Below are positions 1 through 64,000 of a stretch of DNA of 64,000 bases, one piece after another. A model generated the notes under the pieces. That model had not been told where the DNA came from and did not search any database. It was given only the letters and a program-made list of their open reading frames with translations. Location of the stretch: contig NZ_CP149926.1 in assembly GCF_037949285.1 (NCBI RefSeq), forward strand, positions 1,963,501 to 2,027,500, given 5' to 3'. Made by a program: the position numbers and the translations under genes. Numbering within the stretch: position 1 is the stretch's first letter; every line of letters begins with the position of its first letter. Origin of the DNA: Thioclava sp. GXIMD4216 (GTDB lineage: Bacteria; Pseudomonadota; Alphaproteobacteria; Rhodobacterales; Rhodobacteraceae).

Positions 1-260
1 GAACCGAATTTCAGCTTGCCGTCCTTTTCGGTGTAATCGGCACCGGTGCGGAAGATATAGCCCGACGAAATCGCGCCCTTGGCCTTCAGATCATCCGAGA
101 CCTTCACGAAACTATCGCCCTGATCCACCCGCAAACAGATCGCCTGCGACAGCGGGCCTTCGGACACATATTCCCGTTTGGCCCATGCCACCACCCCCGC
201 CACAGCGACGAGGATGACGATCATGGCCGTCAGAAAATTCGACGTGATGTTACGCCACAT
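1..260 (-). CDS. mltG: Endolytic murein transglycosylase MltG, N-terminal part (runs off window)
   Basis: The first 86 codons of a minus-strand gene are present; the rest lies beyond the left edge. The protein opens with a short cytoplasmic stretch (MWRNITSNF), one hydrophobic anchor of about 18 residues, then a periplasmic segment typical of MltG/YceG. MltG cleaves nascent glycan strands in the inner membrane and helps set glycan length. Its start codon overlaps the fabF stop by one base (TGATG), so it is very likely translationally coupled to fabF. The fabF-mltG order is common in alphaproteobacteria, which supports the call. No catalytic residues are inside the window. Confidence 0.85.
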   Translation of the reverse strand, partial: MWRNITSNFLTAMIVILVAVAGVVAWAKREYVSEGPLSQAICLRVDQGDSFVKVSDDLKAKGAISSGYIFRTGADYTEKDGKLKFG

Positions 261-1519
261 CAGTCCGCCACCTTGCGCAGCACAAGGCTGGCATTGGTGC
301 CGCCAAAGCCGAAGCTGTTGGACAGAGCCACATTGATCTCGCGCTTGACCGGCGCATTGGGCGCCAGATCCAGCGGCGTCTCCACCGCGGGATTATCAAG
401 GTTCAGCGTCGGCGGTGCGACCTGATCGCGGATCGCCAGAATACAGAAGATCGCCTCCACGGCACCCGCCGCCCCCAGCAGGTGGCCGATCGAGGATTTG
501 GTCGAGGACATCGTGGCCTTTGCCGCCGCCTCGCCCATCAGCCGCTCGACCGCTTTCAGCTCGATCGTGTCGGCCATGGTCGAGGTGCCATGCGCGTTGA
601 TATAATCGATCTGGTCGGCGGTAATGCCCGCACGCTTAAGCGCCATTTTCATCGAGCGGAAGCCGCCATCACCATCTTCCGAAGGTGCGGTGATGTGATA
701 GGCATCGCCCGACAGACCATAGCCGATCACCTCGGCATAGATCTTGGCACCGCGCGCTTTGGCGTGCTCATATTCTTCCAGAACCACAATCCCCGCGCCC
801 TCGCCCATCACGAAACCGTCGCGATCGGCATCATAGGGGCGCGAAGCCTTGGTCGGGTCTTCGGCCTTGGTCGAGAGGGCCTTGCAGGCATTGAACCCCG
901 CAATCCCGATCTCGCAGATCGGGCTCTCGGCACCGCCCGCCACCATCACATCGGCATCGCCCCACTGGATCAGACGCGCCGCATCCCCGATGGCATGCGC
1001 CCCCGTCGAACAGGCCGTGACCACCGCGTGGTTGGGGCCCTTGAAGCCGTGCTTGATAGAGACCTGTCCCGAAACGAGGTTGATCAGCGCCGACGGGATA
1101 AAGAAGGGCGAGACACGTTTGGGCCCGCGCTCCTTGATCAGAACGGCGGTATCCGCAATCGCCTTGAGGCCACCGATCCCGGCACCGATCATCACGCCGG
1201 TCCGCTCGCGCTCTTCGTCGGTTTGCGGCGCCCAGCCGGCATCTTTCACAGCCTGATCGGCAGCCGCCATCCCGTACAGGATGAATTCGTCAACCTTGCG
1301 GGCCTCTTTCGGGGCCATCCAGTCATCAGGATTGAATGTTCCGTTGGTCCCGTCACCACGCGGAATTTCGCAGGCATATTTGGTGACGACCTCGGACGCA
1401 TCGAAGCGCGTGATCGGGCCTGCCCCCGACTGACCGTCCAGCAAACGCGACCAAGTTTCCTCGACACCGCAAGCCAGCGGAGACACCATTCCAAGACCTG
1501 TGACGACAACCCGACGCAT
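260..1519 (-). CDS. fabF: 3-oxoacyl-ACP synthase II (KAS II)
   Basis: A complete 419-residue beta-ketoacyl-ACP synthase of normal FabF length. It condenses malonyl-ACP with acyl-ACP in fatty-acid elongation. The nucleophile sits in VTACSTGAHA (Cys170). The two active-site histidines are in NAHGTST (His310) and SSIGHLLGA (His346), with Lys341 just before the latter, so the Cys-His-His set is intact. It overlaps mltG at its 3' end. Upstream it is separated from acpP, its usual neighbour, by two GGDEF genes. The 142 bp before its start (1520-1661) is probably its own promoter region, but I see no clear -35/-10 there. Confidence 0.97.
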   Translation of the reverse strand: MRRVVVTGLGMVSPLACGVEETWSRLLDGQSGAGPITRFDASEVVTKYACEIPRGDGTNGTFNPDDWMAPKEARKVDEFILYGMAAADQAVKDAGWAPQTDEERERTGVMIGAGIGGLKAIADTAVLIKERGPKRVSPFFIPSALINLVSGQVSIKHGFKGPNHAVVTACSTGAHAIGDAARLIQWGDADVMVAGGAESPICEIGIAGFNACKALSTKAEDPTKASRPYDADRDGFVMGEGAGIVVLEEYEHAKARGAKIYAEVIGYGLSGDAYHITAPSEDGDGGFRSMKMALKRAGITADQIDYINAHGTSTMADTIELKAVERLMGEAAAKATMSSTKSSIGHLLGAAGAVEAIFCILAIRDQVAPPTLNLDNPAVETPLDLAPNAPVKREINVALSNSFGFGGTNASLVLRKVAD

Positions 1520-1661
1520 ATGCCATACCTCTTGTGGCTAATTAACCTTCGGGCATCACATACACGGGCAATCCCCTGCGCGCAATTCAAAGGATTGCTC
1601 CGATAGGCGGTTTCCGCCACGCAAGAGGTTGGGCCCGACATAAATTCCTACGGCATCGCGC

Positions 1662-3260
1662 CTATTTCGAAAGCTTTGCCGCTTTGGACAAACCCGTCAC
1701 AAGCCCCTCCATTGGCCGTTCGAACATTGAAAGCCCCACCTGCGTCGCCCCGCCTTTAGGTAGACCAGAGATCGGGCCAGAGATCGGGCTGCCGGCGTGA
1801 TCAGGGGCTAGACCAGAAATCGGGCCGGATGGCGGGCATGCCGCCTTTTGCATGGCCTGCAGCGAAGCGGCCTTGTCCAGCTGCTCTGGCCATGTTTCAA
1901 CCGGCACCTCCTGCACCGCGCTCCAAACGGCATGGCCGCCGTCCGGCCCCGGCGCCACGCATACCTGATTCCCCCCACGAATGCGCGCCAGCTCGAGCGC
2001 GGCAAGGGCACGCTCGTAAACCTGCTTCGAGCTTTCCGAGAAATGCCAACGGGCCACCCCTGCCGAGGCGGTCAACACGCCCTGACCCGTCTTGATCTCG
2101 AGTTTCTCGATCACCTGACAGAGCTGCCGCGCCAAAGTGGCCACCTGCGTTGCCCGCAGACCGGGCAGGAACACAAGAAACTCATCCGCATGGGCACGGC
2201 CAAAACAGTCCTCCCCGCGTAAATGGGGCAAGACCCCCTGCGCCACGCGACGCAACGCCTCGTCACCATGTTCGTAGCCCCCCACCGAATTGACAGCACT
2301 GAACCCGTCAAGATCCAGCACGATCACCGTCAGTGCCGATCGTGCCTGTCGCGCCTCTTCGGTCAGTTCGGCAAAACGGGCCCGCAAGGAGGCGCGATTG
2401 TAAATTCCCGTCACCTCATCCGTGACCATGTCCCAAAGCCGCTGATCCTCAAGCGCACGACGTTTGCGTTCGATGATATGGCTGCGACGCATCCCGATCA
2501 CCTGCAAGATGATATTCAGCCCCACGATATGCGCCACCACGACCGAAATCGCCTGCGCATAGGCCCCGTAATCGGCATAGGTCACAAGGGTCCAGCCGAT
2601 CAAGATCGGGCCCAGAACACTGACCGTCAGATCGATCCGGAACGCCCCCATCGCCATCACGCTTGCCATCAGGCCCTTATTCGCGCGGCGGCACAACAGG
2701 GCCACAACCAGCCCGCCCGACATCATCACGGTGGCCAGAGACATATGGCCGTAAAGCCCCGCATCATCGAAAATATAACCGATCAGCGCGGCAAAAAGCA
2801 CCGTCAGCGACAACAGCGCCATGAACTGGCCGCGCGCGGGCCGCGCCGTCTCCAGCCCCGCACGCGCAAAGGCCAGCATCATAAAAACCAGCGCGGTGTT
2901 CATCGCCGTCTTGGTGCTGCCATCGCCCAACGAATAGACCCCTGCCAGTCCCGGAACGAACTTGCCGATGGCCAGCAGGAAGGTCGCCCCCGCCAGTGCC
3001 AGCGCCACTCTGCGCGACCAAAGACGGTTCATCGGTAAAAACAGGGAGATCGCCAGAAGAAGGGCCATTGTCGAGGTTATCGGATGCACCCCGACAAAAA
3101 CCGGCAGCACCCCGAAAATACCGGAGGTCGGCATCAGATACCCGAAAATCGGTACAATCGCCACGAAGACCACGAATATCGTTGGAAAGATCGACAGGAC
3201 GTAACACCAATCCGCAGCCGAAACAGCTTGACCGTCCGTCGTAGCCTCTGTCGTCATCAT
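1662..3260 (-). CDS. Membrane GGDEF protein with degenerate catalytic site but intact RxxD I-site
   Basis: A 532-residue protein. The N-terminal half holds several hydrophobic membrane segments (about residues 18-250). It is followed by a GGDEF domain (about 275-445) and a low-complexity tail. The catalytic signature reads HADEF where active diguanylate cyclases have GG[D/E]EF. The upstream metal/substrate motif DLDGFSAVNS has lost the usual ND aspartate. In contrast, RGED occupies the inhibitory-site position, with Arg nine residues and Asp six residues before the signature, as in PleD. It probably makes no c-di-GMP but may bind it; that is inference. A GGAGG ribosome-binding site precedes the start. 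It lies downstream of a second GGDEF gene on the same strand. Confidence 0.85.
   Translation of the reverse strand: MMTTEATTDGQAVSAADWCYVLSIFPTIFVVFVAIVPIFGYLMPTSGIFGVLPVFVGVHPITSTMALLLAISLFLPMNRLWSRRVALALAGATFLLAIGKFVPGLAGVYSLGDGSTKTAMNTALVFMMLAFARAGLETARPARGQFMALLSLTVLFAALIGYIFDDAGLYGHMSLATVMMSGGLVVALLCRRANKGLMASVMAMGAFRIDLTVSVLGPILIGWTLVTYADYGAYAQAISVVVAHIVGLNIILQVIGMRRSHIIERKRRALEDQRLWDMVTDEVTGIYNRASLRARFAELTEEARQARSALTVIVLDLDGFSAVNSVGGYEHGDEALRRVAQGVLPHLRGEDCFGRAHADEFLVFLPGLRATQVATLARQLCQVIEKLEIKTGQGVLTASAGVARWHFSESSKQVYERALAALELARIRGGNQVCVAPGPDGGHAVWSAVQEVPVETWPEQLDKAASLQAMQKAACPPSGPISGLAPDHAGSPISGPISGLPKGGATQVGLSMFERPMEGLVTGLSKAAKLSK
1762..1826. repeat. Short in-gene repeats encoding a GPISGL-type tail
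   Basis: Three copies of a 13-base motif CCAGARATCGGGC lie at 1765-1777, 1777-1789 and 1813-1825. The first two are a 12-bp-period tandem. On the coding (minus) strand they give repeated PISG(L/P) elements in the C-terminal tail of the degenerate GGDEF protein. The period is a multiple of three, so copy-number change would keep the frame. Confidence 0.7.
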
Positions 3261-3342
3261 GCCGCGTTCCTCCAGGGCGATACCCGCCTGAGAGGAATGC
3301 TACGCCAGCCTCACTAACAGAAGCTGAAGGACTGCCCCAAGG

Positions 3343-4782
3343 TTACTTAAAACTCGCTTTAACCAGATGCAGCGGCGGGATCGTGAAATCCAGATCCACG
3401 GCGGCTGTGGTGGTGGTGGTCGTGGTCTCGCCCACCGCCACCGGAGCCATCGGCGCCACACAGACCCGATTCCGCCCCTGCGCTTTGGCATGGTAAAGCG
3501 CGGCATCGGCACGGGCATAGCTCTGATCGAAGCTTTCCCCCTCCATCCATTGCGCGATCCCGATCGAGGTGGTCAGATACTGCCAGCGCCCGTTGCGCAT
3601 GCGCACCTGTAGCGCGGCGATCGCTTGGCGGAACTGCTCGGCCCGCAGCTCGGCACGGTGCATATCGCTATTGCGCAAGATGACGGCAAATTCCTCGCCC
3701 CCCAGTCGCGCAGCGGTATCCTCACGCTCCAGACAGTCGGAAATCACATGCGCCACCCGCACAAGCGCCTGATCGCCAATCTCATGGCCGCCCATATCGT
3801 TGATCTTCTTGAAGTAATCCAGATCGAAGATCAGCAGCGAGAAAAACTCGCGATCCGATTGCGCCCGCTGCACCGCGCGGTCGAACCGGCGCCGCAGCAT
3901 GACGCGGTTGAACAGCCCCGTCAGCCCGTCACGCAGCGCCTGCCGCGCCAGAGCGCGCTCGAGCTTGCGGCGGCTGATATCGCTGCGCTCGGAATAGACC
4001 GCATTCAGAACGATCACCACCATATTGAAGGCGATCATATTCGACACGATCAACCCGCCATAGATCTGCACCACAGGCACATTGACCGCGCCCACCGTCA
4101 GAATCCCGACAATCGCAGGCCCCGCGATCCCCAGACAAAGCTGCAAACGCGCCACCCCGCTGGCACGGTGACCGGCCAGAAAGATCCGCAGCGCGCCCCG
4201 ATGCGGCTGATAGAGCAGCACCGAAAGCGTCAAGGCCACCCCCGCCAGCAGATATTGCGGATCGGCCAGCCCGAGAAAGGCCTCCGAACGGTCCAGATTT
4301 CCCGACACCGCACTCAGCAGGAACGCGATCCCGACCAGCACCAGCAACTGCCCCGAAAGATAATGGCGCATGGCCTGCAACATCAGCGCCAGAGCCAGCA
4401 GCACAAACAGCACCTCCCCGCTCAGGAAAAGTTGCAAAGGCACCCAGCCAATGGTCTCGAAACCGGATTTCATATCTCGGATATTCAGCACGATACCGGT
4501 CAGCACCGTGGCAATGACCGCCGCCCCGCCCATCATCTGCAGCATACGTCCCAGCGGATTGCGCGGCAGAAAGCCCAGACCGGCCATAAAGGCACCGATC
4601 ACGCAAAACAGGGCCCGTGGCGCCAGAAGAAAGTCGTATTCCCCCCGCGGGAGGCCACGGAACGCGTCCAGCCCGCTGCCCATCACAAGCATGGCGATAG
4701 AAACCGAGGCCGCTACGAAAGCCGCCCCCCGCCTTACCCAATGCGCATAACGGATAGCCGTCATAACCAATGACCTCGACAT
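3343..4782 (-). CDS. Membrane diguanylate cyclase (GGDEF), apparently active
   Basis: A 479-residue protein with about six N-terminal membrane segments (residues about 15-250) and a C-terminal GGDEF domain (about 290-450). The signature ARLGGEEFAVIL is canonical and the DLDYFKKIND motif is intact, so synthesis of cyclic di-GMP from two GTP is expected. The I-site position reads ERED instead of RxxD, so product inhibition through that site is unlikely. It lies 82 bp upstream of the degenerate GGDEF gene in the same direction, so co-transcription is plausible. The start has only a weak AGAGG-type ribosome-binding site; Met7 is an alternative. Confidence 0.9.
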   Translation of the reverse strand: MSRSLVMTAIRYAHWVRRGAAFVAASVSIAMLVMGSGLDAFRGLPRGEYDFLLAPRALFCVIGAFMAGLGFLPRNPLGRMLQMMGGAAVIATVLTGIVLNIRDMKSGFETIGWVPLQLFLSGEVLFVLLALALMLQAMRHYLSGQLLVLVGIAFLLSAVSGNLDRSEAFLGLADPQYLLAGVALTLSVLLYQPHRGALRIFLAGHRASGVARLQLCLGIAGPAIVGILTVGAVNVPVVQIYGGLIVSNMIAFNMVVIVLNAVYSERSDISRRKLERALARQALRDGLTGLFNRVMLRRRFDRAVQRAQSDREFFSLLIFDLDYFKKINDMGGHEIGDQALVRVAHVISDCLEREDTAARLGGEEFAVILRNSDMHRAELRAEQFRQAIAALQVRMRNGRWQYLTTSIGIAQWMEGESFDQSYARADAALYHAKAQGRNRVCVAPMAPVAVGETTTTTTTAAVDLDFTIPPLHLVKASFK

Positions 4783-4970
4783 TACATTCGATCCTCTCGG
4801 TCTCGCCCATGCGAGATCATATAATTCTCCGGAGGACCAGCTTATTATATATAGGTAACAGAAACGGCGACAAACCGATCACTTTACCTAAACGGAAAGA
4901 ACACATTTTCGCAAGCTTTTCCCGCAGCGGAGTCACCTTGATGACATTCAAGCCTATTTTAGACGCAACG

Positions 4971-5008
4971 CCAAAAAAAACGGCGCCCTTCTTACAAAGG
5001 ACGCCGTA
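4971..5008 (-). terminator. Rho-independent terminator after acpP
   Basis: Read on the minus strand, an ACGGCGTCCTTT arm pairs with AAGGGCGCCGT across a short loop (one mismatch/bulge), followed immediately by eight T residues. It lies about 20 bp downstream of the acpP stop, so it should separate acpP from the GGDEF genes. Confidence 0.85.
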
Positions 5009-5029
5009 AAATTCTTGGTCTCTAAGAGA

Positions 5030-5263
5030 TCAGGACGCTTCGGAGATGAACTTGACTGCGTCGCCGAAGGTTTGGATGGTTTCGGCTGCGTCATCGGGGA
5101 TCTCGATGCCGAATTCTTCTTCGAAAGCCATCACGAGCTCGACGGTGTCAAGGCTGTCTGCGCCCAGATCATCGATGAAGGAAGCATTCTCGGTGACCTT
5201 GTCTTCTTCGACACCCAGGTGCTCAACGACGATTTTCTTAACGCGATCTGCGATATCGCTCAT
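5030..5263 (-). CDS. acpP: Acyl carrier protein
   Basis: A 77-residue acidic ACP that carries growing acyl chains on phosphopantetheine. The attachment serine is Ser37 in [10 protein letters not shown] start it at [10 protein letters not shown], preceded by GGAG at good spacing. An open frame extends 16 codons further upstream, but that extension is not ACP-like. It lies between fabG and the GGDEF genes and ends at a strong terminator. A 229-bp gap separates it from fabG, so it probably has its own promoter, consistent with the high expression usual for ACP. Confidence 0.97.
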
Positions 5264-5492
5264 AACTGTTTCTCCAGTTTCGTGGGCCGCAGCCCATCCT
5301 GAATTGCTCATAAGAGCGGCTGTAACACTCCGCCTGCCTCACGACGAAACGAAGTGGCCGATCACATTGCTGCCACCGACCCGACTGCACGCTGAATAGC
5401 CAGTGTGAAAGCCTATGGCAAGCGGTTAAACGCAACAGCCTGCAATCGGTAGAAACTTTGCCCCCCACTCAATGAAACAAGGGGCAAAGCAC

Positions 5493-6230
5493 TCAGATCA
5501 TGGCCATGCCGCCATTCACATGCAGCGTAGCGCCCGTAACGTAACCGGCTTCCGGCGCGGCCAGATACAGGACCGCCGCAGCGATCTCTTCCGGTTTGCC
5601 CATCCGCGCCGCCGGAATCTGCGTCAGAATCTTGCCTTTCTGCTCGTCATTCAGCTTGTCGGTCATCGCCGTCTGGATGAACCCGGGCGCCACACAGTTG
5701 ACCGTGATTCCGCGCGAGGCGACCTCATAGGCCAAAGATTTCGACATGCCGACCATACCGGCTTTTGCCGCCGCATAATTGACCTGCCCCGGATTGCCGG
5801 TCGCCCCCACGATCGAGGTGATATTGATGATCCGGCCCCAACGCGCTTTCATCATGCCCCGCATGGAGGCGCGCATCAGACGCATGGCCGAGGTCAGGTT
5901 CACATCCAGAACCGAATTCCACTCGTCATCCGACATCCGCATGAACAGGTTATCCCGGGTGATCCCGGCATTGTTCACCAGAATATCAAGGCTCCCCATC
6001 GCCTCGACCGCCGCTTTCGGCAGCGCCTCCACAGAGTCCGCATCGCCCAGATTGGCGGGGCAGACAAAGGCATTCTCGCCCAGCTCCTCCGCCAGCGCCC
6101 GCAGCGGCGCCTCACGCGTGCCCGACAGGGCCACCTTGGCCCCCGCCTGATGCAACGCGCGCGCGATCTCGCCGCCAATCCCACCCGATGCGCCGGTGAC
6201 CAGCGCCGACTTGCCCGTCAGATCGAACAT
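5493..6230 (-). CDS. fabG: 3-oxoacyl-ACP reductase
   Basis: A 245-residue short-chain dehydrogenase that reduces 3-oxoacyl-ACP with NADPH. The N-terminal nucleotide-binding motif TGASGGIG (residues 12-19), the NNAG motif and the catalytic YAAAK are all present, together with the SDR-typical C-terminal GGMAMI end. The start at MFDLTGKSAL is preceded by GGAAGAG; an in-frame Met ten codons upstream is less likely. It sits in the fabD-fabG-acpP-fabF order found in many bacteria, which distinguishes it from the many other SDR paralogues. Confidence 0.96.
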   Translation of the reverse strand: MFDLTGKSALVTGASGGIGGEIARALHQAGAKVALSGTREAPLRALAEELGENAFVCPANLGDADSVEALPKAAVEAMGSLDILVNNAGITRDNLFMRMSDDEWNSVLDVNLTSAMRLMRASMRGMMKARWGRIINITSIVGATGNPGQVNYAAAKAGMVGMSKSLAYEVASRGITVNCVAPGFIQTAMTDKLNDEQKGKILTQIPAARMGKPEEIAAAVLYLAAPEAGYVTGATLHVNGGMAMI

Positions 6231-6323
6231 GTCTCTTCCTTCCTGCAATCTCTTCCGCAACCCGATGCGGTTTGGTGAACGGGCCCGCCGCTTTCCAGCT
6301 GCCCGAAATATCCCGGGGTGAAT

Positions 6324-6360
6324 GGAGCCCCCGAAGGGGCTCCAGAGGGGCAGCGCCCCT
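6324..6360 (-). other. Two tandem GC-rich hairpins between fabD and fabG
   Basis: AGGGGC-agc-GCCCCT (6346-6360) touches the fabD stop codon, and GGAGCCCC-cgaa-GGGGCTCC (6324-6343) is a perfect 8-bp stem with a tetraloop. No T-tract follows on the minus strand, so these look more like mRNA-stabilising or partial-termination structures than full terminators. They could help set different fabD and fabG levels. Confidence 0.5.
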
Positions 6361-7292
6361 TACGCCTCTTTCAGCTTGGCAATATCGGCAGGCGTGCCGA
6401 CAGCCTGCGTCTCCAGCCCTTTCACGATGCGCTTGATCATGCCCGAAAGCGCCTTGCCCGCACCGATCTCCCAGAAGCTGTCAACGCCCTGTGCGGCCAT
6501 CCACTCGACACTCTCGCGCCAACGGACCGACCCCGTCACCTGCTCGACCAGCAACTGACGGATCACCTCGGGGTCGCTCACCCCCTGCGCACGCACATTG
6601 GCCACCAGCGGCACCGCAGGGGCGTTGATCGTCACCGAGGCCAGCGCCGCAGCCATAGCTTCCGCAGCCGGTTGCATCAGCGCGCAATGGAACGGTGCGG
6701 AGACCGGCAGCAGAAGCGCGCGCTTGGCCCCCTTGGCCTTAGCAATCTCGCATGCCCGCTCGATGGCGGCCTTGGACCCCGACACGACCACCTGCGAAGG
6801 GTCATTGTCATTGGCCGCCTGACAGATCTCGCCCTGTGCGGCCTCGGCAGCCACCTCCTGCACCGTGGCCAGATCCAGCCCCAGCACCGCGGCCATCGCC
6901 CCTTCGCCCACCGGCACCGCCGATTGCATCGCCGCCCCGCGTTTGCGCAGCAGCACGGCCGCATCCGCAACAGACAGGCTGCCCGCCGCACAAAGCGCCG
7001 AATATTCCCCAAGGCTGTGACCCGCGACGAACGCCGCATCGCCCACCGCAAAACCCTCGGCTTCGAGGGCCCGCAGCGCAGCAATCGAGGTGGCCATCAG
7101 CGCGGGTTGGGCGTTGGCCGTCAGGGTCAGCGTCTCGATATCGCCCTCCCAGATCAGACCCGAAAGGTTCTCGCCCAGTGCCGCGTCCACCTCGTCGAAT
7201 ACGGCGCGGGCTTCGGGATAAGCCTCGGCCAGATCCCGCCCCATACCGATGGTCTGCGCGCCCTGACCCGGAAATACGAATGCTTTGCTCAT
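6360..7292 (-). CDS. fabD: Malonyl-CoA:ACP transacylase
   Basis: A 310-residue acyltransferase that loads malonyl groups onto ACP. The nucleophile elbow GHSLGEYSA places the catalytic serine at 93. The N-terminal FVFPGQGAQ and the histidine in SAPFHCALM complete the family signature. Length is normal. An AAGGA ribosome-binding site precedes the ATG. It is the first gene of the minus-strand fatty-acid cluster and is divergent from the cytochrome b561-YceI gene, with 287 bp between the starts that should contain both promoters. Confidence 0.97.
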   Translation of the reverse strand: MSKAFVFPGQGAQTIGMGRDLAEAYPEARAVFDEVDAALGENLSGLIWEGDIETLTLTANAQPALMATSIAALRALEAEGFAVGDAAFVAGHSLGEYSALCAAGSLSVADAAVLLRKRGAAMQSAVPVGEGAMAAVLGLDLATVQEVAAEAAQGEICQAANDNDPSQVVVSGSKAAIERACEIAKAKGAKRALLLPVSAPFHCALMQPAAEAMAAALASVTINAPAVPLVANVRAQGVSDPEVIRQLLVEQVTGSVRWRESVEWMAAQGVDSFWEIGAGKALSGMIKRIVKGLETQAVGTPADIAKLKEA

Positions 7293-7579
7293 GCGTCCTT
7301 GTCCTTTTCAGACTATCCTTTGCTGGCCTCCCCTCTAGCGCGGCTTTGCCCGTCAGGCAAGCAAAGCCCGCAAACCGGCGCGCCCGGCGCACGGATCGGG
7401 AACGCGGGTCCACAAGATCGGGCCGCAGACCACGGCCCCACAAACAGCAGGCCCGCAAAGGATGCGCGGAGGCACCGCACAGGTCCTGTGCGCGGTTTCA
7501 CCCCGATCACGGCTATGGTTCCTACGCGATTTTCCCGTATCAAGGCCGACAGACAGGTAGCACCCATCGGAGATTTCAG

Positions 7580-8791
7580 ATGCTGACCAATACCCCTCTC
7601 AGCTATGGCGTGATGGCGCGGGGCTTGCATTGGGCCATCGCCCTGCTGATCCTGAGCGCGATCGGGCTGGGCCTTTACGGCGAAAGCGTGCCGCGCACTG
7701 CCGACACCACGGCCCTGCTGCAAACGATCTACAGCGCGCATAAGACCATCGGCGTGGCCACATTCTTTCTGGCCGTTCTACGGGTGCTCTGGACGCTTGG
7801 CCAGACACGTCCCGTGCCCCTCCATCCCGAACGCCGTCTCGAGACATGGGCCGCAGAGGCGGTGCATTTCGCGCTCTATGGCGCGATGTTCGTGATGCCG
7901 CTTTCGGGCTGGATCACCCATGCCGCCGAACAGGGCTTTGCCCCGATCTGGTGGCCTTTCGGGCAGGATCTGCCCTTTGTGCCCAAATCCGACACGCTCG
8001 CCCATACGGCCGGACATGTGCATAAGACCGCAATCTGGGTGCTCTATACCGCCTTGGCCCTGCATGTTCTGGGCGCGCTCAAACATGTGCTGATCGACCG
8101 CGATGCGACAATGGCACGGATGACGACAGGCCGTGCGGCAGGGCGCGAGGCCCCGCCCGCGACGCAGGGCGCCGCCGCTGTGGCCGCATTGGCGATCTGG
8201 GTCGCCGTGCTGCTTTTCGCGCTTCTGGGCAGCGCCGGTCTCCCCGCACACAATACCGCACAAGATGAAGCACGGGCCACCACCCCCGCCCCCGCAGCCC
8301 CTGATGCGGCAACCGGAAACTGGGCGGTGACGCAAGGCAGCCTGAGCTTTGATGTCGTGCAGATGGGGGCCAAGGTGCAGGGCCATTTCGGCAACTGGAC
8401 CGCCGATATCCACTATGACGAAGACAGTGGCACGGGCCATGTCACGGTGCAGATCGACACCACCAGTCTTGATCTGGGATCGGTCACCGATCAGGCGAAA
8501 GGTTCGGAATTCTTCAATGTCTCGCACTTCGCCACCGCGACATTCGAGGGCGATATCACCCGCAAGGGCACAGGCCCCGACCATATCGCCACGGGCAGCC
8601 TGACGCTGATCGGCACCACCGCCCCGCTGACCCTGCCCTTCACGCTCGATCTGCAGGGCGACACCGCGCATATGACCGCGCAGGTCACGATCGACCGCCG
8701 CGACTGGAAGATGGGGGCCGCCTATCCCGACGAGGGCACGGTGGGCTTTCCGATCACGGTCTCTGTCGATCTGCAGGCGCGCAAATCCTGA
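7580..8791 (+). CDS. Cytochrome b561 domain fused to a YceI lipocalin-like domain
   Basis: A 403-residue fusion. Residues about 1-180 form a four-helix b561-type membrane cytochrome, with candidate haem histidines in GLHWAIA, SAHKTIG and the HVHKTAIW/HVLGALKH region. A further hydrophobic segment (about 195-215) leads to a periplasmic YceI domain (about 240-403), a family that binds isoprenoid-like amphiphiles. A role in electron transfer to or from quinone-like compounds is inference. The chosen ATG has GGAG at 7-base spacing; the long open frame upstream is antisense to fabD and is not coding. A terminator follows. A second, separate YceI gene lies 0.9 kb downstream on the other strand. Confidence 0.88.
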   Translation: MLTNTPLSYGVMARGLHWAIALLILSAIGLGLYGESVPRTADTTALLQTIYSAHKTIGVATFFLAVLRVLWTLGQTRPVPLHPERRLETWAAEAVHFALYGAMFVMPLSGWITHAAEQGFAPIWWPFGQDLPFVPKSDTLAHTAGHVHKTAIWVLYTALALHVLGALKHVLIDRDATMARMTTGRAAGREAPPATQGAAAVAALAIWVAVLLFALLGSAGLPAHNTAQDEARATTPAPAAPDAATGNWAVTQGSLSFDVVQMGAKVQGHFGNWTADIHYDEDSGTGHVTVQIDTTSLDLGSVTDQAKGSEFFNVSHFATATFEGDITRKGTGPDHIATGSLTLIGTTAPLTLPFTLDLQGDTAHMTAQVTIDRRDWKMGAAYPDEGTVGFPITVSVDLQARKS

Positions 8792-8841
8792 GGCCGCGCA
8801 CAGGACCACGCACAGCATCACCACAGCATCACACAAACACA

Positions 8842-8865
8842 AAGGGGGCTTCGGCCCCCTTTTCT
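8842..8865 (+). terminator. Rho-independent terminator after the b561-YceI gene
   Basis: AGGGGGC-ttcg-GCCCCCT followed by a TTTTCT tract, 50 bp after the stop codon. The GC stem is compact and the tetraloop classical. Confidence 0.9.
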
Positions 8866-8919
8866 CTTGCACAGCGCCCTCTGCCCGAGGATATAGGGAC
8901 AAACAGAAGGGGGTAAATC

Positions 8920-9540
8920 ATGAACATGCTGGAAACCGGTCCGGACGGGCAGTGCCGCTGCGGCTGGTGCCTGCCCGATGCGCCAGAATTCTACCGCCGG
9001 TATCACGATGACGAATGGGGCTTCCCCGTGGGCTGCGATATCAGGCTGTTCGAAAAGATCTGCCTCGAAGGGTTCCAAAGCGGCCTGAGCTGGCGCACCA
9101 TTCTGGCCAAGCGCGAGAATTTCCGCGCCGCCTTCGCGGGCTTCGAGATCGAACAGGTCGCGCGGTTCGGCGCGCAGGATGTCGAACGGCTTGTGCAGGA
9201 TGCAGGCATTATCCGCCATCGCGGCAAGATCGAGGCCACCATCAACAATGCCCGCCGTGCCTTGGAACTGCAGGCCGAATTCGGATCCTTGGGGGCCTAT
9301 TTCTGGTCCTACGAACCGCAACCGCAGGAACTGATGCCGCTGATGACGGCGGCCACCTCCCCCGTTTCGGAGCGGCTGTCAAAGGACCTGCGCAAACGCG
9401 GCTGGAAATTTGTAGGGCCGACAACGGTCTATGCCTTCATGCAGGCGATGGGATTGATCAACGACCACGCGCAGGGCTGCATCACCCGCGCGCGCGTCGC
9501 ACAGGCTCGCGCCACCTTCTGCCGGCCCTGCAAGGCCTGA
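8920..9540 (+). CDS. tag: DNA-3-methyladenine glycosylase I
   Basis: A 206-residue Tag-family glycosylase that removes 3-methyladenine from alkylated DNA. Visible family features are the N-terminal RCGW zinc-ligand region, YHDDEWG, the FEKICLEGFQSGLSW segment and the C-terminal NDHAQGCITR carrying the remaining His/Cys zinc ligands. An AGGGGG ribosome-binding site is well placed. The gene stands alone between two YceI-related loci, and its own transcript may end in the hairpin at 9592-9621. Confidence 0.94.
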   Translation: MNMLETGPDGQCRCGWCLPDAPEFYRRYHDDEWGFPVGCDIRLFEKICLEGFQSGLSWRTILAKRENFRAAFAGFEIEQVARFGAQDVERLVQDAGIIRHRGKIEATINNARRALELQAEFGSLGAYFWSYEPQPQELMPLMTAATSPVSERLSKDLRKRGWKFVGPTTVYAFMQAMGLINDHAQGCITRARVAQARATFCRPCKA

Positions 9541-9566
9541 GCCGCCTTACAGCCTCGCGCGCAAAA

Positions 9567-9606
9567 CGCGAAATGCCCGCCGCGAACGCGAAATGCCCGC
9601 CGCGAA
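9567..9606. repeat. Two exact tandem copies of a 20-bp unit
   Basis: CGCGAAATGCCCGCCGCGAA occurs twice head-to-tail (9567-9586 and 9587-9606). The second copy supplies one arm of the terminator between tag and yceI. It looks like a local slippage duplication of a terminator arm. Confidence 0.85.
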
Positions 9607-9621
9607 ATTGCGACGGGCATT
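9592..9621 (-). terminator. Hairpin between convergent tag and yceI
   Basis: AATGCCCG pairs with CGGGCATT around a 14-base GC-rich loop that can pair further. It lies between two convergent genes and could act in both directions. The T-tract is poor on both strands, so efficiency is uncertain. Confidence 0.5.
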
Positions 9622-9665
9622 CTGAGTGGTGGCCCATATACAGCATGGGCCAGGGGATATCGGGG

Positions 9666-10247
9666 TTATTCCGCTGTGCCCTTCATCGCTTCGATCGAAA
9701 TCCGCACATTGACATCATCCGACACGTAGGGCGCATACATTCCCATATCGAAATCCGAACGCTTGATCGTGGTGGTTCCGTCGAAACCGACCCACGGCTT
9801 TTTCTGCATCGGATGCTCGCCCATCTGGGTCATGGTCGCGTCGATAGTGATCGGCTTGGTCACGCCATTGACCGTCAGATCGCCGGTGATCTTGCCGGTT
9901 TTCTCCCCCGTTACCTCGATCGAGGTCGATTTGAACGTGATTTCGGGGTTTTCGGCCGCGCCGAAGAAATCATCGGTCATGAAATGCTTCGTGCGCGCAT
10001 CCCAGCCGGTGATCAGGCTTTCCGCCGGAAATTCGACGCTGACCGAGGATTTTGCCGGATCCTGCGCGTCAAACTCGATCGTGCCTTCAAAGCCCGAGAA
10101 CATGCTGGTCGTGGTCGAGAAACCAAGGTGGTTGTAATCGAAGACGATCTGGCTGTGGCTGGGATCAAGCGTATAGGTTTCTGCCTCGGCATGGGCCATC
10201 GACGCGAAAGAGGCCATCAGACCGGCGGCAAGAACGAGCGATTTCAT
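9666..10247 (-). CDS. Secreted YceI family protein
   Basis: A 193-residue periplasmic YceI/lipocalin-like protein. The start MKSLVLAAGL has a GGAG ribosome-binding site and opens a signal peptide ending near SMAHA; an in-frame extension of 21 codons upstream would spoil it. The mature part opens with YTLDPSHSQIVFDYNHLGF, the usual YceI beginning, and has the family pattern of alternating beta strands. These proteins bind polyisoprenoid or related lipids; the physiological ligand here is unknown. It is a stand-alone counterpart of the YceI domain fused to cytochrome b561 at 7580-8791. Confidence 0.92.
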   Translation of the reverse strand: MKSLVLAAGLMASFASMAHAEAETYTLDPSHSQIVFDYNHLGFSTTTSMFSGFEGTIEFDAQDPAKSSVSVEFPAESLITGWDARTKHFMTDDFFGAAENPEITFKSTSIEVTGEKTGKITGDLTVNGVTKPITIDATMTQMGEHPMQKKPWVGFDGTTTIKRSDFDMGMYAPYVSDDVNVRISIEAMKGTAE

Positions 10248-10419
10248 TGGGATCTCCAAAGCTTGGATGAGTACGTTGGATAGAAGGATAGCCCAAAGGT
10301 GGCCTTGCACAATTCAACAGAAGCAAACAAATTATGTGCGGAAAAAAACACAAGCATGCTTAAAACTGAATTCATCTCTTTTTTACTGTCATAGCTTAAT
10401 TTAACCTTTGGTTAATAAT

Positions 10420-10461
10420 GTTGCGCAACCTTGAACGCGTTTTCGGGTATTTTGTTGCGCA
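10420..10461. promoter_or_regulatory. GTTGCGCA repeats upstream of the FNR-like gene
   Basis: A perfect 10-bp palindrome GTTGCGCAAC (10420-10429) and a second GTTGCGCA (10454-10461) lie in the AT-rich gap before the FNR-like regulator, 34 bp apart. They do not match TTGAT-N4-ATCAA. They may be operator half-sites, but nothing else supports this. Confidence 0.3.
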
Positions 10462-10495
10462 TGGTGTTTGGATTTGAATTTTTTATGAGGGTCGC

Positions 10496-11257
10496 ATGGA
10501 CGGGCAGATTTACCAGAAAATTGCGCGCAATACCGCCGATGACTGCATCACCTGCCCCGAAGAACGTCACTGCCTGTGGCGGACAGACCCCCTCAGTGAC
10601 AGCGCCGGGACGGAACCGGCCACGGGCTTCAAACATATGCGCTTCACCCCCGGTCAGGCAGTGGTGATGGCGGGCTATCATTTCCCCTATGCCGCAACGA
10701 TCCGCGCGGGCACGGCCAGCCTGACCCGCAGCCTGTCCGACGGGCGCTCACAGATCGTGGGGGTTCTCTACCCGTCGGATATTTTCAATTCCCGCCCTGC
10801 GCTTGCCTCGAAATACACCATCACCGCAACCACCCCGCTAGAGCTGTGCTGCCTGTCCGAAGCCAGCTTGCAACACCGGCTGGAGACCGAAAAGGCCCTG
10901 TCCCGCCGCCTGCTGGAGCGCAAGCTGCATGACCTGCAGGAGGCGCGGGACTGGATGTTCGTGCTGGGGCGCAAGACCGCGCTCGAACGGCTGGCCAGCA
11001 TGATCTACACCGTGGCCGAACGCTATAGCCATCGCCGCCAGCGTTCGCCCGTGGGGGTGGAACTGTCGCTGCCGCTCGCACGCCACGAGATCGCGGATTA
11101 TCTGGGGCTGACCCCCGAAACCGTCAGCCGGAATTTCGCACGGCTGCGCGCGGCGGGCATTCTCAGCACCAATAGCGCACGGTTGATCACCATCTGGAAC
11201 ATGCGCGCGCTTATGGAGGCCACCGGCAATGATGAGGATGGCGGCCCGATCTTCTAG
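10496..11257 (+). CDS. FNR-like [4Fe-4S] oxygen-sensing transcription regulator (CRP/FNR family)
   Basis: A 253-residue CRP/FNR protein. The N-terminal cysteines C17-x2-C20-x5-C26 match the FNR cluster spacing, and C118 or C119 can be the fourth ligand, so an oxygen-labile [4Fe-4S] cluster is expected. A cyclic-nucleotide-like beta domain spans about residues 45-125, a dimer helix about 125-155, and a C-terminal HTH with recognition helix ETVSRNFARL (E..SR, as in FNR). A GAGGG ribosome-binding site precedes the ATG. It is convergent with feoBA, only 11 bp from the feoB stop, and may control ferrous iron uptake under low oxygen; that link is inference. Confidence 0.92.
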   Translation: MDGQIYQKIARNTADDCITCPEERHCLWRTDPLSDSAGTEPATGFKHMRFTPGQAVVMAGYHFPYAATIRAGTASLTRSLSDGRSQIVGVLYPSDIFNSRPALASKYTITATTPLELCCLSEASLQHRLETEKALSRRLLERKLHDLQEARDWMFVLGRKTALERLASMIYTVAERYSHRRQRSPVGVELSLPLARHEIADYLGLTPETVSRNFARLRAAGILSTNSARLITIWNMRALMEATGNDEDGGPIF

Positions 11258-11268
11258 CCGCCGATCTG

Positions 11269-13146
11269 CTACCCTCCGAGCGCCCGCATCACGTGATAGG
11301 CGATGAAGCTGCAGATATAGGCCAGCCCGAACATATAGACGACCGAGACCCACATCCAGCGCGCCTGCCCCGTTTCACGCCGGATCACCGCCAGCGTCGA
11401 CAGGCATTGCGGCGCAAAGATATACCACACCAGAAGCGACACTCCCGTGGCCAACGACCAATTCGCCGCAAGCTCGGCCCCGAGCGCCGTTTCCCCGCCC
11501 GAGACGGCATAAACGGTCGAGAGCCCCGCCACCGCCACCTCGCGGGCGGCCATACCGGGCACCAGAGCCACACAGATCTGCCAACTGAAGCCGATCGGCG
11601 ACAGGATCGGTTCCAGCAGATGGCCGATCATGGCCGCAAAGCTGTAATTGATGGCGGGTTCCGTTGCCCCTTCGGGCGGGAACGGAAAGGTCGACAGCAC
11701 CCAGACGACCACCGAAGCGTAAAAGATGATCGTGCCCGCGCGGCGCAGGAAGGCCCGCGCCCGTTGCCACAGGCCCAGCAGCACACCGCGCATCTGCGGG
11801 ATCTTGTAATCGGGCAGATCCAGCATCAAAGGCGCGGCAATCTCGTTGCGGCGCAACAGCATCCGGCTGACAAAGGCCACCAGCAGCGCCGAGATCACAC
11901 CGGCGGCAAAGAGGCCGAACATCACCAGCCCCTGCAACCCGATCCCCGGCCCGATGCTGCGGGCGGGCACGAAGGCCCCGATCAGCAGGGTGTAGACGGG
12001 AATACGCGCCGAACAGGTCATCAAAGGCGCAATCAGGATGGTTGTCAGGCGGTCACGGCGATCATCGATCACGCGGGCCGACATGATGCCCGGCACCGCG
12101 CAGGCAAAGCTGGACAGAAGCGGAATGAACGCCCGCCCGTGCAGCCCCGCATGGCCCATGATACGGTCCATCAGGAAGGCTGCCCGCGCCATATAGCCCA
12201 GATCTTCGAGGATCAGGATAAAGCCGAAAAGGATCACGATCTGCGGCAGGAACACCACCACAGAGCCCACACCGGCAATCGCGCCATCCACGATCAGCCC
12301 GCGCAACAGGCCCTCCGGCAACAGCGCCGAGACCGCGCCCGAAAGCCAGTCGATCATCGCACCGATCGCCTCCATCAGCGGCGCGGCACCGGCAAAGACC
12401 GCCTGAAACATCGCAAACATCAGCACCAGCAGGATCATCGGCCCCGCAAACGGGTTGAGCACGACGGCATCCACCTTCTCGGTCAGGCTGCGGGGGGCTA
12501 CGGGCTTGTGCACGGCATGGGCAATCAACTGGTCGGCCTGCCGCAGCGCCGCGCGCAACTGGGCGGCGCTCGGGGCCTCCCATGTCATCGCGCCGCGCGC
12601 GGGCAGCCCCTGCCCGATCAGCCCGTCAAGCCGTCCCCAAAGCGCGTCCATTCCCCCGCGGCGCACCGCGGTCGAGGCGGCAACCGGCAGACCAAGCGAA
12701 CGCTCCAGCACCTCGAGATCGATCTCGATCCCGCGGTGGCGGGCGATATCGATCATGTTCAGCACCACGAGAATCGGAATACCGCAGGCGCGCAATTCCT
12801 GCGCCAGACGCAGGCCGGGGCGCAGATGGGTGGCATCGGCCACCACCATCAGCAGGTCGATCTGCCCCACATCCTTGCGCCGCCCCAGAATGACATCGCG
12901 CGTCACAACCTCGTCGGGACTGCGCGCGCGCAAGGAATAGGTTCCGGGAAGGTCGACCACCGTCAACGGCACACCCGCAGGTGTCACGGCCTGCCCGATC
13001 TTGCGTTCAACCGTGACGCCGGAATAGTTGCCAACCCGCTGGTTGGCGCCGGTCAGGGCATTGAATAATGAGGTCTTGCCACAATTCGGAGCCCCGATCA
13101 GGGCCACCCGCAAGGGGCTATCCGCTCTGGCTTGAGGCTCGAGCAT
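11269..13146 (-). CDS. feoB: Ferrous iron transporter FeoB
   Basis: A 625-residue inner-membrane Fe(II) transporter. The N-terminal G domain shows GAPNCGKTS (G1), DLPGTYS (G3) and NMID (G4). The C-terminal half has multiple membrane helices with the GILR-type gate regions expected of FeoB. It is shorter than the roughly 770-residue enterobacterial protein and appears to lack the long C-terminal cytoplasmic tail, which is common in alphaproteobacteria. A GGAG ribosome-binding site precedes the start. feoA lies 21 bp upstream on the same strand, so the two form an operon. Confidence 0.96.
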   Translation of the reverse strand: MLEPQARADSPLRVALIGAPNCGKTSLFNALTGANQRVGNYSGVTVERKIGQAVTPAGVPLTVVDLPGTYSLRARSPDEVVTRDVILGRRKDVGQIDLLMVVADATHLRPGLRLAQELRACGIPILVVLNMIDIARHRGIEIDLEVLERSLGLPVAASTAVRRGGMDALWGRLDGLIGQGLPARGAMTWEAPSAAQLRAALRQADQLIAHAVHKPVAPRSLTEKVDAVVLNPFAGPMILLVLMFAMFQAVFAGAAPLMEAIGAMIDWLSGAVSALLPEGLLRGLIVDGAIAGVGSVVVFLPQIVILFGFILILEDLGYMARAAFLMDRIMGHAGLHGRAFIPLLSSFACAVPGIMSARVIDDRRDRLTTILIAPLMTCSARIPVYTLLIGAFVPARSIGPGIGLQGLVMFGLFAAGVISALLVAFVSRMLLRRNEIAAPLMLDLPDYKIPQMRGVLLGLWQRARAFLRRAGTIIFYASVVVWVLSTFPFPPEGATEPAINYSFAAMIGHLLEPILSPIGFSWQICVALVPGMAAREVAVAGLSTVYAVSGGETALGAELAANWSLATGVSLLVWYIFAPQCLSTLAVIRRETGQARWMWVSVVYMFGLAYICSFIAYHVMRALGG

Positions 13147-13167
13147 ATATGCACTCCGTCGGGAAAC

Positions 13168-13446
13168 TTACTCCGTCAGGATTGCCATAGCATCTCGACG
13201 GCGCAGCGCAACCGTCGCCTCGCCCACGCGCACCGCAATCGGGTCGCGTCCGAACGGGCCTTCATGGATGACAGAGATCTCCACGCCCTCGATGAAGCCC
13301 ATCTCGATCAGACGACGCTCCATCTCTTCGGGCGCAAGGCGGCCATTGCCCGGGATCGGCAGGATACAGGCCACCCGCCCGCGATAGCCCTTGCGGGTCA
13401 GCCCCAGAGCCACCGTGCGCTCGATTGCGTCAATCTGTCCAAGTTC
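13168..13446 (-). CDS. feoA: Ferrous iron transport protein FeoA
   Basis: A small SH3-like FeoA protein, 92 residues from the start chosen (MELGQID, preceded by AGGA). The open frame continues 25 codons upstream to another Met, but that segment is not FeoA-like. The domain is seen from LAPEEMERRLIEMGF through VALRRRDAMAILTE, and FeoA is thought to modulate FeoB. It is the first gene of the feoAB operon. About 290 bp of non-coding sequence separate it from the divergent NCS1 permease; I see no convincing complete FNR, Fur or Irr box in it. Confidence 0.9.
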   Translation of the reverse strand, partial: ELGQIDAIERTVALGLTRKGYRGRVACILPIPGNGRLAPEEMERRLIEMGFIEGVEISVIHEGPFGRDPIAVRVGEATVALRRRDAMAILTE

Positions 13447-13737
13447 CATCAGGCGAATCCTATACAGGTCACATCCTGATAGAATGACTCGGATACATTT
13501 CGCAACCATGCGCCAGATCAAATCGCCGGAAAGTGAGTGAAAAGATCAGGATTGCACGGTCCCTCCCCGCCACAGACCGCCCGTTTCCGCGCCCAGACGC
13601 CCGAAAAGCAGGCATCCACCGCGCAATTCCCGAAGCCTGCTTGCGATTTTCCGCAGGCCAGATGCCCCTGTCCCCGCGCCGCGCCTAGGCTGGGCCCATC
13701 AAGGATGCTCCATAAGACAACCATAAAGAGACGCCCC

Positions 13738-15183
13738 ATGACCGATGCAAGCTTCGACCCCGAAAGGGTCCATCTGCCCTCCTCGCCGCATGACAGCGAC
13801 CCGTTGGCCCCGACCGCCCCCTACGAACAGACCTGGGGGTGGTTTGCCATCTTCAACATCTGGGCCAATGATATCCAGTCGCTTTTCGGATATTCACTGG
13901 TGGCCTCGCTGTTCATCTCCTATGGGGTCAGCGGGTGGACGGCCTTTGCGGCACTGATCGTGGCGGGGCTTCTGGTAATGGGGCTGGTGACCTTGTCCGG
14001 CGTGGCAGGCCAGCGTTACGGCATTCCCTATCCGGTGCTGGCGCGCGCAAGCCAAGGACTTCAGGGCGCAAAACTTCCCGCCATCCTGCGCGCCATCGTG
14101 GCGGTGTTCTGGTACGGGGTGCAGGTCTATTTCGCCTCGACGGCACTGGCGCTGCTGATCCGCTCTGTCACGGGTCTGGGCGCGGGCGGCACCTTTCTTG
14201 GTCTGGGCACGATCGACTGGATCAGCTTCCTCCTTGTCTGGGCCTTCCATATCGTCATTTTCTGGCGTGGAATGAACTGGGTAGAGACCTTTCTTAATGT
14301 CGCGGGCCCGTTTGTCTATGCGGTGATGATCGGCCTGCTGATCGTGCTCTGGATCAAATCCGACGGGCAGCTCTGGACACAGGCGCAGACCATCTTCGCC
14401 AATCCCGAAGGCACGTTCTGGACCGAAACCTCGGGCTTTGTCGCGATTGTCGGCACGATGGTGTCCTATTTCGCCGCCGTGCTGATCAACTTCTCCGATT
14501 TCTCGCGCTATGCGAAATCGACACGCGCCATGATGCTGGGCAATCTGGCGGGGCTGCCGCTGAATATGGTGCTGTTTTCCGCGCTGGCGCTGCTGACCAC
14601 CGCAGGGGCTGCCGTGGTCTATGGCGAGGCGCTCACCAACCCGACCGAGATCGTCGCGCGCACCGATAGCGTGATCCTTGGCATCATCGCCGCAATCACC
14701 TTCTTCGCCGCGACGGTGGGCATCAATCTGGTGGCGAATTTCATCCCTGCGGTCAATGGCATCGCCAATCTCGCGCCGCGCCATATCAGCTTTCGCATGG
14801 CAGGGGCGATCACCTCGGGCTTTGCGCTGGTGATCGGCGGGCTATGGGTGAGCTTCATCGCCGATGTCGGCATCTCGGGTTTTGTCAACACTTTGGGCGC
14901 GACACTGGCCCCGCTTTATGGCATCATGATCGCGGATTACTTCCTGCTGCGCAGAGGGCGGTTGGACAAGGCCGACCTCTACCGCGCCAAGGGCGGGCGC
15001 TACCAGTATAAAAACGGCTGGAACGATGCGGCGCTGATTGCCTTCGTCATTGCTGCGGTCTTCTCGGTGGCCACGGTCTGGGTGCCGGTGCTGGCCGTGC
15101 TATCCGGCTATGCATGGATCTTCGGCGCGCTTCTGGGCGGCCTCCTCTACCGCATTCTCGCCCCCTCGCGGATTGTGCTGTAA
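13738..15183 (+). CDS. NCS1 family nucleobase:cation symporter
   Basis: A 481-residue permease with about 12 membrane segments. The family hallmarks are the N-terminal IFNIWANDIQ/LFGYSLVASL region and GQRYGIPYPVLARAS followed by RAIVAVFWYGVQ. NCS1 transporters import pyrimidines, purines, hydantoins or allantoin with H+ or Na+. No catabolic neighbour is present, so the substrate cannot be assigned. The start has an AAAGAGA ribosome-binding site. The 67 extra codons open upstream are proline/arginine-rich and look non-coding. It is convergent with glpR and probably unrelated to glycerol metabolism. Confidence 0.9.
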   Translation: MTDASFDPERVHLPSSPHDSDPLAPTAPYEQTWGWFAIFNIWANDIQSLFGYSLVASLFISYGVSGWTAFAALIVAGLLVMGLVTLSGVAGQRYGIPYPVLARASQGLQGAKLPAILRAIVAVFWYGVQVYFASTALALLIRSVTGLGAGGTFLGLGTIDWISFLLVWAFHIVIFWRGMNWVETFLNVAGPFVYAVMIGLLIVLWIKSDGQLWTQAQTIFANPEGTFWTETSGFVAIVGTMVSYFAAVLINFSDFSRYAKSTRAMMLGNLAGLPLNMVLFSALALLTTAGAAVVYGEALTNPTEIVARTDSVILGIIAAITFFAATVGINLVANFIPAVNGIANLAPRHISFRMAGAITSGFALVIGGLWVSFIADVGISGFVNTLGATLAPLYGIMIADYFLLRRGRLDKADLYRAKGGRYQYKNGWNDAALIAFVIAAVFSVATVWVPVLAVLSGYAWIFGALLGGLLYRILAPSRIVL

Positions 15184-15191
15184 GCCCGACA

Positions 15192-15213
15192 GGCCAAGCC
15201 TCAGGGCTTGGCC
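15192..15213. terminator. Hairpin at the convergent ends of the NCS1 gene and glpR
   Basis: GGCCAAGCC (15192-15200) pairs with GGCTTGGCC (15205-15213); the loop contains the glpR stop codon. There is no T-tract, so termination strength is doubtful. Confidence 0.4.
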
Positions 15214-15968
15214 ACATGCACCGAGACCTTCGAGGCCTCCAGCATCTCGGCATAGGGTGCGGCAGGCAGCGCATCGATAAACAGACCGTCGAGATCGTTC
15301 AGATGGCCCAGCTTGACCATCGCGCGACGCCCGAATTTCGTGTGATCGGTCGCAAGGAAGGTCGTGCGCGAATTGGCAATGATTGCCTGCGCCACCTGCA
15401 CCTCGCGGTAGTCGAAATCCAGAAGCGTGCCATCTTCGTCGATCCCCGAAATCCCGATGATCCCGAAATCCACCTTGAACTGGTTGATAAACCCGATCGT
15501 CGCCTCGCCCACCACCGCCAGATCGCGCTTGCGCACCTGACCGCCCGCGATGGTGATATCGAAATCCTCGCGGCTGGAAAGCAGCGTGACCACATTGATG
15601 TTATTGGTCACCACATGCAGATCCTTTTTGCCAAGGAGGGCCTGCGCGATGGCCTCGGTCGTGGTGCCGATATTCAGGAAAAGCGAGGCCCCATCGGGAA
15701 TATGCGCGGCCACCATCTCGCCGATGCGGGCCTTCTCATGCGCCATGTCCTCGCGGCGGCGGGCATGATCGCGGTTGCGGGTATTGGTCATCAGGCTCGC
15801 CCCGCCATGATAGCGGTGCAAGATCCCCATATCGCAAAGCAGCTTGATGTCGCGCCGGATCGTCTGCGGCGTCACGTCAAGACGCACGGCAATATCCTCG
15901 ATGCCTACGAACCCTTCGGAACGGGCGATTTCGGTAATCTGGTTCTGGCGTTGGGTAAGCGTGGACAT
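15201..15968 (-). CDS. glpR: DeoR-family glycerol regulon repressor GlpR
   Basis: A 255-residue DeoR-family repressor. The N-terminal helix-turn-helix GIEDIAVRLDVTPQTIRRDI is followed by a sugar-phosphate-sensing DeoR C domain. The start MSTLTQRQNQ has AAGG at good spacing; the Met eight codons earlier has none. It lies directly downstream of glpD in the same direction (178-bp gap). GlpR-type operator half-sites are visible before glpD and glpF, supporting assignment to glycerol-3-phosphate-relieved repression over other DeoR paralogues. Confidence 0.88.
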   Translation of the reverse strand: MSTLTQRQNQITEIARSEGFVGIEDIAVRLDVTPQTIRRDIKLLCDMGILHRYHGGASLMTNTRNRDHARRREDMAHEKARIGEMVAAHIPDGASLFLNIGTTTEAIAQALLGKKDLHVVTNNINVVTLLSSREDFDITIAGGQVRKRDLAVVGEATIGFINQFKVDFGIIGISGIDEDGTLLDFDYREVQVAQAIIANSRTTFLATDHTKFGRRAMVKLGHLNDLDGLFIDALPAAPYAEMLEASKVSVHVAKP

Positions 15969-16146
15969 CGCGACCTTGATCTCATGAAGCACCGGCAGGC
16001 CCTACTTGGCGAAGCAGAGCCAAATCTGTCAAGTGCTTAGGCCCCGAAAGGGCGTGCGCCGCGAGGCCGGACGGGCCCATTTCGTCCGGCCCCGCGCGCC
16101 CACCTTTCCGCCCCCCGCTCAAGGCCGGACACGGAAAGGGTTCGGG

Positions 16147-17760
16147 TTACAGGGCGATCTGCGTGCGCTGTTCGGCCAGCGCGATCTCTGCCGCAAGACG
16201 CGGAGCATCCCATCCGGCCTCGCGCGCCATCAGATCCGCCACACGGGCAATCGCGGCATCGGCGGCACGGCTGTCGACATGGGTCAGCGTCATGCGGCGG
16301 CATAGCACATCGGCCACCCGCAGCGCAGCCTCGTGGCGCATCGCATAAAGCACCTCTGCCTCGATATAGGGATGCGCCTCGGCCAGACGGGTCGCGCAGC
16401 CCTCGTCGCGCGCAATCCCCGCCACCACGGGCGCACGGTCACCATAGGAATGATGCAGGTGACGGGCCACATCCGGCGGCAGGCCAAACTCGCGGGCCAG
16501 AGCCTGCGCCCCCTCGGGCACGTAGTTTTCGGCCCCCAGAAGCTTCATGTCATGGGTCAGACAGGGCTTCAGCCCCGCAAATGCGCCGCCCGAGACGACC
16601 TTATCGACCGCCTCTTCCGCCATATGCCGGTAGGTGGTCCATTTGCCGCCCGAAATGGTGATCAGCCCCGAGCCATCCTCGATGATCACATGGTCACGCG
16701 CCAGCTCTGCGGTGTCCTTGGCCTCGGGATTGAAGACCAGAGGCCGGATGCCCGACCATGCCGATTTCACATCCGCGCGCGTTACATTGATGTCGAAATA
16801 GCGTTTCACATAATCCAGCAGATAGGCGATATCTTCCTCGGACACGGTGGGATGATCGACCACCTCGCAGGAGGTGTCGGTGGTGCCCACCAGCGCCTGC
16901 CCCTGCCACGGCAGAATAAAGACCACCCGCCCGTCATCGGTCTGCGGGATCAGCAGCCCCTCATCGGGCGGCACGAAAGAGCTGTCCAGCAGGATATGGA
17001 TCCCCGAGCTGCCCTTCAGGATCGGCTTGGCATCGGCATGGTCCATCCGGCGGATGGTATCGGCAAAGGGGCCGGTCGCATTGACCACCTTCTTGGCGCG
17101 GATCGCGAAGGCCGCGCCGGTCATCGCATCCTCGACATTGGCGCCGATGATCTTGCCCGCCTCGTGGGTGAGGCTGGTCACCGCGATATGGTTGGCCATC
17201 ACCGCCCCTGCCCGCTGCGCCGTCATGGCAAGGGTCACGCACATCCGGCAATCCACGAATTGCCCGTCGTAATATTGCACAACCGCCTTCAGCCCCTTGG
17301 AGCGCAGCATCGGAAACCGCGCCTTGGCCTTTTTCGCGCTGATGATCTTGGAATGGCCGATATTCATCTTGCCCGACAGAATATCATAGAGCTTCAGTCC
17401 GGCGTAAAGATAGGGCACCTGCAGCCAGCTATAGACCGGCGTGATCAGCGGCAGCGGGCGCGACAGATGCGGCGCATTGCGCAACAGTGCCCCGCGTTCG
17501 TGCAACGCATGGCGCACCAGATCATATTGCCCGCGGTCGAGCTTTTTGACCGCCGCCTCAAGGTAGCGCACGCCGCCATGCACCAGTTTGGTGGACCGGC
17601 TGGACGTGCCTTCCGCGAAATCGTAACGCTCGACAAGCGCCACCTTCAGCCCTCGCGTGGCCGCATCGACCGCAATCCCGCAGCCGGTTGCCCCGCCGCC
17701 AATGATCAGAAGATCGAAGAGTTCATTGCTTTGCAGCTTGGCAAGTGTCTCAGCGCGCAT
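16147..17760 (-). CDS. glpD: Aerobic glycerol-3-phosphate dehydrogenase
   Basis: A 537-residue FAD flavoprotein that oxidises glycerol-3-phosphate to dihydroxyacetone phosphate and reduces quinone at the inner membrane. The FAD motif LLIIGGGATGCG is near residue 18. TSSRSTKLVHGGVRYLE and SGGKWTTYRHMAEEAV are GlpD family signatures. The open frame reaches 70 codons further upstream, but the start MRAETLAKLQ has an AGG ribosome-binding site, and the upstream part contains a GlpR-like operator, so it is probably leader DNA. A second candidate start, MTLSLEKNRT, lies at 17856. It is divergent from glpF and followed by glpR. Confidence 0.95.
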   Translation of the reverse strand: MRAETLAKLQSNELFDLLIIGGGATGCGIAVDAATRGLKVALVERYDFAEGTSSRSTKLVHGGVRYLEAAVKKLDRGQYDLVRHALHERGALLRNAPHLSRPLPLITPVYSWLQVPYLYAGLKLYDILSGKMNIGHSKIISAKKAKARFPMLRSKGLKAVVQYYDGQFVDCRMCVTLAMTAQRAGAVMANHIAVTSLTHEAGKIIGANVEDAMTGAAFAIRAKKVVNATGPFADTIRRMDHADAKPILKGSSGIHILLDSSFVPPDEGLLIPQTDDGRVVFILPWQGQALVGTTDTSCEVVDHPTVSEEDIAYLLDYVKRYFDINVTRADVKSAWSGIRPLVFNPEAKDTAELARDHVIIEDGSGLITISGGKWTTYRHMAEEAVDKVVSGGAFAGLKPCLTHDMKLLGAENYVPEGAQALAREFGLPPDVARHLHHSYGDRAPVVAGIARDEGCATRLAEAHPYIEAEVLYAMRHEAALRVADVLCRRMTLTHVDSRAADAAIARVADLMAREAGWDAPRLAAEIALAEQRTQIAL

Positions 17761-17825
17761 CGGATAGCCTCGTGCCGGATAGGAAACAGGTCGCGGAACG
17801 TCCGCTGTCCTTTCCAGATAGATTG

Positions 17826-17845
17826 ATGTTCGATTTTTTTCAAGT
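17826..17845. promoter_or_regulatory. glpO: Putative GlpR operator before glpD
   Basis: ATGTTCGATTT matches the left half of the known GlpR operator (ATGTTCG...CGAACAT); the right half is degenerate. It lies about 65 bp upstream of the chosen glpD start, a suitable place to block its promoter. It also argues against the longer glpD reading frame. Confidence 0.5.
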
Positions 17846-18128
17846 GAAAGCGTCATGACAGGAAATGGCACCTCAATGCTCCTGATTTTCCGCTGAAACG
17901 GGCGCAAATCCGCCTTCGGACCCGTCAAGATCCGGATCGGTTTGCAGCTATCATCGCCAATGCAGGGCAACCTCCCTGCCCAGTCCTCAGAGAGAATCGC
18001 GAAAACATATCGAATATTCGCAATTTATCCACGAATGGTCTTTCCGCATCTCCGCTCACGGAACTGTCATCCGCTAACATTCAAAGAGATATTGACCAGA
18101 TGTTCGAATGGGCCAAGTTTGAGTTCAT

Positions 18129-18148
18129 AATTTTCGATTCCGAACATT
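18129..18148. promoter_or_regulatory. glpO: Putative complete GlpR operator before glpF
   Basis: AATTTTCGATTCCGAACATT agrees with the enterobacterial GlpR consensus (WATGTTCGWTWWCGAACATW) at 18 of 20 positions by my count. The right half CGAACAT is perfect. It lies about 137 bp upstream of glpF, with a separate ATGTTCG half-site about 25 bp further upstream. Confidence 0.65.
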
Positions 18149-18182
18149 TTGCCCTTGCTCGGATGGAGAATCGAAATTACCC

Positions 18183-18245
18183 GTGACCCGGTCACTATGG
18201 AGGAGACCGGAAAGCCGCGAGGAACGGCCTTTCCGATCCGGGTCA
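18183..18245 (+). promoter_or_regulatory. Structured leader upstream of glpF
   Basis: Outer arms TGACCCGG (18184-18191) and CCGGGTCA (18238-18245) enclose an inner stem CGGAAAGCC / GGCCTTTCCG with a one-base bulge. The left outer arm is also half of a 13-base palindrome GTGACC-C-GGTCAC. No T-tract follows, and the GGGGGAGG ribosome-binding site of glpF begins about 30 bases downstream. It could be an RNA leader element or a protein-binding site. Confidence 0.45.
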
Positions 18246-18284
18246 CAGCGACAGTTTTCGAGGGCTTATTAGGGGGGAGGAAGT

Positions 18285-20559
<2,275 letters not shown>

Positions 20560-20566
20560 CCCCATC

Positions 20567-20595
20567 AAGGCCGCCTTTCGGGGCGGCCTTTTTTT
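20567..20595 (+). terminator. Rho-independent terminator of glpFK
   Basis: AAGGCCGCC-tttcg-GGGCGGCCTT runs straight into seven T residues, eight bases after the glpK stop codon. Confidence 0.93.
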
Positions 20596-20658
20596 ACGCG
20601 CCCCTCTGTGCGCCTTCCTGTGTGCCCCTTTTCGGGCGCCCCTCCTTGGGCCTCCCTC

Positions 20659-21315
<657 letters not shown>

Positions 21316-21565
21316 GATGATCCTCCCGAAGACATCTTGCATGAGCCAGCCACGGATCTCGGCCCACGTAAAGCGTTTTTCGAAAGCCACTGACCGAGGG
21401 CGCATGGGCGCGACATCTGCCGCCTGCCGAAAGACGTGATGCCAAAGCCCGACAGGATCGCGGCGAGCTTTGGTGTCAGCGTGGGGGACATGTGGAAGGA
21501 GGCCACAGATGATCCCCCTATCCCTTCGCGGCCCCATCCTTTCGCGCAGCCGTCCCTTCGGGCCG

Positions 21566-23239
21566 TCAATTCGGCGAGGAACTCCCCTGCGAACGGTCGG
21601 GCCAGAAGCGCACGCCCTCCTCTGCCAGACCACCGCCCAGCCCCAGCACCGTGCCATCCGCCCGCCAGCAGGCCGCGCCCTCCATCTGCCCGTCCGCATG
21701 GAAACGGATCGCGTTCAGCCCGCCGCCGATATGGGGCACATGCTTGACCGCAAGGCCCGCCGCCTCCAGCGCGGGAGCCAGCGCCGCAAAGCGCGGCTCC
21801 AGCTCGATCTCTGCGCCCTGGGTCCAGAGCCGCGGGGCCTCGACCGCCTCTTGCAGCGCCATGCCGTGATCGATGATATTCACCATCGCCTGCAGCACCG
21901 AAGGGAAAATCCGCGTGCCGCCGGGCTGCCCCAGCGCAAGAAAGGGCCGGCCCTCCCGCGCCACGATCATCGGAGCCATCGAGGTGGGCACCCGCTTGCC
22001 CGGCGCGACAGAAAGCGCCCGGCCCGGATTGGGGTCGAAATTGCACATATAATTATTGAGGATCATCCCCGTCCCCGGCACCATCACCCGCGCGCCAAAG
22101 AGCGAATTGATCGTGAAGGTTGCCGTGACAATCATCCCCTCGCCATCGGCGATGGTAATATGGGTCGTGTCGCGGCTTTCATAGCCTTGCGCGGCCGTGA
22201 CCGGCGGCACGCCCTCCATCAGCGCGCGGGCATAGTCTTTCGAGGTCAGTCGCCCGACCGGAATATCCACAAAACGCGGATCCCCGCTATGACGGGCACG
22301 GTCGGCAAAGGCCGCGCGCATCACATTGGCCAGAAGCTGCGCCCGTAGGGGGCTGTCAAAACCCATCGCCGCCAGATCGCGGGTTTCCAGCATGTTAAGC
22401 ATCTGCGTCACATGCACGCCGGAAGAGGCAGGCGGCGGCGGGCCGAAAATATCGAAGCCGCGATAGTGCCCCTGAACCGGCGCCAGCACCTGCGGGGCGT
22501 ATCCGGCCAGATCCTGAAGCGTCAGCCGGGCCTGAGGCACAGGCCCCGTGGCCAGATAGTCCACCAGTTTCCGCCCCAGCGCGCCATGATACAGCGCATC
22601 CGGCCCCTGCAGGGCGATCTCTTCCAAGGTGGCGGCATAATCGGGCTGGAGCAGACGGTCCCCTTTGCGCAGCGGCGCGCCCTTTGGCAGGAACAGCGCC
22701 GCCATATCGGGGGTGCGTGCAAGGTCATGACGCGCCTCGGAAATCGAGCCTGCCAGATACGGGGTCACCACAAAGCCCTGACGTGCATGACGGATCGCAG
22801 CCCCGAACAGATCGGCAAAGGGCAAGCGCCCGTGACGCTCGTGCAAAAGCGCCCATGCCCGCAGACTTCCCGGCACGGCAACCGCCGAGGCCCCAAATTC
22901 GTTCTGGCGGTCCACCGTCTGCATCTGTAGCGGCGGCACATCGGAAAGCGGGCGATACATCGCGGGCTCCGAGGCCGCGCCTGCGCAGGACAGCCCGTCG
23001 ATAATCTCGTGCTGGCCCTGCGCATCGCGCAGATGCACCAGCCCGCCACCGCAGATCCCCACCATCATCGGCTCGACCACCGAAAGCGTCAGCAGCGTGG
23101 CCACAGCCGCATCGGCGGCATTGCCGCCCGCCGCCAGCGCCTCGATGCCCGCAGCCGCCCCTAACGGATGGTTGGCCAGCACCATGCCACCACGGGCAAA
23201 GACCGGCGTTTTCGATGGAAAGGAGATTTTGGCAGACAT
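21566..23239 (-). CDS. Gamma-glutamyltransferase family protein
   Basis: A 557-residue Ntn-hydrolase proenzyme of the gamma-glutamyltranspeptidase family. The nucleophile threonine that becomes the N-terminus of the small subunit lies in RDTTHITIADG. The GGNAADAAVA motif near the start and PGGTRIFPSVLQAM near the end are family signatures. There is no signal peptide, so unlike the classical periplasmic enzyme it is likely cytoplasmic. Members act on glutathione or other gamma-glutamyl compounds; the substrate is not determinable here. A GAGGG ribosome-binding site precedes the ATG. It stands alone between LysE and glnA. Confidence 0.9.
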   Translation of the reverse strand: MSAKISFPSKTPVFARGGMVLANHPLGAAAGIEALAAGGNAADAAVATLLTLSVVEPMMVGICGGGLVHLRDAQGQHEIIDGLSCAGAASEPAMYRPLSDVPPLQMQTVDRQNEFGASAVAVPGSLRAWALLHERHGRLPFADLFGAAIRHARQGFVVTPYLAGSISEARHDLARTPDMAALFLPKGAPLRKGDRLLQPDYAATLEEIALQGPDALYHGALGRKLVDYLATGPVPQARLTLQDLAGYAPQVLAPVQGHYRGFDIFGPPPPASSGVHVTQMLNMLETRDLAAMGFDSPLRAQLLANVMRAAFADRARHSGDPRFVDIPVGRLTSKDYARALMEGVPPVTAAQGYESRDTTHITIADGEGMIVTATFTINSLFGARVMVPGTGMILNNYMCNFDPNPGRALSVAPGKRVPTSMAPMIVAREGRPFLALGQPGGTRIFPSVLQAMVNIIDHGMALQEAVEAPRLWTQGAEIELEPRFAALAPALEAAGLAVKHVPHIGGGLNAIRFHADGQMEGAACWRADGTVLGLGGGLAEEGVRFWPDRSQGSSSPN

Positions 23240-23314
23240 CCGGGACCCTCGATCAAGGTTAACAAAACCTAACCTAAAACCTCAAAACAGCAGCGCAAGC
23301 CTTTAATTCAAAAT

Positions 23315-23345
23315 GGAAAAGCGCCACCCGAAGGCAGCGCTTTCC
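23315..23345 (-). terminator. Terminator after glnA
   Basis: On the minus strand AAAGCGCTGCC-ttcgg-GTGGCGCTTTTCC forms a stem (GGAAA/GCGC arms around the loop) ending in a short T-tract, about 25 bp after the glnA stop. Confidence 0.7.
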
Positions 23346-23368
23346 TTTGTCACAAAGCAATCCGGAGA

Positions 23369-24778
23369 TTAGCAGCTGTAATACATCTGGTACTCGATCG
23401 GGTGCGGGGTATGCTCGTAGGCATAGACCTCTTCCCATTTGAGCGCGATATAGCCTTCCAGCATGTCCTTGGTGAACACGTCACCTGCGGTCAGGAAGTC
23501 CATATCGGCTTCGAGGGCTTCCAGAGCCTCACGCAGCGAGCCGCAAACGGTCGGGATTTCTGCGAGCTCTTCCGGCGGAAGATCGTAGAGGTCCTTGTCC
23601 GATGCCGGGCCCGGATCGATCTTGTTCTTGATGCCGTCGAGGCCTGCCATCATCAGGGCTGCGAAGCACAGATAGGGGTTTGCCGACGGATCGGGGAAGC
23701 GGGCTTCGACGCGCTTTGCTTTGGGCGAGTTGGTCCACGGAATACGGACACAGCCCGAACGGTTGCTTGCCGAATAGGCGCGCAGAACCGGAGCCTCGAA
23801 GCCCGGGATCAGACGCTTGTAGGAGTTGGTCGAGGGGTTCGTCAGCGCGTTCAGAGCTTTCGCGTGCTTAAGGATACCACCGATGAAATACAGCGCCTCT
23901 TGCGACAGGTCTGCGTATTTGTCGCCAGCAAAGAGCGGCTTGCCGTCCTTCCAGATCGACATGTTCACGTGCATGCCCGAGCCGTTATCGCCTTTCATCG
24001 GCTTCGGCATGAAGGTCGCCGATTTGCCATAGGCGTGGGCCACGTTGTGGATCACGTATTTGTATTTCTGGATGTTATCGGCTTGCTCGGTGAGCTGGCC
24101 GAAGATCATGCCCAGTTCGTGCTGGCAGGTCGCCACTTCGTGGTGGTGCTTGTCGACCTTGATGCCCATGCGCTTCATGGTCGAGAGCATCTCGCCACGC
24201 AGGTCTTGGGCTTCGTCAACGGGGTTCACCGGGAAGTAGCCGCCCTTGTGGCCCGCACGGTGGCCGAGGTTGCCCATTTCCGACGGGGTGTCGGTGTTCC
24301 ATGCCGCCGCTTCCGCGTCGATCTGGAAGGACACTTTGGCCGGCGTGACCGAGTAGCGCACGTCGTCAAAGAGGAAGAATTCGGCTTCGGGGCCGAAGAA
24401 GGCCGCATCGCCGATACCCGAGGATTTCAGATAGGCTTCGGCTTTGGCCGCAACCTGACGCGGGCAGCGGTCATAGGCTTCGCCGGTGTCGGGCTCGACC
24501 ACAACGCAGTGCACGCACATGGTTTTTTCAGCGTAGAAGGGGTCGATATAAACCGAGGAAGCATCGGGGATGAGCTTCATGTCGGATTGGTCGATCGATT
24601 TCCAGCCCGCGATGGACGAGCCGTCGAACATGAAGCCTTCCTCGAAGAAGTCTTCGTCGACCAGATCAACGACCAGAGTCACGTGTTGGAGTTTACCGCG
24701 CGGATCGGTGAAGCGAACATCAACGTATTCGACTTCTTCGTCCTTCATCAGCTTGAGGGCGTCCTTAACAGAGCTCAT
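23369..24778 (-). CDS. glnA: Glutamine synthetase type I
   Basis: A 468-residue GS I that makes glutamine from glutamate, ammonia and ATP. Visible signatures are [10 protein letters not shown] near residue 56, the ATP region [16 protein letters not shown] and the adenylylation loop [10 protein letters not shown] with the regulatory Tyr near 397. The start [10 protein letters not shown] has AAGGG upstream; eleven extra codons open before it are ignored. glnB lies 71 bp upstream on the same strand, the usual alphaproteobacterial glnBA operon, so activity should be controlled by PII-dependent adenylylation and ammonium supply. Confidence 0.98.
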
Positions 24779-24849
24779 TCGTAGCAACCCTTTCGTTGAG
24801 CAATAAGACACCGGACTTTAGGTCCGACATGCGTTTGGGCGGGACGCGA

Positions 24850-25293
<444 letters not shown>

Positions 25294-25360
25294 TTAGTGC
25301 GCCCAAATTTACGCCATGTTGCGTATTGAATGAGCGATTTGCAAACATAAAGGCTTACGA

Positions 25361-27037
25361 TTGAGCGAAATTCTCACAACTGCCCAAATGCGCGCCGCAG
25401 AACAAAGCGCTTTGTCCAAGAAACTGTCAGATGAAGACAAACTGATGGCACGTGCCGGCGCGGGTGTGGCTGCGGCGATCCTGCGCAACTGGCCGCAATT
25501 TCTGGAGCTTGAAAGCAGCGCAGAGCCGCCCTGTGCCGTTATTTTGTGCGGTCCGGGCAATAATGGCGGGGACGGCTATGTTGTGGGCCAGCATCTGAGT
25601 GCACGCGGCTGGCGGGTCGAGGTGCTGCGCGAACTCAACCACAGCCATGAAGGGGCCGCCGCCCATGCGCTGGCCAATCTGCCCGCCGCCGTCGAGCAGC
25701 ACGGCTTTGCGATGGCGGCCACCGGCCACCGCCCCGATATCATCGTCGATGCGCTCTTCGGGATCGGCTGCACCCGCCCGCTTGGCACCGAATATTTGGC
25801 CCTGTTCGGCGCGGTCGCGGCCCGTCCGCCCCGCCCCGCGACGGCGCGCTGGCGTCATATTCCGAAAGTGGTGGCCGTCGACTGCCCCTCCGGTTTCGAT
25901 CTGGATCGCGGGGTTTTTCTGGCGCCCGAGCCTCCGCGCAGCCTTGATCAGGAAGCCCTGACGGAATGGAGCACGGACGAATCGCGTCGCCATATCGCCA
26001 CGGATCTGTGCGTAACCTTCCATCTCCCGAAACCGGGGCATGTGCTGTCGGCACTTGCGGGGCAGCGGCTGGAAATCGTCGATATCGGCCTGCCGGGCGG
26101 GGCGGGCAAGGATGCGGCAGCCCTTGCGGATCTGCCCAAACAGCCCCATGCCCTGCGGCTCGTTGATCTGGTACGCGGCAATCGCCCCAAAGCGTTCCAG
26201 CGCTGGTTCCAAAGCGTCACGCATCTCGATAAGGCGGCGCATAAATACCAGCGCGGACATGCCATTGTGCTGTCCGGCGGTCTGGGTCAGGGCGGGGCGG
26301 CACGGATGGCCGCACGCGCGGCTCTGCGGATCGGCGCGGGGGCGGTGACCATTGCCGCGCCGCAATCGGCCGTGCCCGAAACCGCCGCCCAGATCAACGC
26401 CCTGATGCTGCGCCCCCTGCCCGACAGCTACACCCTGCGCGGCTGGATGGAGGACGACCGCCTGCGCGCGCTCTGTCTGGGGCCGGGTCTGGGCCATAAA
26501 CGCGCGCAGGAAATGGTTCCTGCCGCCCTCTGGGGCAAGCGGGCCACGGTGCTGGATGCCGATGCGCTGTCCTGCTTCGGGGAAGACCCGCAGGTGCTGT
26601 TCAACCACCTGCATGAAGACTGCATCCTGACCCCGCATGAGGGTGAATTCCGTACCCTTTTCCCCGATCTGGCAGCCGAGCTACACCAGAGCGACCGTCT
26701 CACCCTCACCCGCCGCGCAGCCGAACGTGCAGGGGCGGTGGTGTTGCTGAAAGGTCCGGTCACAGTGATCGCGCGCCCCGATGGCTGCGCCTCGGTACAT
26801 CCCGCCCTGCGCGAGCGCGCCGCCCCTTGGCTGGCAACGGCAGGGGCCGGTGACGTGCTGGCAGGGATGATCACCGGCCTTCTGGCGACGCAGGACCCGC
26901 ATCACCGCGACATTCTGGGCGCCGCCGAACTGGCCGTCTGGATGCATGTCGAGGCCGCACGGCAATTCGGTCCGGGTCTCTTGGCCGAAGACCTCCCCGA
27001 CGAACTGCCAGCGCTGATGCGCGCGCTCTTCGCATAA
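25361..27037 (+). CDS. nnr: Bifunctional NAD(P)HX epimerase/dehydratase
   Basis: A 558-residue metabolite-repair fusion. The N-terminal YjeF_N epimerase domain (about 1-220) shows CGPGNNGGDGYV and the VDALFGIG motif. The C-terminal ADP/ATP-dependent dehydratase domain (about 240-558) shows LSGGLGQGGA..., TPHEGEF and TAGAGDVLAGMITG. Together they restore hydrated NAD(P)H. The start codon is TTG, preceded by AAAGG; this fits the beginning LSEILTTAQMRAAE seen in homologues. It is divergent from glnB and ends at a strong terminator. Confidence 0.95.
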   Translation: MSEILTTAQMRAAEQSALSKKLSDEDKLMARAGAGVAAAILRNWPQFLELESSAEPPCAVILCGPGNNGGDGYVVGQHLSARGWRVEVLRELNHSHEGAAAHALANLPAAVEQHGFAMAATGHRPDIIVDALFGIGCTRPLGTEYLALFGAVAARPPRPATARWRHIPKVVAVDCPSGFDLDRGVFLAPEPPRSLDQEALTEWSTDESRRHIATDLCVTFHLPKPGHVLSALAGQRLEIVDIGLPGGAGKDAAALADLPKQPHALRLVDLVRGNRPKAFQRWFQSVTHLDKAAHKYQRGHAIVLSGGLGQGGAARMAARAALRIGAGAVTIAAPQSAVPETAAQINALMLRPLPDSYTLRGWMEDDRLRALCLGPGLGHKRAQEMVPAALWGKRATVLDADALSCFGEDPQVLFNHLHEDCILTPHEGEFRTLFPDLAAELHQSDRLTLTRRAAERAGAVVLLKGPVTVIARPDGCASVHPALRERAAPWLATAGAGDVLAGMITGLLATQDPHHRDILGAAELAVWMHVEAARQFGPGLLAEDLPDELPALMRALFA

Positions 27038-27048
27038 CGCAAAACACA

Positions 27049-27075
27049 AAAACCGGGCCTCTGCCCGGTTTTTTC
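27049..27075 (+). terminator. Terminator after nnr
   Basis: AAAACCGGGC-ctct-GCCCGGTTTTTT, a perfect stem flanked by A- and T-tracts, 12 bp after the stop. It could also terminate the convergent Hint-domain gene. Confidence 0.93.
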
Positions 27076-27104
27076 TATCTGATCTGCCGCCCCCTCAGAC
27101 GATC

Positions 27105-27584
27105 TCAGGCTGTCGCGGGCACGACCTGCGCCTCGACCTCGATCCCCTCGGCAAAGAAGGTCTCGACCGTATCGAAATGCAGCGCATAAAGCCGCACGGG
27201 CCGCTCAAGTGCCACACGCACCACCTGCCCGTCGCATAGCTTCGATGCCGGCACAGAGGCGGTTTCGGCCTCGTAAAGCGTTTGCGCCCGCCAGCCTCCC
27301 AGCGGCATACGCGTCTGCGCGCCGAGATAGAGCACGGATTGCGGACGCCCCTGCCCGAGACTGCCCGCCGGAAACCGCAGCACATGGCGATCTGCATGCT
27401 GCACCGTCACCGCACGCAGCACACGCATTCCCGAACGGGTCACGATGCGATCACCCGGACACAGGTATTCCACCGGAAGATCGCCCTCCGAGGTCCGGAT
27501 CTGCGCGCCCTGCGCCACGCCAACGGCCGAATACCGCGCCCGCGCCTCAAGCAGATCTTCTGCCGCGTAATGGCCATAAGACAT
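27105..27584 (-). CDS. Hint-domain (Hedgehog/intein-type) protein
   Basis: A 159-residue protein made almost entirely of a Hint_2-like domain, of the type frequent in Rhodobacterales. It shows the fold's landmark GAQIRTSEGDLPVEYLCPGD, then IVTRSGMRVLRAVTVQ, and the late block VYALHFDTVETFFAEGIEV-like segment. Where self-processing Hint domains carry a Cys or Ser start nucleophile just before the GxxI-T block, this one has GVAQGA, so autoprocessing is doubtful. The start MSYGHYAAED has AGGA upstream. Function is unknown. It is convergent with nnr and divergent from the tRNA-Leu. Confidence 0.75.
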   Translation of the reverse strand: MSYGHYAAEDLLEARARYSAVGVAQGAQIRTSEGDLPVEYLCPGDRIVTRSGMRVLRAVTVQHADRHVLRFPAGSLGQGRPQSVLYLGAQTRMPLGGWRAQTLYEAETASVPASKLCDGQVVRVALERPVRLYALHFDTVETFFAEGIEVEAQVVPATA

Positions 27585-27710
27585 TATAGAATCCTGCTTT
27601 TGCATGATGCGCCTGCCCGTTGGTAAATTCGCGATTTGCCGCGTTATTCATTTCTTTACCAACATTACGCAGTTTTTCCCGTCCCGCAGCAAAAAAATGG
27701 AAAATCCCTC

Positions 27711-27738
27711 TTGCATGCACCAGAGGCGTTGCTAAAAG
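27711..27738 (+). promoter_or_regulatory. Possible promoter of tRNA-Leu
   Basis: TTGCAT (27711-27716) and TAAAAG (27733-27738) are separated by 16 bp and would start transcription just before the mature tRNA 5' end at 27749. The -10 match is modest. Confidence 0.4.
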
Positions 27739-27748
27739 GCACCTTGTT

Positions 27749-27833
27749 GCGGGTGTGGCGAAATTGGTAGACGCACCAGATTTAGGTTCTGGCGCCTAAC
27801 GGCGTGGGGGTTCAAGTCCCTCCACCCGCACCA
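27749..27833 (+). tRNA. tRNA-Leu (anticodon UAG)
   Basis: An 85-base class II tRNA. Acceptor arms GCGGGTG / CACCCGC pair, the D-arm reads GCGAAATTGGTAGACGC, the anticodon stem CCAGA/TCTGG encloses TTTAGGT (anticodon TAG), and a long variable arm GCGCCTAACGGCGT is followed by GGGGGTTCAAGTCCCTCC. CCA is encoded. A decayed integrase fragment starts 72 bp downstream, marking this tRNA as a past integration site. Confidence 0.97.
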
Positions 27834-27905
27834 CTCTGAAATTTTTGGGCTTTCCGACATTTTCAACCTTTCCTCCGATCAGCGTTTCGCCACAAGTTGG
27901 CACAT

Positions 27906-28148
27906 TCACGTTCTGGGCTTGTTCTGTTCCCGTCGCTCTTGCGCGTATTGTGAGGCCCGTTTCTGGTTTGCCTGCGCCCGATATTTCCGGGCCATCGAGC
28001 GCGTTTCATGCCCTGTCCAGGCGTGGATCTTGGAATCGGGCGGCCCCATTTCGGCCATTTGCCACGCCGCACTGGCGCGCCACCCCTGCGGCACGACGCG
28101 CCCTGACAGGGGGTTGCCGCGACCTTCCCGCCAAGCCTTCTGCCGCAA
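27906..28148 (-). pseudogene. Tyrosine recombinase (phage/ICE integrase) C-terminal remnant
   Basis: The minus-strand frame encodes about 80 residues resembling the last part of a tyrosine recombinase. PQGWRASAAWQMAEMG aligns with the box-II region normally reading PHGLR..AA..LAE.G. It is followed by IHAWTGHETRSMARKY, where the second catalytic H and the Tyr nucleophile remain, and by the usual ANQKRAS helix. The first His of HxLR is Gln, and an in-frame TGA lies directly upstream with no start of its own. It is therefore a decayed 3' fragment, next to the tRNA-Leu that was probably its attachment site. Confidence 0.65.
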
Positions 28149-28322
28149 TCACCGCCCGGCAACGGCCAGCAACGGCCAGAACGCGCTCTTTTATGACATT
28201 CCTGCCCTGTAAACACAGAGTTTCACCTTGCTTCCACGTGTGCCGCCCCATAGAACGGCGCGTGAAATTGAGCTTGCCTGCCGCGCATTGACTCGCGGCA
28301 TTCATCAAAGAAGGAAATCCAC

Positions 28323-29657
28323 ATGCAGGTCACCGAGACCCTCAACGAAGGCCTCAGCCGCGGCTACGAAATCACCATCACCGGCGCCGAGCTCGAAGAG
28401 AAAGTCACGACCAAGCTCAAGGAAGCGCAGCCCGAGATCGAGCTGAAGGGCTTCCGCAAGGGCAAGGTTCCGATGCCGATGTTGAAAAAGCAATTCGGTG
28501 CGCGCCTCATGGGCGAAACCATGCAGGAAGCCATCGACGGCGCAATGAACGAGCATTTCGAGAAATCGGGTGACCGTCCGGCGATGCAGCCGAAAGTCGA
28601 GATGAAAGACGGCGAGAACTGGAAAGAAGGCGACGACGTTGTTGTTACCGTTTCCTATGAAGCGCTGCCGGAAATTCCGGAATTCGACGCATCGGACATC
28701 AAACTCGAGCGCCTCGTCGTGACCCCCGCTGACGAAGCCGTGACCGAAGCCCTTGAAGGTCTGGCCAAAAATGCACAATCCTTCGAAAAGCGCCGCAAAG
28801 GCTCGAAAGCGAAAGACGGCGATCAGGTCGTGATCGATTTCGAAGGCTTCGTGGATGATGTCGCATTCGAGGGCGGCAAAGGCGAAGACTATCCGCTGGT
28901 GCTCGGCTCCAACTCCTTCATCCCCGGCTTCGAAGACCAGCTGGTCGGTGCCAAGGAAGAGGAAGAAGTCGAAGTCAAAGTGACCTTCCCCGAGGCCTAT
29001 CAAGCCGAGCATCTGGCAGGCAAGGAAGCCCTGTTCAAATGCGCCGTCAAAGAAGTCCGCGGCCCGAAAGAAGCCGAGATCGATGACGAGCTGGCCAAGA
29101 AATTCGGTGCCGAAGACCTCAATGCGCTGAAAGAGCAGATCAAAGAGCGTCTGGGTCAGGAATACAAAGGCGCTTCGCGTCAGATCCTGAAACGCGGCCT
29201 GCTGGACGCGCTGGATGGCAAAGTGTCCTTCGAACTGCCGCCGACGCTGGTTGATGCGGAAGCCAACCAGATCGCGCATCAGCTCTATCACGAAGAGCAC
29301 CCCGAAGATCACGGCCATAATCATGGCGCGATCGAGCCGACCGACGAGCACAAGAAACTTGCCGAGCGTCGCGTGCGTCTGGGCCTGCTGCTGGCAGAAA
29401 TCGGCCGCAAGCAAGAAATCGAAGTGACCGATGCCGAAATGACCCAAGCGGTGATGATGCAAGCGCGTCAATATCCGGGCCAAGAGCGTCAGTTCTTCGA
29501 GTTCATCCAGCAGAACCCGCAGATGCAACAACAGCTGCGCGCGCCGATCTTCGAGGACAAGGTTGTCGATTTCATCGTCGAGAAAGCCGAAGTCACCGAT
29601 AAGGACGTGTCGAAAGAAGACCTGCAGAAAGCCATCGAAGCGCTCGACGAGCTCTAA
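28323..29657 (+). CDS. tig: Trigger factor (ribosome-associated chaperone / PPIase)
   Basis: A 444-residue trigger factor. The ribosome-binding loop [17 protein letters not shown] lies near residue 42, an FKBP-type prolyl isomerase domain spans about 150-245 ([12 protein letters not shown] ... [12 protein letters not shown]), and a helical chaperone C-terminal domain completes the usual length. It binds nascent chains at the ribosome exit. GAAGGAA precedes the start. The 489 bp between tRNA-Leu and tig hold the integrase remnant and presumably the tig promoter. It is not followed by clpP as in many genomes. Confidence 0.97.
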
Positions 29658-29682
29658 GCTTTCCAGACTTTCGATCATTCGG

Positions 29683-29714
29683 AAAACGGGCGGGTCCAAA
29701 ACCTGCCCGTTTTT
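29683..29714 (+). terminator. Terminator after tig
   Basis: AACGGGC-g-GGT / ACC-t-GCCCGTT with a ccaaa loop, followed by TTTTTC, about 25 bp after the tig stop. Confidence 0.85.
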
Positions 29715-29879
29715 CTTGGCCGATGCGTAAGGCCGACGCTCTCTCTCCGATCACAGGTCCGCCCGTCAAAGCGGTGCTCTGCCCTTCCTCTGGCCCGCCT
29801 GTCCATTTCGTGACGGCTCCGCCCTTGACTTCGTAGCGGCGCGGCTGATCTTCCAGCCATACCCAATTTCCGAGGTAGC

Positions 29880-30584
29880 ATGTCCTCTTCCCGCCTGATC
29901 TGGCCCGACCTTCTCCGCAGCCTGTCGCTGATCGCTATGGCCAGTTTCCATCTGGGCTATGATCTGGAGGCGCTCGGCTTCCATCCGGACCTTCCGCTCT
30001 GGTGGCCCGATTATGCGCGCGCCATTGCAGGCAGTTTCCTGCTTCTGGTGGGGGTCAGCCTCTGGCTGGCACATGGGCGCAGCATAGGCTGGCGCGGGTT
30101 CTGGCGGCGCGAGGCCGCGATTGTTGCAGGGGCGATAGCGGTATCTGGGGTGACCTATCTCGCCATGCCGGGCTTCTATGTCTATTTCGGCATCCTGCAT
30201 TCCATCGCCATCTGTTCGCTGCTGGCGCTGGCCTGCCTTAGACTGCCCGCGCTTGTGACAATTCTGTTGGGGGGACTGGCGCTGTTCATGCCTTATCTCT
30301 TCGCGATGCCACAGATGAATGCCCCGTGGCTCTGGTGGATCGGCCTGTCAACACGCTGGGGGGCGGCGATGGATTTCGTCCCGGTCTTTCCTTGGCTGGG
30401 CATGGTGCTGCTGGGGCTGGGCGGTGCGAAGCTGGCAGACGGGTTAGGCCTGTTGCGACGCGATCTGCCCCATAACAGGGGCTTGCGACGGCTTGGCTTT
30501 CTGGGGCGGCACAGCCTTGCCGTCTATCTGATCCACCAACCGGTGATCTTCGGCAGCCTGTGGCTTGTGGCCGCGATGCGCTAG
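29880..30584 (+). CDS. DUF1624 (heparan-alpha-glucosaminide N-acetyltransferase-like) membrane protein
   Basis: A 234-residue integral membrane protein with about seven hydrophobic segments. The N-terminal LRSLSLIAMASFHLGYDLE matches the DUF1624 pattern, in which a conserved His of the first helix is thought to take part in acyl transfer. The end LGRHSLAVYLIHQPV is the usual acyltransferase-3-like closing motif. An acetyl- or acyl-transfer role on cell-envelope sugars is family-level inference only. A GAGG ribosome-binding site precedes the ATG. It overlaps the convergent small gene by four bases. Confidence 0.85.
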   Translation: MSSSRLIWPDLLRSLSLIAMASFHLGYDLEALGFHPDLPLWWPDYARAIAGSFLLLVGVSLWLAHGRSIGWRGFWRREAAIVAGAIAVSGVTYLAMPGFYVYFGILHSIAICSLLALACLRLPALVTILLGGLALFMPYLFAMPQMNAPWLWWIGLSTRWGAAMDFVPVFPWLGMVLLGLGGAKLADGLGLLRRDLPHNRGLRRLGFLGRHSLAVYLIHQPVIFGSLWLVAAMR

Positions 30585-30910
30585 CGCCGCAAGCGCTGGC
30601 TGCGCGTCCATGTGCCCCCTTCGACCCGCAAATAGGCCGGTCTGGCCTGCGTCGGGACAGGCGTCATGCGCGTAGGCAGAAGAACGGGACGATCTCCACG
30701 GGCAGCAGGCCCAAAGAGAACAGGCGCGGAAACGTCCGGCCTCGCAGCCAGCCGCCGTGGATGCGCGACAGGCCGCGGTGAGGCCGCCAACCGCCCTTCC
30801 GGTTCACGCGGGCCAATGGCCGCTGCCCCTTGCTGGTAGACCGCCAGAAGCCCCAGCGTCAAAGCCACCGTCGGCACGATGACCGCTGTCAGAAAGCGTA
30901 GCCAAGCCAC
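30581..30910 (-). CDS. Small single-span membrane-anchored protein of unknown function
   Basis: I choose a GTG start with GGGGAG seven bases upstream, giving 109 residues; an open frame 22 codons longer has no ribosome-binding site. One hydrophobic segment (FLTAVIVPTVALTLGLLAVY) at residues about 6-25 is followed by a proline/arginine-rich, probably periplasmic, tail ending in AYLRVEGGTWTRSQRLRR. No family is recognised. Its stop overlaps the end of the convergent DUF1624 gene. Confidence 0.6.
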   Translation of the reverse strand: MAWLRFLTAVIVPTVALTLGLLAVYQQGAAAIGPREPEGRLAASPRPVAHPRRLAARPDVSAPVLFGPAARGDRPVLLPTRMTPVPTQARPAYLRVEGGTWTRSQRLRR

Positions 30911-31071
30911 AGTAGTCTCCCCTGCCTCGACAGACCCGTGCCGATACAGCAGGCCTGTGCCGATACGGCAGGTCAACCGCCGATCCTACGCAGGGTGCGC
31001 GAAAACTGGGGCAAAACTTGGCCGCTTATCGGCCAATAGAATGATCACCGCGCCCAAAATGACATTTCCTC

Positions 31072-32100
31072 TCAGGAGGAGATATCCGCCACGCTATCCG
31101 CCACATCGGCCTCGCGCTGCCCCAATGGCTGGCGGGGGCCCACGGTGCTATCCCGCGCGGTCTGGCGCTCGGCCTCTGAATTCAGCTCGGCCCCCAGCAT
31201 CACGGCAATGGTCGCGATCCAGATCCACATCATCAGCACGACCACCGCGCCGATAGAGCCATAAGTGGCCGAATAATTACCGAAATTCGAGGTATAGAAG
31301 GAAAACCCCCAGCTCGAGAGCAACAGCAGCACCGATCCGGCCAGAGCCCCCGGCAAGACCCAGACCAGACGCGGCGCGCGGCGGTTGGGGGCAATGCGAT
31401 AGAGCATGGACAGGGCCAGCACCAGAACGCCCGCCATCAGGGGCCAGCGCGCCACCAGCACCACAAACCCCCAGCCGGGAATCTGCGGCAGGAAGGCCAG
31501 CGCCACCGGCAAGACAGCCGCTGCAAGGATCAGCACACAAAGAAAGACGATCGCGCCGAGCGTCATGCCCAGCCCGACGATATTCATCCAGAAAAAGTTG
31601 CGGTTTTCACGTTCGTTATAGGCGACATTCAGCGCCTCGATCAGCGCCTTCATCCCGCCATTCGCCGTCCAGAGCGCCAGCGCAATACTGACGATCGATG
31701 TCCAGCCAAGCGCACTCTGATCCGCCCCGATCAGCGCCTCCAACTGGCCACGGATCAGCGTCAACGCTTCGGGCGGCACAAAGCGCGACACCTCGTCAAG
31801 CATCGACAGAACCTCGCCACGGTCCGCGAAAAAGCCGAAAATCGAGACCAGCGCAGTCAAGGCCGGAAAAAGCGCGAGGATGGAATAGAACGTCACGCCG
31901 GCGGCCACCGCCATCACGCGGTCTTCGGTGATCTGTCCTTTGGTCCGCAAGAGCACGCACCACCACGCTTCCAGCCCCATATGGAACGGGCCCGCTGCCT
32001 GCCGTCCCCAACTCCGATCCGCCGGATCACCATAGGCTGCCGCATCCTCGGGCGGGTCAGAGGCACGACGCCCCGGTTGCGGCTTGGATCTGTCGGACAT
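31072..32100 (-). CDS. YihY/virulence factor BrkB family membrane protein
   Basis: A 342-residue YihY-family protein with about six membrane segments. The family landmarks are VAAGVTFYSILALFPALTAL near the first helix, ALWTANGGMKALIEALNVAYNE, and SNFGNYSATYGSIGAVVVLM. An early annotation as RNase BN was wrong; the function of the family is unsettled. The start MSDRSKPQPG has AGGAG upstream, while an in-frame Met 35 codons earlier would add a segment without a good ribosome-binding site. The N- and C-terminal tails are charged and cytoplasmic. Confidence 0.9.
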   Translation of the reverse strand: MSDRSKPQPGRRASDPPEDAAAYGDPADRSWGRQAAGPFHMGLEAWWCVLLRTKGQITEDRVMAVAAGVTFYSILALFPALTALVSIFGFFADRGEVLSMLDEVSRFVPPEALTLIRGQLEALIGADQSALGWTSIVSIALALWTANGGMKALIEALNVAYNERENRNFFWMNIVGLGMTLGAIVFLCVLILAAAVLPVALAFLPQIPGWGFVVLVARWPLMAGVLVLALSMLYRIAPNRRAPRLVWVLPGALAGSVLLLLSSWGFSFYTSNFGNYSATYGSIGAVVVLMMWIWIATIAVMLGAELNSEAERQTARDSTVGPRQPLGQREADVADSVADISS

Positions 32101-32281
32101 GGCGGCTGTCTCCTTCGGGGGGGCGACCTTAGCAAAGGCCTGCCAGAGCGCAAGCCCTGCGACAAAAAGCCGTGCGAGGGTCCGTCTGGAGGGCGTTGCG
32201 GGCATGGGGCACTTTCTGTCTTTGCCTTCAAACGGATCAGGCAGGCTATGGTTCCATTTCCGATAAGCTCTTGCCGGAAAT

Positions 32282-32312
32282 AAAAAAACCGCGCCCCGAA
32301 AGGCGCGGTTTC
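32282..32312 (-). terminator. Terminator of the rpsF-rpsR-rplI operon
   Basis: On the minus strand AAACCGCGCC-tttcgg-GGCGCGGTT runs into seven T residues, about 22 bp after the rplI stop. Confidence 0.95.
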
Positions 32313-32333
32313 AAAACGTCGCGAAAAGAGAAC

Positions 32334-32939
32334 TTACTTCTCTTCTGCCTCTGCGGCAGGAGCTCCGTCTTCGTCGTCACGACCAGCCGAACCGATATCG
32401 TCAAACAGGTTCGAGATTTCGAATTCTGCAGCGGCTTCTTCTTCAGCAGCCAGCTCTTGGATCGATTTACCCGAAGCTTGCAGTTCTGCTTCTTCCACCG
32501 AACGTGCAACGTTGATCGAGATCACAGCCGAAACTTCCGGGTGCAGGTGGACTTCCACTTCGTGCAGACCAAGAACCTTGATCGGCAGGCGGATGACGAC
32601 TTGCTTGCGGTCGACAGTGAAGCCTTCTTCGGTTGCCACAGCCGCGATATCGCGGGTGGTGACCGAACCGTAGAGGTTGCCGCCGTCCGAAGCCGAACGA
32701 ATCACGACAAACTGCTGACCGTCGAGTTTTTCGGAAAGGGCGGCTGCCTCTTTCTTGGTCTCGAGGTTACGGGCTTCCAGTTGCGCTTTCTGGGCTTCGA
32801 ACGCCTGGATATTGGCGGCCGAGGCGCGGAGAGCCTTGCCTTGCGGCAGAAGGTAGTTGCGGCCGTAGCCCGGCTTCACGGTGACAACGTCACCCATCTG
32901 GCCCAGCTTTGCGACGCGCTCGAGAAGGATAACTTCCAT
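32334..32939 (-). CDS. rplI: 50S ribosomal protein L9
   Basis: A 201-residue L9. The N-terminal RNA-binding domain [19 protein letters not shown] ... [14 protein letters not shown] is canonical, and the long connecting helix and C-terminal domain follow. The protein is longer than the roughly 150-residue E. coli L9 because of an acidic C-terminal tail (after about residue 150), as is common in Rhodobacterales. It is the last gene of rpsF-rpsR-rplI, 13 bp after rpsR. Confidence 0.98.
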
Positions 32940-32952
32940 AGTGATGTTCTCC

Positions 32953-33177
32953 TTACTTCACAGCGTAGGGCAGCAGAGCGAGGAAGCGGGCGCGTTTGAT
33001 TGCACGGGCCAGTTCACGCTGCTTCTTGGCCGACACTGCGGTGATGCGTGCCGGAACGATCTTGCCGCGCTCAGAGATGTAGCGCTGCAGGAGGCGGGTG
33101 TCTTTGTAGTCGATCTTCGGTGCGTTCTCGCCGGAGAACGGGCACACTTTACGACGACGGAAAAACGGTTTTGCCAT
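32953..33177 (-). CDS. rpsR: 30S ribosomal protein S18
   Basis: A 74-residue S18 with the signature [19 protein letters not shown] and the basic C-terminal [14 protein letters not shown]. It binds S6 in the 30S platform. It sits between rpsF and rplI in the universal operon order. Confidence 0.98.
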
Positions 33178-33198
33178 GGTTTTCAGTCCCCTACTCTA

Positions 33199-33555
33199 TC
33201 AACGACGCTCACGACGGCCGCCTTCGCGGTCATCACGTTTTTGCATCTGAACCGACGGGCCTTCTTCGTGCGCGTCAACCTTGATGGTCAGCACGCGCAT
33301 GACGTCGTCATGCAGACGGCACAGGCGCTCCATTTCCTGAACGGCAGCCGAGGGGGCATCCGTTTTCAGGAAGGCATAGTGGCCTTTGCGGTTTTTGTTG
33401 ATCTTGTAGGCCATGGTCTTCACGCCCCAGTATTCGGATTCGACGACTTTGCCGCCGTTGTCCGACAGGACCGTGGAGAAATGTTCGACAAGGCCTTCGG
33501 CCTGCGCGTTGGACAGATCCTGACGCGCGATGAGGACATGCTCGTAAAGGGGCAT
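33199..33555 (-). CDS. rpsF: 30S ribosomal protein S6
   Basis: A 118-residue S6 beginning MPLYEHVLIARQDLS, preceded by AGGAG; twenty extra codons open upstream are not S6-like. The core ...KGHYAFLKTDAPSAAVQEMERL is typical and the C-terminal tail is charged. It is the first gene of the operon. S18-S6 leader autoregulation is known in other bacteria; I cannot identify the S6:S18-binding motif here. Confidence 0.97.
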   Translation of the reverse strand: MPLYEHVLIARQDLSNAQAEGLVEHFSTVLSDNGGKVVESEYWGVKTMAYKINKNRKGHYAFLKTDAPSAAVQEMERLCRLHDDVMRVLTIKVDAHEEGPSVQMQKRDDREGGRRERR

Positions 33556-33724
33556 GGCTTCTCCTGTTTCATAAGGCGGCTTCATAGGCAGGCACCACTT
33601 TCCGCACCCTGCCACGAGAGGCTACGCCGGTTCGATTGAACTGCGGAAGTCCGCGCGCTATACGCGATGGGAGGGTATTTGGCAAGGCTTTTGGTCCTGC
33701 CCGCCCTCCACTTACATTTCCAAT

Positions 33725-34783
33725 ATGAGATTTCTTCTAATGCGACTTTGGTTCAGACGCCCACCATCTATCCCTCAGCCTTTACACGTTGCGGTAGACA
33801 GCTGCCCGCCAAAACCTGAAAGCGCTGATAGCCTCTACAAAGCAACAAGCGACAAAATAAATTGCTTCTCAGATGGGTTTACTCTCGCGTCAAAAACAAT
33901 CGCAGGCTGCGGCGCGCTCCTAACCGGACTTTCTGTATTTCTGGTATTACAGCATTCTCACTATAAACAGTTTGAATTCCCCATTCCTTCGCCAAGCGAA
34001 AGTTTAGCGTTGTTGGCGGCTGGTTTTTTCGCCTCGGTCGTTCTGATTTTTGTTTTTCTTGTCTCAATGTTAGGCATGACTGCTATATGCCTCACTATCA
34101 GCTTAATTTACTGGCTATGGAAAGACCGCGGCATACGCCGCATAAAATTTGAGCATCTCTTTCTGCTTCCAACCTCAGGCTACTTTTTATTCCTATTGGG
34201 AGTAGCCGGTTGGGGGAATATTTCTGCATCCATCAGTATCTCGATTTACGCTCTAGGTGCTTTTATTAGTGCCGTCGGTTTCACAGGCTTATTCTGGGAG
34301 CAGCGCGAGTATCACGCAAAATTTGTGCTAACAATCGTCTTAGGTTTTGTCGTTTTCCTATTTTCCTTATGTTTTTCGCCGTCAGACGAAAGTTCCTCTG
34401 TCCGAAATTCTCTATTTCAAGGCTTAGGCTTTACTTCAAAAACTGGCGACAAAATTTTAATTAACAACGACGTTCTGGCACAGCTTCAAGCAGTAGGAGC
34501 ACACCCTCCTCTAATCGATAAAAAAAATGAATGGGCCGAAGTAGAAGGTGAGATCCTCTGGCAGCTCCCTCAAGGAACGGCAGTGTTTCGCTACACAGAA
34601 AAGAAAGCAGAAGAAGTAGGCGACAAAATCGTAACGAAAACCGCTGAATACACGTTATCAGTGCCGGCGGAGGCAATTCGCAAGTTACACGTCAGCGAGC
34701 AGGTGGAAGAAACTACGTCTCCCCTAAGCAGCGATCTTTGCCAAATTCTGCATGGCCTTCGCGCCGATCTCGAAGCTTTTTAG
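33725..34783 (+). CDS. AT-rich multi-span membrane protein, foreign-looking
   Basis: An open frame of 352 codons in a visibly AT-rich block unlike the GC-rich surroundings, with codons such as TTA, ATA and AAA that neighbours avoid. About six hydrophobic segments (residues about 55-225) are followed by a soluble C-terminal domain of about 110 residues. No family is recognised. No good ribosome-binding site precedes the ATG, so the start may differ. The last 20 codons run antisense into the 3' end of the LLM monooxygenase gene, and the composition changes back at about 34720. The original C-terminus may therefore have been lost at the insertion junction. Confidence 0.7.
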
Positions 34784-35719
34784 CCGCGCGTTGTGGTCGA
34801 AGATCTGGCCGTTGAGGATGACCTCATCGGGGCGGTAGCGCGCGATATAGGCGGCAAGCTGGCGCTCGACCGTCTCGGGGCTGCCGACAACCGACATGGA
34901 CAGCTGGTGCGAGGCTTGGCGCAGCTCGGGCTCGGAGGCCACGGTCGACAGATCGGCCACGGGCGCGGGCAGCGGGCCGGTCTGGCCTCGGCGCAGGTTC
35001 ACAAAGCCCTGCATCATCGACGAGCGCATCAGATGCGCCTCTGCATCGGTCTCGGCGGCAAAGAGATTCAGCGCCAGCATGAAATGCGGCTTTTCCGTCA
35101 GGCCGGGCTGAAAACGCTCGCGGTAGATCTGCGCCGCCTGATCCAAAGCATCGGGGGCGAAATGGCTGGCAAAGGCATAGGGCAGCCCCAGATGGGCCGC
35201 CAACTGCGCGCCGTAAAGAGACGAGCCCAGAATCCAGACCGGAATATTGGACCCCGCCCCCGGCACCGCCATCACCGGCTGGCCCTCCTGCACCGGCCCC
35301 AGAAAGCCGATCAGCTCGACCACATCTTCGGGGAAGCGATCCGCCTCCAGCCCGCGCCGCAGCGCCTGCATGGTGCGCGGGTCGGTACCGGGCGCGCGCC
35401 CCACCCCCAGATCGATCCGGTCGCCATAAAGCGCGTGCAGCGTGCCGAAGGCTTCGGCCACCATCAGCGGCGCATGGTTGGGCAGCATGATCCCGCCAGA
35501 GCCCACGCGGATGGTCGAGGTCTTCGACGCCACATGGCCGATCACCAGCGCCGTTGCCGCCGAGGCGATGCCGCGCGAATTGTGATGTTCGGCCAGCCAG
35601 TAGCGCGTATAGCCCAGGCGCTCGGCATGGGCGGCCAGCTCGCCCGAATGGCGCAGCGCATCCGAGGCCGTCTGCCCCTGCGCAATGGGCGACAGATCAA
35701 GAACGGAATAAGGGATCAT
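34724..35719 (-). CDS. LLM-class flavin-dependent oxidoreductase (luciferase-like, YhbW type)
   Basis: A 331-residue bacterial-luciferase-like monooxygenase. The N-terminal [16 protein letters not shown], the [20 protein letters not shown] motif and [20 protein letters not shown] are typical of the MsnO8/YhbW subgroup. Such enzymes use FMNH2 and O2 on largely unknown organic substrates. AGGAG precedes the start. Its stop codon lies inside the end of the AT-rich gene on the other strand, but its own C-terminus ([13 protein letters not shown]) is of normal length, so it appears undamaged. Confidence 0.92.
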
Positions 35720-35833
35720 CGGCTATCTCCTACAGTGCTCTTTAATCTGTGCAGGCAGGGCCCGCGCGAAAACCACCCGTACTGCGGAGAGATCACGAGT
35801 TCTGCGCAATTCCGCACAAAACACCTGTCGCGC

Positions 35834-36766
35834 CTATTTCGCCCCCTGCACCATCGGCTGTGCCGGTTTGGGACTGCGGGCGGCCAGCATAATACCGCCA
35901 AGGATCAGCGCAAATCCCGCCAGATGGTAAAGATGCAGGCTCTCGCCCAGAAACAGCGTTGAAAGGATCACCCCGTAAAGCGGGATCAGGTGGATCGCCT
36001 GCGAGGCCCGCCCCGATCCGGCCAGCTTGACGGCCTGCATATACAGCAAGAACGCCCCGAGCGAGGGCACGATCCCTACAAACAGCACGGCAAAGGCCGC
36101 TTGCGGCACCAGAACCGGCTGATGGCCCAGCAACAGATCCCAAAGCCAGAACGGCGTCAGCACGACAAGCCCGATCACGATCTGCACCGCAAGAAGCCCG
36201 ACGCGGCTGATCTCGGCGGGCAGGCGCGTCAGCCAGAGGGTATAGAACGCCCATGCCACCATCGCCGCGAAAATCAGCAGGTCGCCCTTGTTGAAGGCCA
36301 GTTGCGCCAGACGCTGCGGGTCGCCGCCCATGATCACCACAGCCACCCCGACAAGCGACAGCGCCAGCCCCGCCGCCTGCCACAGCCGCAACCGTTGCCG
36401 GAAGACCAGCGCCCCGATCAGCATGACCAGCACGGGGATGGTCGAGTTCAGCAACATGCCATTGGTGGCCTGCGTGTAATGCAGCCCCCAATAGATCAGC
36501 GTATTGAAGGCAATGACCGAGGTTACACTGGTGCCCAGCACCAGCCACGGATAGCGCCAGTAGCTTTGCCAGTCACGCCGGACATGCCGCGCGGCAAAAG
36601 GGGCCAGCACGATCAGCGCAATCAGCCAGCGCCCCCAGACCAGCGATAGCGGCGGCACCAGATCACGGGCCGCGCGCGCCACAATGAAATTGCCCGCCCA
36701 GAACAGCGGCGGCAAGGCAAGCACCGCGATCATCTGCCATTTCTGCGTTTGGGGCTGCTGGGACAT
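35834..36766 (-). CDS. EamA/DMT superfamily transporter
   Basis: A 310-residue drug/metabolite transporter with ten predicted membrane segments in two EamA repeats. Landmarks include PPLFWAGNFIVARAA near the start, LVWGRWLIALIVL and the second repeat FVGIVPSLGAFLLYMQAVKL. The start MSQQPQTQKW follows GGAGG; an 18-codon upstream extension is ignored. Substrate unknown. It lies upstream of the LLM gene in the same direction, with about 114 bp between them. Confidence 0.92.
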   Translation of the reverse strand: MSQQPQTQKWQMIAVLALPPLFWAGNFIVARAARDLVPPLSLVWGRWLIALIVLAPFAARHVRRDWQSYWRYPWLVLGTSVTSVIAFNTLIYWGLHYTQATNGMLLNSTIPVLVMLIGALVFRQRLRLWQAAGLALSLVGVAVVIMGGDPQRLAQLAFNKGDLLIFAAMVAWAFYTLWLTRLPAEISRVGLLAVQIVIGLVVLTPFWLWDLLLGHQPVLVPQAAFAVLFVGIVPSLGAFLLYMQAVKLAGSGRASQAIHLIPLYGVILSTLFLGESLHLYHLAGFALILGGIMLAARSPKPAQPMVQGAK

Positions 36767-36936
36767 GGTTCCTCCGACCTGATATCTTGGCCTGTTCTGC
36801 AGCGCACAAAGAAACAGCAAATCCGCGCGACAACAAGATATCAGATGCTTATTCTAAGCCCGCTGAGCAAAATAATCGCGCGACAGGTGCTGCTGCATGA
36901 TCGGGTCGGGCCTGTCGGCCCCATTCCGGCGCACGC

Positions 36937-37500
36937 TCATGCCGCCGTCACCGCAAGGATCCGGCCCAGATCCAGCCAGCCATAGGCACGGTCCTGCAAG
37001 GTGGCCTCGGGGCGGATCTCGATCTGCGTACCGCAGATCTCGCCGCCCATCGCCTGATAGAACCCGCAAGCGGACTGATTGGCCTCCAGCACCCACAGGG
37101 CGGCGGCGGCAATATTGGCCCGCATCAAGCCCTCGGCCGCCATCTGCAAAAGCCGTCTCCCCAGCCCGCGGCCTTGCACCGAGCGGTCGAGATAGAGCGC
37201 CTCGATCTCGCCCGCATAGCCCTTGCCGCGCAGATCGGATTCACGTTGGGGGCCATAGGACACAAAGCCCAGAAGCCGCGCCCCGTGACGCGCCAGAACA
37301 ACCGCGCCTTCCGCCTGTCCGGCCTTGACCGCAATCACCCGTGTCCACAGATCGGTGCGCTGCCCGTGATCGAGACTGTCCAGCATATCCTGTGGCAGGA
37401 TACCGCGATAGGTGTCATGCCATGCCGCAATGTGAAGGGCCGCGATCTCGGGCGCATCCTGCGGCGCGGCTTCGTGAAAACGGATATCGGCGTCGCGCAT
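36937..37500 (-). CDS. GNAT family N-acetyltransferase
   Basis: A 187-residue GNAT protein. The acetyl-CoA pyrophosphate-binding motif is SVQGRGLGRRLLQMAAE, preceded by the beta-4 EIEALYLDR and followed by LWVLEANQSACGFYQAMGG. The acceptor is unknown. The start MRDADIRFHE has AGGAG just upstream; an in-frame Met nine codons earlier lacks one. It stands in a run of minus-strand singletons. Confidence 0.92.
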   Translation of the reverse strand: MRDADIRFHEAAPQDAPEIAALHIAAWHDTYRGILPQDMLDSLDHGQRTDLWTRVIAVKAGQAEGAVVLARHGARLLGFVSYGPQRESDLRGKGYAGEIEALYLDRSVQGRGLGRRLLQMAAEGLMRANIAAAALWVLEANQSACGFYQAMGGEICGTQIEIRPEATLQDRAYGWLDLGRILAVTAA

Positions 37501-37593
37501 CTCTCTCCTCCCTCGCGCTTCTCGCAAGCGCGCTCCCTGCTGCGGCTGACAGAACGGGCGGGGGCTGGCCCGCCCGCAAGCGTCAGCACGCGG

Positions 37594-38436
37594 TCAAAGG
37601 GCCACAACCTCGTGGCGTTGCCGGCCCAGCCCCTCGATGTCCAGCTCCACCACATCGCCTGCCCTGAGGAATTGCGGCGGCTTCATACCGGCCCCGACCC
37701 CCGGAGGTGTGCCCGTCAGGATGACATCGCCCGGTTCCAGTGTGACGAACTGGCTGAGATATTCGACCAGAAACACCACCTTATGGATCATCGTGGCGGT
37801 GCTGCCGGACTGCCGTGTCTCACCGTTCACGCTCAGATGCATCGACAGGTCCTGCGGGTCGGCGATCTCGTCACGGGTCACAAGCCACGGCCCCAGCGGA
37901 CAGAAGCTGTCATGGCTTTTGCCTTTGACAAACTGCCCCGCGCGATCTTTCTGCCATTCGCGTTCCGAATAGTCATTGGCCAGCACGTAACCGGCAATAT
38001 GCGCCAGCCCCGTCCCCGCCGCGATTGCCTTGGCGCGTGTACCGATCACGAAGCCCAGTTCGACCTCCCAATCAAGCCGCGTCGAGGACGGCGGCAATTC
38101 GGTCACGTCATTCGGACCGCAGATCGAGGTGACGGCTTTCGAAAACAGCATCGGTTCTTTCGGCGCCACAGCCCCCGTTTCGGCAGCATGATCGGCGTAA
38201 TTCAACCCGATGGCCAGCACCTTGCGCGTGCCCGCGACCGGCGCACCCAGACGGGTCTGCGCCGGAACCAGCGGCAGGGCGGCTGGATCAAGTGCCGCCA
38301 GACGCGCCAGCGCCTCCGCGCCAAGCTGCTCGGGCGTCAGATCGGGGATTACCCCGCTCAGGTCGCGGATCTGTCCGTCCTGATCCAAAAGCCCGGGTTT
38401 TTCCTGCCCGTCGGGCCCGTGTCGTAGCAGCTTCAT
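37594..38436 (-). CDS. Fumarylacetoacetate hydrolase family protein
   Basis: A 280-residue FAH-family hydrolase/decarboxylase. The fold's core signatures are GLNYADHAAE, STRLDWEVELGFVIG with the metal-binding acidic residues, GYVLANDYSEREWQ and ILTGTPPGVGAGM. Related enzymes include ureidoglycolate lyase, acylpyruvases and 2-oxo-hept-diene-dioate decarboxylases, and neighbours do not settle which applies. A GAGG ribosome-binding site precedes the ATG. A GC-rich hairpin (GGGCGGG/CCCGCCC, near 37556-37575) follows the stop, but without a T-tract. Confidence 0.92.
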   Translation of the reverse strand: MKLLRHGPDGQEKPGLLDQDGQIRDLSGVIPDLTPEQLGAEALARLAALDPAALPLVPAQTRLGAPVAGTRKVLAIGLNYADHAAETGAVAPKEPMLFSKAVTSICGPNDVTELPPSSTRLDWEVELGFVIGTRAKAIAAGTGLAHIAGYVLANDYSEREWQKDRAGQFVKGKSHDSFCPLGPWLVTRDEIADPQDLSMHLSVNGETRQSGSTATMIHKVVFLVEYLSQFVTLEPGDVILTGTPPGVGAGMKPPQFLRAGDVVELDIEGLGRQRHEVVAL

Positions 38437-38516
38437 GGTCTTTTCCTCATATGCGGCCAGCGCCTGAGGCTACGAAACCCCTGCGGGGGCAAAATGGCAA
38501 GAGCCGCTCCCGAAAG

Positions 38517-38543
38517 AAACCCCGCGTCACTGCGCGGGGTTTT
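38517..38543. terminator. Bidirectional terminator-like hairpin
   Basis: AAACCCCGCG and CGCGGGGTTTT flank a six-base loop. It lies between the SUKH-like gene (stop at 38673) and the FAH gene start, and should end the SUKH-like transcript. The T-tract is short. Confidence 0.6.
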
Positions 38544-38643
38544 GCCAAAATCTCCTCGGGCCGGAGGCAAACCGCCCATCGGAGGGGGGGCCGGTTGAAA
38601 CCCTCAGGGTGTTTTCCGAAGATGCCGACTTTCGACAAACGTG

Positions 38644-38661
38644 TTCCGGCAGCTGCCGGAA
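38644..38661. repeat. Perfect 18-bp palindrome TTCCGGCAGCTGCCGGAA
   Basis: Complete dyad with no spacer, 12 bp downstream of the SUKH-like gene stop. It could be part of a 3' RNA structure or a protein-binding site. Confidence 0.8.
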
Positions 38662-38672
38662 AGGGACCGTTC

Positions 38673-39188
38673 CTACGGCAGCGGCTCTGTCGTGGCGGGG
38701 GCCGCCAGACCGGATATCCACGCCCCCAGCCAGTCGCGCAGATCAAGATCAAGCGGCAGGATCGCCGATTGCGGCGGCAGGCTCTGGTCCCAATGCTCGG
38801 GGCACCATCGATGCAGGCTCTCGTCGAAACAATCGATACAGATATACTGCCCGCCATCCTCCTCGCAAATCGGCAACAGCCCTACCGGCCAGTCACGGGC
38901 GGGATTGCCGTCGTCGGGATCGGCGTAAATCTGGTGCAGACGATCGGCAGTATGGCCCGCCCTGTCGGTCGCGCCGCCCCCCAGCCCAAGAAGGCCCAGA
39001 AACGGCCCGAAGCCCCCATTGGAAATCCCGCGATAGAGCTTGAGCAACAGCATCGGCGGCACCATACCAATGCGCGCCTCGGCCTCGGCCAACTGGCTGT
39101 CACACAGCTTCAGAACCTCGGGCGCAGGCTGTTTGCCCGCCGCAAGGAGGATCTCGCCGATCCTCGTGATGAAATCGTCATCCGTCAT
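38673..39188 (-). CDS. SUKH (SMI1/KNR4)-like protein
   Basis: A 171-residue acidic protein. The segment LAEAEARIGMVPPMLLLKLYRGISNGGFGPFLGLLGLGGG resembles the SMI1/KNR4 (SUKH) core, in which an N-terminal helix pair is followed by a glycine-rich turn. It continues with DWPVGLLPICEEDGGQYICIDC and an LDLDLRDWLGAWISG end. SUKH proteins are often immunity partners of contact-dependent toxins, but no toxin gene is nearby and many stand alone. GAGGGG precedes the start. Function unknown. Confidence 0.7.
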   Translation of the reverse strand: MTDDDFITRIGEILLAAGKQPAPEVLKLCDSQLAEAEARIGMVPPMLLLKLYRGISNGGFGPFLGLLGLGGGATDRAGHTADRLHQIYADPDDGNPARDWPVGLLPICEEDGGQYICIDCFDESLHRWCPEHWDQSLPPQSAILPLDLDLRDWLGAWISGLAAPATTEPLP

Positions 39189-39310
39189 GGCTTCCCCTCG
39201 GTTGCCCCGATAGCGTCCAACGCCCGGGCCAACATCCCGGACAGGATCGCACGCCTGCCCGCAGCAGGCTATGTCTTTTCACGTAAAAACCCGCAAACAT
39301 TCCGCTGCCG

Positions 39311-40045
39311 CTATTCCGCAGCGCGGGCGAAAAGCTGCCGCATCATCGCCTCGGCCTCGCGTAGGTGATCGGTCAGCGCCGCCGCCGCTCCTTCGGGGTC
39401 GGCGGCAATCACACGGGTCAGGATATGTTCATGCGAGGCGGCAATCCGGCGCGGACCATCCTCGACACGTCCGGTCTGGTTGATGCACAGCTTCACCTCA
39501 TTGGCGATCTGCTCGAACACCTCTGCCAGCCGCGGATTACCCGAGAGCCGACAGATCAGACGATGGAATTCCAGATCGGCATCGACAGAGCGCGACCGTG
39601 CCACCCCCGTGCCCGACAGACCATATAGAAGATCAAGCTGGTGGCGTAGCTGATCGGCCAGATCGGGGTCCTCGCGCGCCACAAGCCGCCGGATCGCCGC
39701 CGTCTCGATGACGATCCGCAGATCATAAAGCGCCGCGATCTCGGCAAGATCCATCTGGTGCACGATAAATCCGCGATTGGCGCGGTAATCCACCAGACGC
39801 GACCGTTCCAGAAGGCGCAGCGCCTCGCGCACCGGCGCACGCGAGAGCGACATCCGGCGGGCGATGGCCGATTCCGCCAGCCTCTCGCCCGGTTTCAACG
39901 CGCCCGACAGGATCGCGGCGCTCAGTTCGCGGGCGATTTTCTCGACCAGATGATCGCCCGCCTCGGCTTTCGTGACAGGCGTTCCGCCCTTGACAGACGA
40001 GGCCGCGACACCGGACGGAAGGGCCTGTTTTTTCTTGTCGTTCAT
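39311..40045 (-). CDS. GntR family regulator (FadR/FCD subfamily)
   Basis: A 244-residue regulator. The N-terminal winged helix has LKPGERLAESAIARRMSLSR / APVREALRLLERSRLVDY. The C-terminal helical FCD effector domain shows the metal-binding pattern D..FH.....N ... H (DADLEFHRLIC, HEHILTRVIAADPEG). Such regulators sense small carboxylates; the target is not evident. The start MNDKKKQALP follows a GGGG tract. It could control the neighbouring siderophore genes or the FAH gene, but nothing in the sequence shows that. Confidence 0.9.
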   Translation of the reverse strand: MNDKKKQALPSGVAASSVKGGTPVTKAEAGDHLVEKIARELSAAILSGALKPGERLAESAIARRMSLSRAPVREALRLLERSRLVDYRANRGFIVHQMDLAEIAALYDLRIVIETAAIRRLVAREDPDLADQLRHQLDLLYGLSGTGVARSRSVDADLEFHRLICRLSGNPRLAEVFEQIANEVKLCINQTGRVEDGPRRIAASHEHILTRVIAADPEGAAAALTDHLREAEAMMRQLFARAAE

Positions 40046-40241
40046 TCCTACCCCTATAAGGCCGGCCCCAAGACCGGACATTCCGGCGCTGGCCTGCGGA
40101 TAGGGCAAATCTAGGGGGAAGGCGAGACAGGCAAATAGAAACCGCCGATTTTCATGCGGTTTCGGAATTTTTCATGACGATAGCGGGCCTTGCGGACCAA
40201 AACTGCCGAAAAGCCGTGCAGAATACGGACAGACCCGCTTG

Positions 40242-40997
40242 CTAGATGTGGTGCAGCACCAAGGGGCGGTCCGCATAGCGCAGAACCTGCACATCGGTCT
40301 CGTAAAGAGCCGCCAGCGTCTGCGGCGTGATCACCTCGTCCGCATCGCCTTCGGCCACGATCCGGCCGTTCTTCATTGCGATCAGATGATCGGCCCAGGC
40401 GGCAGCATGGTTGAGATCATGCAGCACGATCACCACCGACCGCCCCGCATCGCGCAGATCCGACAGCCGCCTCATCAGCGCGCGCGCATGCGCCATGTCG
40501 AGATTGTTCAACGGCTCGTCCAGCAGCATCCAGGGCGTGTCCTGTGCGAAGGTCATCGCCAGATGCGCCCGCTGCGCCTGCCCGCCCGACAGCTCGTCCA
40601 GAAAACGGTCGGCCAACCCCAGAAGGTCGAAATTGCGCAGCGCCGTCTCGCAGATCTCGAGATCTTTCGGACCGGGACGCCCATGACAATGCGGCCAGCG
40701 CCCGAAGGCCACAAGCTCGCGCACCCGCAGCCGCGAGGCCACGGCAAGGTTCTGGCTCATAAAAGACAGCTCGCGCGCAAGCCGCCCCGAATGCGTCTGC
40801 GCCAGATCGAGACCGTTGATCTGCACCCGCCCCGTCTGCAATGTCTCGATCCGGCCCAACAGCTTGAGCAGGCTGGACTTGCCCGCCCCGTTCGGCCCGA
40901 TCAGCGCCGTCACCTGCCCCGAAGGAATGGTGCAGCAGACATCGCTCAGGATCGCGTTTCCATCGATCTGATAGGAGAGGTTTTCCACACGGATCAT
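40242..40997 (-). CDS. Siderophore ABC transporter ATP-binding protein
   Basis: A 251-residue ATPase of the FepC/FecE/YclP group. Walker A GPNGAGKSSLL, signature LSGGQAQRAHLAM and Walker B WMLLDEPLNNLD are intact. It energises import of an Fe(III)-siderophore across the inner membrane. Its ATG overlaps the upstream permease stop by four bases (ATGA). It is the last of four co-directional genes. Confidence 0.95.
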   Translation of the reverse strand: MIRVENLSYQIDGNAILSDVCCTIPSGQVTALIGPNGAGKSSLLKLLGRIETLQTGRVQINGLDLAQTHSGRLARELSFMSQNLAVASRLRVRELVAFGRWPHCHGRPGPKDLEICETALRNFDLLGLADRFLDELSGGQAQRAHLAMTFAQDTPWMLLDEPLNNLDMAHARALMRRLSDLRDAGRSVVIVLHDLNHAAAWADHLIAMKNGRIVAEGDADEVITPQTLAALYETDVQVLRYADRPLVLHHI

Positions 40998-42001
40998 CGG
41001 ATTTTGCCTTTCAGCAGAAGATAGAGGAAGAAGAGGCCGCCCAGAAATTCGACCACCACAGACAGCGTGGCCTGTTGCCCGGCCACCCTCTCGAACAGGG
41101 TCTGGCCAACCACCAGAATAGTCATGGCCACCAGCATCGACACGGGGATCAGATAGCGATGGCGCGCGCCCCCCGCATGGCGTTGCGCGATGGCATGGGT
41201 CAGCCCCGCCACGATCAGCCCGAAAAAGGCCACCGGCCCGACCAGCGCGGTCGAGACCGCCACCAGAACCGCCACCAGCACAAGCGCCCCGATCACCACG
41301 CGCCCGTGGCGCAGCCCCAGCGCGATGGCGCGGTCACGCCCCAGACCCAGAATGTCAAGCCGCGGCCCGATCCACCATGCCGCAAGGCAGGCCAGCACCG
41401 TTATGGCGCCGCCCAGCCCCAGAACATCGGTCTGCGCGCGCGAGAAATTGGCAAATGTCACAGATTGCACAGTGGCATAGGCATTGGGGTCCAGAAGCCG
41501 CCCCACAAGGCTTGCCCCCGCGCGAAACAGCGTGCCAAGGATCACCCCCGTCAGGATCATTCGCGCGATGTCACGTGCCCCGCGCCGCAGCAAGGTGCCA
41601 AACAGCATCAGCGCCAGCAGCGTCATCAGCAGCGTCTCGGTCAGAAATTTCGGCGTCGCCCCCAGCATGGCAAAGCCTGTTACCCCGAGCCCCGCCACCA
41701 GAAGCGACTGGATCAGCGCGTAGAGGCTGTCGAACCCCATGATCGAGGGGGTCAGGATGCGGTTGGCCGACACCGTCTGGAACACGATCGTGGAGACCGC
41801 CACCGCCGCGCCCACCGCCAGAAGCGCGCAAAGCTTCTTGAGACGCAGCATGAGGATAAACTGGTAATTTCCTGTTAACCCTTGAAAAAGCCAGATCGCG
41901 CAAGCCCCCAGCAACAGCAGCGACAGCCACAGGACAGGCGCGCGCAGGATCTGCCATCGGGTCAGGGACCTGCGCGGATCGGAGAGAGCCAGATCAGACA
42001 T
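40994..42001 (-). CDS. FecCD-family siderophore ABC permease (second)
   Basis: A 335-residue permease of the FecCD/BtuC family with about nine or ten membrane helices. It begins with a charged cytoplasmic segment and shows ...NRILTPSIMGFDSLYALIQS, which matches the YclO/CeuC-type pattern better than FepG. It overlaps the preceding permease gene by eight bases and the ATPase by four, so it is translationally coupled. It pairs with the product of 41994-42977 to form the heterodimeric channel. Confidence 0.94.
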   Translation of the reverse strand: MSDLALSDPRRSLTRWQILRAPVLWLSLLLLGACAIWLFQGLTGNYQFILMLRLKKLCALLAVGAAVAVSTIVFQTVSANRILTPSIMGFDSLYALIQSLLVAGLGVTGFAMLGATPKFLTETLLMTLLALMLFGTLLRRGARDIARMILTGVILGTLFRAGASLVGRLLDPNAYATVQSVTFANFSRAQTDVLGLGGAITVLACLAAWWIGPRLDILGLGRDRAIALGLRHGRVVIGALVLVAVLVAVSTALVGPVAFFGLIVAGLTHAIAQRHAGGARHRYLIPVSMLVAMTILVVGQTLFERVAGQQATLSVVVEFLGGLFFLYLLLKGKIR

Positions 42002-42977
42002 TCGCGTTCTCCGGCACAGGTTTACGCCGCTTGGGACGCTGCGGTTTCCAGAGCAGCCACAGGAAGACCAGTGCCCCGACCACCCCCAAAATCGTGCCCG
42101 CCGGAATTTCGTAAGGGGCCACGATCAGGCGTCCCAGAATATCGCAGGCCAGCACAAGCCCCGCCCCGCCAAGGGCCACAACCGGCAGGGATTTGCGCAG
42201 ATTATCGCCCATCAGACGCGCCGCGATATTGGGCACGACCAGCCCGACAAAGGGGATCATACCGACAGAGACCACCACCATCGCGGTGACCACGGCCACC
42301 ACCACCAGCCCCAGCCGCATGACCGCGCGCGGGCTCAGCCCCAAGGCGGTGGCCGCTTCGGGGCCAAGACCCAGAATGGCGAAACGGTCCGCGGCGAAAA
42401 AGGCCACCACAGCGGCAGCACCGGCAATCCAGAGCAATTCGTAGCGCCCCGCAATCACGCCGGAAAATTCGCCCGTCATCAGCCATGCCGCGATATATTG
42501 CATCATATCGGCTTCCCAGCCGACCCAAATCACCGCCGCCCCGATCACGCCCGAAAGCACGATCCCCGCCAGCGGCACCAGAAGCACCTCGCGCGGCGGC
42601 AGCCTGCGGATCATCTTCACAAAGAGCCATGTCCCCAGCAACGCCGCCACCGCAGCGGCCAGCATCTTGGCCCAGATCGGGCTGTCGGGCCAGAAGATCG
42701 AGGTCAGCAAGATCCCCAGCGCGGCGCTTTCGGCAGTTCCGGCTGTGCCCGGCTCGACAAAGCGGTTGCGCACGATCTGCTGCATCACCACCCCCGCCAC
42801 CGCCAGCGCGGCGCCGGTCAGCAAAGCCGCCAGCGTGCGCGGGATGCGTGACACGGTCAGCACAAGCATCCCCGACGGATCGGCCAGATCCATGCGGGCC
42901 GCCCCGATACATACGGAGAGGCCCGACAGCACCACAATCGCCATCACACAGGCCAGAAGTGTCTTCGTGCGGGACAT
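41994..42977 (-). CDS. FecCD-family siderophore ABC permease (first)
   Basis: A 327-residue FecCD/BtuC-type permease. The segment SRIPRTLAALLTGAALAVAG followed by VVMQQIVRNRFVEPGTAGTA is the classic family motif around helix 2, and GMIPFVGLVVPNIAARLMGD matches the coupling-helix region. It starts 15 bp after the binding-protein gene and overlaps the second permease by eight bases. Confidence 0.95.
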   Translation of the reverse strand: MSRTKTLLACVMAIVVLSGLSVCIGAARMDLADPSGMLVLTVSRIPRTLAALLTGAALAVAGVVMQQIVRNRFVEPGTAGTAESAALGILLTSIFWPDSPIWAKMLAAAVAALLGTWLFVKMIRRLPPREVLLVPLAGIVLSGVIGAAVIWVGWEADMMQYIAAWLMTGEFSGVIAGRYELLWIAGAAAVVAFFAADRFAILGLGPEAATALGLSPRAVMRLGLVVVAVVTAMVVVSVGMIPFVGLVVPNIAARLMGDNLRKSLPVVALGGAGLVLACDILGRLIVAPYEIPAGTILGVVGALVFLWLLWKPQRPKRRKPVPENANV

Positions 42978-42992
42978 GGTGCCGTTACCGCC

Positions 42993-43925
42993 TTAGTTTG
43001 CGGAGGTTTTCGCCGAAGACGCCTCGAAGGCCTTGTCGACCTCGGTCAGCATCTCCATCATCGCCTGATAACCACCACCGGCGATATAGGCATCGGAAGC
43101 ATTCAGATAGACGATATGGCCCTCTTTGGCCGCCGAGGTCTGTGCCACAAGCGGATTGTCCAGCGTGTCGGAGGCTTTCTGTTCATCCGCGCCGATCGCC
43201 TGACCGCGATCCACCACGAAGATCCATTCGGGATTGGTTTCGGCAATGAATTCGAAGCTGATCGCATCACCATGCGGCGCCACCGAAAGATCCTTGGCCG
43301 CAGGAGCCATGCCGATTGCCTGATGGATCCAGCCGAACCGCGAGCCCGGACCGAAGGCCGAGATTTTCGGACCATTGGTCATCACGACCAGCGCATCGCC
43401 CTGCCCCTTGGCATCGGCCTGCACTTTCTCCAGCTTGGTCTCCAGCGCCGCATCCAGCGCCTTGGCTTTATCCTGCAGGCCGAAGATCTCGCCATAGGCT
43501 TTCAGCCGTGCACGGCTTTCATTGACGATATCGGTGCCGATGGTCATATCGATGGTCGGTGCAACCTGCGCAACCTCGTCATATTTCGTCGAGGACCGCC
43601 CGCCCACAATGATCAGATCGGGGTTGAGACCGGCCAGCGCCTCCAGATCGGGCTCGAACAGCGTGCCCACAGGGGTGGCGCTTTGCAGATGCGAGAGGCG
43701 CTTGAGATAGGTCTTGTCGGGACGTCCGGCGGGGGTGACACCCAAGGCATCCAGCGTATCCATCGCCGCCATGTCAAAAACCGCAACCGTCTTGGGCTTG
43801 GCCGCAACCGTGGCCTCCCCGCGGGCGGTCTCTACCGACACATCGGCGGCAAAGGCCTGTGCCAAGGGGGCCAGCGCCAAAGGCAGGGCAAGGCCCAGAA
43901 CAGATAGGGACTTCGTGAATGTCAT
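42993..43925 (-). CDS. Siderophore-binding periplasmic protein (FatB/CeuE/YclQ type)
   Basis: A 310-residue binding protein with a signal peptide (MTFTKSLSVLGLALPLALAP to about AFAAD). The mature part shows TVAVFDMAAMDTLDALGV, LNPDLIIVGGRSSTKYDEV and PHGDAISFEFIAETNPEWIF, the pattern of catecholate-siderophore binding proteins such as CeuE and YclQ. The exact siderophore is unknown. AGGAG precedes the chosen start; seven more codons are open upstream. It leads a four-gene operon. No TonB-dependent receptor or siderophore biosynthesis gene lies in the window, so the outer-membrane step is encoded elsewhere. Confidence 0.93.
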   Translation of the reverse strand: MTFTKSLSVLGLALPLALAPLAQAFAADVSVETARGEATVAAKPKTVAVFDMAAMDTLDALGVTPAGRPDKTYLKRLSHLQSATPVGTLFEPDLEALAGLNPDLIIVGGRSSTKYDEVAQVAPTIDMTIGTDIVNESRARLKAYGEIFGLQDKAKALDAALETKLEKVQADAKGQGDALVVMTNGPKISAFGPGSRFGWIHQAIGMAPAAKDLSVAPHGDAISFEFIAETNPEWIFVVDRGQAIGADEQKASDTLDNPLVAQTSAAKEGHIVYLNASDAYIAGGGYQAMMEMLTEVDKAFEASSAKTSAN

Positions 43926-44309
43926 CTCAGGCTCCTGATTGTCCAACCGCCCCCGCGCGTCGGGAGGTCGGGCAAAGTACGGACCTCACTCCCGCGCCGT
44001 TACCGGCGGTTCGCCCCTCACTTAAGCGAGCTTGGCAGGTCCGTCCAGACCAATGCCGATAAAAATAGTCGGATAACGGAATTAAGGGCGTGGCGTCGGG
44101 CGGATTTCACGCTATTGTGCGTTTATCCGCAGACCCCTCTGTCAGAATTCCCAATACAAACTGTCGGGTTCTATATTGTAGGTTAATTCATGCAGCATCG
44201 ATCTGCCCAGTTTGCTCACATTTTCTCTTTCCGGGGCCGCGCGGCCATATCTGCCCGTCTCCGGCATGCTCCGTGCCCCCCAGCCCATAAGAAACGAAAG
44301 ACAGGACCC
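43926..44309. promoter_or_regulatory. Divergent promoter region, siderophore operon / RND pump
   Basis: A 384-bp gene-free stretch between two divergent operons. The middle is AT-richer (around 44055-44080 and 44150-44190). I see no convincing Fur, RirA or Irr box and no regulator gene next to the pump. The open frame before the RND adaptor start is arginine-rich and appears non-coding. Confidence 0.45.
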
Positions 44310-45560
44310 GTGCCGAACGTCATTTCTTCCCCCACCTTTTCGATGACCGCACTCGCTCTTGTGCTCGGGCTTGTCTGCGCCCCCTCCGCAGTGCTGGTCT
44401 CGGCGGTCCCCGCTGCGGCACAGGCCGCCCCCGCACAAGGCCCCCAGAAGGTCGGCGTGATCACCGTCGCCGAAAGCGACGTGCCTTTCGTCGTCACCCT
44501 GCCGGGGCGCGCCGTGGCCTATGAGCAGGCCGATATCCGCCCGCGCGTCGAGGGGGTGATCACCTCGATCCCCTATCAGCGCGGCGCGTTCGTCCCCAAG
44601 GGCACCGTCCTTTTTACCATCGAACCAGATACTTACGAGGCAGAATTTGCCGCAGCCGAAGCCTCTGTCGCATCCGCACAGGCCGCTGTCGAAACGGCAC
44701 AATCCACCTATGACCGTTATAACCGCATCCGCGATGTCGGGGTGACGCAGACCACGCTGGAAGATTCCGCCTCGACGCTGGCTTCGGCCAAGGCCACGCT
44801 GAAATCGGCACAGGCCAGCCTGCAGACGGCGCAGCTCAATCTGGACCGCACCTCGATCGAAAGTCCGATTGACGGCATCGTAGAGGTGCCCGAAACCTCG
44901 ATCGGCACCTTGGTCACCGCCAACCAGACAGATGCGCTGACCACCGTCACGCGGCTGGATCCGATCTATGTGGATGTGTCCGAAAGCTCGGCCCAGATGC
45001 AGCGCACGCGGGATCTGGTCGAGGCGGGCATCCTGAAGCTGAATTCCGACGTGCAGACGACGGTCACGCTGGAGACCGGCGAACCCTATCCCCGTGACGG
45101 CAAGCTGATCACCCCGTCTTCGGTGGTGTCCGACACAACCGGCACCATTGATTACCGTGTGCAATTCGACAATCCCGATGCCAAGATCCTGCCCGGCCAG
45201 TTCCTGCGCGTGACCATGACGCTGGGCACCTCCAAGGCGATCCTGATCCCGCAAAACGCCACCTCGCGCGCCAGCGACGGCACATTGACCGCCTATATCG
45301 TCGGCGACACCTCCACCGCAGAGCAGGTCACGCTGACCACGCATGGCTCCTACCAGAACCAGTGGATCGTCACCAACGGGCTCAAGGATGGTGACAAGCT
45401 GGTCGTGGACGGGCTGATGAAGCTGCAAAACGGCGCCGAGGTCAGCACCGTTGCTGTCACCATCGACAAGGAAGGCGTGGTGCAGGAGACCCCTGCCACG
45501 GGGACCCCTACCACAGAAACACCGGCAGAGAGCGCAGCCTCCGGCGCGGCAAGCGAGTAA
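44310..45560 (+). CDS. RND efflux periplasmic adaptor (membrane fusion protein)
   Basis: A 416-residue adaptor of the AcrA/MexA group. I use a GTG start with AGGA just upstream, which opens a signal sequence (about residues 10-37, ending AAAQA). Then come the beta-barrel/lipoyl halves (RPRVEGVITSIPYQRGAFVPKG and SPIDGIVEVPETSIGTLV) around an alpha-helical hairpin (about 100-165). The Thr/Glu-rich C-terminal tail is low-complexity. The next gene, six bp downstream, encodes the pump. Confidence 0.92.
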   Translation: MPNVISSPTFSMTALALVLGLVCAPSAVLVSAVPAAAQAAPAQGPQKVGVITVAESDVPFVVTLPGRAVAYEQADIRPRVEGVITSIPYQRGAFVPKGTVLFTIEPDTYEAEFAAAEASVASAQAAVETAQSTYDRYNRIRDVGVTQTTLEDSASTLASAKATLKSAQASLQTAQLNLDRTSIESPIDGIVEVPETSIGTLVTANQTDALTTVTRLDPIYVDVSESSAQMQRTRDLVEAGILKLNSDVQTTVTLETGEPYPRDGKLITPSSVVSDTTGTIDYRVQFDNPDAKILPGQFLRVTMTLGTSKAILIPQNATSRASDGTLTAYIVGDTSTAEQVTLTTHGSYQNQWIVTNGLKDGDKLVVDGLMKLQNGAEVSTVAVTIDKEGVVQETPATGTPTTETPAESAASGAASE

Positions 45561-45566
45561 GGGCTG

Positions 45567-48500
45567 ATGGTCAATTTCTTCATTCACCGCCCCATTTTCG
45601 CATGGGTCATCGCCATCACGATCATGCTGGCGGGGGCGCTTGGCCTGAGCCAGCTTCCGGTGGCACAATATCCCGAGATCGCGCCGACGACCGTGCGCAT
45701 TCAGGCCACCTATACCGGTGCGACGGCGGAAACCGTGCAGAACTCGGTCACCGAAACGCTGGAAGATGCGCTGACGGGGCTGGACGGGCTTCTGTATATG
45801 GTCTCGCAAAGCTCCGAAGGCCGGTCGAGCATCACGCTGACCTATGATGAATCCATCGACCCGATCGATGCGCAGAACGATGTGCAGAACAAGATCAGTC
45901 AGGTGGAAAGCCAGCTGCCGGATTCGGTCACCCAGCAGGGCCTGACGGTGCGTCGGTCCTCGACCTCGATCCTGATGGTTGCGGCGCTGGTCTCGACGGA
46001 TAACCGCTACACCCAGATCCAGCTCGGCGATATGGTTGCCAACCGGATCGAAAGCCCCGTGCAGCGGGTGCAGGGGGTCGGCTCGATCAACTCCTTCGGG
46101 TCGGGCTATGCGATGCGGATCTGGCTCGATCCGCTGAAACTGCGCCAGTACAACCTCACCGCCACCGATGTGACCGACGCGGTTCAGGCGCAGAACACCA
46201 ATGTCTCGGTCGGCTCTCTGGGGTCGCAACCGACCACCGAAGGCCAGACCTTCACCGCCACAATCACCGCCCAGAGCCAACTGAGCACGGTCGAACAGTT
46301 CGAGAATATCCTGCTGAAGACCGATAGCAGCGGCGGCACCGTTTTTCTGGGCGATGTGGCGCGCGTGGTTCTGGGGCAGGAAGATTACGGCACCCGCTCG
46401 CGCTTCAGCGGGCAGAACGCTTCGGGTTTCGCGGTCAATCTGGCGACCGGCGCGAATGCCGTGGATACCGCAACCCTCGTGCGGGCGCAGATCGACCAGA
46501 TCGCCAAAAGCCTGCCCGCCGGTGTCGAGGTGCGCTATGCCTATGATACCACGCCCTTTGTCGAGGCCTCCATCGGCAAGGTGGAGCATACGCTGTTTGA
46601 AGCCATCGGTCTGGTATTGCTGGTCATTCTGGTCTTCTTGCAGAAATGGCGCGCCACCCTGATCCCGATCATCGCGGTGCCGGTGGTGCTTCTGGGGGCG
46701 TTCGGGATTCTGTCGCTCTTTGGCTATTCGATCAACACGCTGACCATGTTTGCTATGGTGCTGGCCATCGGCCTGCTGGTCGATGACGCCATCGTGGTGG
46801 TGGAAAACGTCGAACGTGTGATGGAAGAGGACGATCTCTCGCCTCTGGAGGCGACCATCAAATCGATGGGGCAGATCGTGGGCGCCTTGGTGGGCATCGC
46901 GCTGGTACTGTCGGCGGTGTTTCTGCCAATGGCCTTCTTCGGGGGCTCGACGGGGGTGATCTACCGGCAGTTCTCGGTGACGATCATCTCGGCCATGATC
47001 CTGTCGGCTGTGGTGGCCATCATCATCACGCCCGCGCTTTGCGCCACCATGCTGAAGAAAAGCCACGGCGCGGCCCGCTTTGCTCCGGCGCGCTGGTTCA
47101 ACCGCAATTTCGACCGCATGAACCATTTCTATACCGGTGCGGTCACCAAGCTCCTGAAAGCGCCGGTGATTGCGCTGGCGCTGCTGGCGGCGGCGATTGC
47201 CGGTGTGGTGGTGCTTTACAAGACCCTGCCCAGCTCGTTCCTGCCGACAGAGGATCAGGGGGCGGTGATGGTGATGATCACCCTGCAGGAAGGCGCCACG
47301 CAGGCCCAGACGCGCGATGTCATGGAACAGGTCGAGAGCTACCTGCTGAATGACGAGAAAGACATCGTGGTCTCGACCTTCGGGGTGCTGGGCTTTTCCT
47401 TCACCGGCACGGGGCAGAACAATGCGCTGCTTTTTGCCAAGCTGAAGGATTTCGACCAGCGCACCGACGCCAATGCCGCCGCATCCGCGCTGGCCGGTCG
47501 GGCGATGGGCAAATTCGGTGCCAGCCGCGCCGGACAGATCATCTTCCTGCTGCCGCCCGCCATTCAGGGGCTTGGCAACTCGAACGGGTTCTCGATGTAT
47601 CTTGTCGATCAGGGCAATACCGGCATCGACACGCTGCGCAAGGCGGCCAACACCCTTGTGGAAACCGCCAATAAAGACCCGCGCCTGACGGCGGTACGCG
47701 TCAATAACAACGATGACGAAGCGGCGCTGAAGATCAATGTGGACCAGCAGAAGGCGGAAAGCTTCGGGCTGACCATCTCGGCGATCAACTCCATGCTCTC
47801 GACAATCTTCGCCTCCAGTCAGGTCAATGACTTCAATCAGGATGGCAACCTCAATCCGGTGATCGTGCAGGGCGATGCGCAATGGCGGATGCAGCCCGAA
47901 GACATCGGCAAATGGTATGCACGCAATACCGATGGGGACATGGTGCCGTTTTCGGCCTTCATGACCACCAGCTGGCAAAGCGTGGCCCCGTCGCTGTCGC
48001 GCTATGGCGGCACTCAGGCCATCGAAGTGCAGGGCAGCGCCGCCGAGGGCTATTCCTCGGGCGAGGCCATGATCGCGATGGAGGAGCTGGTGGCCGATAT
48101 GGATGGCGGCTATGCCACCGCATGGACCGGCATGTCCTATCAGGAACGCCAGTCAGGAAATCAGGCCCCCATGCTTTACGCCTTGTCGGTTCTGGTGGTC
48201 TTCCTGTTCCTTGCGGCACTTTATGAAAGCTGGTCGATCCCCTTCTCGGTCATGCTATCGGTGCCGATCGGGGTGCTGGGCGCGCTGGCGGCGGCCAAGT
48301 TCTTCGGCCAGTCGAATGACGTCTACTTCAAGGTGGGCCTGCTGACTACAGTGGGGCTTGCCGCGAAGAACGCGATCCTGATCGTGGAATTCGCCAAGGA
48401 TCTCGAAGCCGAGGGCAAGGGACTCTATGAAGCCACGATCGAGGCCGCGAAGATGCGTCTGCGTCCGATCCTGATGACCTCCGTGGCCTTCATGCTGGGC

Positions 48501-48674
48501 GTGTTACCGCTGGCGCGGGCGTCCGGAGCGGGGGCTGCGGCCCAGAATGCCATCGGCATCGGCGTGCTGGGCGGGATGATCGCCGCCACCTTTATCGGCG
48601 TGTTCCTTGTGCCAAGCTTCTATGTGCTGATCCGCAAACTGGCGGACCGGAGCGCGCGTAAGGAACGGCTCTAG
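45567..48674 (+). CDS. RND multidrug efflux pump, HAE1 family (AcrB-like)
   Basis: A 1035-residue proton-driven efflux transporter of full family length. The N-terminal MVNFFIHRPIFAWVIAI, the TM4 motif GLLVDDAIVVVENVERVM with its two adjacent aspartates for proton relay, and the mirror TM10-12 segment with VGLAAKNAILIVEFAKD are present. Substrates are probably hydrophobic or amphiphilic compounds. It forms an operon with the adaptor. No TolC/OprM-type gene follows, so it must borrow a channel encoded elsewhere. The large antisense frame covering both genes is a composition artefact. Confidence 0.97.
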   Translation: MVNFFIHRPIFAWVIAITIMLAGALGLSQLPVAQYPEIAPTTVRIQATYTGATAETVQNSVTETLEDALTGLDGLLYMVSQSSEGRSSITLTYDESIDPIDAQNDVQNKISQVESQLPDSVTQQGLTVRRSSTSILMVAALVSTDNRYTQIQLGDMVANRIESPVQRVQGVGSINSFGSGYAMRIWLDPLKLRQYNLTATDVTDAVQAQNTNVSVGSLGSQPTTEGQTFTATITAQSQLSTVEQFENILLKTDSSGGTVFLGDVARVVLGQEDYGTRSRFSGQNASGFAVNLATGANAVDTATLVRAQIDQIAKSLPAGVEVRYAYDTTPFVEASIGKVEHTLFEAIGLVLLVILVFLQKWRATLIPIIAVPVVLLGAFGILSLFGYSINTLTMFAMVLAIGLLVDDAIVVVENVERVMEEDDLSPLEATIKSMGQIVGALVGIALVLSAVFLPMAFFGGSTGVIYRQFSVTIISAMILSAVVAIIITPALCATMLKKSHGAARFAPARWFNRNFDRMNHFYTGAVTKLLKAPVIALALLAAAIAGVVVLYKTLPSSFLPTEDQGAVMVMITLQEGATQAQTRDVMEQVESYLLNDEKDIVVSTFGVLGFSFTGTGQNNALLFAKLKDFDQRTDANAAASALAGRAMGKFGASRAGQIIFLLPPAIQGLGNSNGFSMYLVDQGNTGIDTLRKAANTLVETANKDPRLTAVRVNNNDDEAALKINVDQQKAESFGLTISAINSMLSTIFASSQVNDFNQDGNLNPVIVQGDAQWRMQPEDIGKWYARNTDGDMVPFSAFMTTSWQSVAPSLSRYGGTQAIEVQGSAAEGYSSGEAMIAMEELVADMDGGYATAWTGMSYQERQSGNQAPMLYALSVLVVFLFLAALYESWSIPFSVMLSVPIGVLGALAAAKFFGQSNDVYFKVGLLTTVGLAAKNAILIVEFAKDLEAEGKGLYEATIEAAKMRLRPILMTSVAFMLGVLPLARASGAGAAAQNAIGIGVLGGMIAATFIGVFLVPSFYVLIRKLADRSARKERL

Positions 48675-48697
48675 GCCCGCCCGGCCCGAACGAGATC

Positions 48698-48725
48698 AAG
48701 GCTCCGGCATGTCCGGAGCCTTTTT
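48698..48725 (+). terminator. Terminator of the RND operon
   Basis: AAGGCTCCGG-catgt-CCGGAGCC followed by five T residues, 24 bp after the pump stop codon. Confidence 0.93.
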
Positions 48726-48818
48726 CATGGCGCGACCCGAAGATGGCGCCGCTATAAACGAATTCTGAAGATCTCGCTGCCAAAGAGGAAGGGACATCCA
48801 GAGCTTCGGGATCTCTTC

Positions 48819-49688
48819 ATGCGCCAGAACGGCCCCTTGCCTATCGTCCTGTCCCTGCTTCTTGCTGCGGGGGGTGCGGCCTCGTCCGCCACAGCGCAGC
48901 CGGTTTCGCTTCTGGCCGCGCAGGGGGCTTTTGTCGAACGCTCGCAGGCCCTGATCCCCGCCTTGCAAACACGCAAGCAAGCCGCCCAGCCTCTGGTGCA
49001 ACTGGCCAGCCTGCCACGCGAGGACAGCGCCCCCGCCCCGACCGGTGCCAGCAGCAGCGGCAGCCTGTTTACCGGCGCGCAGGGCAGCAGCTTCTTTGCA
49101 CCAAGCCCCGCCCGCCCCCGCGCCCTGTCCCCACGGGGTCTTTCTCCGCAGGCCCTGCCCGACCCTATGGCCCCGATCGCTTCTATGGCCCCCTTCCTGC
49201 GGCAGGGCTCGTCCGAGGCCGAATGGATCCGCCATCTGATTGCACAGGCCGAGGCGGGCCCGATGGGCTATGATGCGGTGCAATACGGGGCCAAACGCCG
49301 CCCCGCCCGCGTGCCCAGCCAGATGACGCTGGGCGAAATCTACGCATGGATCGAAGCCACGCCGGGACAGCCGCATGCCATCGGGCGCTACCAGTTCATT
49401 CCCACCACGCTGCGGCGTCTGGCCGCCAGCCTGCAACTGGGGCCAGAGGTGCGTTTCAGCCCCAATGTGCAGGACAGGCTTGCCGATCTGTTGCTGGAAG
49501 AGGCGGGGCTGAGCCAGCTTCTGGCAGGGGATCTGACGCGCAGACGCTTCATGAACAATCTTGCCAAAATCTGGGCGGGGCTGCCAACCTCGAATGGGCA
49601 GTCGCATTATGATGGCTATGCGGGCAATAAGGCGACGATGAGCTGGGCCAAATTCGACCGCGAGATGGCGCGCATCTTCCCGGGGTAA
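48819..49688 (+). CDS. Secreted lambda-lysozyme-like (GH104-type) muramidase
   Basis: A 289-residue protein with a signal peptide (about 1-27, ending SATAQ), a proline/serine-rich linker to about residue 135, and a lysozyme-like domain. That domain resembles phage lambda endolysin: IAQAEAGPMGYDAV near the catalytic Glu, HAIGRYQFIPTTLRRL (like GRYQ in lambda), FSPNVQDRLADLLL, and LAKIWAGLPTSNGQSHYDG. A transglycosylase/muramidase acting on peptidoglycan in the periplasm is likely. No holin or phage genes are nearby, so it appears to be a chromosomal enzyme. The ribosome-binding site is weak. Confidence 0.75.
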   Translation: MRQNGPLPIVLSLLLAAGGAASSATAQPVSLLAAQGAFVERSQALIPALQTRKQAAQPLVQLASLPREDSAPAPTGASSSGSLFTGAQGSSFFAPSPARPRALSPRGLSPQALPDPMAPIASMAPFLRQGSSEAEWIRHLIAQAEAGPMGYDAVQYGAKRRPARVPSQMTLGEIYAWIEATPGQPHAIGRYQFIPTTLRRLAASLQLGPEVRFSPNVQDRLADLLLEEAGLSQLLAGDLTRRRFMNNLAKIWAGLPTSNGQSHYDGYAGNKATMSWAKFDREMARIFPG

Positions 49689-49726
49689 CGCCCCGCGGAC
49701 CGCCCCTACACCGACATAGCCATATG

Positions 49727-49758
49727 AAAAAAACGCGCAAGGTCAGGGGACCTGCGCG
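49727..49758 (-). terminator. Minus-strand terminator, distal
   Basis: On the minus strand CGCGCA-GGTC-ccct-GACC-t-TGCGCG (one bulged base) is followed by seven T residues. It is the second of two terminators in tandem. Confidence 0.8.
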
Positions 49759-49787
49759 AAGAAACATGACGCTGACCTGATGTCTGG

Positions 49788-49847
49788 AAAAAAACGGACC
49801 GTATCGCGCCGCGCCTGTCCTCCCCGATCAGGGGCACGATACGGTCC
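49788..49847 (-). terminator. Minus-strand terminator, proximal, with extended stem
   Basis: An 11-bp perfect stem GGACCGTATCG/CGATACGGTCC, containing an internal CCCC-gatca-GGGG hairpin, is followed on the minus strand by G and seven T residues. It is stronger and longer than needed for the LysR gene, which ends 255 bp away. Confidence 0.8.
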
Positions 49848-49891
49848 TTAATGACCTGCCTTGCAGATCCACAGCAATCACACCGAAGGTC

Positions 49892-49945
49892 CTAGAACCA
49901 CGCACCAACTCCCCTCCCCGAGAGCCAGCACAAATCCGGCATCAT
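49892..49945 (-). CDS. Possible 17-residue small ORF / leader peptide
   Basis: A minus-strand frame of 17 codons reading MMPDLCWLSGRGVGAWF, preceded by GGGAGG at good spacing and followed 45 bp later by the strong terminator at 49788-49847. The arrangement looks like a leader peptide plus attenuator or a short independent transcript. Nothing that could be attenuated lies downstream on this strand, so a small RNA or small protein is more likely if it is real. Support is limited to the ribosome-binding site and terminator. Confidence 0.25.
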   Translation of the reverse strand: MMPDLCWLSGRGVGAWF

Positions 49946-50102
49946 TGTCGTTCCTCCCACTCGATCCGGACCCAAGCACGACAGGTCCGAACCGTGTATC
50001 AACTTTGAAACAGATGCCGAGGGGCACGTCCAGAGATGTTCGTCACTTAATCTGATTTACCTAGCGGAAAGAAAAGCCGGTTTTTGCGCCCGAAACCTTG
50101 CG

Positions 50103-51002
50103 TCACAACACAAAGCGCGCCCGTGATGCGCGGGTCGCGTTCTGCAAATATTCCGATACAAGCCGCACCCTTGCCAGATCTTCCGTCGACTGGTGCGACA
50201 AGATCCACATGGTCCGTTTGAGCACATGGCGCGGTGCAAGGATCGGCACCAGATCGGGGTCGTCATGGATGACATAGGCGGGCAGAACCCCGATCCCCGC
50301 GCCTTCGCGGATCGCCTCGCGCTGCGCCAGAATGGAGTTCGACCCGAAGAGCACGGGATTGGTGATGCCCAGCTCGACCTGATAGCGCATGGCATCGGTG
50401 GGCAGCAGCTCGTCGACATAGCCCACATAGTTATGGTCCTTCACATCCTCCAGTGTCTTGGGGGTACCATGCTGCGCGAGATAATCGCGCGAGGCATAAA
50501 ACCCCAAGTGGTATTCCGTCATCCGCCGTGCCAGAAGCCGCCCCGATGTTGGCAAAGCCATTGAAAACGTTAGATGCGCTTCCTGCCGCGACAACCGGAA
50601 TGTCCGCGAACGCACCAGAAGCTCGATCTGGATATCGGGATAGTCTTCCTGAAACCGCGTCAGCACCGGCGCCACGAAGTGGATGCCCAGACCGTCAGGT
50701 GCCCCGACCCGTACTGTCCCCGAAAGCTGCCCCGCCTCGCCGCCGATCTCTTCGCGCGCACGGCCCGTGGCACGCTCGACCTCCAGCGCCAAGGGCAGGA
50801 TACGCTCGCCCGCAGGGGTGATCTCGTAGCCCTCGGGGGTCTTGGTGAAAAGCTGCGCGCCAATGGATTTCTCCAGCTGGCGCACACGCCGTGCGATTGT
50901 GGTCTGGTCGATGCCGAGCGTATGCGCGGCCATCACCATGCGTTTGGATCTGTAAAGCGCCAAAAAGAACTTCAGATCATTCCAGTCGAATTCATGCTGC
51001 AT
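50103..51002 (-). CDS. LysR family transcriptional regulator
   Basis: A 299-residue LysR regulator. The N-terminal winged helix shows DWNDLKFFLALYRSKRMVMA and HTLGIDQTTIARRVRQLEKS, followed by a periplasmic-binding-protein-like effector domain. The start MQHEFDWNDL is chosen by family length; a Met 12 codons upstream is possible and neither has a strong ribosome-binding site. It is divergent from the M19 dipeptidase with about 156 bp between starts, the usual LysR-target layout, so it may control that gene. Confidence 0.92.
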   Translation of the reverse strand: MQHEFDWNDLKFFLALYRSKRMVMAAHTLGIDQTTIARRVRQLEKSIGAQLFTKTPEGYEITPAGERILPLALEVERATGRAREEIGGEAGQLSGTVRVGAPDGLGIHFVAPVLTRFQEDYPDIQIELLVRSRTFRLSRQEAHLTFSMALPTSGRLLARRMTEYHLGFYASRDYLAQHGTPKTLEDVKDHNYVGYVDELLPTDAMRYQVELGITNPVLFGSNSILAQREAIREGAGIGVLPAYVIHDDPDLVPILAPRHVLKRTMWILSHQSTEDLARVRLVSEYLQNATRASRARFVL

Positions 51003-51158
51003 ATCTGCAAGATAGCTCTGCATATATATGCATGTCAATTTGTCGCAGGCAGGTCTTTTCCTGTCCGGCGAACGGGTGTTGACTGCGACTCAAGGGGCAA
51101 GTCGGGACAGGCCTGCCCCGCTCTTGCCGCGTCCAGCCCCTCTTCGACGGAGACAAAG

Positions 51159-52223
51159 ATGTCCATTTTGCCACAGATTCCCGTATTTGACGGCCATAAT
51201 GATTTTCTACTGCGCCTCCTGAACCACCCCCTCAGGCGGGAGGAGATATGGAACGGGCAGGACGGAACGGGGCATATCGACCTGCGGCGCGCGCGGGCCG
51301 GCAATTTTGCAGGTGGCTTCTTCGCGATCTACACGCCCTCGCCCATGTCCGGCGATCTGGGCCAGATGTTTGCCGCGATGGATACCCCGCCCTATTGCCT
51401 TGATCTGCCGCCGATGATGCCGATGAGTGAGGCGGTAGATGTGGCCTTGGCCGAGGCAGGTCATTTGATGCGGCTAGAACGCAAGGGCGATCTGCAAATT
51501 TGCAGGACATCCGCCCAGATTCGCGCCGCCATGGCCGCCGGAAAGATCGCGGCGATTCTGCATATGGAGGGCGCCGAGGCGATTGGTCCCGATCTGGATG
51601 CGCTGCATGTCTGGCATGCGGCGGGCTTGCGGTCTTTGGGGCCGGTCTGGTCGCGGCCTACGGTCTTCGGCCATGGGGTGCCCTTTGCCTATCCCTCCTC
51701 GCCCGATACCGGCGACGGGCTGACCAAGGCGGGCAAGGATCTGATCCGCGAGTGTAATGCGCTGAAGATCATGATCGACCTGAGCCACCTGAACGAGAAG
51801 GGCTTTGACGATGTGGCCCGCCTGAGTGACGCGCCTTTGGTCGCCACCCATTCCAACGCCCATGCCGTCACCCCTTCGGCGCGTAATCTGACCGACCGCC
51901 AGTTGCATCAGATCAGGGACACCGGCGGCATGGTCGGGTTGAATTATGCCACGCAATTCCTGCGCCCCGACGGGATGCGCGGCGATTGCGGCTGGGACGA
52001 GATGCTGCGCCATATGGACCACCTTTTGTCGATCCTGGGCGAGGATCACGTGGGGCTGGGGTCGGATTTCGACGGGGCGGATATTCCCTCCTGTCTGGGC
52101 GATGTCTCGGGGCTGCCGAAGCTGTTGCAGGCGATGCTGGATCATGGCTACGGGCAGGATCTGGTGGTGAAGATCGCTCATGAGAACTGGCTGGCGCTTC
52201 TGGAGCGCAGTTGGGGGATGTAA
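51159..52223 (+). CDS. Membrane dipeptidase family (peptidase M19) hydrolase
   Basis: A 354-residue M19 metallopeptidase. Metal-ligand motifs are visible: FDGHNDFLLR near the start, HMEGAEAIG with the bridging Glu, DLSHLN, ATHSNAHAV and GSDFDGAD. The family hydrolyses dipeptides, including those with D-residues. There is no signal peptide, so it is probably cytoplasmic. GGAG precedes the chosen ATG; the 195 codons open upstream run antisense to the LysR gene and are not coding. It is divergent from that LysR gene. Confidence 0.94.
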   Translation: MSILPQIPVFDGHNDFLLRLLNHPLRREEIWNGQDGTGHIDLRRARAGNFAGGFFAIYTPSPMSGDLGQMFAAMDTPPYCLDLPPMMPMSEAVDVALAEAGHLMRLERKGDLQICRTSAQIRAAMAAGKIAAILHMEGAEAIGPDLDALHVWHAAGLRSLGPVWSRPTVFGHGVPFAYPSSPDTGDGLTKAGKDLIRECNALKIMIDLSHLNEKGFDDVARLSDAPLVATHSNAHAVTPSARNLTDRQLHQIRDTGGMVGLNYATQFLRPDGMRGDCGWDEMLRHMDHLLSILGEDHVGLGSDFDGADIPSCLGDVSGLPKLLQAMLDHGYGQDLVVKIAHENWLALLERSWGM

Positions 52224-52289
52224 ATTCCGGCCCCCGCGAAACTTATCGTCCAGCCGCAACGTTGCTGAGAGGATAGCAAAGGAACCCCC

Positions 52290-52691
52290 ATGATCCAGAT
52301 CCTCTCGGCCTATGTCGCCACAACTATCGTGTTTCTTGGCCTCGATATTCTGGGGCTGAAGTTCATCGTGAAGCCGGTCTTCGACCGCCATATCTCGGAT
52401 CTTTATGCCGATCCTTTCCGGATGGGTCCGGCGGCGATCTTCTATCTGGCCTATGTCGCGGGGGCGATCTATCTGGTCAGCCTGCCCGCGCTGCGCAATG
52501 ACGCGCCGCTTCAGGCGCTGGTGAATGGGGCGGTGCTGGGGGCGCTGGCCTATGGCACCTATGAGTTCACCTCGCTTGCGGTGATGCGCGACTGGTCGTG
52601 GGAGCAGGTGATCACCGACACGCTTTGGGGCACTGTGTTGACCGGTGTCTCGGTCTGGGCAGGCGTCATGATCGCCCGCTGGATCGGCTGA
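52290..52691 (+). CDS. DUF2177 family membrane protein
   Basis: A 133-residue protein with four membrane segments. The opening ILSAYVATTIVFLGLDILGL, the YADPFRMGPAAIFYLAY block and AYGTYEFTSLAVMRDWSW match the DUF2177 family, which has no known function. AAAGGAA precedes the start. It follows the dipeptidase gene by 66 bp in the same direction and may share its transcript. It is convergent with ugpC. Confidence 0.88.
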   Translation: MIQILSAYVATTIVFLGLDILGLKFIVKPVFDRHISDLYADPFRMGPAAIFYLAYVAGAIYLVSLPALRNDAPLQALVNGAVLGALAYGTYEFTSLAVMRDWSWEQVITDTLWGTVLTGVSVWAGVMIARWIG

Positions 52692-52714
52692 GGCCCGACG
52701 GCCCCAGCCATTGT

Positions 52715-53779
52715 TCAAGCCATCGCCATCGCGCGCTGCGTTTGCGGCAGCCGCCGCCCCGTCAGGGGCTCAAACAGATGCAACCCGCCCGCCTGAAGGG
52801 TGACCTGCATCTGCGGCGCGATCTCGGTATCGGGGGCGACTTGGGCGGCAAAGGGCTGGCCGCCCAGCATCCCATGGACAAGGCGGCTATTGCCCAGATC
52901 CTCGACATAGGAGGTCCTGAACCCTGCACCCGCACGCAAGCCGATGGTCTCAGGGCGCAGGCCCGCCACCACCTCGCCTCGGCCCGCCACATCGGGCAGC
53001 AGCATAAGATCATCCACCATCAGCGCGCCATTCTCGATCCGCGCATCGATCAGGTTCATCCCCGGCGAGCCGATAAAGCCCGCCACGAAGACCGTCTGCG
53101 GGTTGCGGTACAGCTCCAGCGGCGTGCCCACCTGTTCGATCTGCCCGCCATTCAGCACCACCAGCTTATCGGCCAGAGTCATCGCCTCCATCTGGTCATG
53201 GGTGACATAGACCGAGGTCGTGCCAAGGCGCTTTTGCAGCTGCTTGATCTCGCCGCGCATGGACACCCGCAGCTTGGCATCAAGGTTCGACAGAGGCTCG
53301 TCGAACAGAAAGACCGAAGGCTCGCGCACGATAGCTCGGCCCATAGCCACCCGCTGGCGCTGCCCGCCCGAAAGCGCGCGCGGCTTGCGGTCGAGGAACG
53401 AGCCGATCTGCAGGATGCGGGCGACCTCTTCGACGCGGGACGCGATCTCGGGCTTGGGCATGCGGCGGTTCTTCAGACCGTAGGACAGGTTCTGGCGCAC
53501 CGTCATATGCGGGTAAAGCGCGTAATTCTGGAACACCATGGCGATATCGCGGTCCATGGGTTCAAGGTCATTCACGACGCGCCCGCCAATGGCAATCTCG
53601 CCCCCTGTCACCGTCTCAAGCCCTGCGATCATCCGCAACAGCGTGGATTTCCCGCAGCCCGAAGGCCCGACCAGCACGCAGAACTCGCCATCCTCAATGC
53701 TTAGATCAACGCCCTTCACCGTCGGGTCCGTGGCGCCCGCATAGGTCTTTACGACCTTGGATAAAGTAATTCCGGCCAT
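52715..53779 (-). CDS. ugpC: sn-Glycerol-3-phosphate ABC transporter ATP-binding protein
   Basis: A 354-residue MalK/UgpC-type ATPase. Walker [12 protein letters not shown], signature [15 protein letters not shown], Walker [16 protein letters not shown] and the C-terminal MOBE region (GLRPETIGL) are present. It powers uptake of glycerol-3-phosphate or glycerophosphodiesters. The start [10 protein letters not shown] is preceded by GGAG and lies one base after the ugpE stop, so the two are coupled. It is the last gene of ugpBAEC. ugpQ is absent from the window. Confidence 0.94.
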
Positions 53780-53780
53780 C

Positions 53781-54629
53781 TTATTTCTCCGTCTCGACAA
53801 GCCCTTTGACAAAGAGCTTCTGCATTGCGACCACCACCAGCACCGGCGGCAGCATCGCCATCACCACCACGGCCATGATCTCGTTCCAGCGCGGCATATC
53901 ATCGACCACCGAGGCCATCCGCTTGATCCCCATGACGATGGTGTAATGAGCCTCATCCGTGGTCACGATCAGCGGCCAGAGATATTGGTTCCAGCCATAG
54001 ATAAACAGGATCACCGAAAGCGCCGCGATATTGGTGCGCGACAAGGGCAGCGCGTGATCCCAGAAGAATTTCAAAGGCCCCGCCCCGTCAATCCTTGCGG
54101 CCTCGGTCAGCTCGTCTGGCAGCGTCAGGAACACCTGCCGGAAGAGGAAGGTCGCCGTGGCCGAGGCAATCAGCGGCACCGACAGCCCCGCGTAAGAGTT
54201 CAAGAGCCCCAGATTGGCCACCACCTCGAAGGTGGGGACAATGCGCACCTCGACGGGCAGCATCAGCGTGATGAAGATCATCCAGAAAGCCAGTTGCCTG
54301 CCCGGAAAGCGGAAATAGCAGATGGCAAAGGCCGAGGAGATCGAGATGGCGATTTTGCCGATGGTGATCGTCATCGCCATGATGAGGCTGTTCCAGAGCA
54401 TCAACCCGATGGGCGGCGTCCCCGAGGTTGACACCCCCTCGCCCAGCATCCGCGCGTAAGACGACAGCCCCTCGGGGCCGAACCACAAGGGCACGGTGCC
54501 GGACACGAAGGCGGATGTAGGATGGGTCGAAGCCACAAGTGCCAGCCAGACAGGCAAGGCCACAGCGGCCACGCCAAGGATCAGGATGACATGCGACAGC
54601 ACGGTCAGAAGCGGTCTGTTCTCAACCAT
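53781..54629 (-). CDS. ugpE: sn-Glycerol-3-phosphate ABC transporter permease UgpE
   Basis: A 282-residue binding-protein-dependent permease with six membrane segments. The EAA motif for contact with the ATPase is [43 protein letters not shown] is typical of UgpE. It starts one base after the ugpA stop and ends one base before ugpC. Confidence 0.95.
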
Positions 54630-54630
54630 C

Positions 54631-55515
54631 TTAATACTCCACCCGACGTTCGATATAGCGGAACTGGATCACGGTCAGCGCGATCACGATGCCCATCAAC
54701 ACCACCGATTGCGCGGCAGAGGCCCCCATATTCATCCCCACGAAACCGTCCTGATAGACCTTATAGACAAGGATATTCGTGGCCTGCGCCGGACCGCCTG
54801 CGGTTGCGGCATCAATCACCGCGAATGTGTCGAACATCGTATAGGTGATATTGATCACCAGCAGGAAGAACGTGGTGGGAGACAGAAGCGGGAAAACCAC
54901 GCTCCAGAAGCGCTTCATGGGGCCTGCGCCGTCAATGGCCGCCGCCTCGCGCAGGCTGGCCGGAATGGCCTGCAGCCCCGCCACGAAGAACAGGAAGTTA
55001 TAGCTGATCTGTTTCCAGCTGGCCGCCAGCACCACGAGGATCATCGCATCTGTGGCATGGGTAGCATGGTTCCAGTCATAGCCCAGCTGACGCAGCGCAT
55101 AGGACACAATGCCGATGGTGGGGTTGAACATGAACCACCACAGCACGCCCGCCACCGCCGGTGCCACCGCATAGGGCCAAACCAGAAGCGTGGTATAGGC
55201 GCGATTGGCCCGCAGCACGCGATCGACGCAGGCGGCAAACAACAGCCCCGCCCCCATCGACACCGCCGCCACCGAGACCGAAAACACCGCTGTCACTTTG
55301 AAGGAGTTCAGATAGCTCGGGTCCTGAAACAGCGCGAGGTAATTCTCCAGCCCCACGAATTGCGTCGAAAACCCGAAGGCATCCTGACGCAGGAAACTTT
55401 GCCACATCGCCTGACCCGCAGGCCAGAGAAAGAAGACAATGGTAATCGCCAGCTGCGGCGCCAGCAGAAGATAGGGCAGCCCGCGTGACCGGAAGAGGGT
55501 CTTTTTGCTTTGCAT
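54631..55515 (-). CDS. ugpA: sn-Glycerol-3-phosphate ABC transporter permease UgpA
   Basis: A 294-residue permease with six membrane segments. The EAA motif is [20 protein letters not shown]. The N-terminal [20 protein letters not shown] and the [19 protein letters not shown] block match UgpA. It follows ugpB after a 71-bp gap that contains a stable hairpin, and it is directly coupled to ugpE. Confidence 0.95.
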
Positions 55516-55541
55516 ATCGGATCCTTATCCCCCCGAAACAC

Positions 55542-55571
55542 CAGAAGGCCCGCACGCGCGCGGGCCTTCTG
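55542..55571 (-). other. Intercistronic hairpin between ugpB and ugpA
   Basis: CAGAAGGCCCG and CGGGCCTTCTG form an 11-bp perfect stem around an eight-base GC loop in the only sizeable gap of the operon. No T-tract follows. Such structures often protect the binding-protein mRNA from 3' decay and keep it in excess over the permeases. Confidence 0.75.
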
Positions 55572-55586
55572 CCAAGGGGGACGCCG

Positions 55587-56903
55587 TTACTGGTTGGCTT
55601 TCTCGAATTCGCGGATCAGCGCATTGCCGCGGCTATCCACCGATTGCAGAGCCTCCATCGCGGTTTTCTTGCCGCCCAGAAGCGCCTCGAATTCCTCGTC
55701 GATGATGCCGCGGATCTGCACGTAATTGCCAAAGCGCAGACCTTTGGAATTCTCGGTGGGGGTGTTCAGCGAGACCTGTTTGATCGCCACATCCGCGCCG
55801 GGGTTCTTGTCGTAATAGCCCTGCTCTTGGCTGAGCGCATAGGCTGCTTTGGTGATCGGCAGATAGCCCGAGAACTGGTGCCAATCGGCCTGCACTTCCG
55901 GCGAGGACAGATAGGTGAAGAAATCGGCCACGCCCTTATATTCGGCCTCGTCATGGCCTTGCAGCACCCAAAGCGTCGCGCCACCGATGATCGAGTTCTG
56001 CGGAGCACCTTCAACATCGGCGTAGTAAGGCAACATGCCCACACCCACCTCGAAGTCCGAATTCGCCATCAGACCCGCGCGCGAGCCCGAGGAATTCATC
56101 ACCATCGCGCAGGTGCCCGACTGGAAGGCGGGGTTGGCATCATCGCCACCACCCGGACCCGCATAGCGGAAGAGGCCCGCTTTCTGCCATTCGGCCAGAT
56201 TGCCCCAGTGACGGGCGCGCAGGTCATCAGCCAAGGTCAGCTCGGTCGAAAGGCCACCAAAGCCGTTTTCCAGCGTGCCGATCGCGCGGTTATGCCATGC
56301 CGAGAAATTCTCGGTCTGCGCCCAAGAGATCCAAGCCGAGGTAAAGCCGCAATCTGCCGCGCCGGACTCGACGATCTTTTTGGAAAACGCCTCCATATCG
56401 GCCCAAGTTTTGGGCGGCGTATTCGGGTCCAGCCCCGCCTTGGCGAAAACGTCCTTGTTGTAATAGAGAACGGGGGTCGAGGAGTTGAAGGGCATCGACA
56501 GCATATTGCCCTGCGTGTCGGTGTAATAGCCCGCGACCGCCGGAAGATAGGCATCGGGGTCGAAATCGGCGCCTGCGTCCTTCATCAGTTGATAGACCGG
56601 ATAGACCGCGCCTTTGGCCGCCATCATGGTGCCGGTGCCCACCTCGAAGACCTGCACGATATCGGGCTGCTGCTTGGCACGGAAGGCCGCAATCGCCGCC
56701 GTCATGGTCTCGGTGTAATTGCCTTTATAGGTCGGGATGACCTCATATTCATCCTGGCTGGCGTTATAATCGGCCACGATCTCTTCAAGCTTCTGGCCCA
56801 GCTCGCCACCCATCGCATGCCACCATGTCACCTGCGTCTTGGCGGCAGCCATACTGGCGGAGGCTGCCACAAGTGCGGTGCCCATCAACAGCGTCTTCAA
56901 CAT
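55587..56903 (-). CDS. ugpB: sn-Glycerol-3-phosphate-binding periplasmic protein UgpB
   Basis: A 438-residue extracellular solute-binding protein. The signal peptide MLKTLLMGTALVAASASMAA ends near AAAK. The mature start TQVTWWHAMGGELGQKLEEI is the UgpB signature, and FNSSTPVLYYNKDVFAKAGL and GIIDEEFEALLGGKKTAMEAL fit as well. It delivers glycerol-3-phosphate or glycerophosphocholine-type ligands to UgpAE. It is the first gene of ugpBAEC; a Pho box lies about 50 bp upstream. Confidence 0.96.
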   Translation of the reverse strand: MLKTLLMGTALVAASASMAAAKTQVTWWHAMGGELGQKLEEIVADYNASQDEYEVIPTYKGNYTETMTAAIAAFRAKQQPDIVQVFEVGTGTMMAAKGAVYPVYQLMKDAGADFDPDAYLPAVAGYYTDTQGNMLSMPFNSSTPVLYYNKDVFAKAGLDPNTPPKTWADMEAFSKKIVESGAADCGFTSAWISWAQTENFSAWHNRAIGTLENGFGGLSTELTLADDLRARHWGNLAEWQKAGLFRYAGPGGGDDANPAFQSGTCAMVMNSSGSRAGLMANSDFEVGVGMLPYYADVEGAPQNSIIGGATLWVLQGHDEAEYKGVADFFTYLSSPEVQADWHQFSGYLPITKAAYALSQEQGYYDKNPGADVAIKQVSLNTPTENSKGLRFGNYVQIRGIIDEEFEALLGGKKTAMEALQSVDSRGNALIREFEKANQ

Positions 56904-56950
56904 CTTCTATCCCCTTCGTGAGGCTATCGTGATCTGTTGAGGGCAGCGCT

Positions 56951-56978
56951 AATGCAGTTTTGTGACAGCTTCTTGCAG
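56951..56978 (-). promoter_or_regulatory. Putative Pho box controlling ugpBAEC
   Basis: On the minus strand three direct repeats, CTGCAAG, CTGTCAC and CTGCATT, begin 10 and 11 bases apart. The core CTGTCAC-AAAA-CTGCATT is close to the PhoB consensus (two CTGTCAT repeats spaced by four A/T-rich bases). A further TTGTCAA lies 33 bases upstream of the CTGTCAC repeat. The position about 50 bp before the ugpB start suits activation under phosphate limitation, as known for ugp elsewhere. Confidence 0.65.
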
Positions 56979-57053
56979 GTTCCGTTAAGCTTTTTTGACA
57001 AGCCGGCTTATTATGTCCTGCGCAGTCTGTGCAAGAAACAGGGCCCGCGCATG

Positions 57054-57080
57054 AAAAAGGGGCCCCGAAAGGCCCCTTTC
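57054..57080 (-). terminator. Terminator after icd
   Basis: On the minus strand AAAGGGGCC-tttcg-GGGCCCCTTTTT, 18 bp after the icd stop codon. Confidence 0.92.
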
Positions 57081-57098
57081 CCGTTCGTTCCAGCTAGA

Positions 57099-59288
57099 TC
57101 AGCCGATGATCGCATTCAGCGTGGCCGAGGGGCGCATCACTTTTGCGACCTTCTCGGGGTCGGCATGGTAATAGCCCCCCAGATCGGCAGGCTTGCCCTC
57201 GGCGGCCTTCAGCTCGCCAAGGATCGCCTCTTCGCCTTCGGCCAGCGCCTTGGCGATGGGGGCGAAATGCGCCTTCAGCTCGGCATCCGCATCTTGCGCG
57301 GCCATCGCTTCGGCCCAGTAGCGCGCGAACCAGTAATGCGAAGAACGGTTATCGGGCTGGCCGACCTTACGCTCGGGCGAGCGGTTGTCTTCCAGCACCT
57401 TCTGCGTCGCATCTTCCACAGCCGCGGCCATGACGCCCGCTTTGGCATTGCCCTTCTCGGCGAGGAACTTGAAGCTCTCGCCAAGCGCACAGAACTCGCC
57501 AAGGCTGTCCCAACGCAGGTGGTTTTCTTCAACCAGCTGCTGCACGTGTTTGGGAGCCGAGCCGCCGGCACCGGTCTCGAACAGACCACCGCCCTGCATC
57601 AGCGACACGATCGACAGCATCTTGGCCGAGGTGCCCAGTTCGAGGATCGGGAAGAGGTCGGTCAGATAGTCGCGCAGCACGTTGCCGGTGATGGTGACCA
57701 CGTCATTGCCCTTGCGCATCTCGACGAAGGTGAAGCGGGTGGCTTCGCGCGGGGCCATGATCGGGATCTCGATACCGGCCTCTTTCAGCGCGGGCTCGAC
57801 ATATTTGATCAGCTCTGCGTCATGGGCGCGGTTGGCATCGAGCCAGAAGGCCGCAAGGCCGGTGGCCTTGGTGCGGCGGATCGCGAGACGGATCCAGTCC
57901 TCGATCGGGGCTTTCTTGACCGTGGCCGAACGCCAGATATCGCCCGCTTCGACATTATGCGAATGCAGCACGGTGCCATTGTCCAGAACGATCTCGACCT
58001 TACCCTTACCCGCGATCTCGAAGGTGGTCGGGTGCGAGCCGTATTCTTCCGCCTTCTGCGCCATCAGACCAACGTTGGACACGGCACCACAGGTGGTGAC
58101 ATCCAGCTTGCCGGTCTCTTTGAAGTAGTTGATCGTCTCGTCATAGACGCCTGCATAGGAATTGTCCGGAATGCAGCATTTGGTGTCTGCGGCCTTGCCA
58201 TCCGGACCCCAGCCGATACCGCCTGCGCGGATAACGGCGGGCATGGAGGCGTCGATGATCACATCCGAGGGCACGTGCAGGTTGGTGATGCCCTTGTCGG
58301 AATTCACCATATACATCGGCGGCTTGGCGGCGAGGGCGGCCTTCAGGTCGGCCTCCAGCTCGGCATTGCCTTTGATGCGGGCTTCCAGATCACCGATACC
58401 GCCATTGGGGTTGAAGCCCAGTGCCTTCACGGTCTCGCCATGCTTGGCAAGGAAGTCTTCCAGATAGACGGAGACGAAATGACCGAAGATGATCGGGTCC
58501 GAGACCTTCATCATCGTGGCTTTCAGGTGCACCGAGAACAGCACGCCCGGCTCCATGCTCTCGACTTCTTTCTTCACGAAGTCGCGCAGCGCCTTTGCCG
58601 ACAGGAAGGTCGCATCGACGATCTCGCCCGCCTGATATTTCAGGCCCGATTTGAGAACGGTCTCGGTGCCATCTTCTGCGGTAAAGACGATCTTCGCGCC
58701 GGTGGACTCCGACAGGGTGGCCGATTTTTCATTGGCAAAGAAGTCATTGCCCGACATGGAGGCGACGGTGGTCTTGCTGTCGGATTTCCACTCGCCCATC
58801 GAATGGGGGTGCTTCATCGCGTAGTTCTTGACCGCCTTGGCCGAACGACGGTCCGAGTTGCCTTCGCGCAGCACAGGGTTCACGGCAGACCCCTTGATGC
58901 TGTCATAACGCGCGCGGACGTCCTTTTCGGCGTCGGTTGCGGGCTCTGCCGGATAGTCGGGCAGCTTGTAGCCCTGCGATTGCAGTTCCTTGATCGCGGC
59001 GGTCAGCTGCGGCACCGAGGCCGAGATATTCGGCAGCTTGATGACATTGGCCTCGGGGGTTTTCACCAGCTCGCCCAGTTCGGCCAGATCATCCGAGATT
59101 TTCTGGTCGTCGGTCAGGTAATCGGGGAAGGTCGCCAGAATGCGCCCTGCGAGTGAAATATCCCGCGTTTCCACACCCAGACCTGCCGCACCGGCGAAGG
59201 CGCTGATAATCGGCAGAAGCGAGCCGGATGCCAGCTGCGGCGCTTCGTCAACGATGGTGTAGATGATATCGGGGGTCTTATTTGCCAT
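57099..59288 (-). CDS. icd: Monomeric NADP-dependent isocitrate dehydrogenase (IDH-II)
   Basis: A 729-residue monomeric IDH, a family unrelated in size to the 400-residue dimeric enzyme. Typical blocks are the N-terminal [65 protein letters not shown] and [20 protein letters not shown]. It oxidises isocitrate to 2-oxoglutarate in the TCA cycle. The start [10 protein letters not shown] is chosen over a 78-codon upstream extension that has no IDH character. It is divergent from a TetR gene across a 336-bp region with overlapping inverted repeats. Confidence 0.96.
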
Positions 59289-59351
59289 GAAGAACGGTCT
59301 CCGATCTGGACTTGGGCAAATGCCCGTTTTGAAATAGATATGCGCAGACTG

Positions 59352-59387
59352 TACCCGTTGCGCAGGTTTTGCAAACGGGTAACCTGC
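59352..59387. promoter_or_regulatory. Interleaved inverted repeats between icd and the TetR gene
   Basis: TACCCGTTGC (59352-59361) is complementary to GCAAACGGGTA (59371-59381), apart from one extra base. GCAGGTT (59362-59368) is complementary to AACCTGC (59381-59387). The two pairings interleave, so as RNA they exclude each other, and as DNA they form two overlapping dyads. They lie 64-99 bp upstream of icd and about 240 bp before the TetR start. A TetR operator is a natural guess. Confidence 0.45.
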
Positions 59388-59624
59388 ACCACGTTGCAAG
59401 TCAATGTGTGCGAACGTATACCAAAGATCGGTGGGCAATCCACGTGTGACGGAGCGGCACAAGAAAACTCTGACAGGCACGGCCTGATAGACAAAATGTC
59501 GCGGCGCCGTTATCCTTGGCATGCCCCCGAAGGATTTAGAATTTCAAGCTTTTCTTCTGCACAGCCCTTTCATTGCCCGCAGACCCAAGACGTGGCCAAG
59601 GCGTGCATCTATCGTAAGGCACAT

Positions 59625-60224
59625 ATGGATAACACGACAGACCCACGCCGCATTTCAACCCGGGAGCGCATGCTGGAGGTGGCGCATGACCATTTTTCCG
59701 CCCGCAGCTTCGATGCCTGCAACCTGCGCGATATCGCGGCGGATGTCGGCATTGATGTGGCCTATCTGCATCGCTCCTATGGCGGCAAGCTGAAGCTTTT
59801 CCAAGCCGTGATCGACCGCGCCATCGACATGTGTTTCGAGGATGCGCGCCGCTGCCCCTCCTTCACGCGCTTCATCATCGAACGGATACGCAATGGCGAT
59901 CTGCGCGGGCTCAATTACGGGCCGCTGCCGATCATCAGCCATTCGCTGGCCTGCCAGTCGGTGCAGGCGGAAATCCAGAGCGCCATCAAACGGCTTTTCA
60001 TCGATCCGCTGATCGCCGAACATGGCGAGAAATTCCGCGTCGAGATCCTGATGGTGGCGATGCTGTTCATGGGCATGAAGATCGCCTCGCCCGTGGTGCC
60101 TGCCGTGCTGCTAACGACCAAAGAGGAAGAGCTGCTGGATGAAATGGCGGTGGGCATTCTGGTTGCATTGCTTGGCGATACGCCCTCGCAGCCCTCCAAT
60201 TTCGGGGAGAGCCCCCAAGTCTAG
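59625..60224 (+). CDS. TetR family transcriptional regulator
   Basis: A 199-residue TetR regulator. The N-terminal helix-turn-helix comprises TRERMLEVAHDHFSARSFDA followed by CNLRDIAADVGIDVAYLHRS and YGGKLKLFQAV. The C-terminal ligand domain is not recognisable. AAGG precedes the ATG at 59625; the 95 extra codons open upstream are not TetR-like. It is divergent from icd and followed by a ROK regulator. Target and inducer unknown. Confidence 0.9.
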   Translation: MDNTTDPRRISTRERMLEVAHDHFSARSFDACNLRDIAADVGIDVAYLHRSYGGKLKLFQAVIDRAIDMCFEDARRCPSFTRFIIERIRNGDLRGLNYGPLPIISHSLACQSVQAEIQSAIKRLFIDPLIAEHGEKFRVEILMVAMLFMGMKIASPVVPAVLLTTKEEELLDEMAVGILVALLGDTPSQPSNFGESPQV

Positions 60225-60371
60225 CGGCTCTGTCGGCGGTTTCTGGCGGAATGTTGACAGATTCCCTCGACCATCCCGACGGATCGAATTATAAAATTTG
60301 GCCAGAGAGAGCAAAATTCTGGTGCAGTGATCACCGGAGGCCTGCGCAGGCGTAAATCCGGAGAGCACGGA

Positions 60372-61559
60372 ATGGGGGACCTCATGGAGGCTGGCGACTT
60401 TATCGGGCAACGCCTCGGCGTGAACCATACCGGTGTGCGCGCGCATAATGAACGGCTGGTGCTCAGCCTGATCCATCGCGACGGGGCCCTGCCCGGGGCC
60501 GAGATCGCCAAGAGAATCGACCTCTCCGCCCAGACCGTCTCGACCATTCTGCGCAAGCTGGAAACCGACGGGTTCCTGCTGCGCGGCACACCGCAGCGCG
60601 GGCGTGTCGGCAAGCCGTCGCTGCCAATGGGCATCAATCCCGACGGGGCCATCAGCTTTGGCCTGAAAATCGGCCACCGCACTTCGGATCTGGTGATGAT
60701 GGCGCTGGACGGGCAGGTTCTGGCGCAGGGCCAGTCCACCTATGCCGCCCCGACGCCGCAGCTGATCCTGCAATTCCTGCGCGACGGCATCGCGAAGATG
60801 TCCCAGCAACTGTCCCCCGCACAACGCCAGCGTCTTTGTGGCATCGGCATCACCGCGCCGCTGGATCTGTGGCGCGCCGTCGACAACCAGCCGCTGGCGG
60901 CGGCACGGTTTCCCGAATGGGTCGGCTGCCAGCTTATTGACGATGTTGCGCGGTTCAGCCCCCTGCCCGTCAGCCTGATCAATGACGGCACCGCCGCCTG
61001 CTGCGCCGAGCAGAATTACGGGCGCGGGCGCGAGGTCGCCGATTTTGCCTATGTCTTTCTCGGGTCGTTCCTGACCGGAGGCATTTCCCTTAACGGCACC
61101 GTGGTCGAGGGCAACCGCCACAATGCCGGCATGCTGGGAGCGCTGCGCATTCTTTCGACACAGGGCACATTGGCGACGCTGCGCGATGAAGCATCGATCT
61201 TCCTGCTGGAGGCGGCCATCCGCAGCAACGGGATGGATGCGGGCGCCATGTGGCAGATGCCGCAGGACTGGACCCCCTATGACACGCTTTTGGGCCCTTG
61301 GCTGGACCGCAGCGCCCATGCCATTGCGCAGGCGGCCCGCGAATCCTGCGCGGTGGTGGATTTTCAGGCCATCGTCATTGACGGCGCCTTCCCCGAAGAG
61401 GTCCGCGCAGAGCTGGTGCGGCAGGTTCGCGAAAAGCTGGCGGCGCTCGATATGAACGGCCTGCTGCCGCCCGATGTGCTGGAAGCCAGAACCGGACATA
61501 ACGCGCGCGCCATCGGGGCCGCCGCCGCGCCTATTTTCTCGCGCTTCTTCCTGAACTGA
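60372..61559 (+). CDS. ROK family transcriptional regulator
   Basis: A 395-residue ROK/NagC-like protein. An N-terminal winged helix (GAEIAKRIDLSAQTVSTILR) precedes an actin-like sugar-kinase fold (about 85-395) with GIGITAPLDL, NDGTAACCAEQNYGRG and FLTGGISLNG. The usual ROK zinc motif CxCGxxGC after GHM is absent: this protein has NRHNAGMLGALRILSTQG there. It is therefore a degenerate member that may bind a sugar or sugar phosphate as inducer without catalysis. GGAGAG precedes the start at MGDLMEAGDF. The target is not evident. Confidence 0.87.
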   Translation: MGDLMEAGDFIGQRLGVNHTGVRAHNERLVLSLIHRDGALPGAEIAKRIDLSAQTVSTILRKLETDGFLLRGTPQRGRVGKPSLPMGINPDGAISFGLKIGHRTSDLVMMALDGQVLAQGQSTYAAPTPQLILQFLRDGIAKMSQQLSPAQRQRLCGIGITAPLDLWRAVDNQPLAAARFPEWVGCQLIDDVARFSPLPVSLINDGTAACCAEQNYGRGREVADFAYVFLGSFLTGGISLNGTVVEGNRHNAGMLGALRILSTQGTLATLRDEASIFLLEAAIRSNGMDAGAMWQMPQDWTPYDTLLGPWLDRSAHAIAQAARESCAVVDFQAIVIDGAFPEEVRAELVRQVREKLAALDMNGLLPPDVLEARTGHNARAIGAAAAPIFSRFFLN

Positions 61560-61680
61560 GCCCTACCGGCGCCATAGGCGGAACAGCAGGAAAGGATGTG
61601 TTCGTCTGCGCACTTTACGAAGCCGTTGCCAATCCTTATATCATCACTCAACTATTCGCATCCATATCGGGGAAACGCCA

Positions 61681-62052
61681 ATGACGTCCGAAACCACGCA
61701 AGACGCACCGATGGAAGGCACCCCTCTGATCAAGCCTTCGACCATTGACCACCCCATGTATGATTCGGTCGTGGCGGCCTGCCGGACCGTATTCGACCCC
61801 GAAATTCCGGTGAATATCTATGATCTGGGCCTGATCTACACGATCGAGATCACCGACGAGGATGACGTGAAGATCATCATGACCCTCACCGCACCCGGCT
61901 GCCCGGTGGCAGGCGAGATGCCCGGTTGGGTGCAGGATGCCATTTCCTGCGTCGAGGGGATCAAATCGGTCGATGTGGAAATGACCTTCGATCCGCAATG
62001 GGGCATGGATATGATGTCGGACGAGGCGCGCCTCGAACTGGGCTTCATGTAA
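61681..62052 (+). CDS. sufT: SufT / MIP18-family Fe-S assembly protein (DUF59)
   Basis: A 123-residue protein. The core FDPEIPVNIYDLGLIYTIEI and MTLTAPGCPVAGEMPGWVQD is the DUF59/MIP18 signature, with the conserved Cys of APGCP, and the end matches the SufT type. It assists maturation of iron-sulfur proteins. GGGG precedes the start. A SufA/IscA-type carrier lies 1.5 kb downstream, with a SatD-like/DUF3307 pair in between. Confidence 0.9.
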   Translation: MTSETTQDAPMEGTPLIKPSTIDHPMYDSVVAACRTVFDPEIPVNIYDLGLIYTIEITDEDDVKIIMTLTAPGCPVAGEMPGWVQDAISCVEGIKSVDVEMTFDPQWGMDMMSDEARLELGFM

Positions 62053-62060
62053 CCCGATAC

Positions 62061-62078
62061 GCAAGCAAAATCACTTGC
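62061..62078. promoter_or_regulatory. Operator-like dyad 1 upstream of the SatD-like gene
   Basis: GCAAG-N8-CTTGC (GCAAGCAAAATCACTTGC). Its right arm overlaps the predicted -35 hexamer. A second site with the same arms and spacer lies exactly 30 bp downstream. Confidence 0.7.
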
Positions 62079-62102
62079 ACAAAGCCAAAAGCAAGCGATA
62101 AT
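62075..62102 (+). promoter_or_regulatory. Predicted sigma-70 promoter of the SatD-like gene, apparently leaderless
   Basis: TTGCAC (62075-62080) and GATAAT (62097-62102) are separated by 16 bp. Transcription would start about seven to nine bases after the -10, which is at the ATG (62111). No ribosome-binding site precedes that ATG, so a leaderless mRNA is likely. Each hexamer is interlocked with one operator dyad. Confidence 0.6.
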
Positions 62103-62108
62103 GCTTGC
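62091..62108. promoter_or_regulatory. Operator-like dyad 2 upstream of the SatD-like gene
   Basis: GCAAGC-gataat-GCTTGC, an 18-bp dyad whose centre is the -10 element GATAAT and which ends two bases before the ATG. A bound protein would block RNA polymerase directly. Confidence 0.75.
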
Positions 62109-62110
62109 AG

Positions 62111-62701
62111 ATGGATTATGCGGTTCTCACAGGTGATATTGTCGGCTCTTCCGACCTGCCCCCCGCCTTGATCGAGACGGGGCTTGCTGCTTTGGAATGC
62201 GTGGCCGAGGCGGTTCCCGAAGCGGTCTGGATCAGCCGTCACCGAGGGGATGGCTGGCAGATGGCCTGTGAGGCCGCGCTTCTGGACCTGCGCTTGGCGC
62301 TTTTGGTCCGCGCCAGCCTGCGCGCGGTGAACCCGATGCTGGACACCCGTATCGCGATGGCGCGGGGCGCGGGCGTGATCCCCGAAAATGGCGATCTGAA
62401 TGCCGCACAGGGGGCGGGTTTTGTGGCCTCGGGGCGGTTGCTGGACGCGATAACGGGGGCCGAACTCCACCATGCTGCGGGGGGCGCATGGTCGGCTGCG
62501 GTGCGGCTGGCCGATGCGCTCAGCAAGAGCTGGACGCAGAAACAGGCCGAGACCCTGCGCGAGATGCTGGCCCTGCCCGCGCCCTCGCAACAGGCCACGG
62601 CGGAGGCCTTGGGCAAATCCCGTCAGGCGGTGGCGCAAGCCCTGCAAGGCGCGGGGTTCGGCCCGATATCCGAGGCCTTGGCCCAATGGGAGGCCGCATG
62701 A
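62111..62701 (+). CDS. SatD-like protein with C-terminal helix-turn-helix, probable autoregulator
   Basis: A 196-residue protein. The N-terminal MDYAVLTGDIVGSSDLPP fits the SatD family opening (x-x-GDI-x-x-S), a fold related to nucleotide cyclases. SRHRGDGWQMACEAALLDLR continues that domain. Residues about 158-185 (SQQATAEALGKSRQAVAQAL) form a likely helix-turn-helix. I start at the ATG 62111, since the promoter layout suggests a leaderless transcript; a TTG two codons earlier is also in frame. The DUF3307 gene overlaps its stop (ATGA). It probably represses its own promoter through the two dyads; that is inference. Confidence 0.75.
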   Translation: MDYAVLTGDIVGSSDLPPALIETGLAALECVAEAVPEAVWISRHRGDGWQMACEAALLDLRLALLVRASLRAVNPMLDTRIAMARGAGVIPENGDLNAAQGAGFVASGRLLDAITGAELHHAAGGAWSAAVRLADALSKSWTQKQAETLREMLALPAPSQQATAEALGKSRQAVAQALQGAGFGPISEALAQWEAA

Positions 62702-63484
62702 TCGCCGCCAGTCTCGCAGCACTTCTCCTTGCCCATCTGCTGGGGGATTTCGTCTTTCAAAGCGCAAAGATGGCCGAAAAGAAAGCGTCTGGCCCGCTGG
62801 CCCGCCGCCTGCCCGCATTGGCGCGCCACATGGGCGGTTCATGCGCTTTTGCTCGCCCTGCTCTTGCCCGCGCCTGACGCGCAGGGCGCGCTGGCCTTCG
62901 TCGCCATCTTGGCCAGCCATTTTCTGATCGACGCCCTCAAGCCCAGGCTGCGCGGCACGGCACTGCGGGTCTTCTTGGCCGATCAGGCCGCGCATTGGCT
63001 GGTGATCTGCGCCTTGGCACTAACCCTGCCCGATCTTTGGGCACACACGCTTTGGATGAAAACCCAAAGCGGTTTGGCACCCTATTTGCCGACGGTTTTC
63101 GCGCTTGTGGCGGGGGCGGTGCTGACCGTGCGCATGGGCGGCTTCGTGATTGGCGCGCTGATTCAGCCGCTCGCCGAACGTGCACCCCAAGGGGGGCTGC
63201 CGAAAGGCGGTCAACTGATCGGCCTTCTGGAACGCGCTCTGATTTTCGTGCTGATATTGACCGGCCAGCCACAGGGGATCGGCTTTCTGATCGCCGCCAA
63301 ATCCATATTGCGCTTCGAGGCCAAGGGCGGGCCGGACCATAATGCTGCCAATGAATATGTGATCATCGGCACGCTGGCCTCGTTCGGCTGGGCGATTGCC
63401 TGTGCATATCTGACGCTGGGCCTGTTGGCGCATCTGCCCCCTATCGGCATTCCGGCCCTTGGAATCCCGCAGCATAGCCCTTAA
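62698..63484 (+). pseudogene. DUF3307 membrane protein gene with a one-base frameshift
   Basis: The ATG overlaps the SatD-like stop (ATGA). The first frame gives MIAASLAALLLAHLLGDFVF, QSAKMAEKKAS and so on to HM, a clear DUF3307 start, and then runs to a stop at 62877 with nonsense residues. The remainder (HALLLALLLPAP, ILASHFLIDALKPRLRG, four more hydrophobic segments, KSILRFEAKG near the end) continues in the +1 frame. Removing one G from GGG at 62832-62834 joins the two frames as HMAVHALLLALL, giving about 261 residues. Either the gene is broken or the sequence has an error here. It is translationally coupled to the SatD-like gene. Confidence 0.8.
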
Positions 63485-63511
63485 ATTACAGCTTCATCGA
63501 AGGAGCATCCC

Positions 63512-63916
63512 ATGTTTGGTATTCCCGGGCAGCCCGCTGTCACTATGACCCCCGCCGCCGTCAAGCACATCGCCAAGCTCATGAGCCGCGAGAATGCCGC
63601 CGGTTTCCGCATCGGCGTGAAGAAAGGCGGCTGTGCAGGCATGGAATATACGATGGAAATCGCACAGGAAGCGGGACCGATGGATATGGTCATCGAGGAA
63701 GGTGCGGCCCGTGTGCTGATCGCGCCCACCGCACAGATGTTCATGATCGGCACCGAAATCGATTACGAAGCGGGCCTTCTCGAATCGGGGTTCAAATTCC
63801 GCAATCCGAATGTGGCGGAAAGCTGCGGCTGCGGAGAATCCATCAAATTCAAGGACATTGGCGAACTTAGCGCCGAGACACAGCCCGAGGATGGCGTGCC
63901 GCGCCTGAAAGGCTGA
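63512..63916 (+). CDS. sufA: SufA/IscA-type iron-sulfur carrier protein
   Basis: A 134-residue A-type carrier. The three cluster-binding cysteines are in KKGGCAGMEY and ESCGCGESI, as in IscA, SufA and ErpA. The core TPAAVKHIAKLM and IEEGAARVLIAPTAQMFMIG are typical. A short acidic tail follows. GGAG precedes the ATG. It lies 27 bp after the DUF3307 gene and may share its transcript. With sufT upstream, SufA is the likeliest type, but IscA or ErpA cannot be excluded. The last 84 bases of the window show no gene. Confidence 0.9.
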   Translation: MFGIPGQPAVTMTPAAVKHIAKLMSRENAAGFRIGVKKGGCAGMEYTMEIAQEAGPMDMVIEEGAARVLIAPTAQMFMIGTEIDYEAGLLESGFKFRNPNVAESCGCGESIKFKDIGELSAETQPEDGVPRLKG

Positions 63917-64000
63917 CGCTTCTAGCGCTAACCGCGCCGATCCTGCCGCATGGCCCCTTTCCCCTGCCCGCGCCCTGACCTAGTCTGGGCGCGACTTGCG

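Follow-up and report, generated by a model that had tools for sequence, protein, structure and literature searches.

Gene order and promoter elements at the locus

Within the window, by which we mean the whole 64,000-nucleotide stretch of Thioclava sp. GXIMD4216 DNA that was analysed, a SatD-like gene encoding a protein with a cyclase-like domain and a C-terminal helix-turn-helix (HTH) is followed by a gene for a DUF3307 membrane protein, and the pair is flanked by two suf genes (Table 1). The start assigned to the first gene, which we refer to as the regulator, agrees with its aligned relatives, as these begin a few residues ahead of the sequence VLTGD.

Table 1. Genes, protein domains and putative promoter elements at the regulator locus, with positions given within the window.
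Feature	Position	Strand	Remarks
Upstream neighbour, SUF-associated protein (TIGR02945)	61681..62052	+	Context only
Putative operator 1, upstream dyad GCAAG-N8-CTTGC, GCAAGCAAAATCACTTGC	62061..62078	.	Exact match; chain kept in relatives
-35-like sequence TTGCAC	62075..62080	+	Within and just beyond the right arm of operator 1
Putative operator 2, downstream dyad GCAAGC-N6-GCTTGC, GCAAGCGATAATGCTTGC	62091..62108	.	Last base lies 2 bases before the ATG
-10-like sequence GATAAT	62097..62102	+	Makes up the spacer of operator 2
Cyclase-fold/HTH regulator gene (SatD-like), 196 aa	62111..62701	+	Start fits aligned relatives
Class III nucleotidyl-cyclase-like domain, about residues 1-140	62111..62530	+	Structure model and profile
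Recognition helix of the C-terminal HTH, residues 171-181	62621..62653	+	Secondary structure of the model
DUF3307 membrane-protein gene	62698..63484	+	Start overlaps the regulator stop; PF11750, E 1.2e-9
Downstream neighbour, SufA/IscA-type protein	63512..63916	+	Context only

An earlier note on this DNA had placed two identical GCAAG-N8-CTTGC dyads 30 bp apart ahead of the regulator gene, one overlapping a TTGCAC hexamer and the other enclosing a GATAAT hexamer, and the coordinates bear this out: the dyads are 30 bp apart from start to start, and the two hexamers are separated by a spacer of 16 bp. The word identical holds for the motif, which both dyads match exactly, but not for the full repeats, as the arms of the second are 6 bp long. 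The same note had reported that a ribosome-binding site is missing, and we likewise found no Shine-Dalgarno-like sequence before the ATG at 62111. Transcription is predicted to start most likely on this ATG or one base before it, giving a transcript that is probably leaderless.

Exact copies of GCAAG-N8-CTTGC occur twice in the window, at the operator pair alone, and five dyads are found when one mismatch is allowed, versus 3.8 expected; single dyads of this kind are therefore not rare, but the pair is. In the complete genome there are 15 exact copies, compared with five for the reversed control. We considered the 13 copies outside the promoter as extra targets of the regulator and rejected them: 12 lie within long open frames, and a lone one is intergenic. 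This last site (L270, at C1:2061021-2061038 of genome G000) is a single dyad with 8-bp arms directly after a gene end, and is perhaps a terminator.

A cyclase-like domain joined to a helix-turn-helix

The structure model of the regulator has a pLDDT of 97.2, and the best structural matches of its N-terminal domain are class III cyclases, with TM-scores of about 0.4-0.5; the nearest folds include the cUMP synthase 7r65. Profile comparison gave a match to Ma1120 (E 8.3e-5) in which Asp9 and Asp47 align with the two aspartates of that enzyme, which we take to be its metal-binding pair. The model, the structural matches and the profile thus agree on a ferredoxin-like cyclase fold. Across the 146 loci described below, Asp9, Asp47 and Gln50 are each conserved in 145 and Trp49 in all 146. 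By our own reading, position 105 corresponds to the transition-state asparagine of these enzymes, the profile alignment ending before this helix, and it is occupied by V, T, I or E; Arg109 is present in 88 of the 146 loci. The regulator differs from the adenylyl, guanylyl and uridylyl cyclases of class III (Ma1120, Rv1900c and 7r65), to which it is related by TM-scores of only about 0.4-0.5, in that its putative transition-state Asn position is unconserved and an HTH is attached at its C-terminus. The likeliest reading of these sequences and models is that the N-terminal domain is a nucleotide-binding sensor that does not carry out normal cyclase chemistry.

The domain had been described earlier as a SatD-type, cyclase-related one. 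The cyclase-like part of that description stands, but the SatD label holds loosely: the window protein has no match to Pfam SatD (PF16264) at E<=1, and just 3 of 53 aligned relatives match it at E<=0.1 (best E 4.9e-7). The C-terminal HTH that had been proposed has its predicted recognition helix at residues 171-181 of the model, and it co-varies with the operator half-site (discussed below). Zn-ribbon and ATP-cone matches were absent from the window protein. A role in anti-phage defence was considered and rejected: with PADLOC the regulator matched only weakly, to IetA (E 0.057), and the DUF3307 protein taken from one relative, L082, had no match. Where SatD appears in the papers found, it is an annotation tied to acid tolerance and not to DNA binding, as in the excerpt available of PMC10326533. 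The listed matches for SatD in the open-access literature from 2018 include none on a cyclase-fold/HTH regulator, and open-access searches for "SatD family" and like terms returned annotation only.

Dyad arrays are conserved in the Rhodobacteraceae

Within the genus that contains Thioclava, 14 of 16 genomes carry the regulator gene. With one locus from another genus, these give 15 close loci. In 12 of them the GCARG-N8-CYTGC dyads number two or three and are spaced at exactly 30 bp, being of the GCAAG type in some loci and the GCAGG type in others. The 30-bp series is absent from L009, L014 and L015. Two of these, L009 and L015, which belong to the window's own genus, have a different inverted repeat in place of the array, GGAAGGGCT...AGCCCTTCC, which ends at the start codon, and in L015 the C-terminal frame of the regulator is broken too.

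With a profile built from 14 of the proteins, matches were found in 84 of 394 Rhodobacteraceae genomes, a set with about one genome per genus. For the survey, 80 loci came from a scan of named genomes and 54 were fetched, and a crude similarity filter reduced 179 loci to 146. Perfect dyads with 5-bp arms and an 8-bp spacer number 210 in the 146 promoter regions, and three sets of control regions have 15 (145 regions), 28 (146) and 26 (146). The distances between pairs of perfect dyads peak at 29 bp (30 pairs) and 30 bp (14), and again at 58 bp (10) and 60 bp (12). We also scored chains of dyads with a model that admits spacings of 28-31 bp. At the threshold used, 2.3, the 99th percentile of the upstream and shuffled controls coincides with their maximum. 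The earlier note had suggested looking for the dyads ahead of orthologues and would have taken a lack of conservation there as a refutation; this did not come about, and 107 of the 146 non-redundant loci carry a chain of two to four that scores above every control, with further arrays outside the family (see below). There are two dyads in 54 of these loci, three in 38 and four in 15. Spacings within the chains are 29 bp (94), 30 bp (62), 28 bp (18) and 31 bp (1), though the model restricts them to this range and the perfect-dyad pairs are the unbiased measure. The other 39 loci fall under the threshold; several have imperfect dyads by eye, and examples such as L100, L105, L113 and L116 have none.

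The relation of the array to the promoter is also kept. In 74 of the 107 array loci the last dyad ends 0-4 nt 5' of the start codon (2-3 nt in 61 of them), and the best -35 sequence starts within the right arm of the preceding dyad in 70 of the 74. The central six bases of the last dyad resemble TATAAT more closely than those of the preceding one, with a mean match of 3.3/6 versus 2.4/6. Shine-Dalgarno-like motifs were found in 10 of the 74 loci with a dyad at the start codon, in 17 of the 33 with the dyad farther off, and in 19 of the 39 without an array, and their low frequency in the first group points to leaderless transcripts there without proving them. At another locus, L265, the last dyad (GTAACCCCAGGAGGTTAC) abuts the ATG and includes the ribosome-binding sequence AGGAGG, meaning that the putative operator there overlaps the ribosome-binding site.

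Perfect inverted repeats would also suit RNA stems, and at L004-L006, L010 and L011 a T-rich, terminator-like sequence follows the farthest dyad. Both observations could be accommodated if the dyads act in RNA as hairpins, whether in a leader or closing off the upstream suf transcript (attenuator or terminator). We believe this to be very unlikely, as a last dyad that encloses the -10 sequence and ends 0-4 nt from the start codon, as in 74 of the 107 loci, would lie outside the transcript of that promoter, and as a 28-30 bp period in up to four copies, co-varying with the HTH, would be unexpected for RNA hairpins.

The recognition helix co-varies with the dyad half-site

We compared each of the 196 columns of the regulator alignment with the sequence of the operator half-site. 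Mutual information was highest for column 176, followed by 175 and then 177, and all three lie within the predicted recognition helix. Residue 176 is Gln in the window protein (codon 62636-62638). Base 5 of the half-site was called separately; 40 of the 146 loci were uncallable and six had A or T. Where base 5 is C (23 loci), residue 176 is Lys in 23/23, and where it is G (77 loci), Lys176 occurs in 0/77. Most of the Lys176 loci belong to a single clade. The clear separate case is L122, in which Lys176 and a GCAACC half-site occur together and the nearest relatives have neither, and a further Lys176 locus, L109, has two C-type dyads followed by a last dyad of the G type. On a tree built without the HTH, Lys176 changes at least three times (about three). 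Four independent pairs on supported branches gave two to three concordant and no discordant cases (sign test 0.25-0.5), too few for significance. The partial Mantel correlation, at 0.153, is small as well, and 14 of 999 permutations reach it.

Among 38 loci from outside the Rhodobacteraceae (not dereplicated), C5 is present in 9/9 of those with Lys176 and an array score above 3, which come from about four lineages by eye, so the Lys-C rule held there. Another five Lys176 loci have no array near the gene, although one of them, L260, has an array farther upstream. Outside the family, Asn176 is found with C or T, Ala and Thr with A, and Glu with G; since Asn176 also pairs with C there, Lys is not required for C. 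The HTH of the regulator and the half-site of its putative operators thus appear to have changed together in evolution, and this co-variation supports binding of the regulator to the dyads. The matched protein-operator series (23/23 versus 0/77, and 9/9 outside the family) is also direct test material for a recognition code.

The suf neighbourhood and the DUF3307 partner

The regulator gene follows a SUF-associated gene in 107 of the 146 loci, and arrays are present in 81 of these 107 and in 26 of the 39 loci that lack this neighbour, indicating that the array goes with the regulator gene. Three further Rhodobacteraceae loci (L219, L220 and L222) have sufT, DUF3307 and sufA in a row and no regulator, suggesting that the regulator is a part of the locus that has been lost or inserted; by eye, the stretch before DUF3307 in these genomes contains no such array. 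These comparisons bear on whether the dyads are bound by another protein, such as a suf-operon regulator of the iron-sulfur type, with the HTH correlation reflecting shared ancestry. The place of the gene between two suf genes, its frequent SUF-associated neighbour and a tree-aware test that is not significant when taken alone would all fit such an explanation. However, arrays also occur away from the SUF neighbour, the top co-varying columns fall in the regulator's own recognition helix, the pairing of Lys176 with C extends to distant lineages, and the sufT-DUF3307 genomes that lack the regulator show no such array. We therefore regard binding by another regulator as highly improbable, and favour binding by the protein encoded next to the array.

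As the earlier note had proposed, the regulator and DUF3307 genes form a pair: a DUF3307-like frame adjoins the regulator in 144 of the 146 loci. The DUF3307 fragment in the window scores 38.7 bits, versus a cut-off of 23 for PF11750, and 46 of 46 aligned relatives match this family at E<=0.1. The frame is split at about 62820-62845, beside a run of G, and PF11750 matches two pieces in the genome itself; the shift is either a sequencing error or a sign of a broken gene. In L002, a relative that is 67% identical, DUF3307 is intact. Invariant His, Asp, Gln and Lys residues suggest that DUF3307 may be a membrane enzyme with a metal site. The structure model (pLDDT 90.6) showed no known fold (best Foldseek E 0.44), a sequence search of the PDB gave nothing at E<=1, and in the open-access literature DUF3307 appeared as a table entry only.

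The CAAG-type array is confined to the regulator gene in 80 genomes

We searched for tandem arrays in 80 of the 84 gene-bearing genomes using a CAAG-type pattern. Pairs of CAAG-N8-CTTG at a spacing of 28-30 bp were found 30 times, spread over 22 of the 80 genomes, and every one is 3-101 bp away from where the protein match of the regulator gene begins; the reversed control gave one match. In 80 genomes that lack the gene there was one tandem match (G087), compared with two for the reversed control. The stricter pattern GCARG-N8-CYTGC-N12-GCARG-N8-CYTGC has two matches in the 394 Rhodobacteraceae genomes, both at the regulator gene, and none for its reversed control. We had considered a wider regulon marked by tandem arrays, and this was rejected given that 30 of 30 CAAG-type matches in the 80 genomes are at the regulator gene itself. 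The restriction of the array to the regulator gene in these genomes fits self-regulation. The autorepressor put forward in the earlier note is thereby supported as a self-regulator, by the conserved arrays and the HTH co-variation as well as by this restriction.

Proposed model of regulation

Building on the dyads, their conservation, the predicted fold, the operon and the co-variation, we infer binding, cooperativity, repression, a ligand response and a transcription start in the following model, which we consider likely as a whole. The regulator would bind the dyads ahead of its own gene through its HTH and repress the operon of regulator and DUF3307 in response to a nucleotide held by its cyclase-like domain, with transcription starting at the ATG or one base before it. 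Each 18-bp dyad would be occupied symmetrically by the C-terminal HTHs of a dimer, and a distance of 28-30 bp, or three helical turns, would place the bound dimers on one face of the DNA. As the putative operators cover the -35 and -10 sequences, their arrangement implies repression, in which RNA polymerase would be shut out and the two-gene operon held down. Most likely, the cyclase-like domain would bind a nucleotide together with metal and thereby tune the affinity for DNA, such that a change in ligand would release the regulator and raise the expression of both genes.

The protein could also bind the array mainly as an activator, or could be an enzymatically active nucleotidyl cyclase making a product that acts on DUF3307. 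Its nearly invariant metal aspartates, the presence of cUMP synthase 7r65 among its nearest folds and the membrane location of its partner are compatible with these roles, but we think them unlikely: operators over the -35 and -10 sequences are at the usual site of repression, and position 105 varies among V, T, I and E and Arg109 is found in 88 of 146 loci, with the equivalence of these positions being our own reading and not a tool alignment.

The repressor that we propose has a likeness to NrdR, which senses nucleotides and whose paired promoter boxes lie about three helical turns apart from centre to centre (from the portion of PMC12051234 available). The tandem dyads found here likewise lie over the promoter at integral helical turns (28-30 bp). 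NrdR often controls its own gene as well (from an excerpt of PMC9110341). The two proteins differ in their domains, as NrdR, a repressor of ribonucleotide reductase genes, consists of a Zn-ribbon and an ATP-cone and the regulator described here of a cyclase-like fold and an HTH, and also in their targets, given that the CAAG-type tandem array is at the regulator's own gene only in the 80 genomes. The proposed circuit ties the SatD-like domain to DUF3307, both of unknown function, in a form that can be tested, and suggests that a cyclase fold can serve as a sensor for transcription. The identity of the ligand would also tell what DUF3307 does.

Occurrence outside the family

To place the regulator more widely, we searched genomes of the same class, where 2 of 240 matched, both Rhodobacteraceae, and of another class of the phylum, where 6 of 274 matched, with 40 of 118 matching in the family of G884. 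We take this other class to be the Gammaproteobacteria, judging from the named Pseudoalteromonas relatives. A search for DUF3307 in 299 genomes of the phylum gave 24 matches, eight of them outside the class; seven of these eight genes adjoin a SatD-like gene, and six of the seven have dyad arrays. In a larger set from the other class, a score above 3 is reached by 27 of 37 loci; among the controls it is reached once in 109 upstream regions and 12 times in 740 shuffles. The single upstream control that exceeds this score is the real L260 array and was kept in the count. Spacings in these arrays are 28 bp (29), 29 bp (21) and 27 bp (1), and on a Pseudoalteromonas plasmid two GTAACC-type dyads that we read from the sequence are 28 bp apart, the last one ending four bases before the ATG.

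A broader reading would be a family of one-component repressors that is old, widespread and so far undescribed, in which a class III cyclase-like domain would serve as nucleotide sensor and the only targets would be the regulator itself and DUF3307, reached through two to four dyads (about ten in one relative) three turns apart. Residue 176 would largely set the half-site, with Lys specifying C, Gln, Tyr or Glu specifying G, Ala or Thr specifying A, and Asn specifying C or T, and the operators would have changed many times as the architecture was kept. We regard this broader reading as evenly balanced between right and wrong.

The relative with about ten dyads is L260. Its tandem repeat (TRF 1744-2035) consists of about ten 28-bp units with a GTAACTACTAGTGGTTAC-type dyad, lies 230-540 bp upstream of the regulator and scored 20.25 as a control region, above all loci, and we interpret it as an expanded operator-like array. 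The regulator-DUF3307 pair is also present on a plasmid of the gut Bacteroidota species Segatella copri (L281, NZ_CP137558.1), with two ATCAA-type dyads 28 bp apart, and there the pair adjoins an IS1182-type transposase gene.
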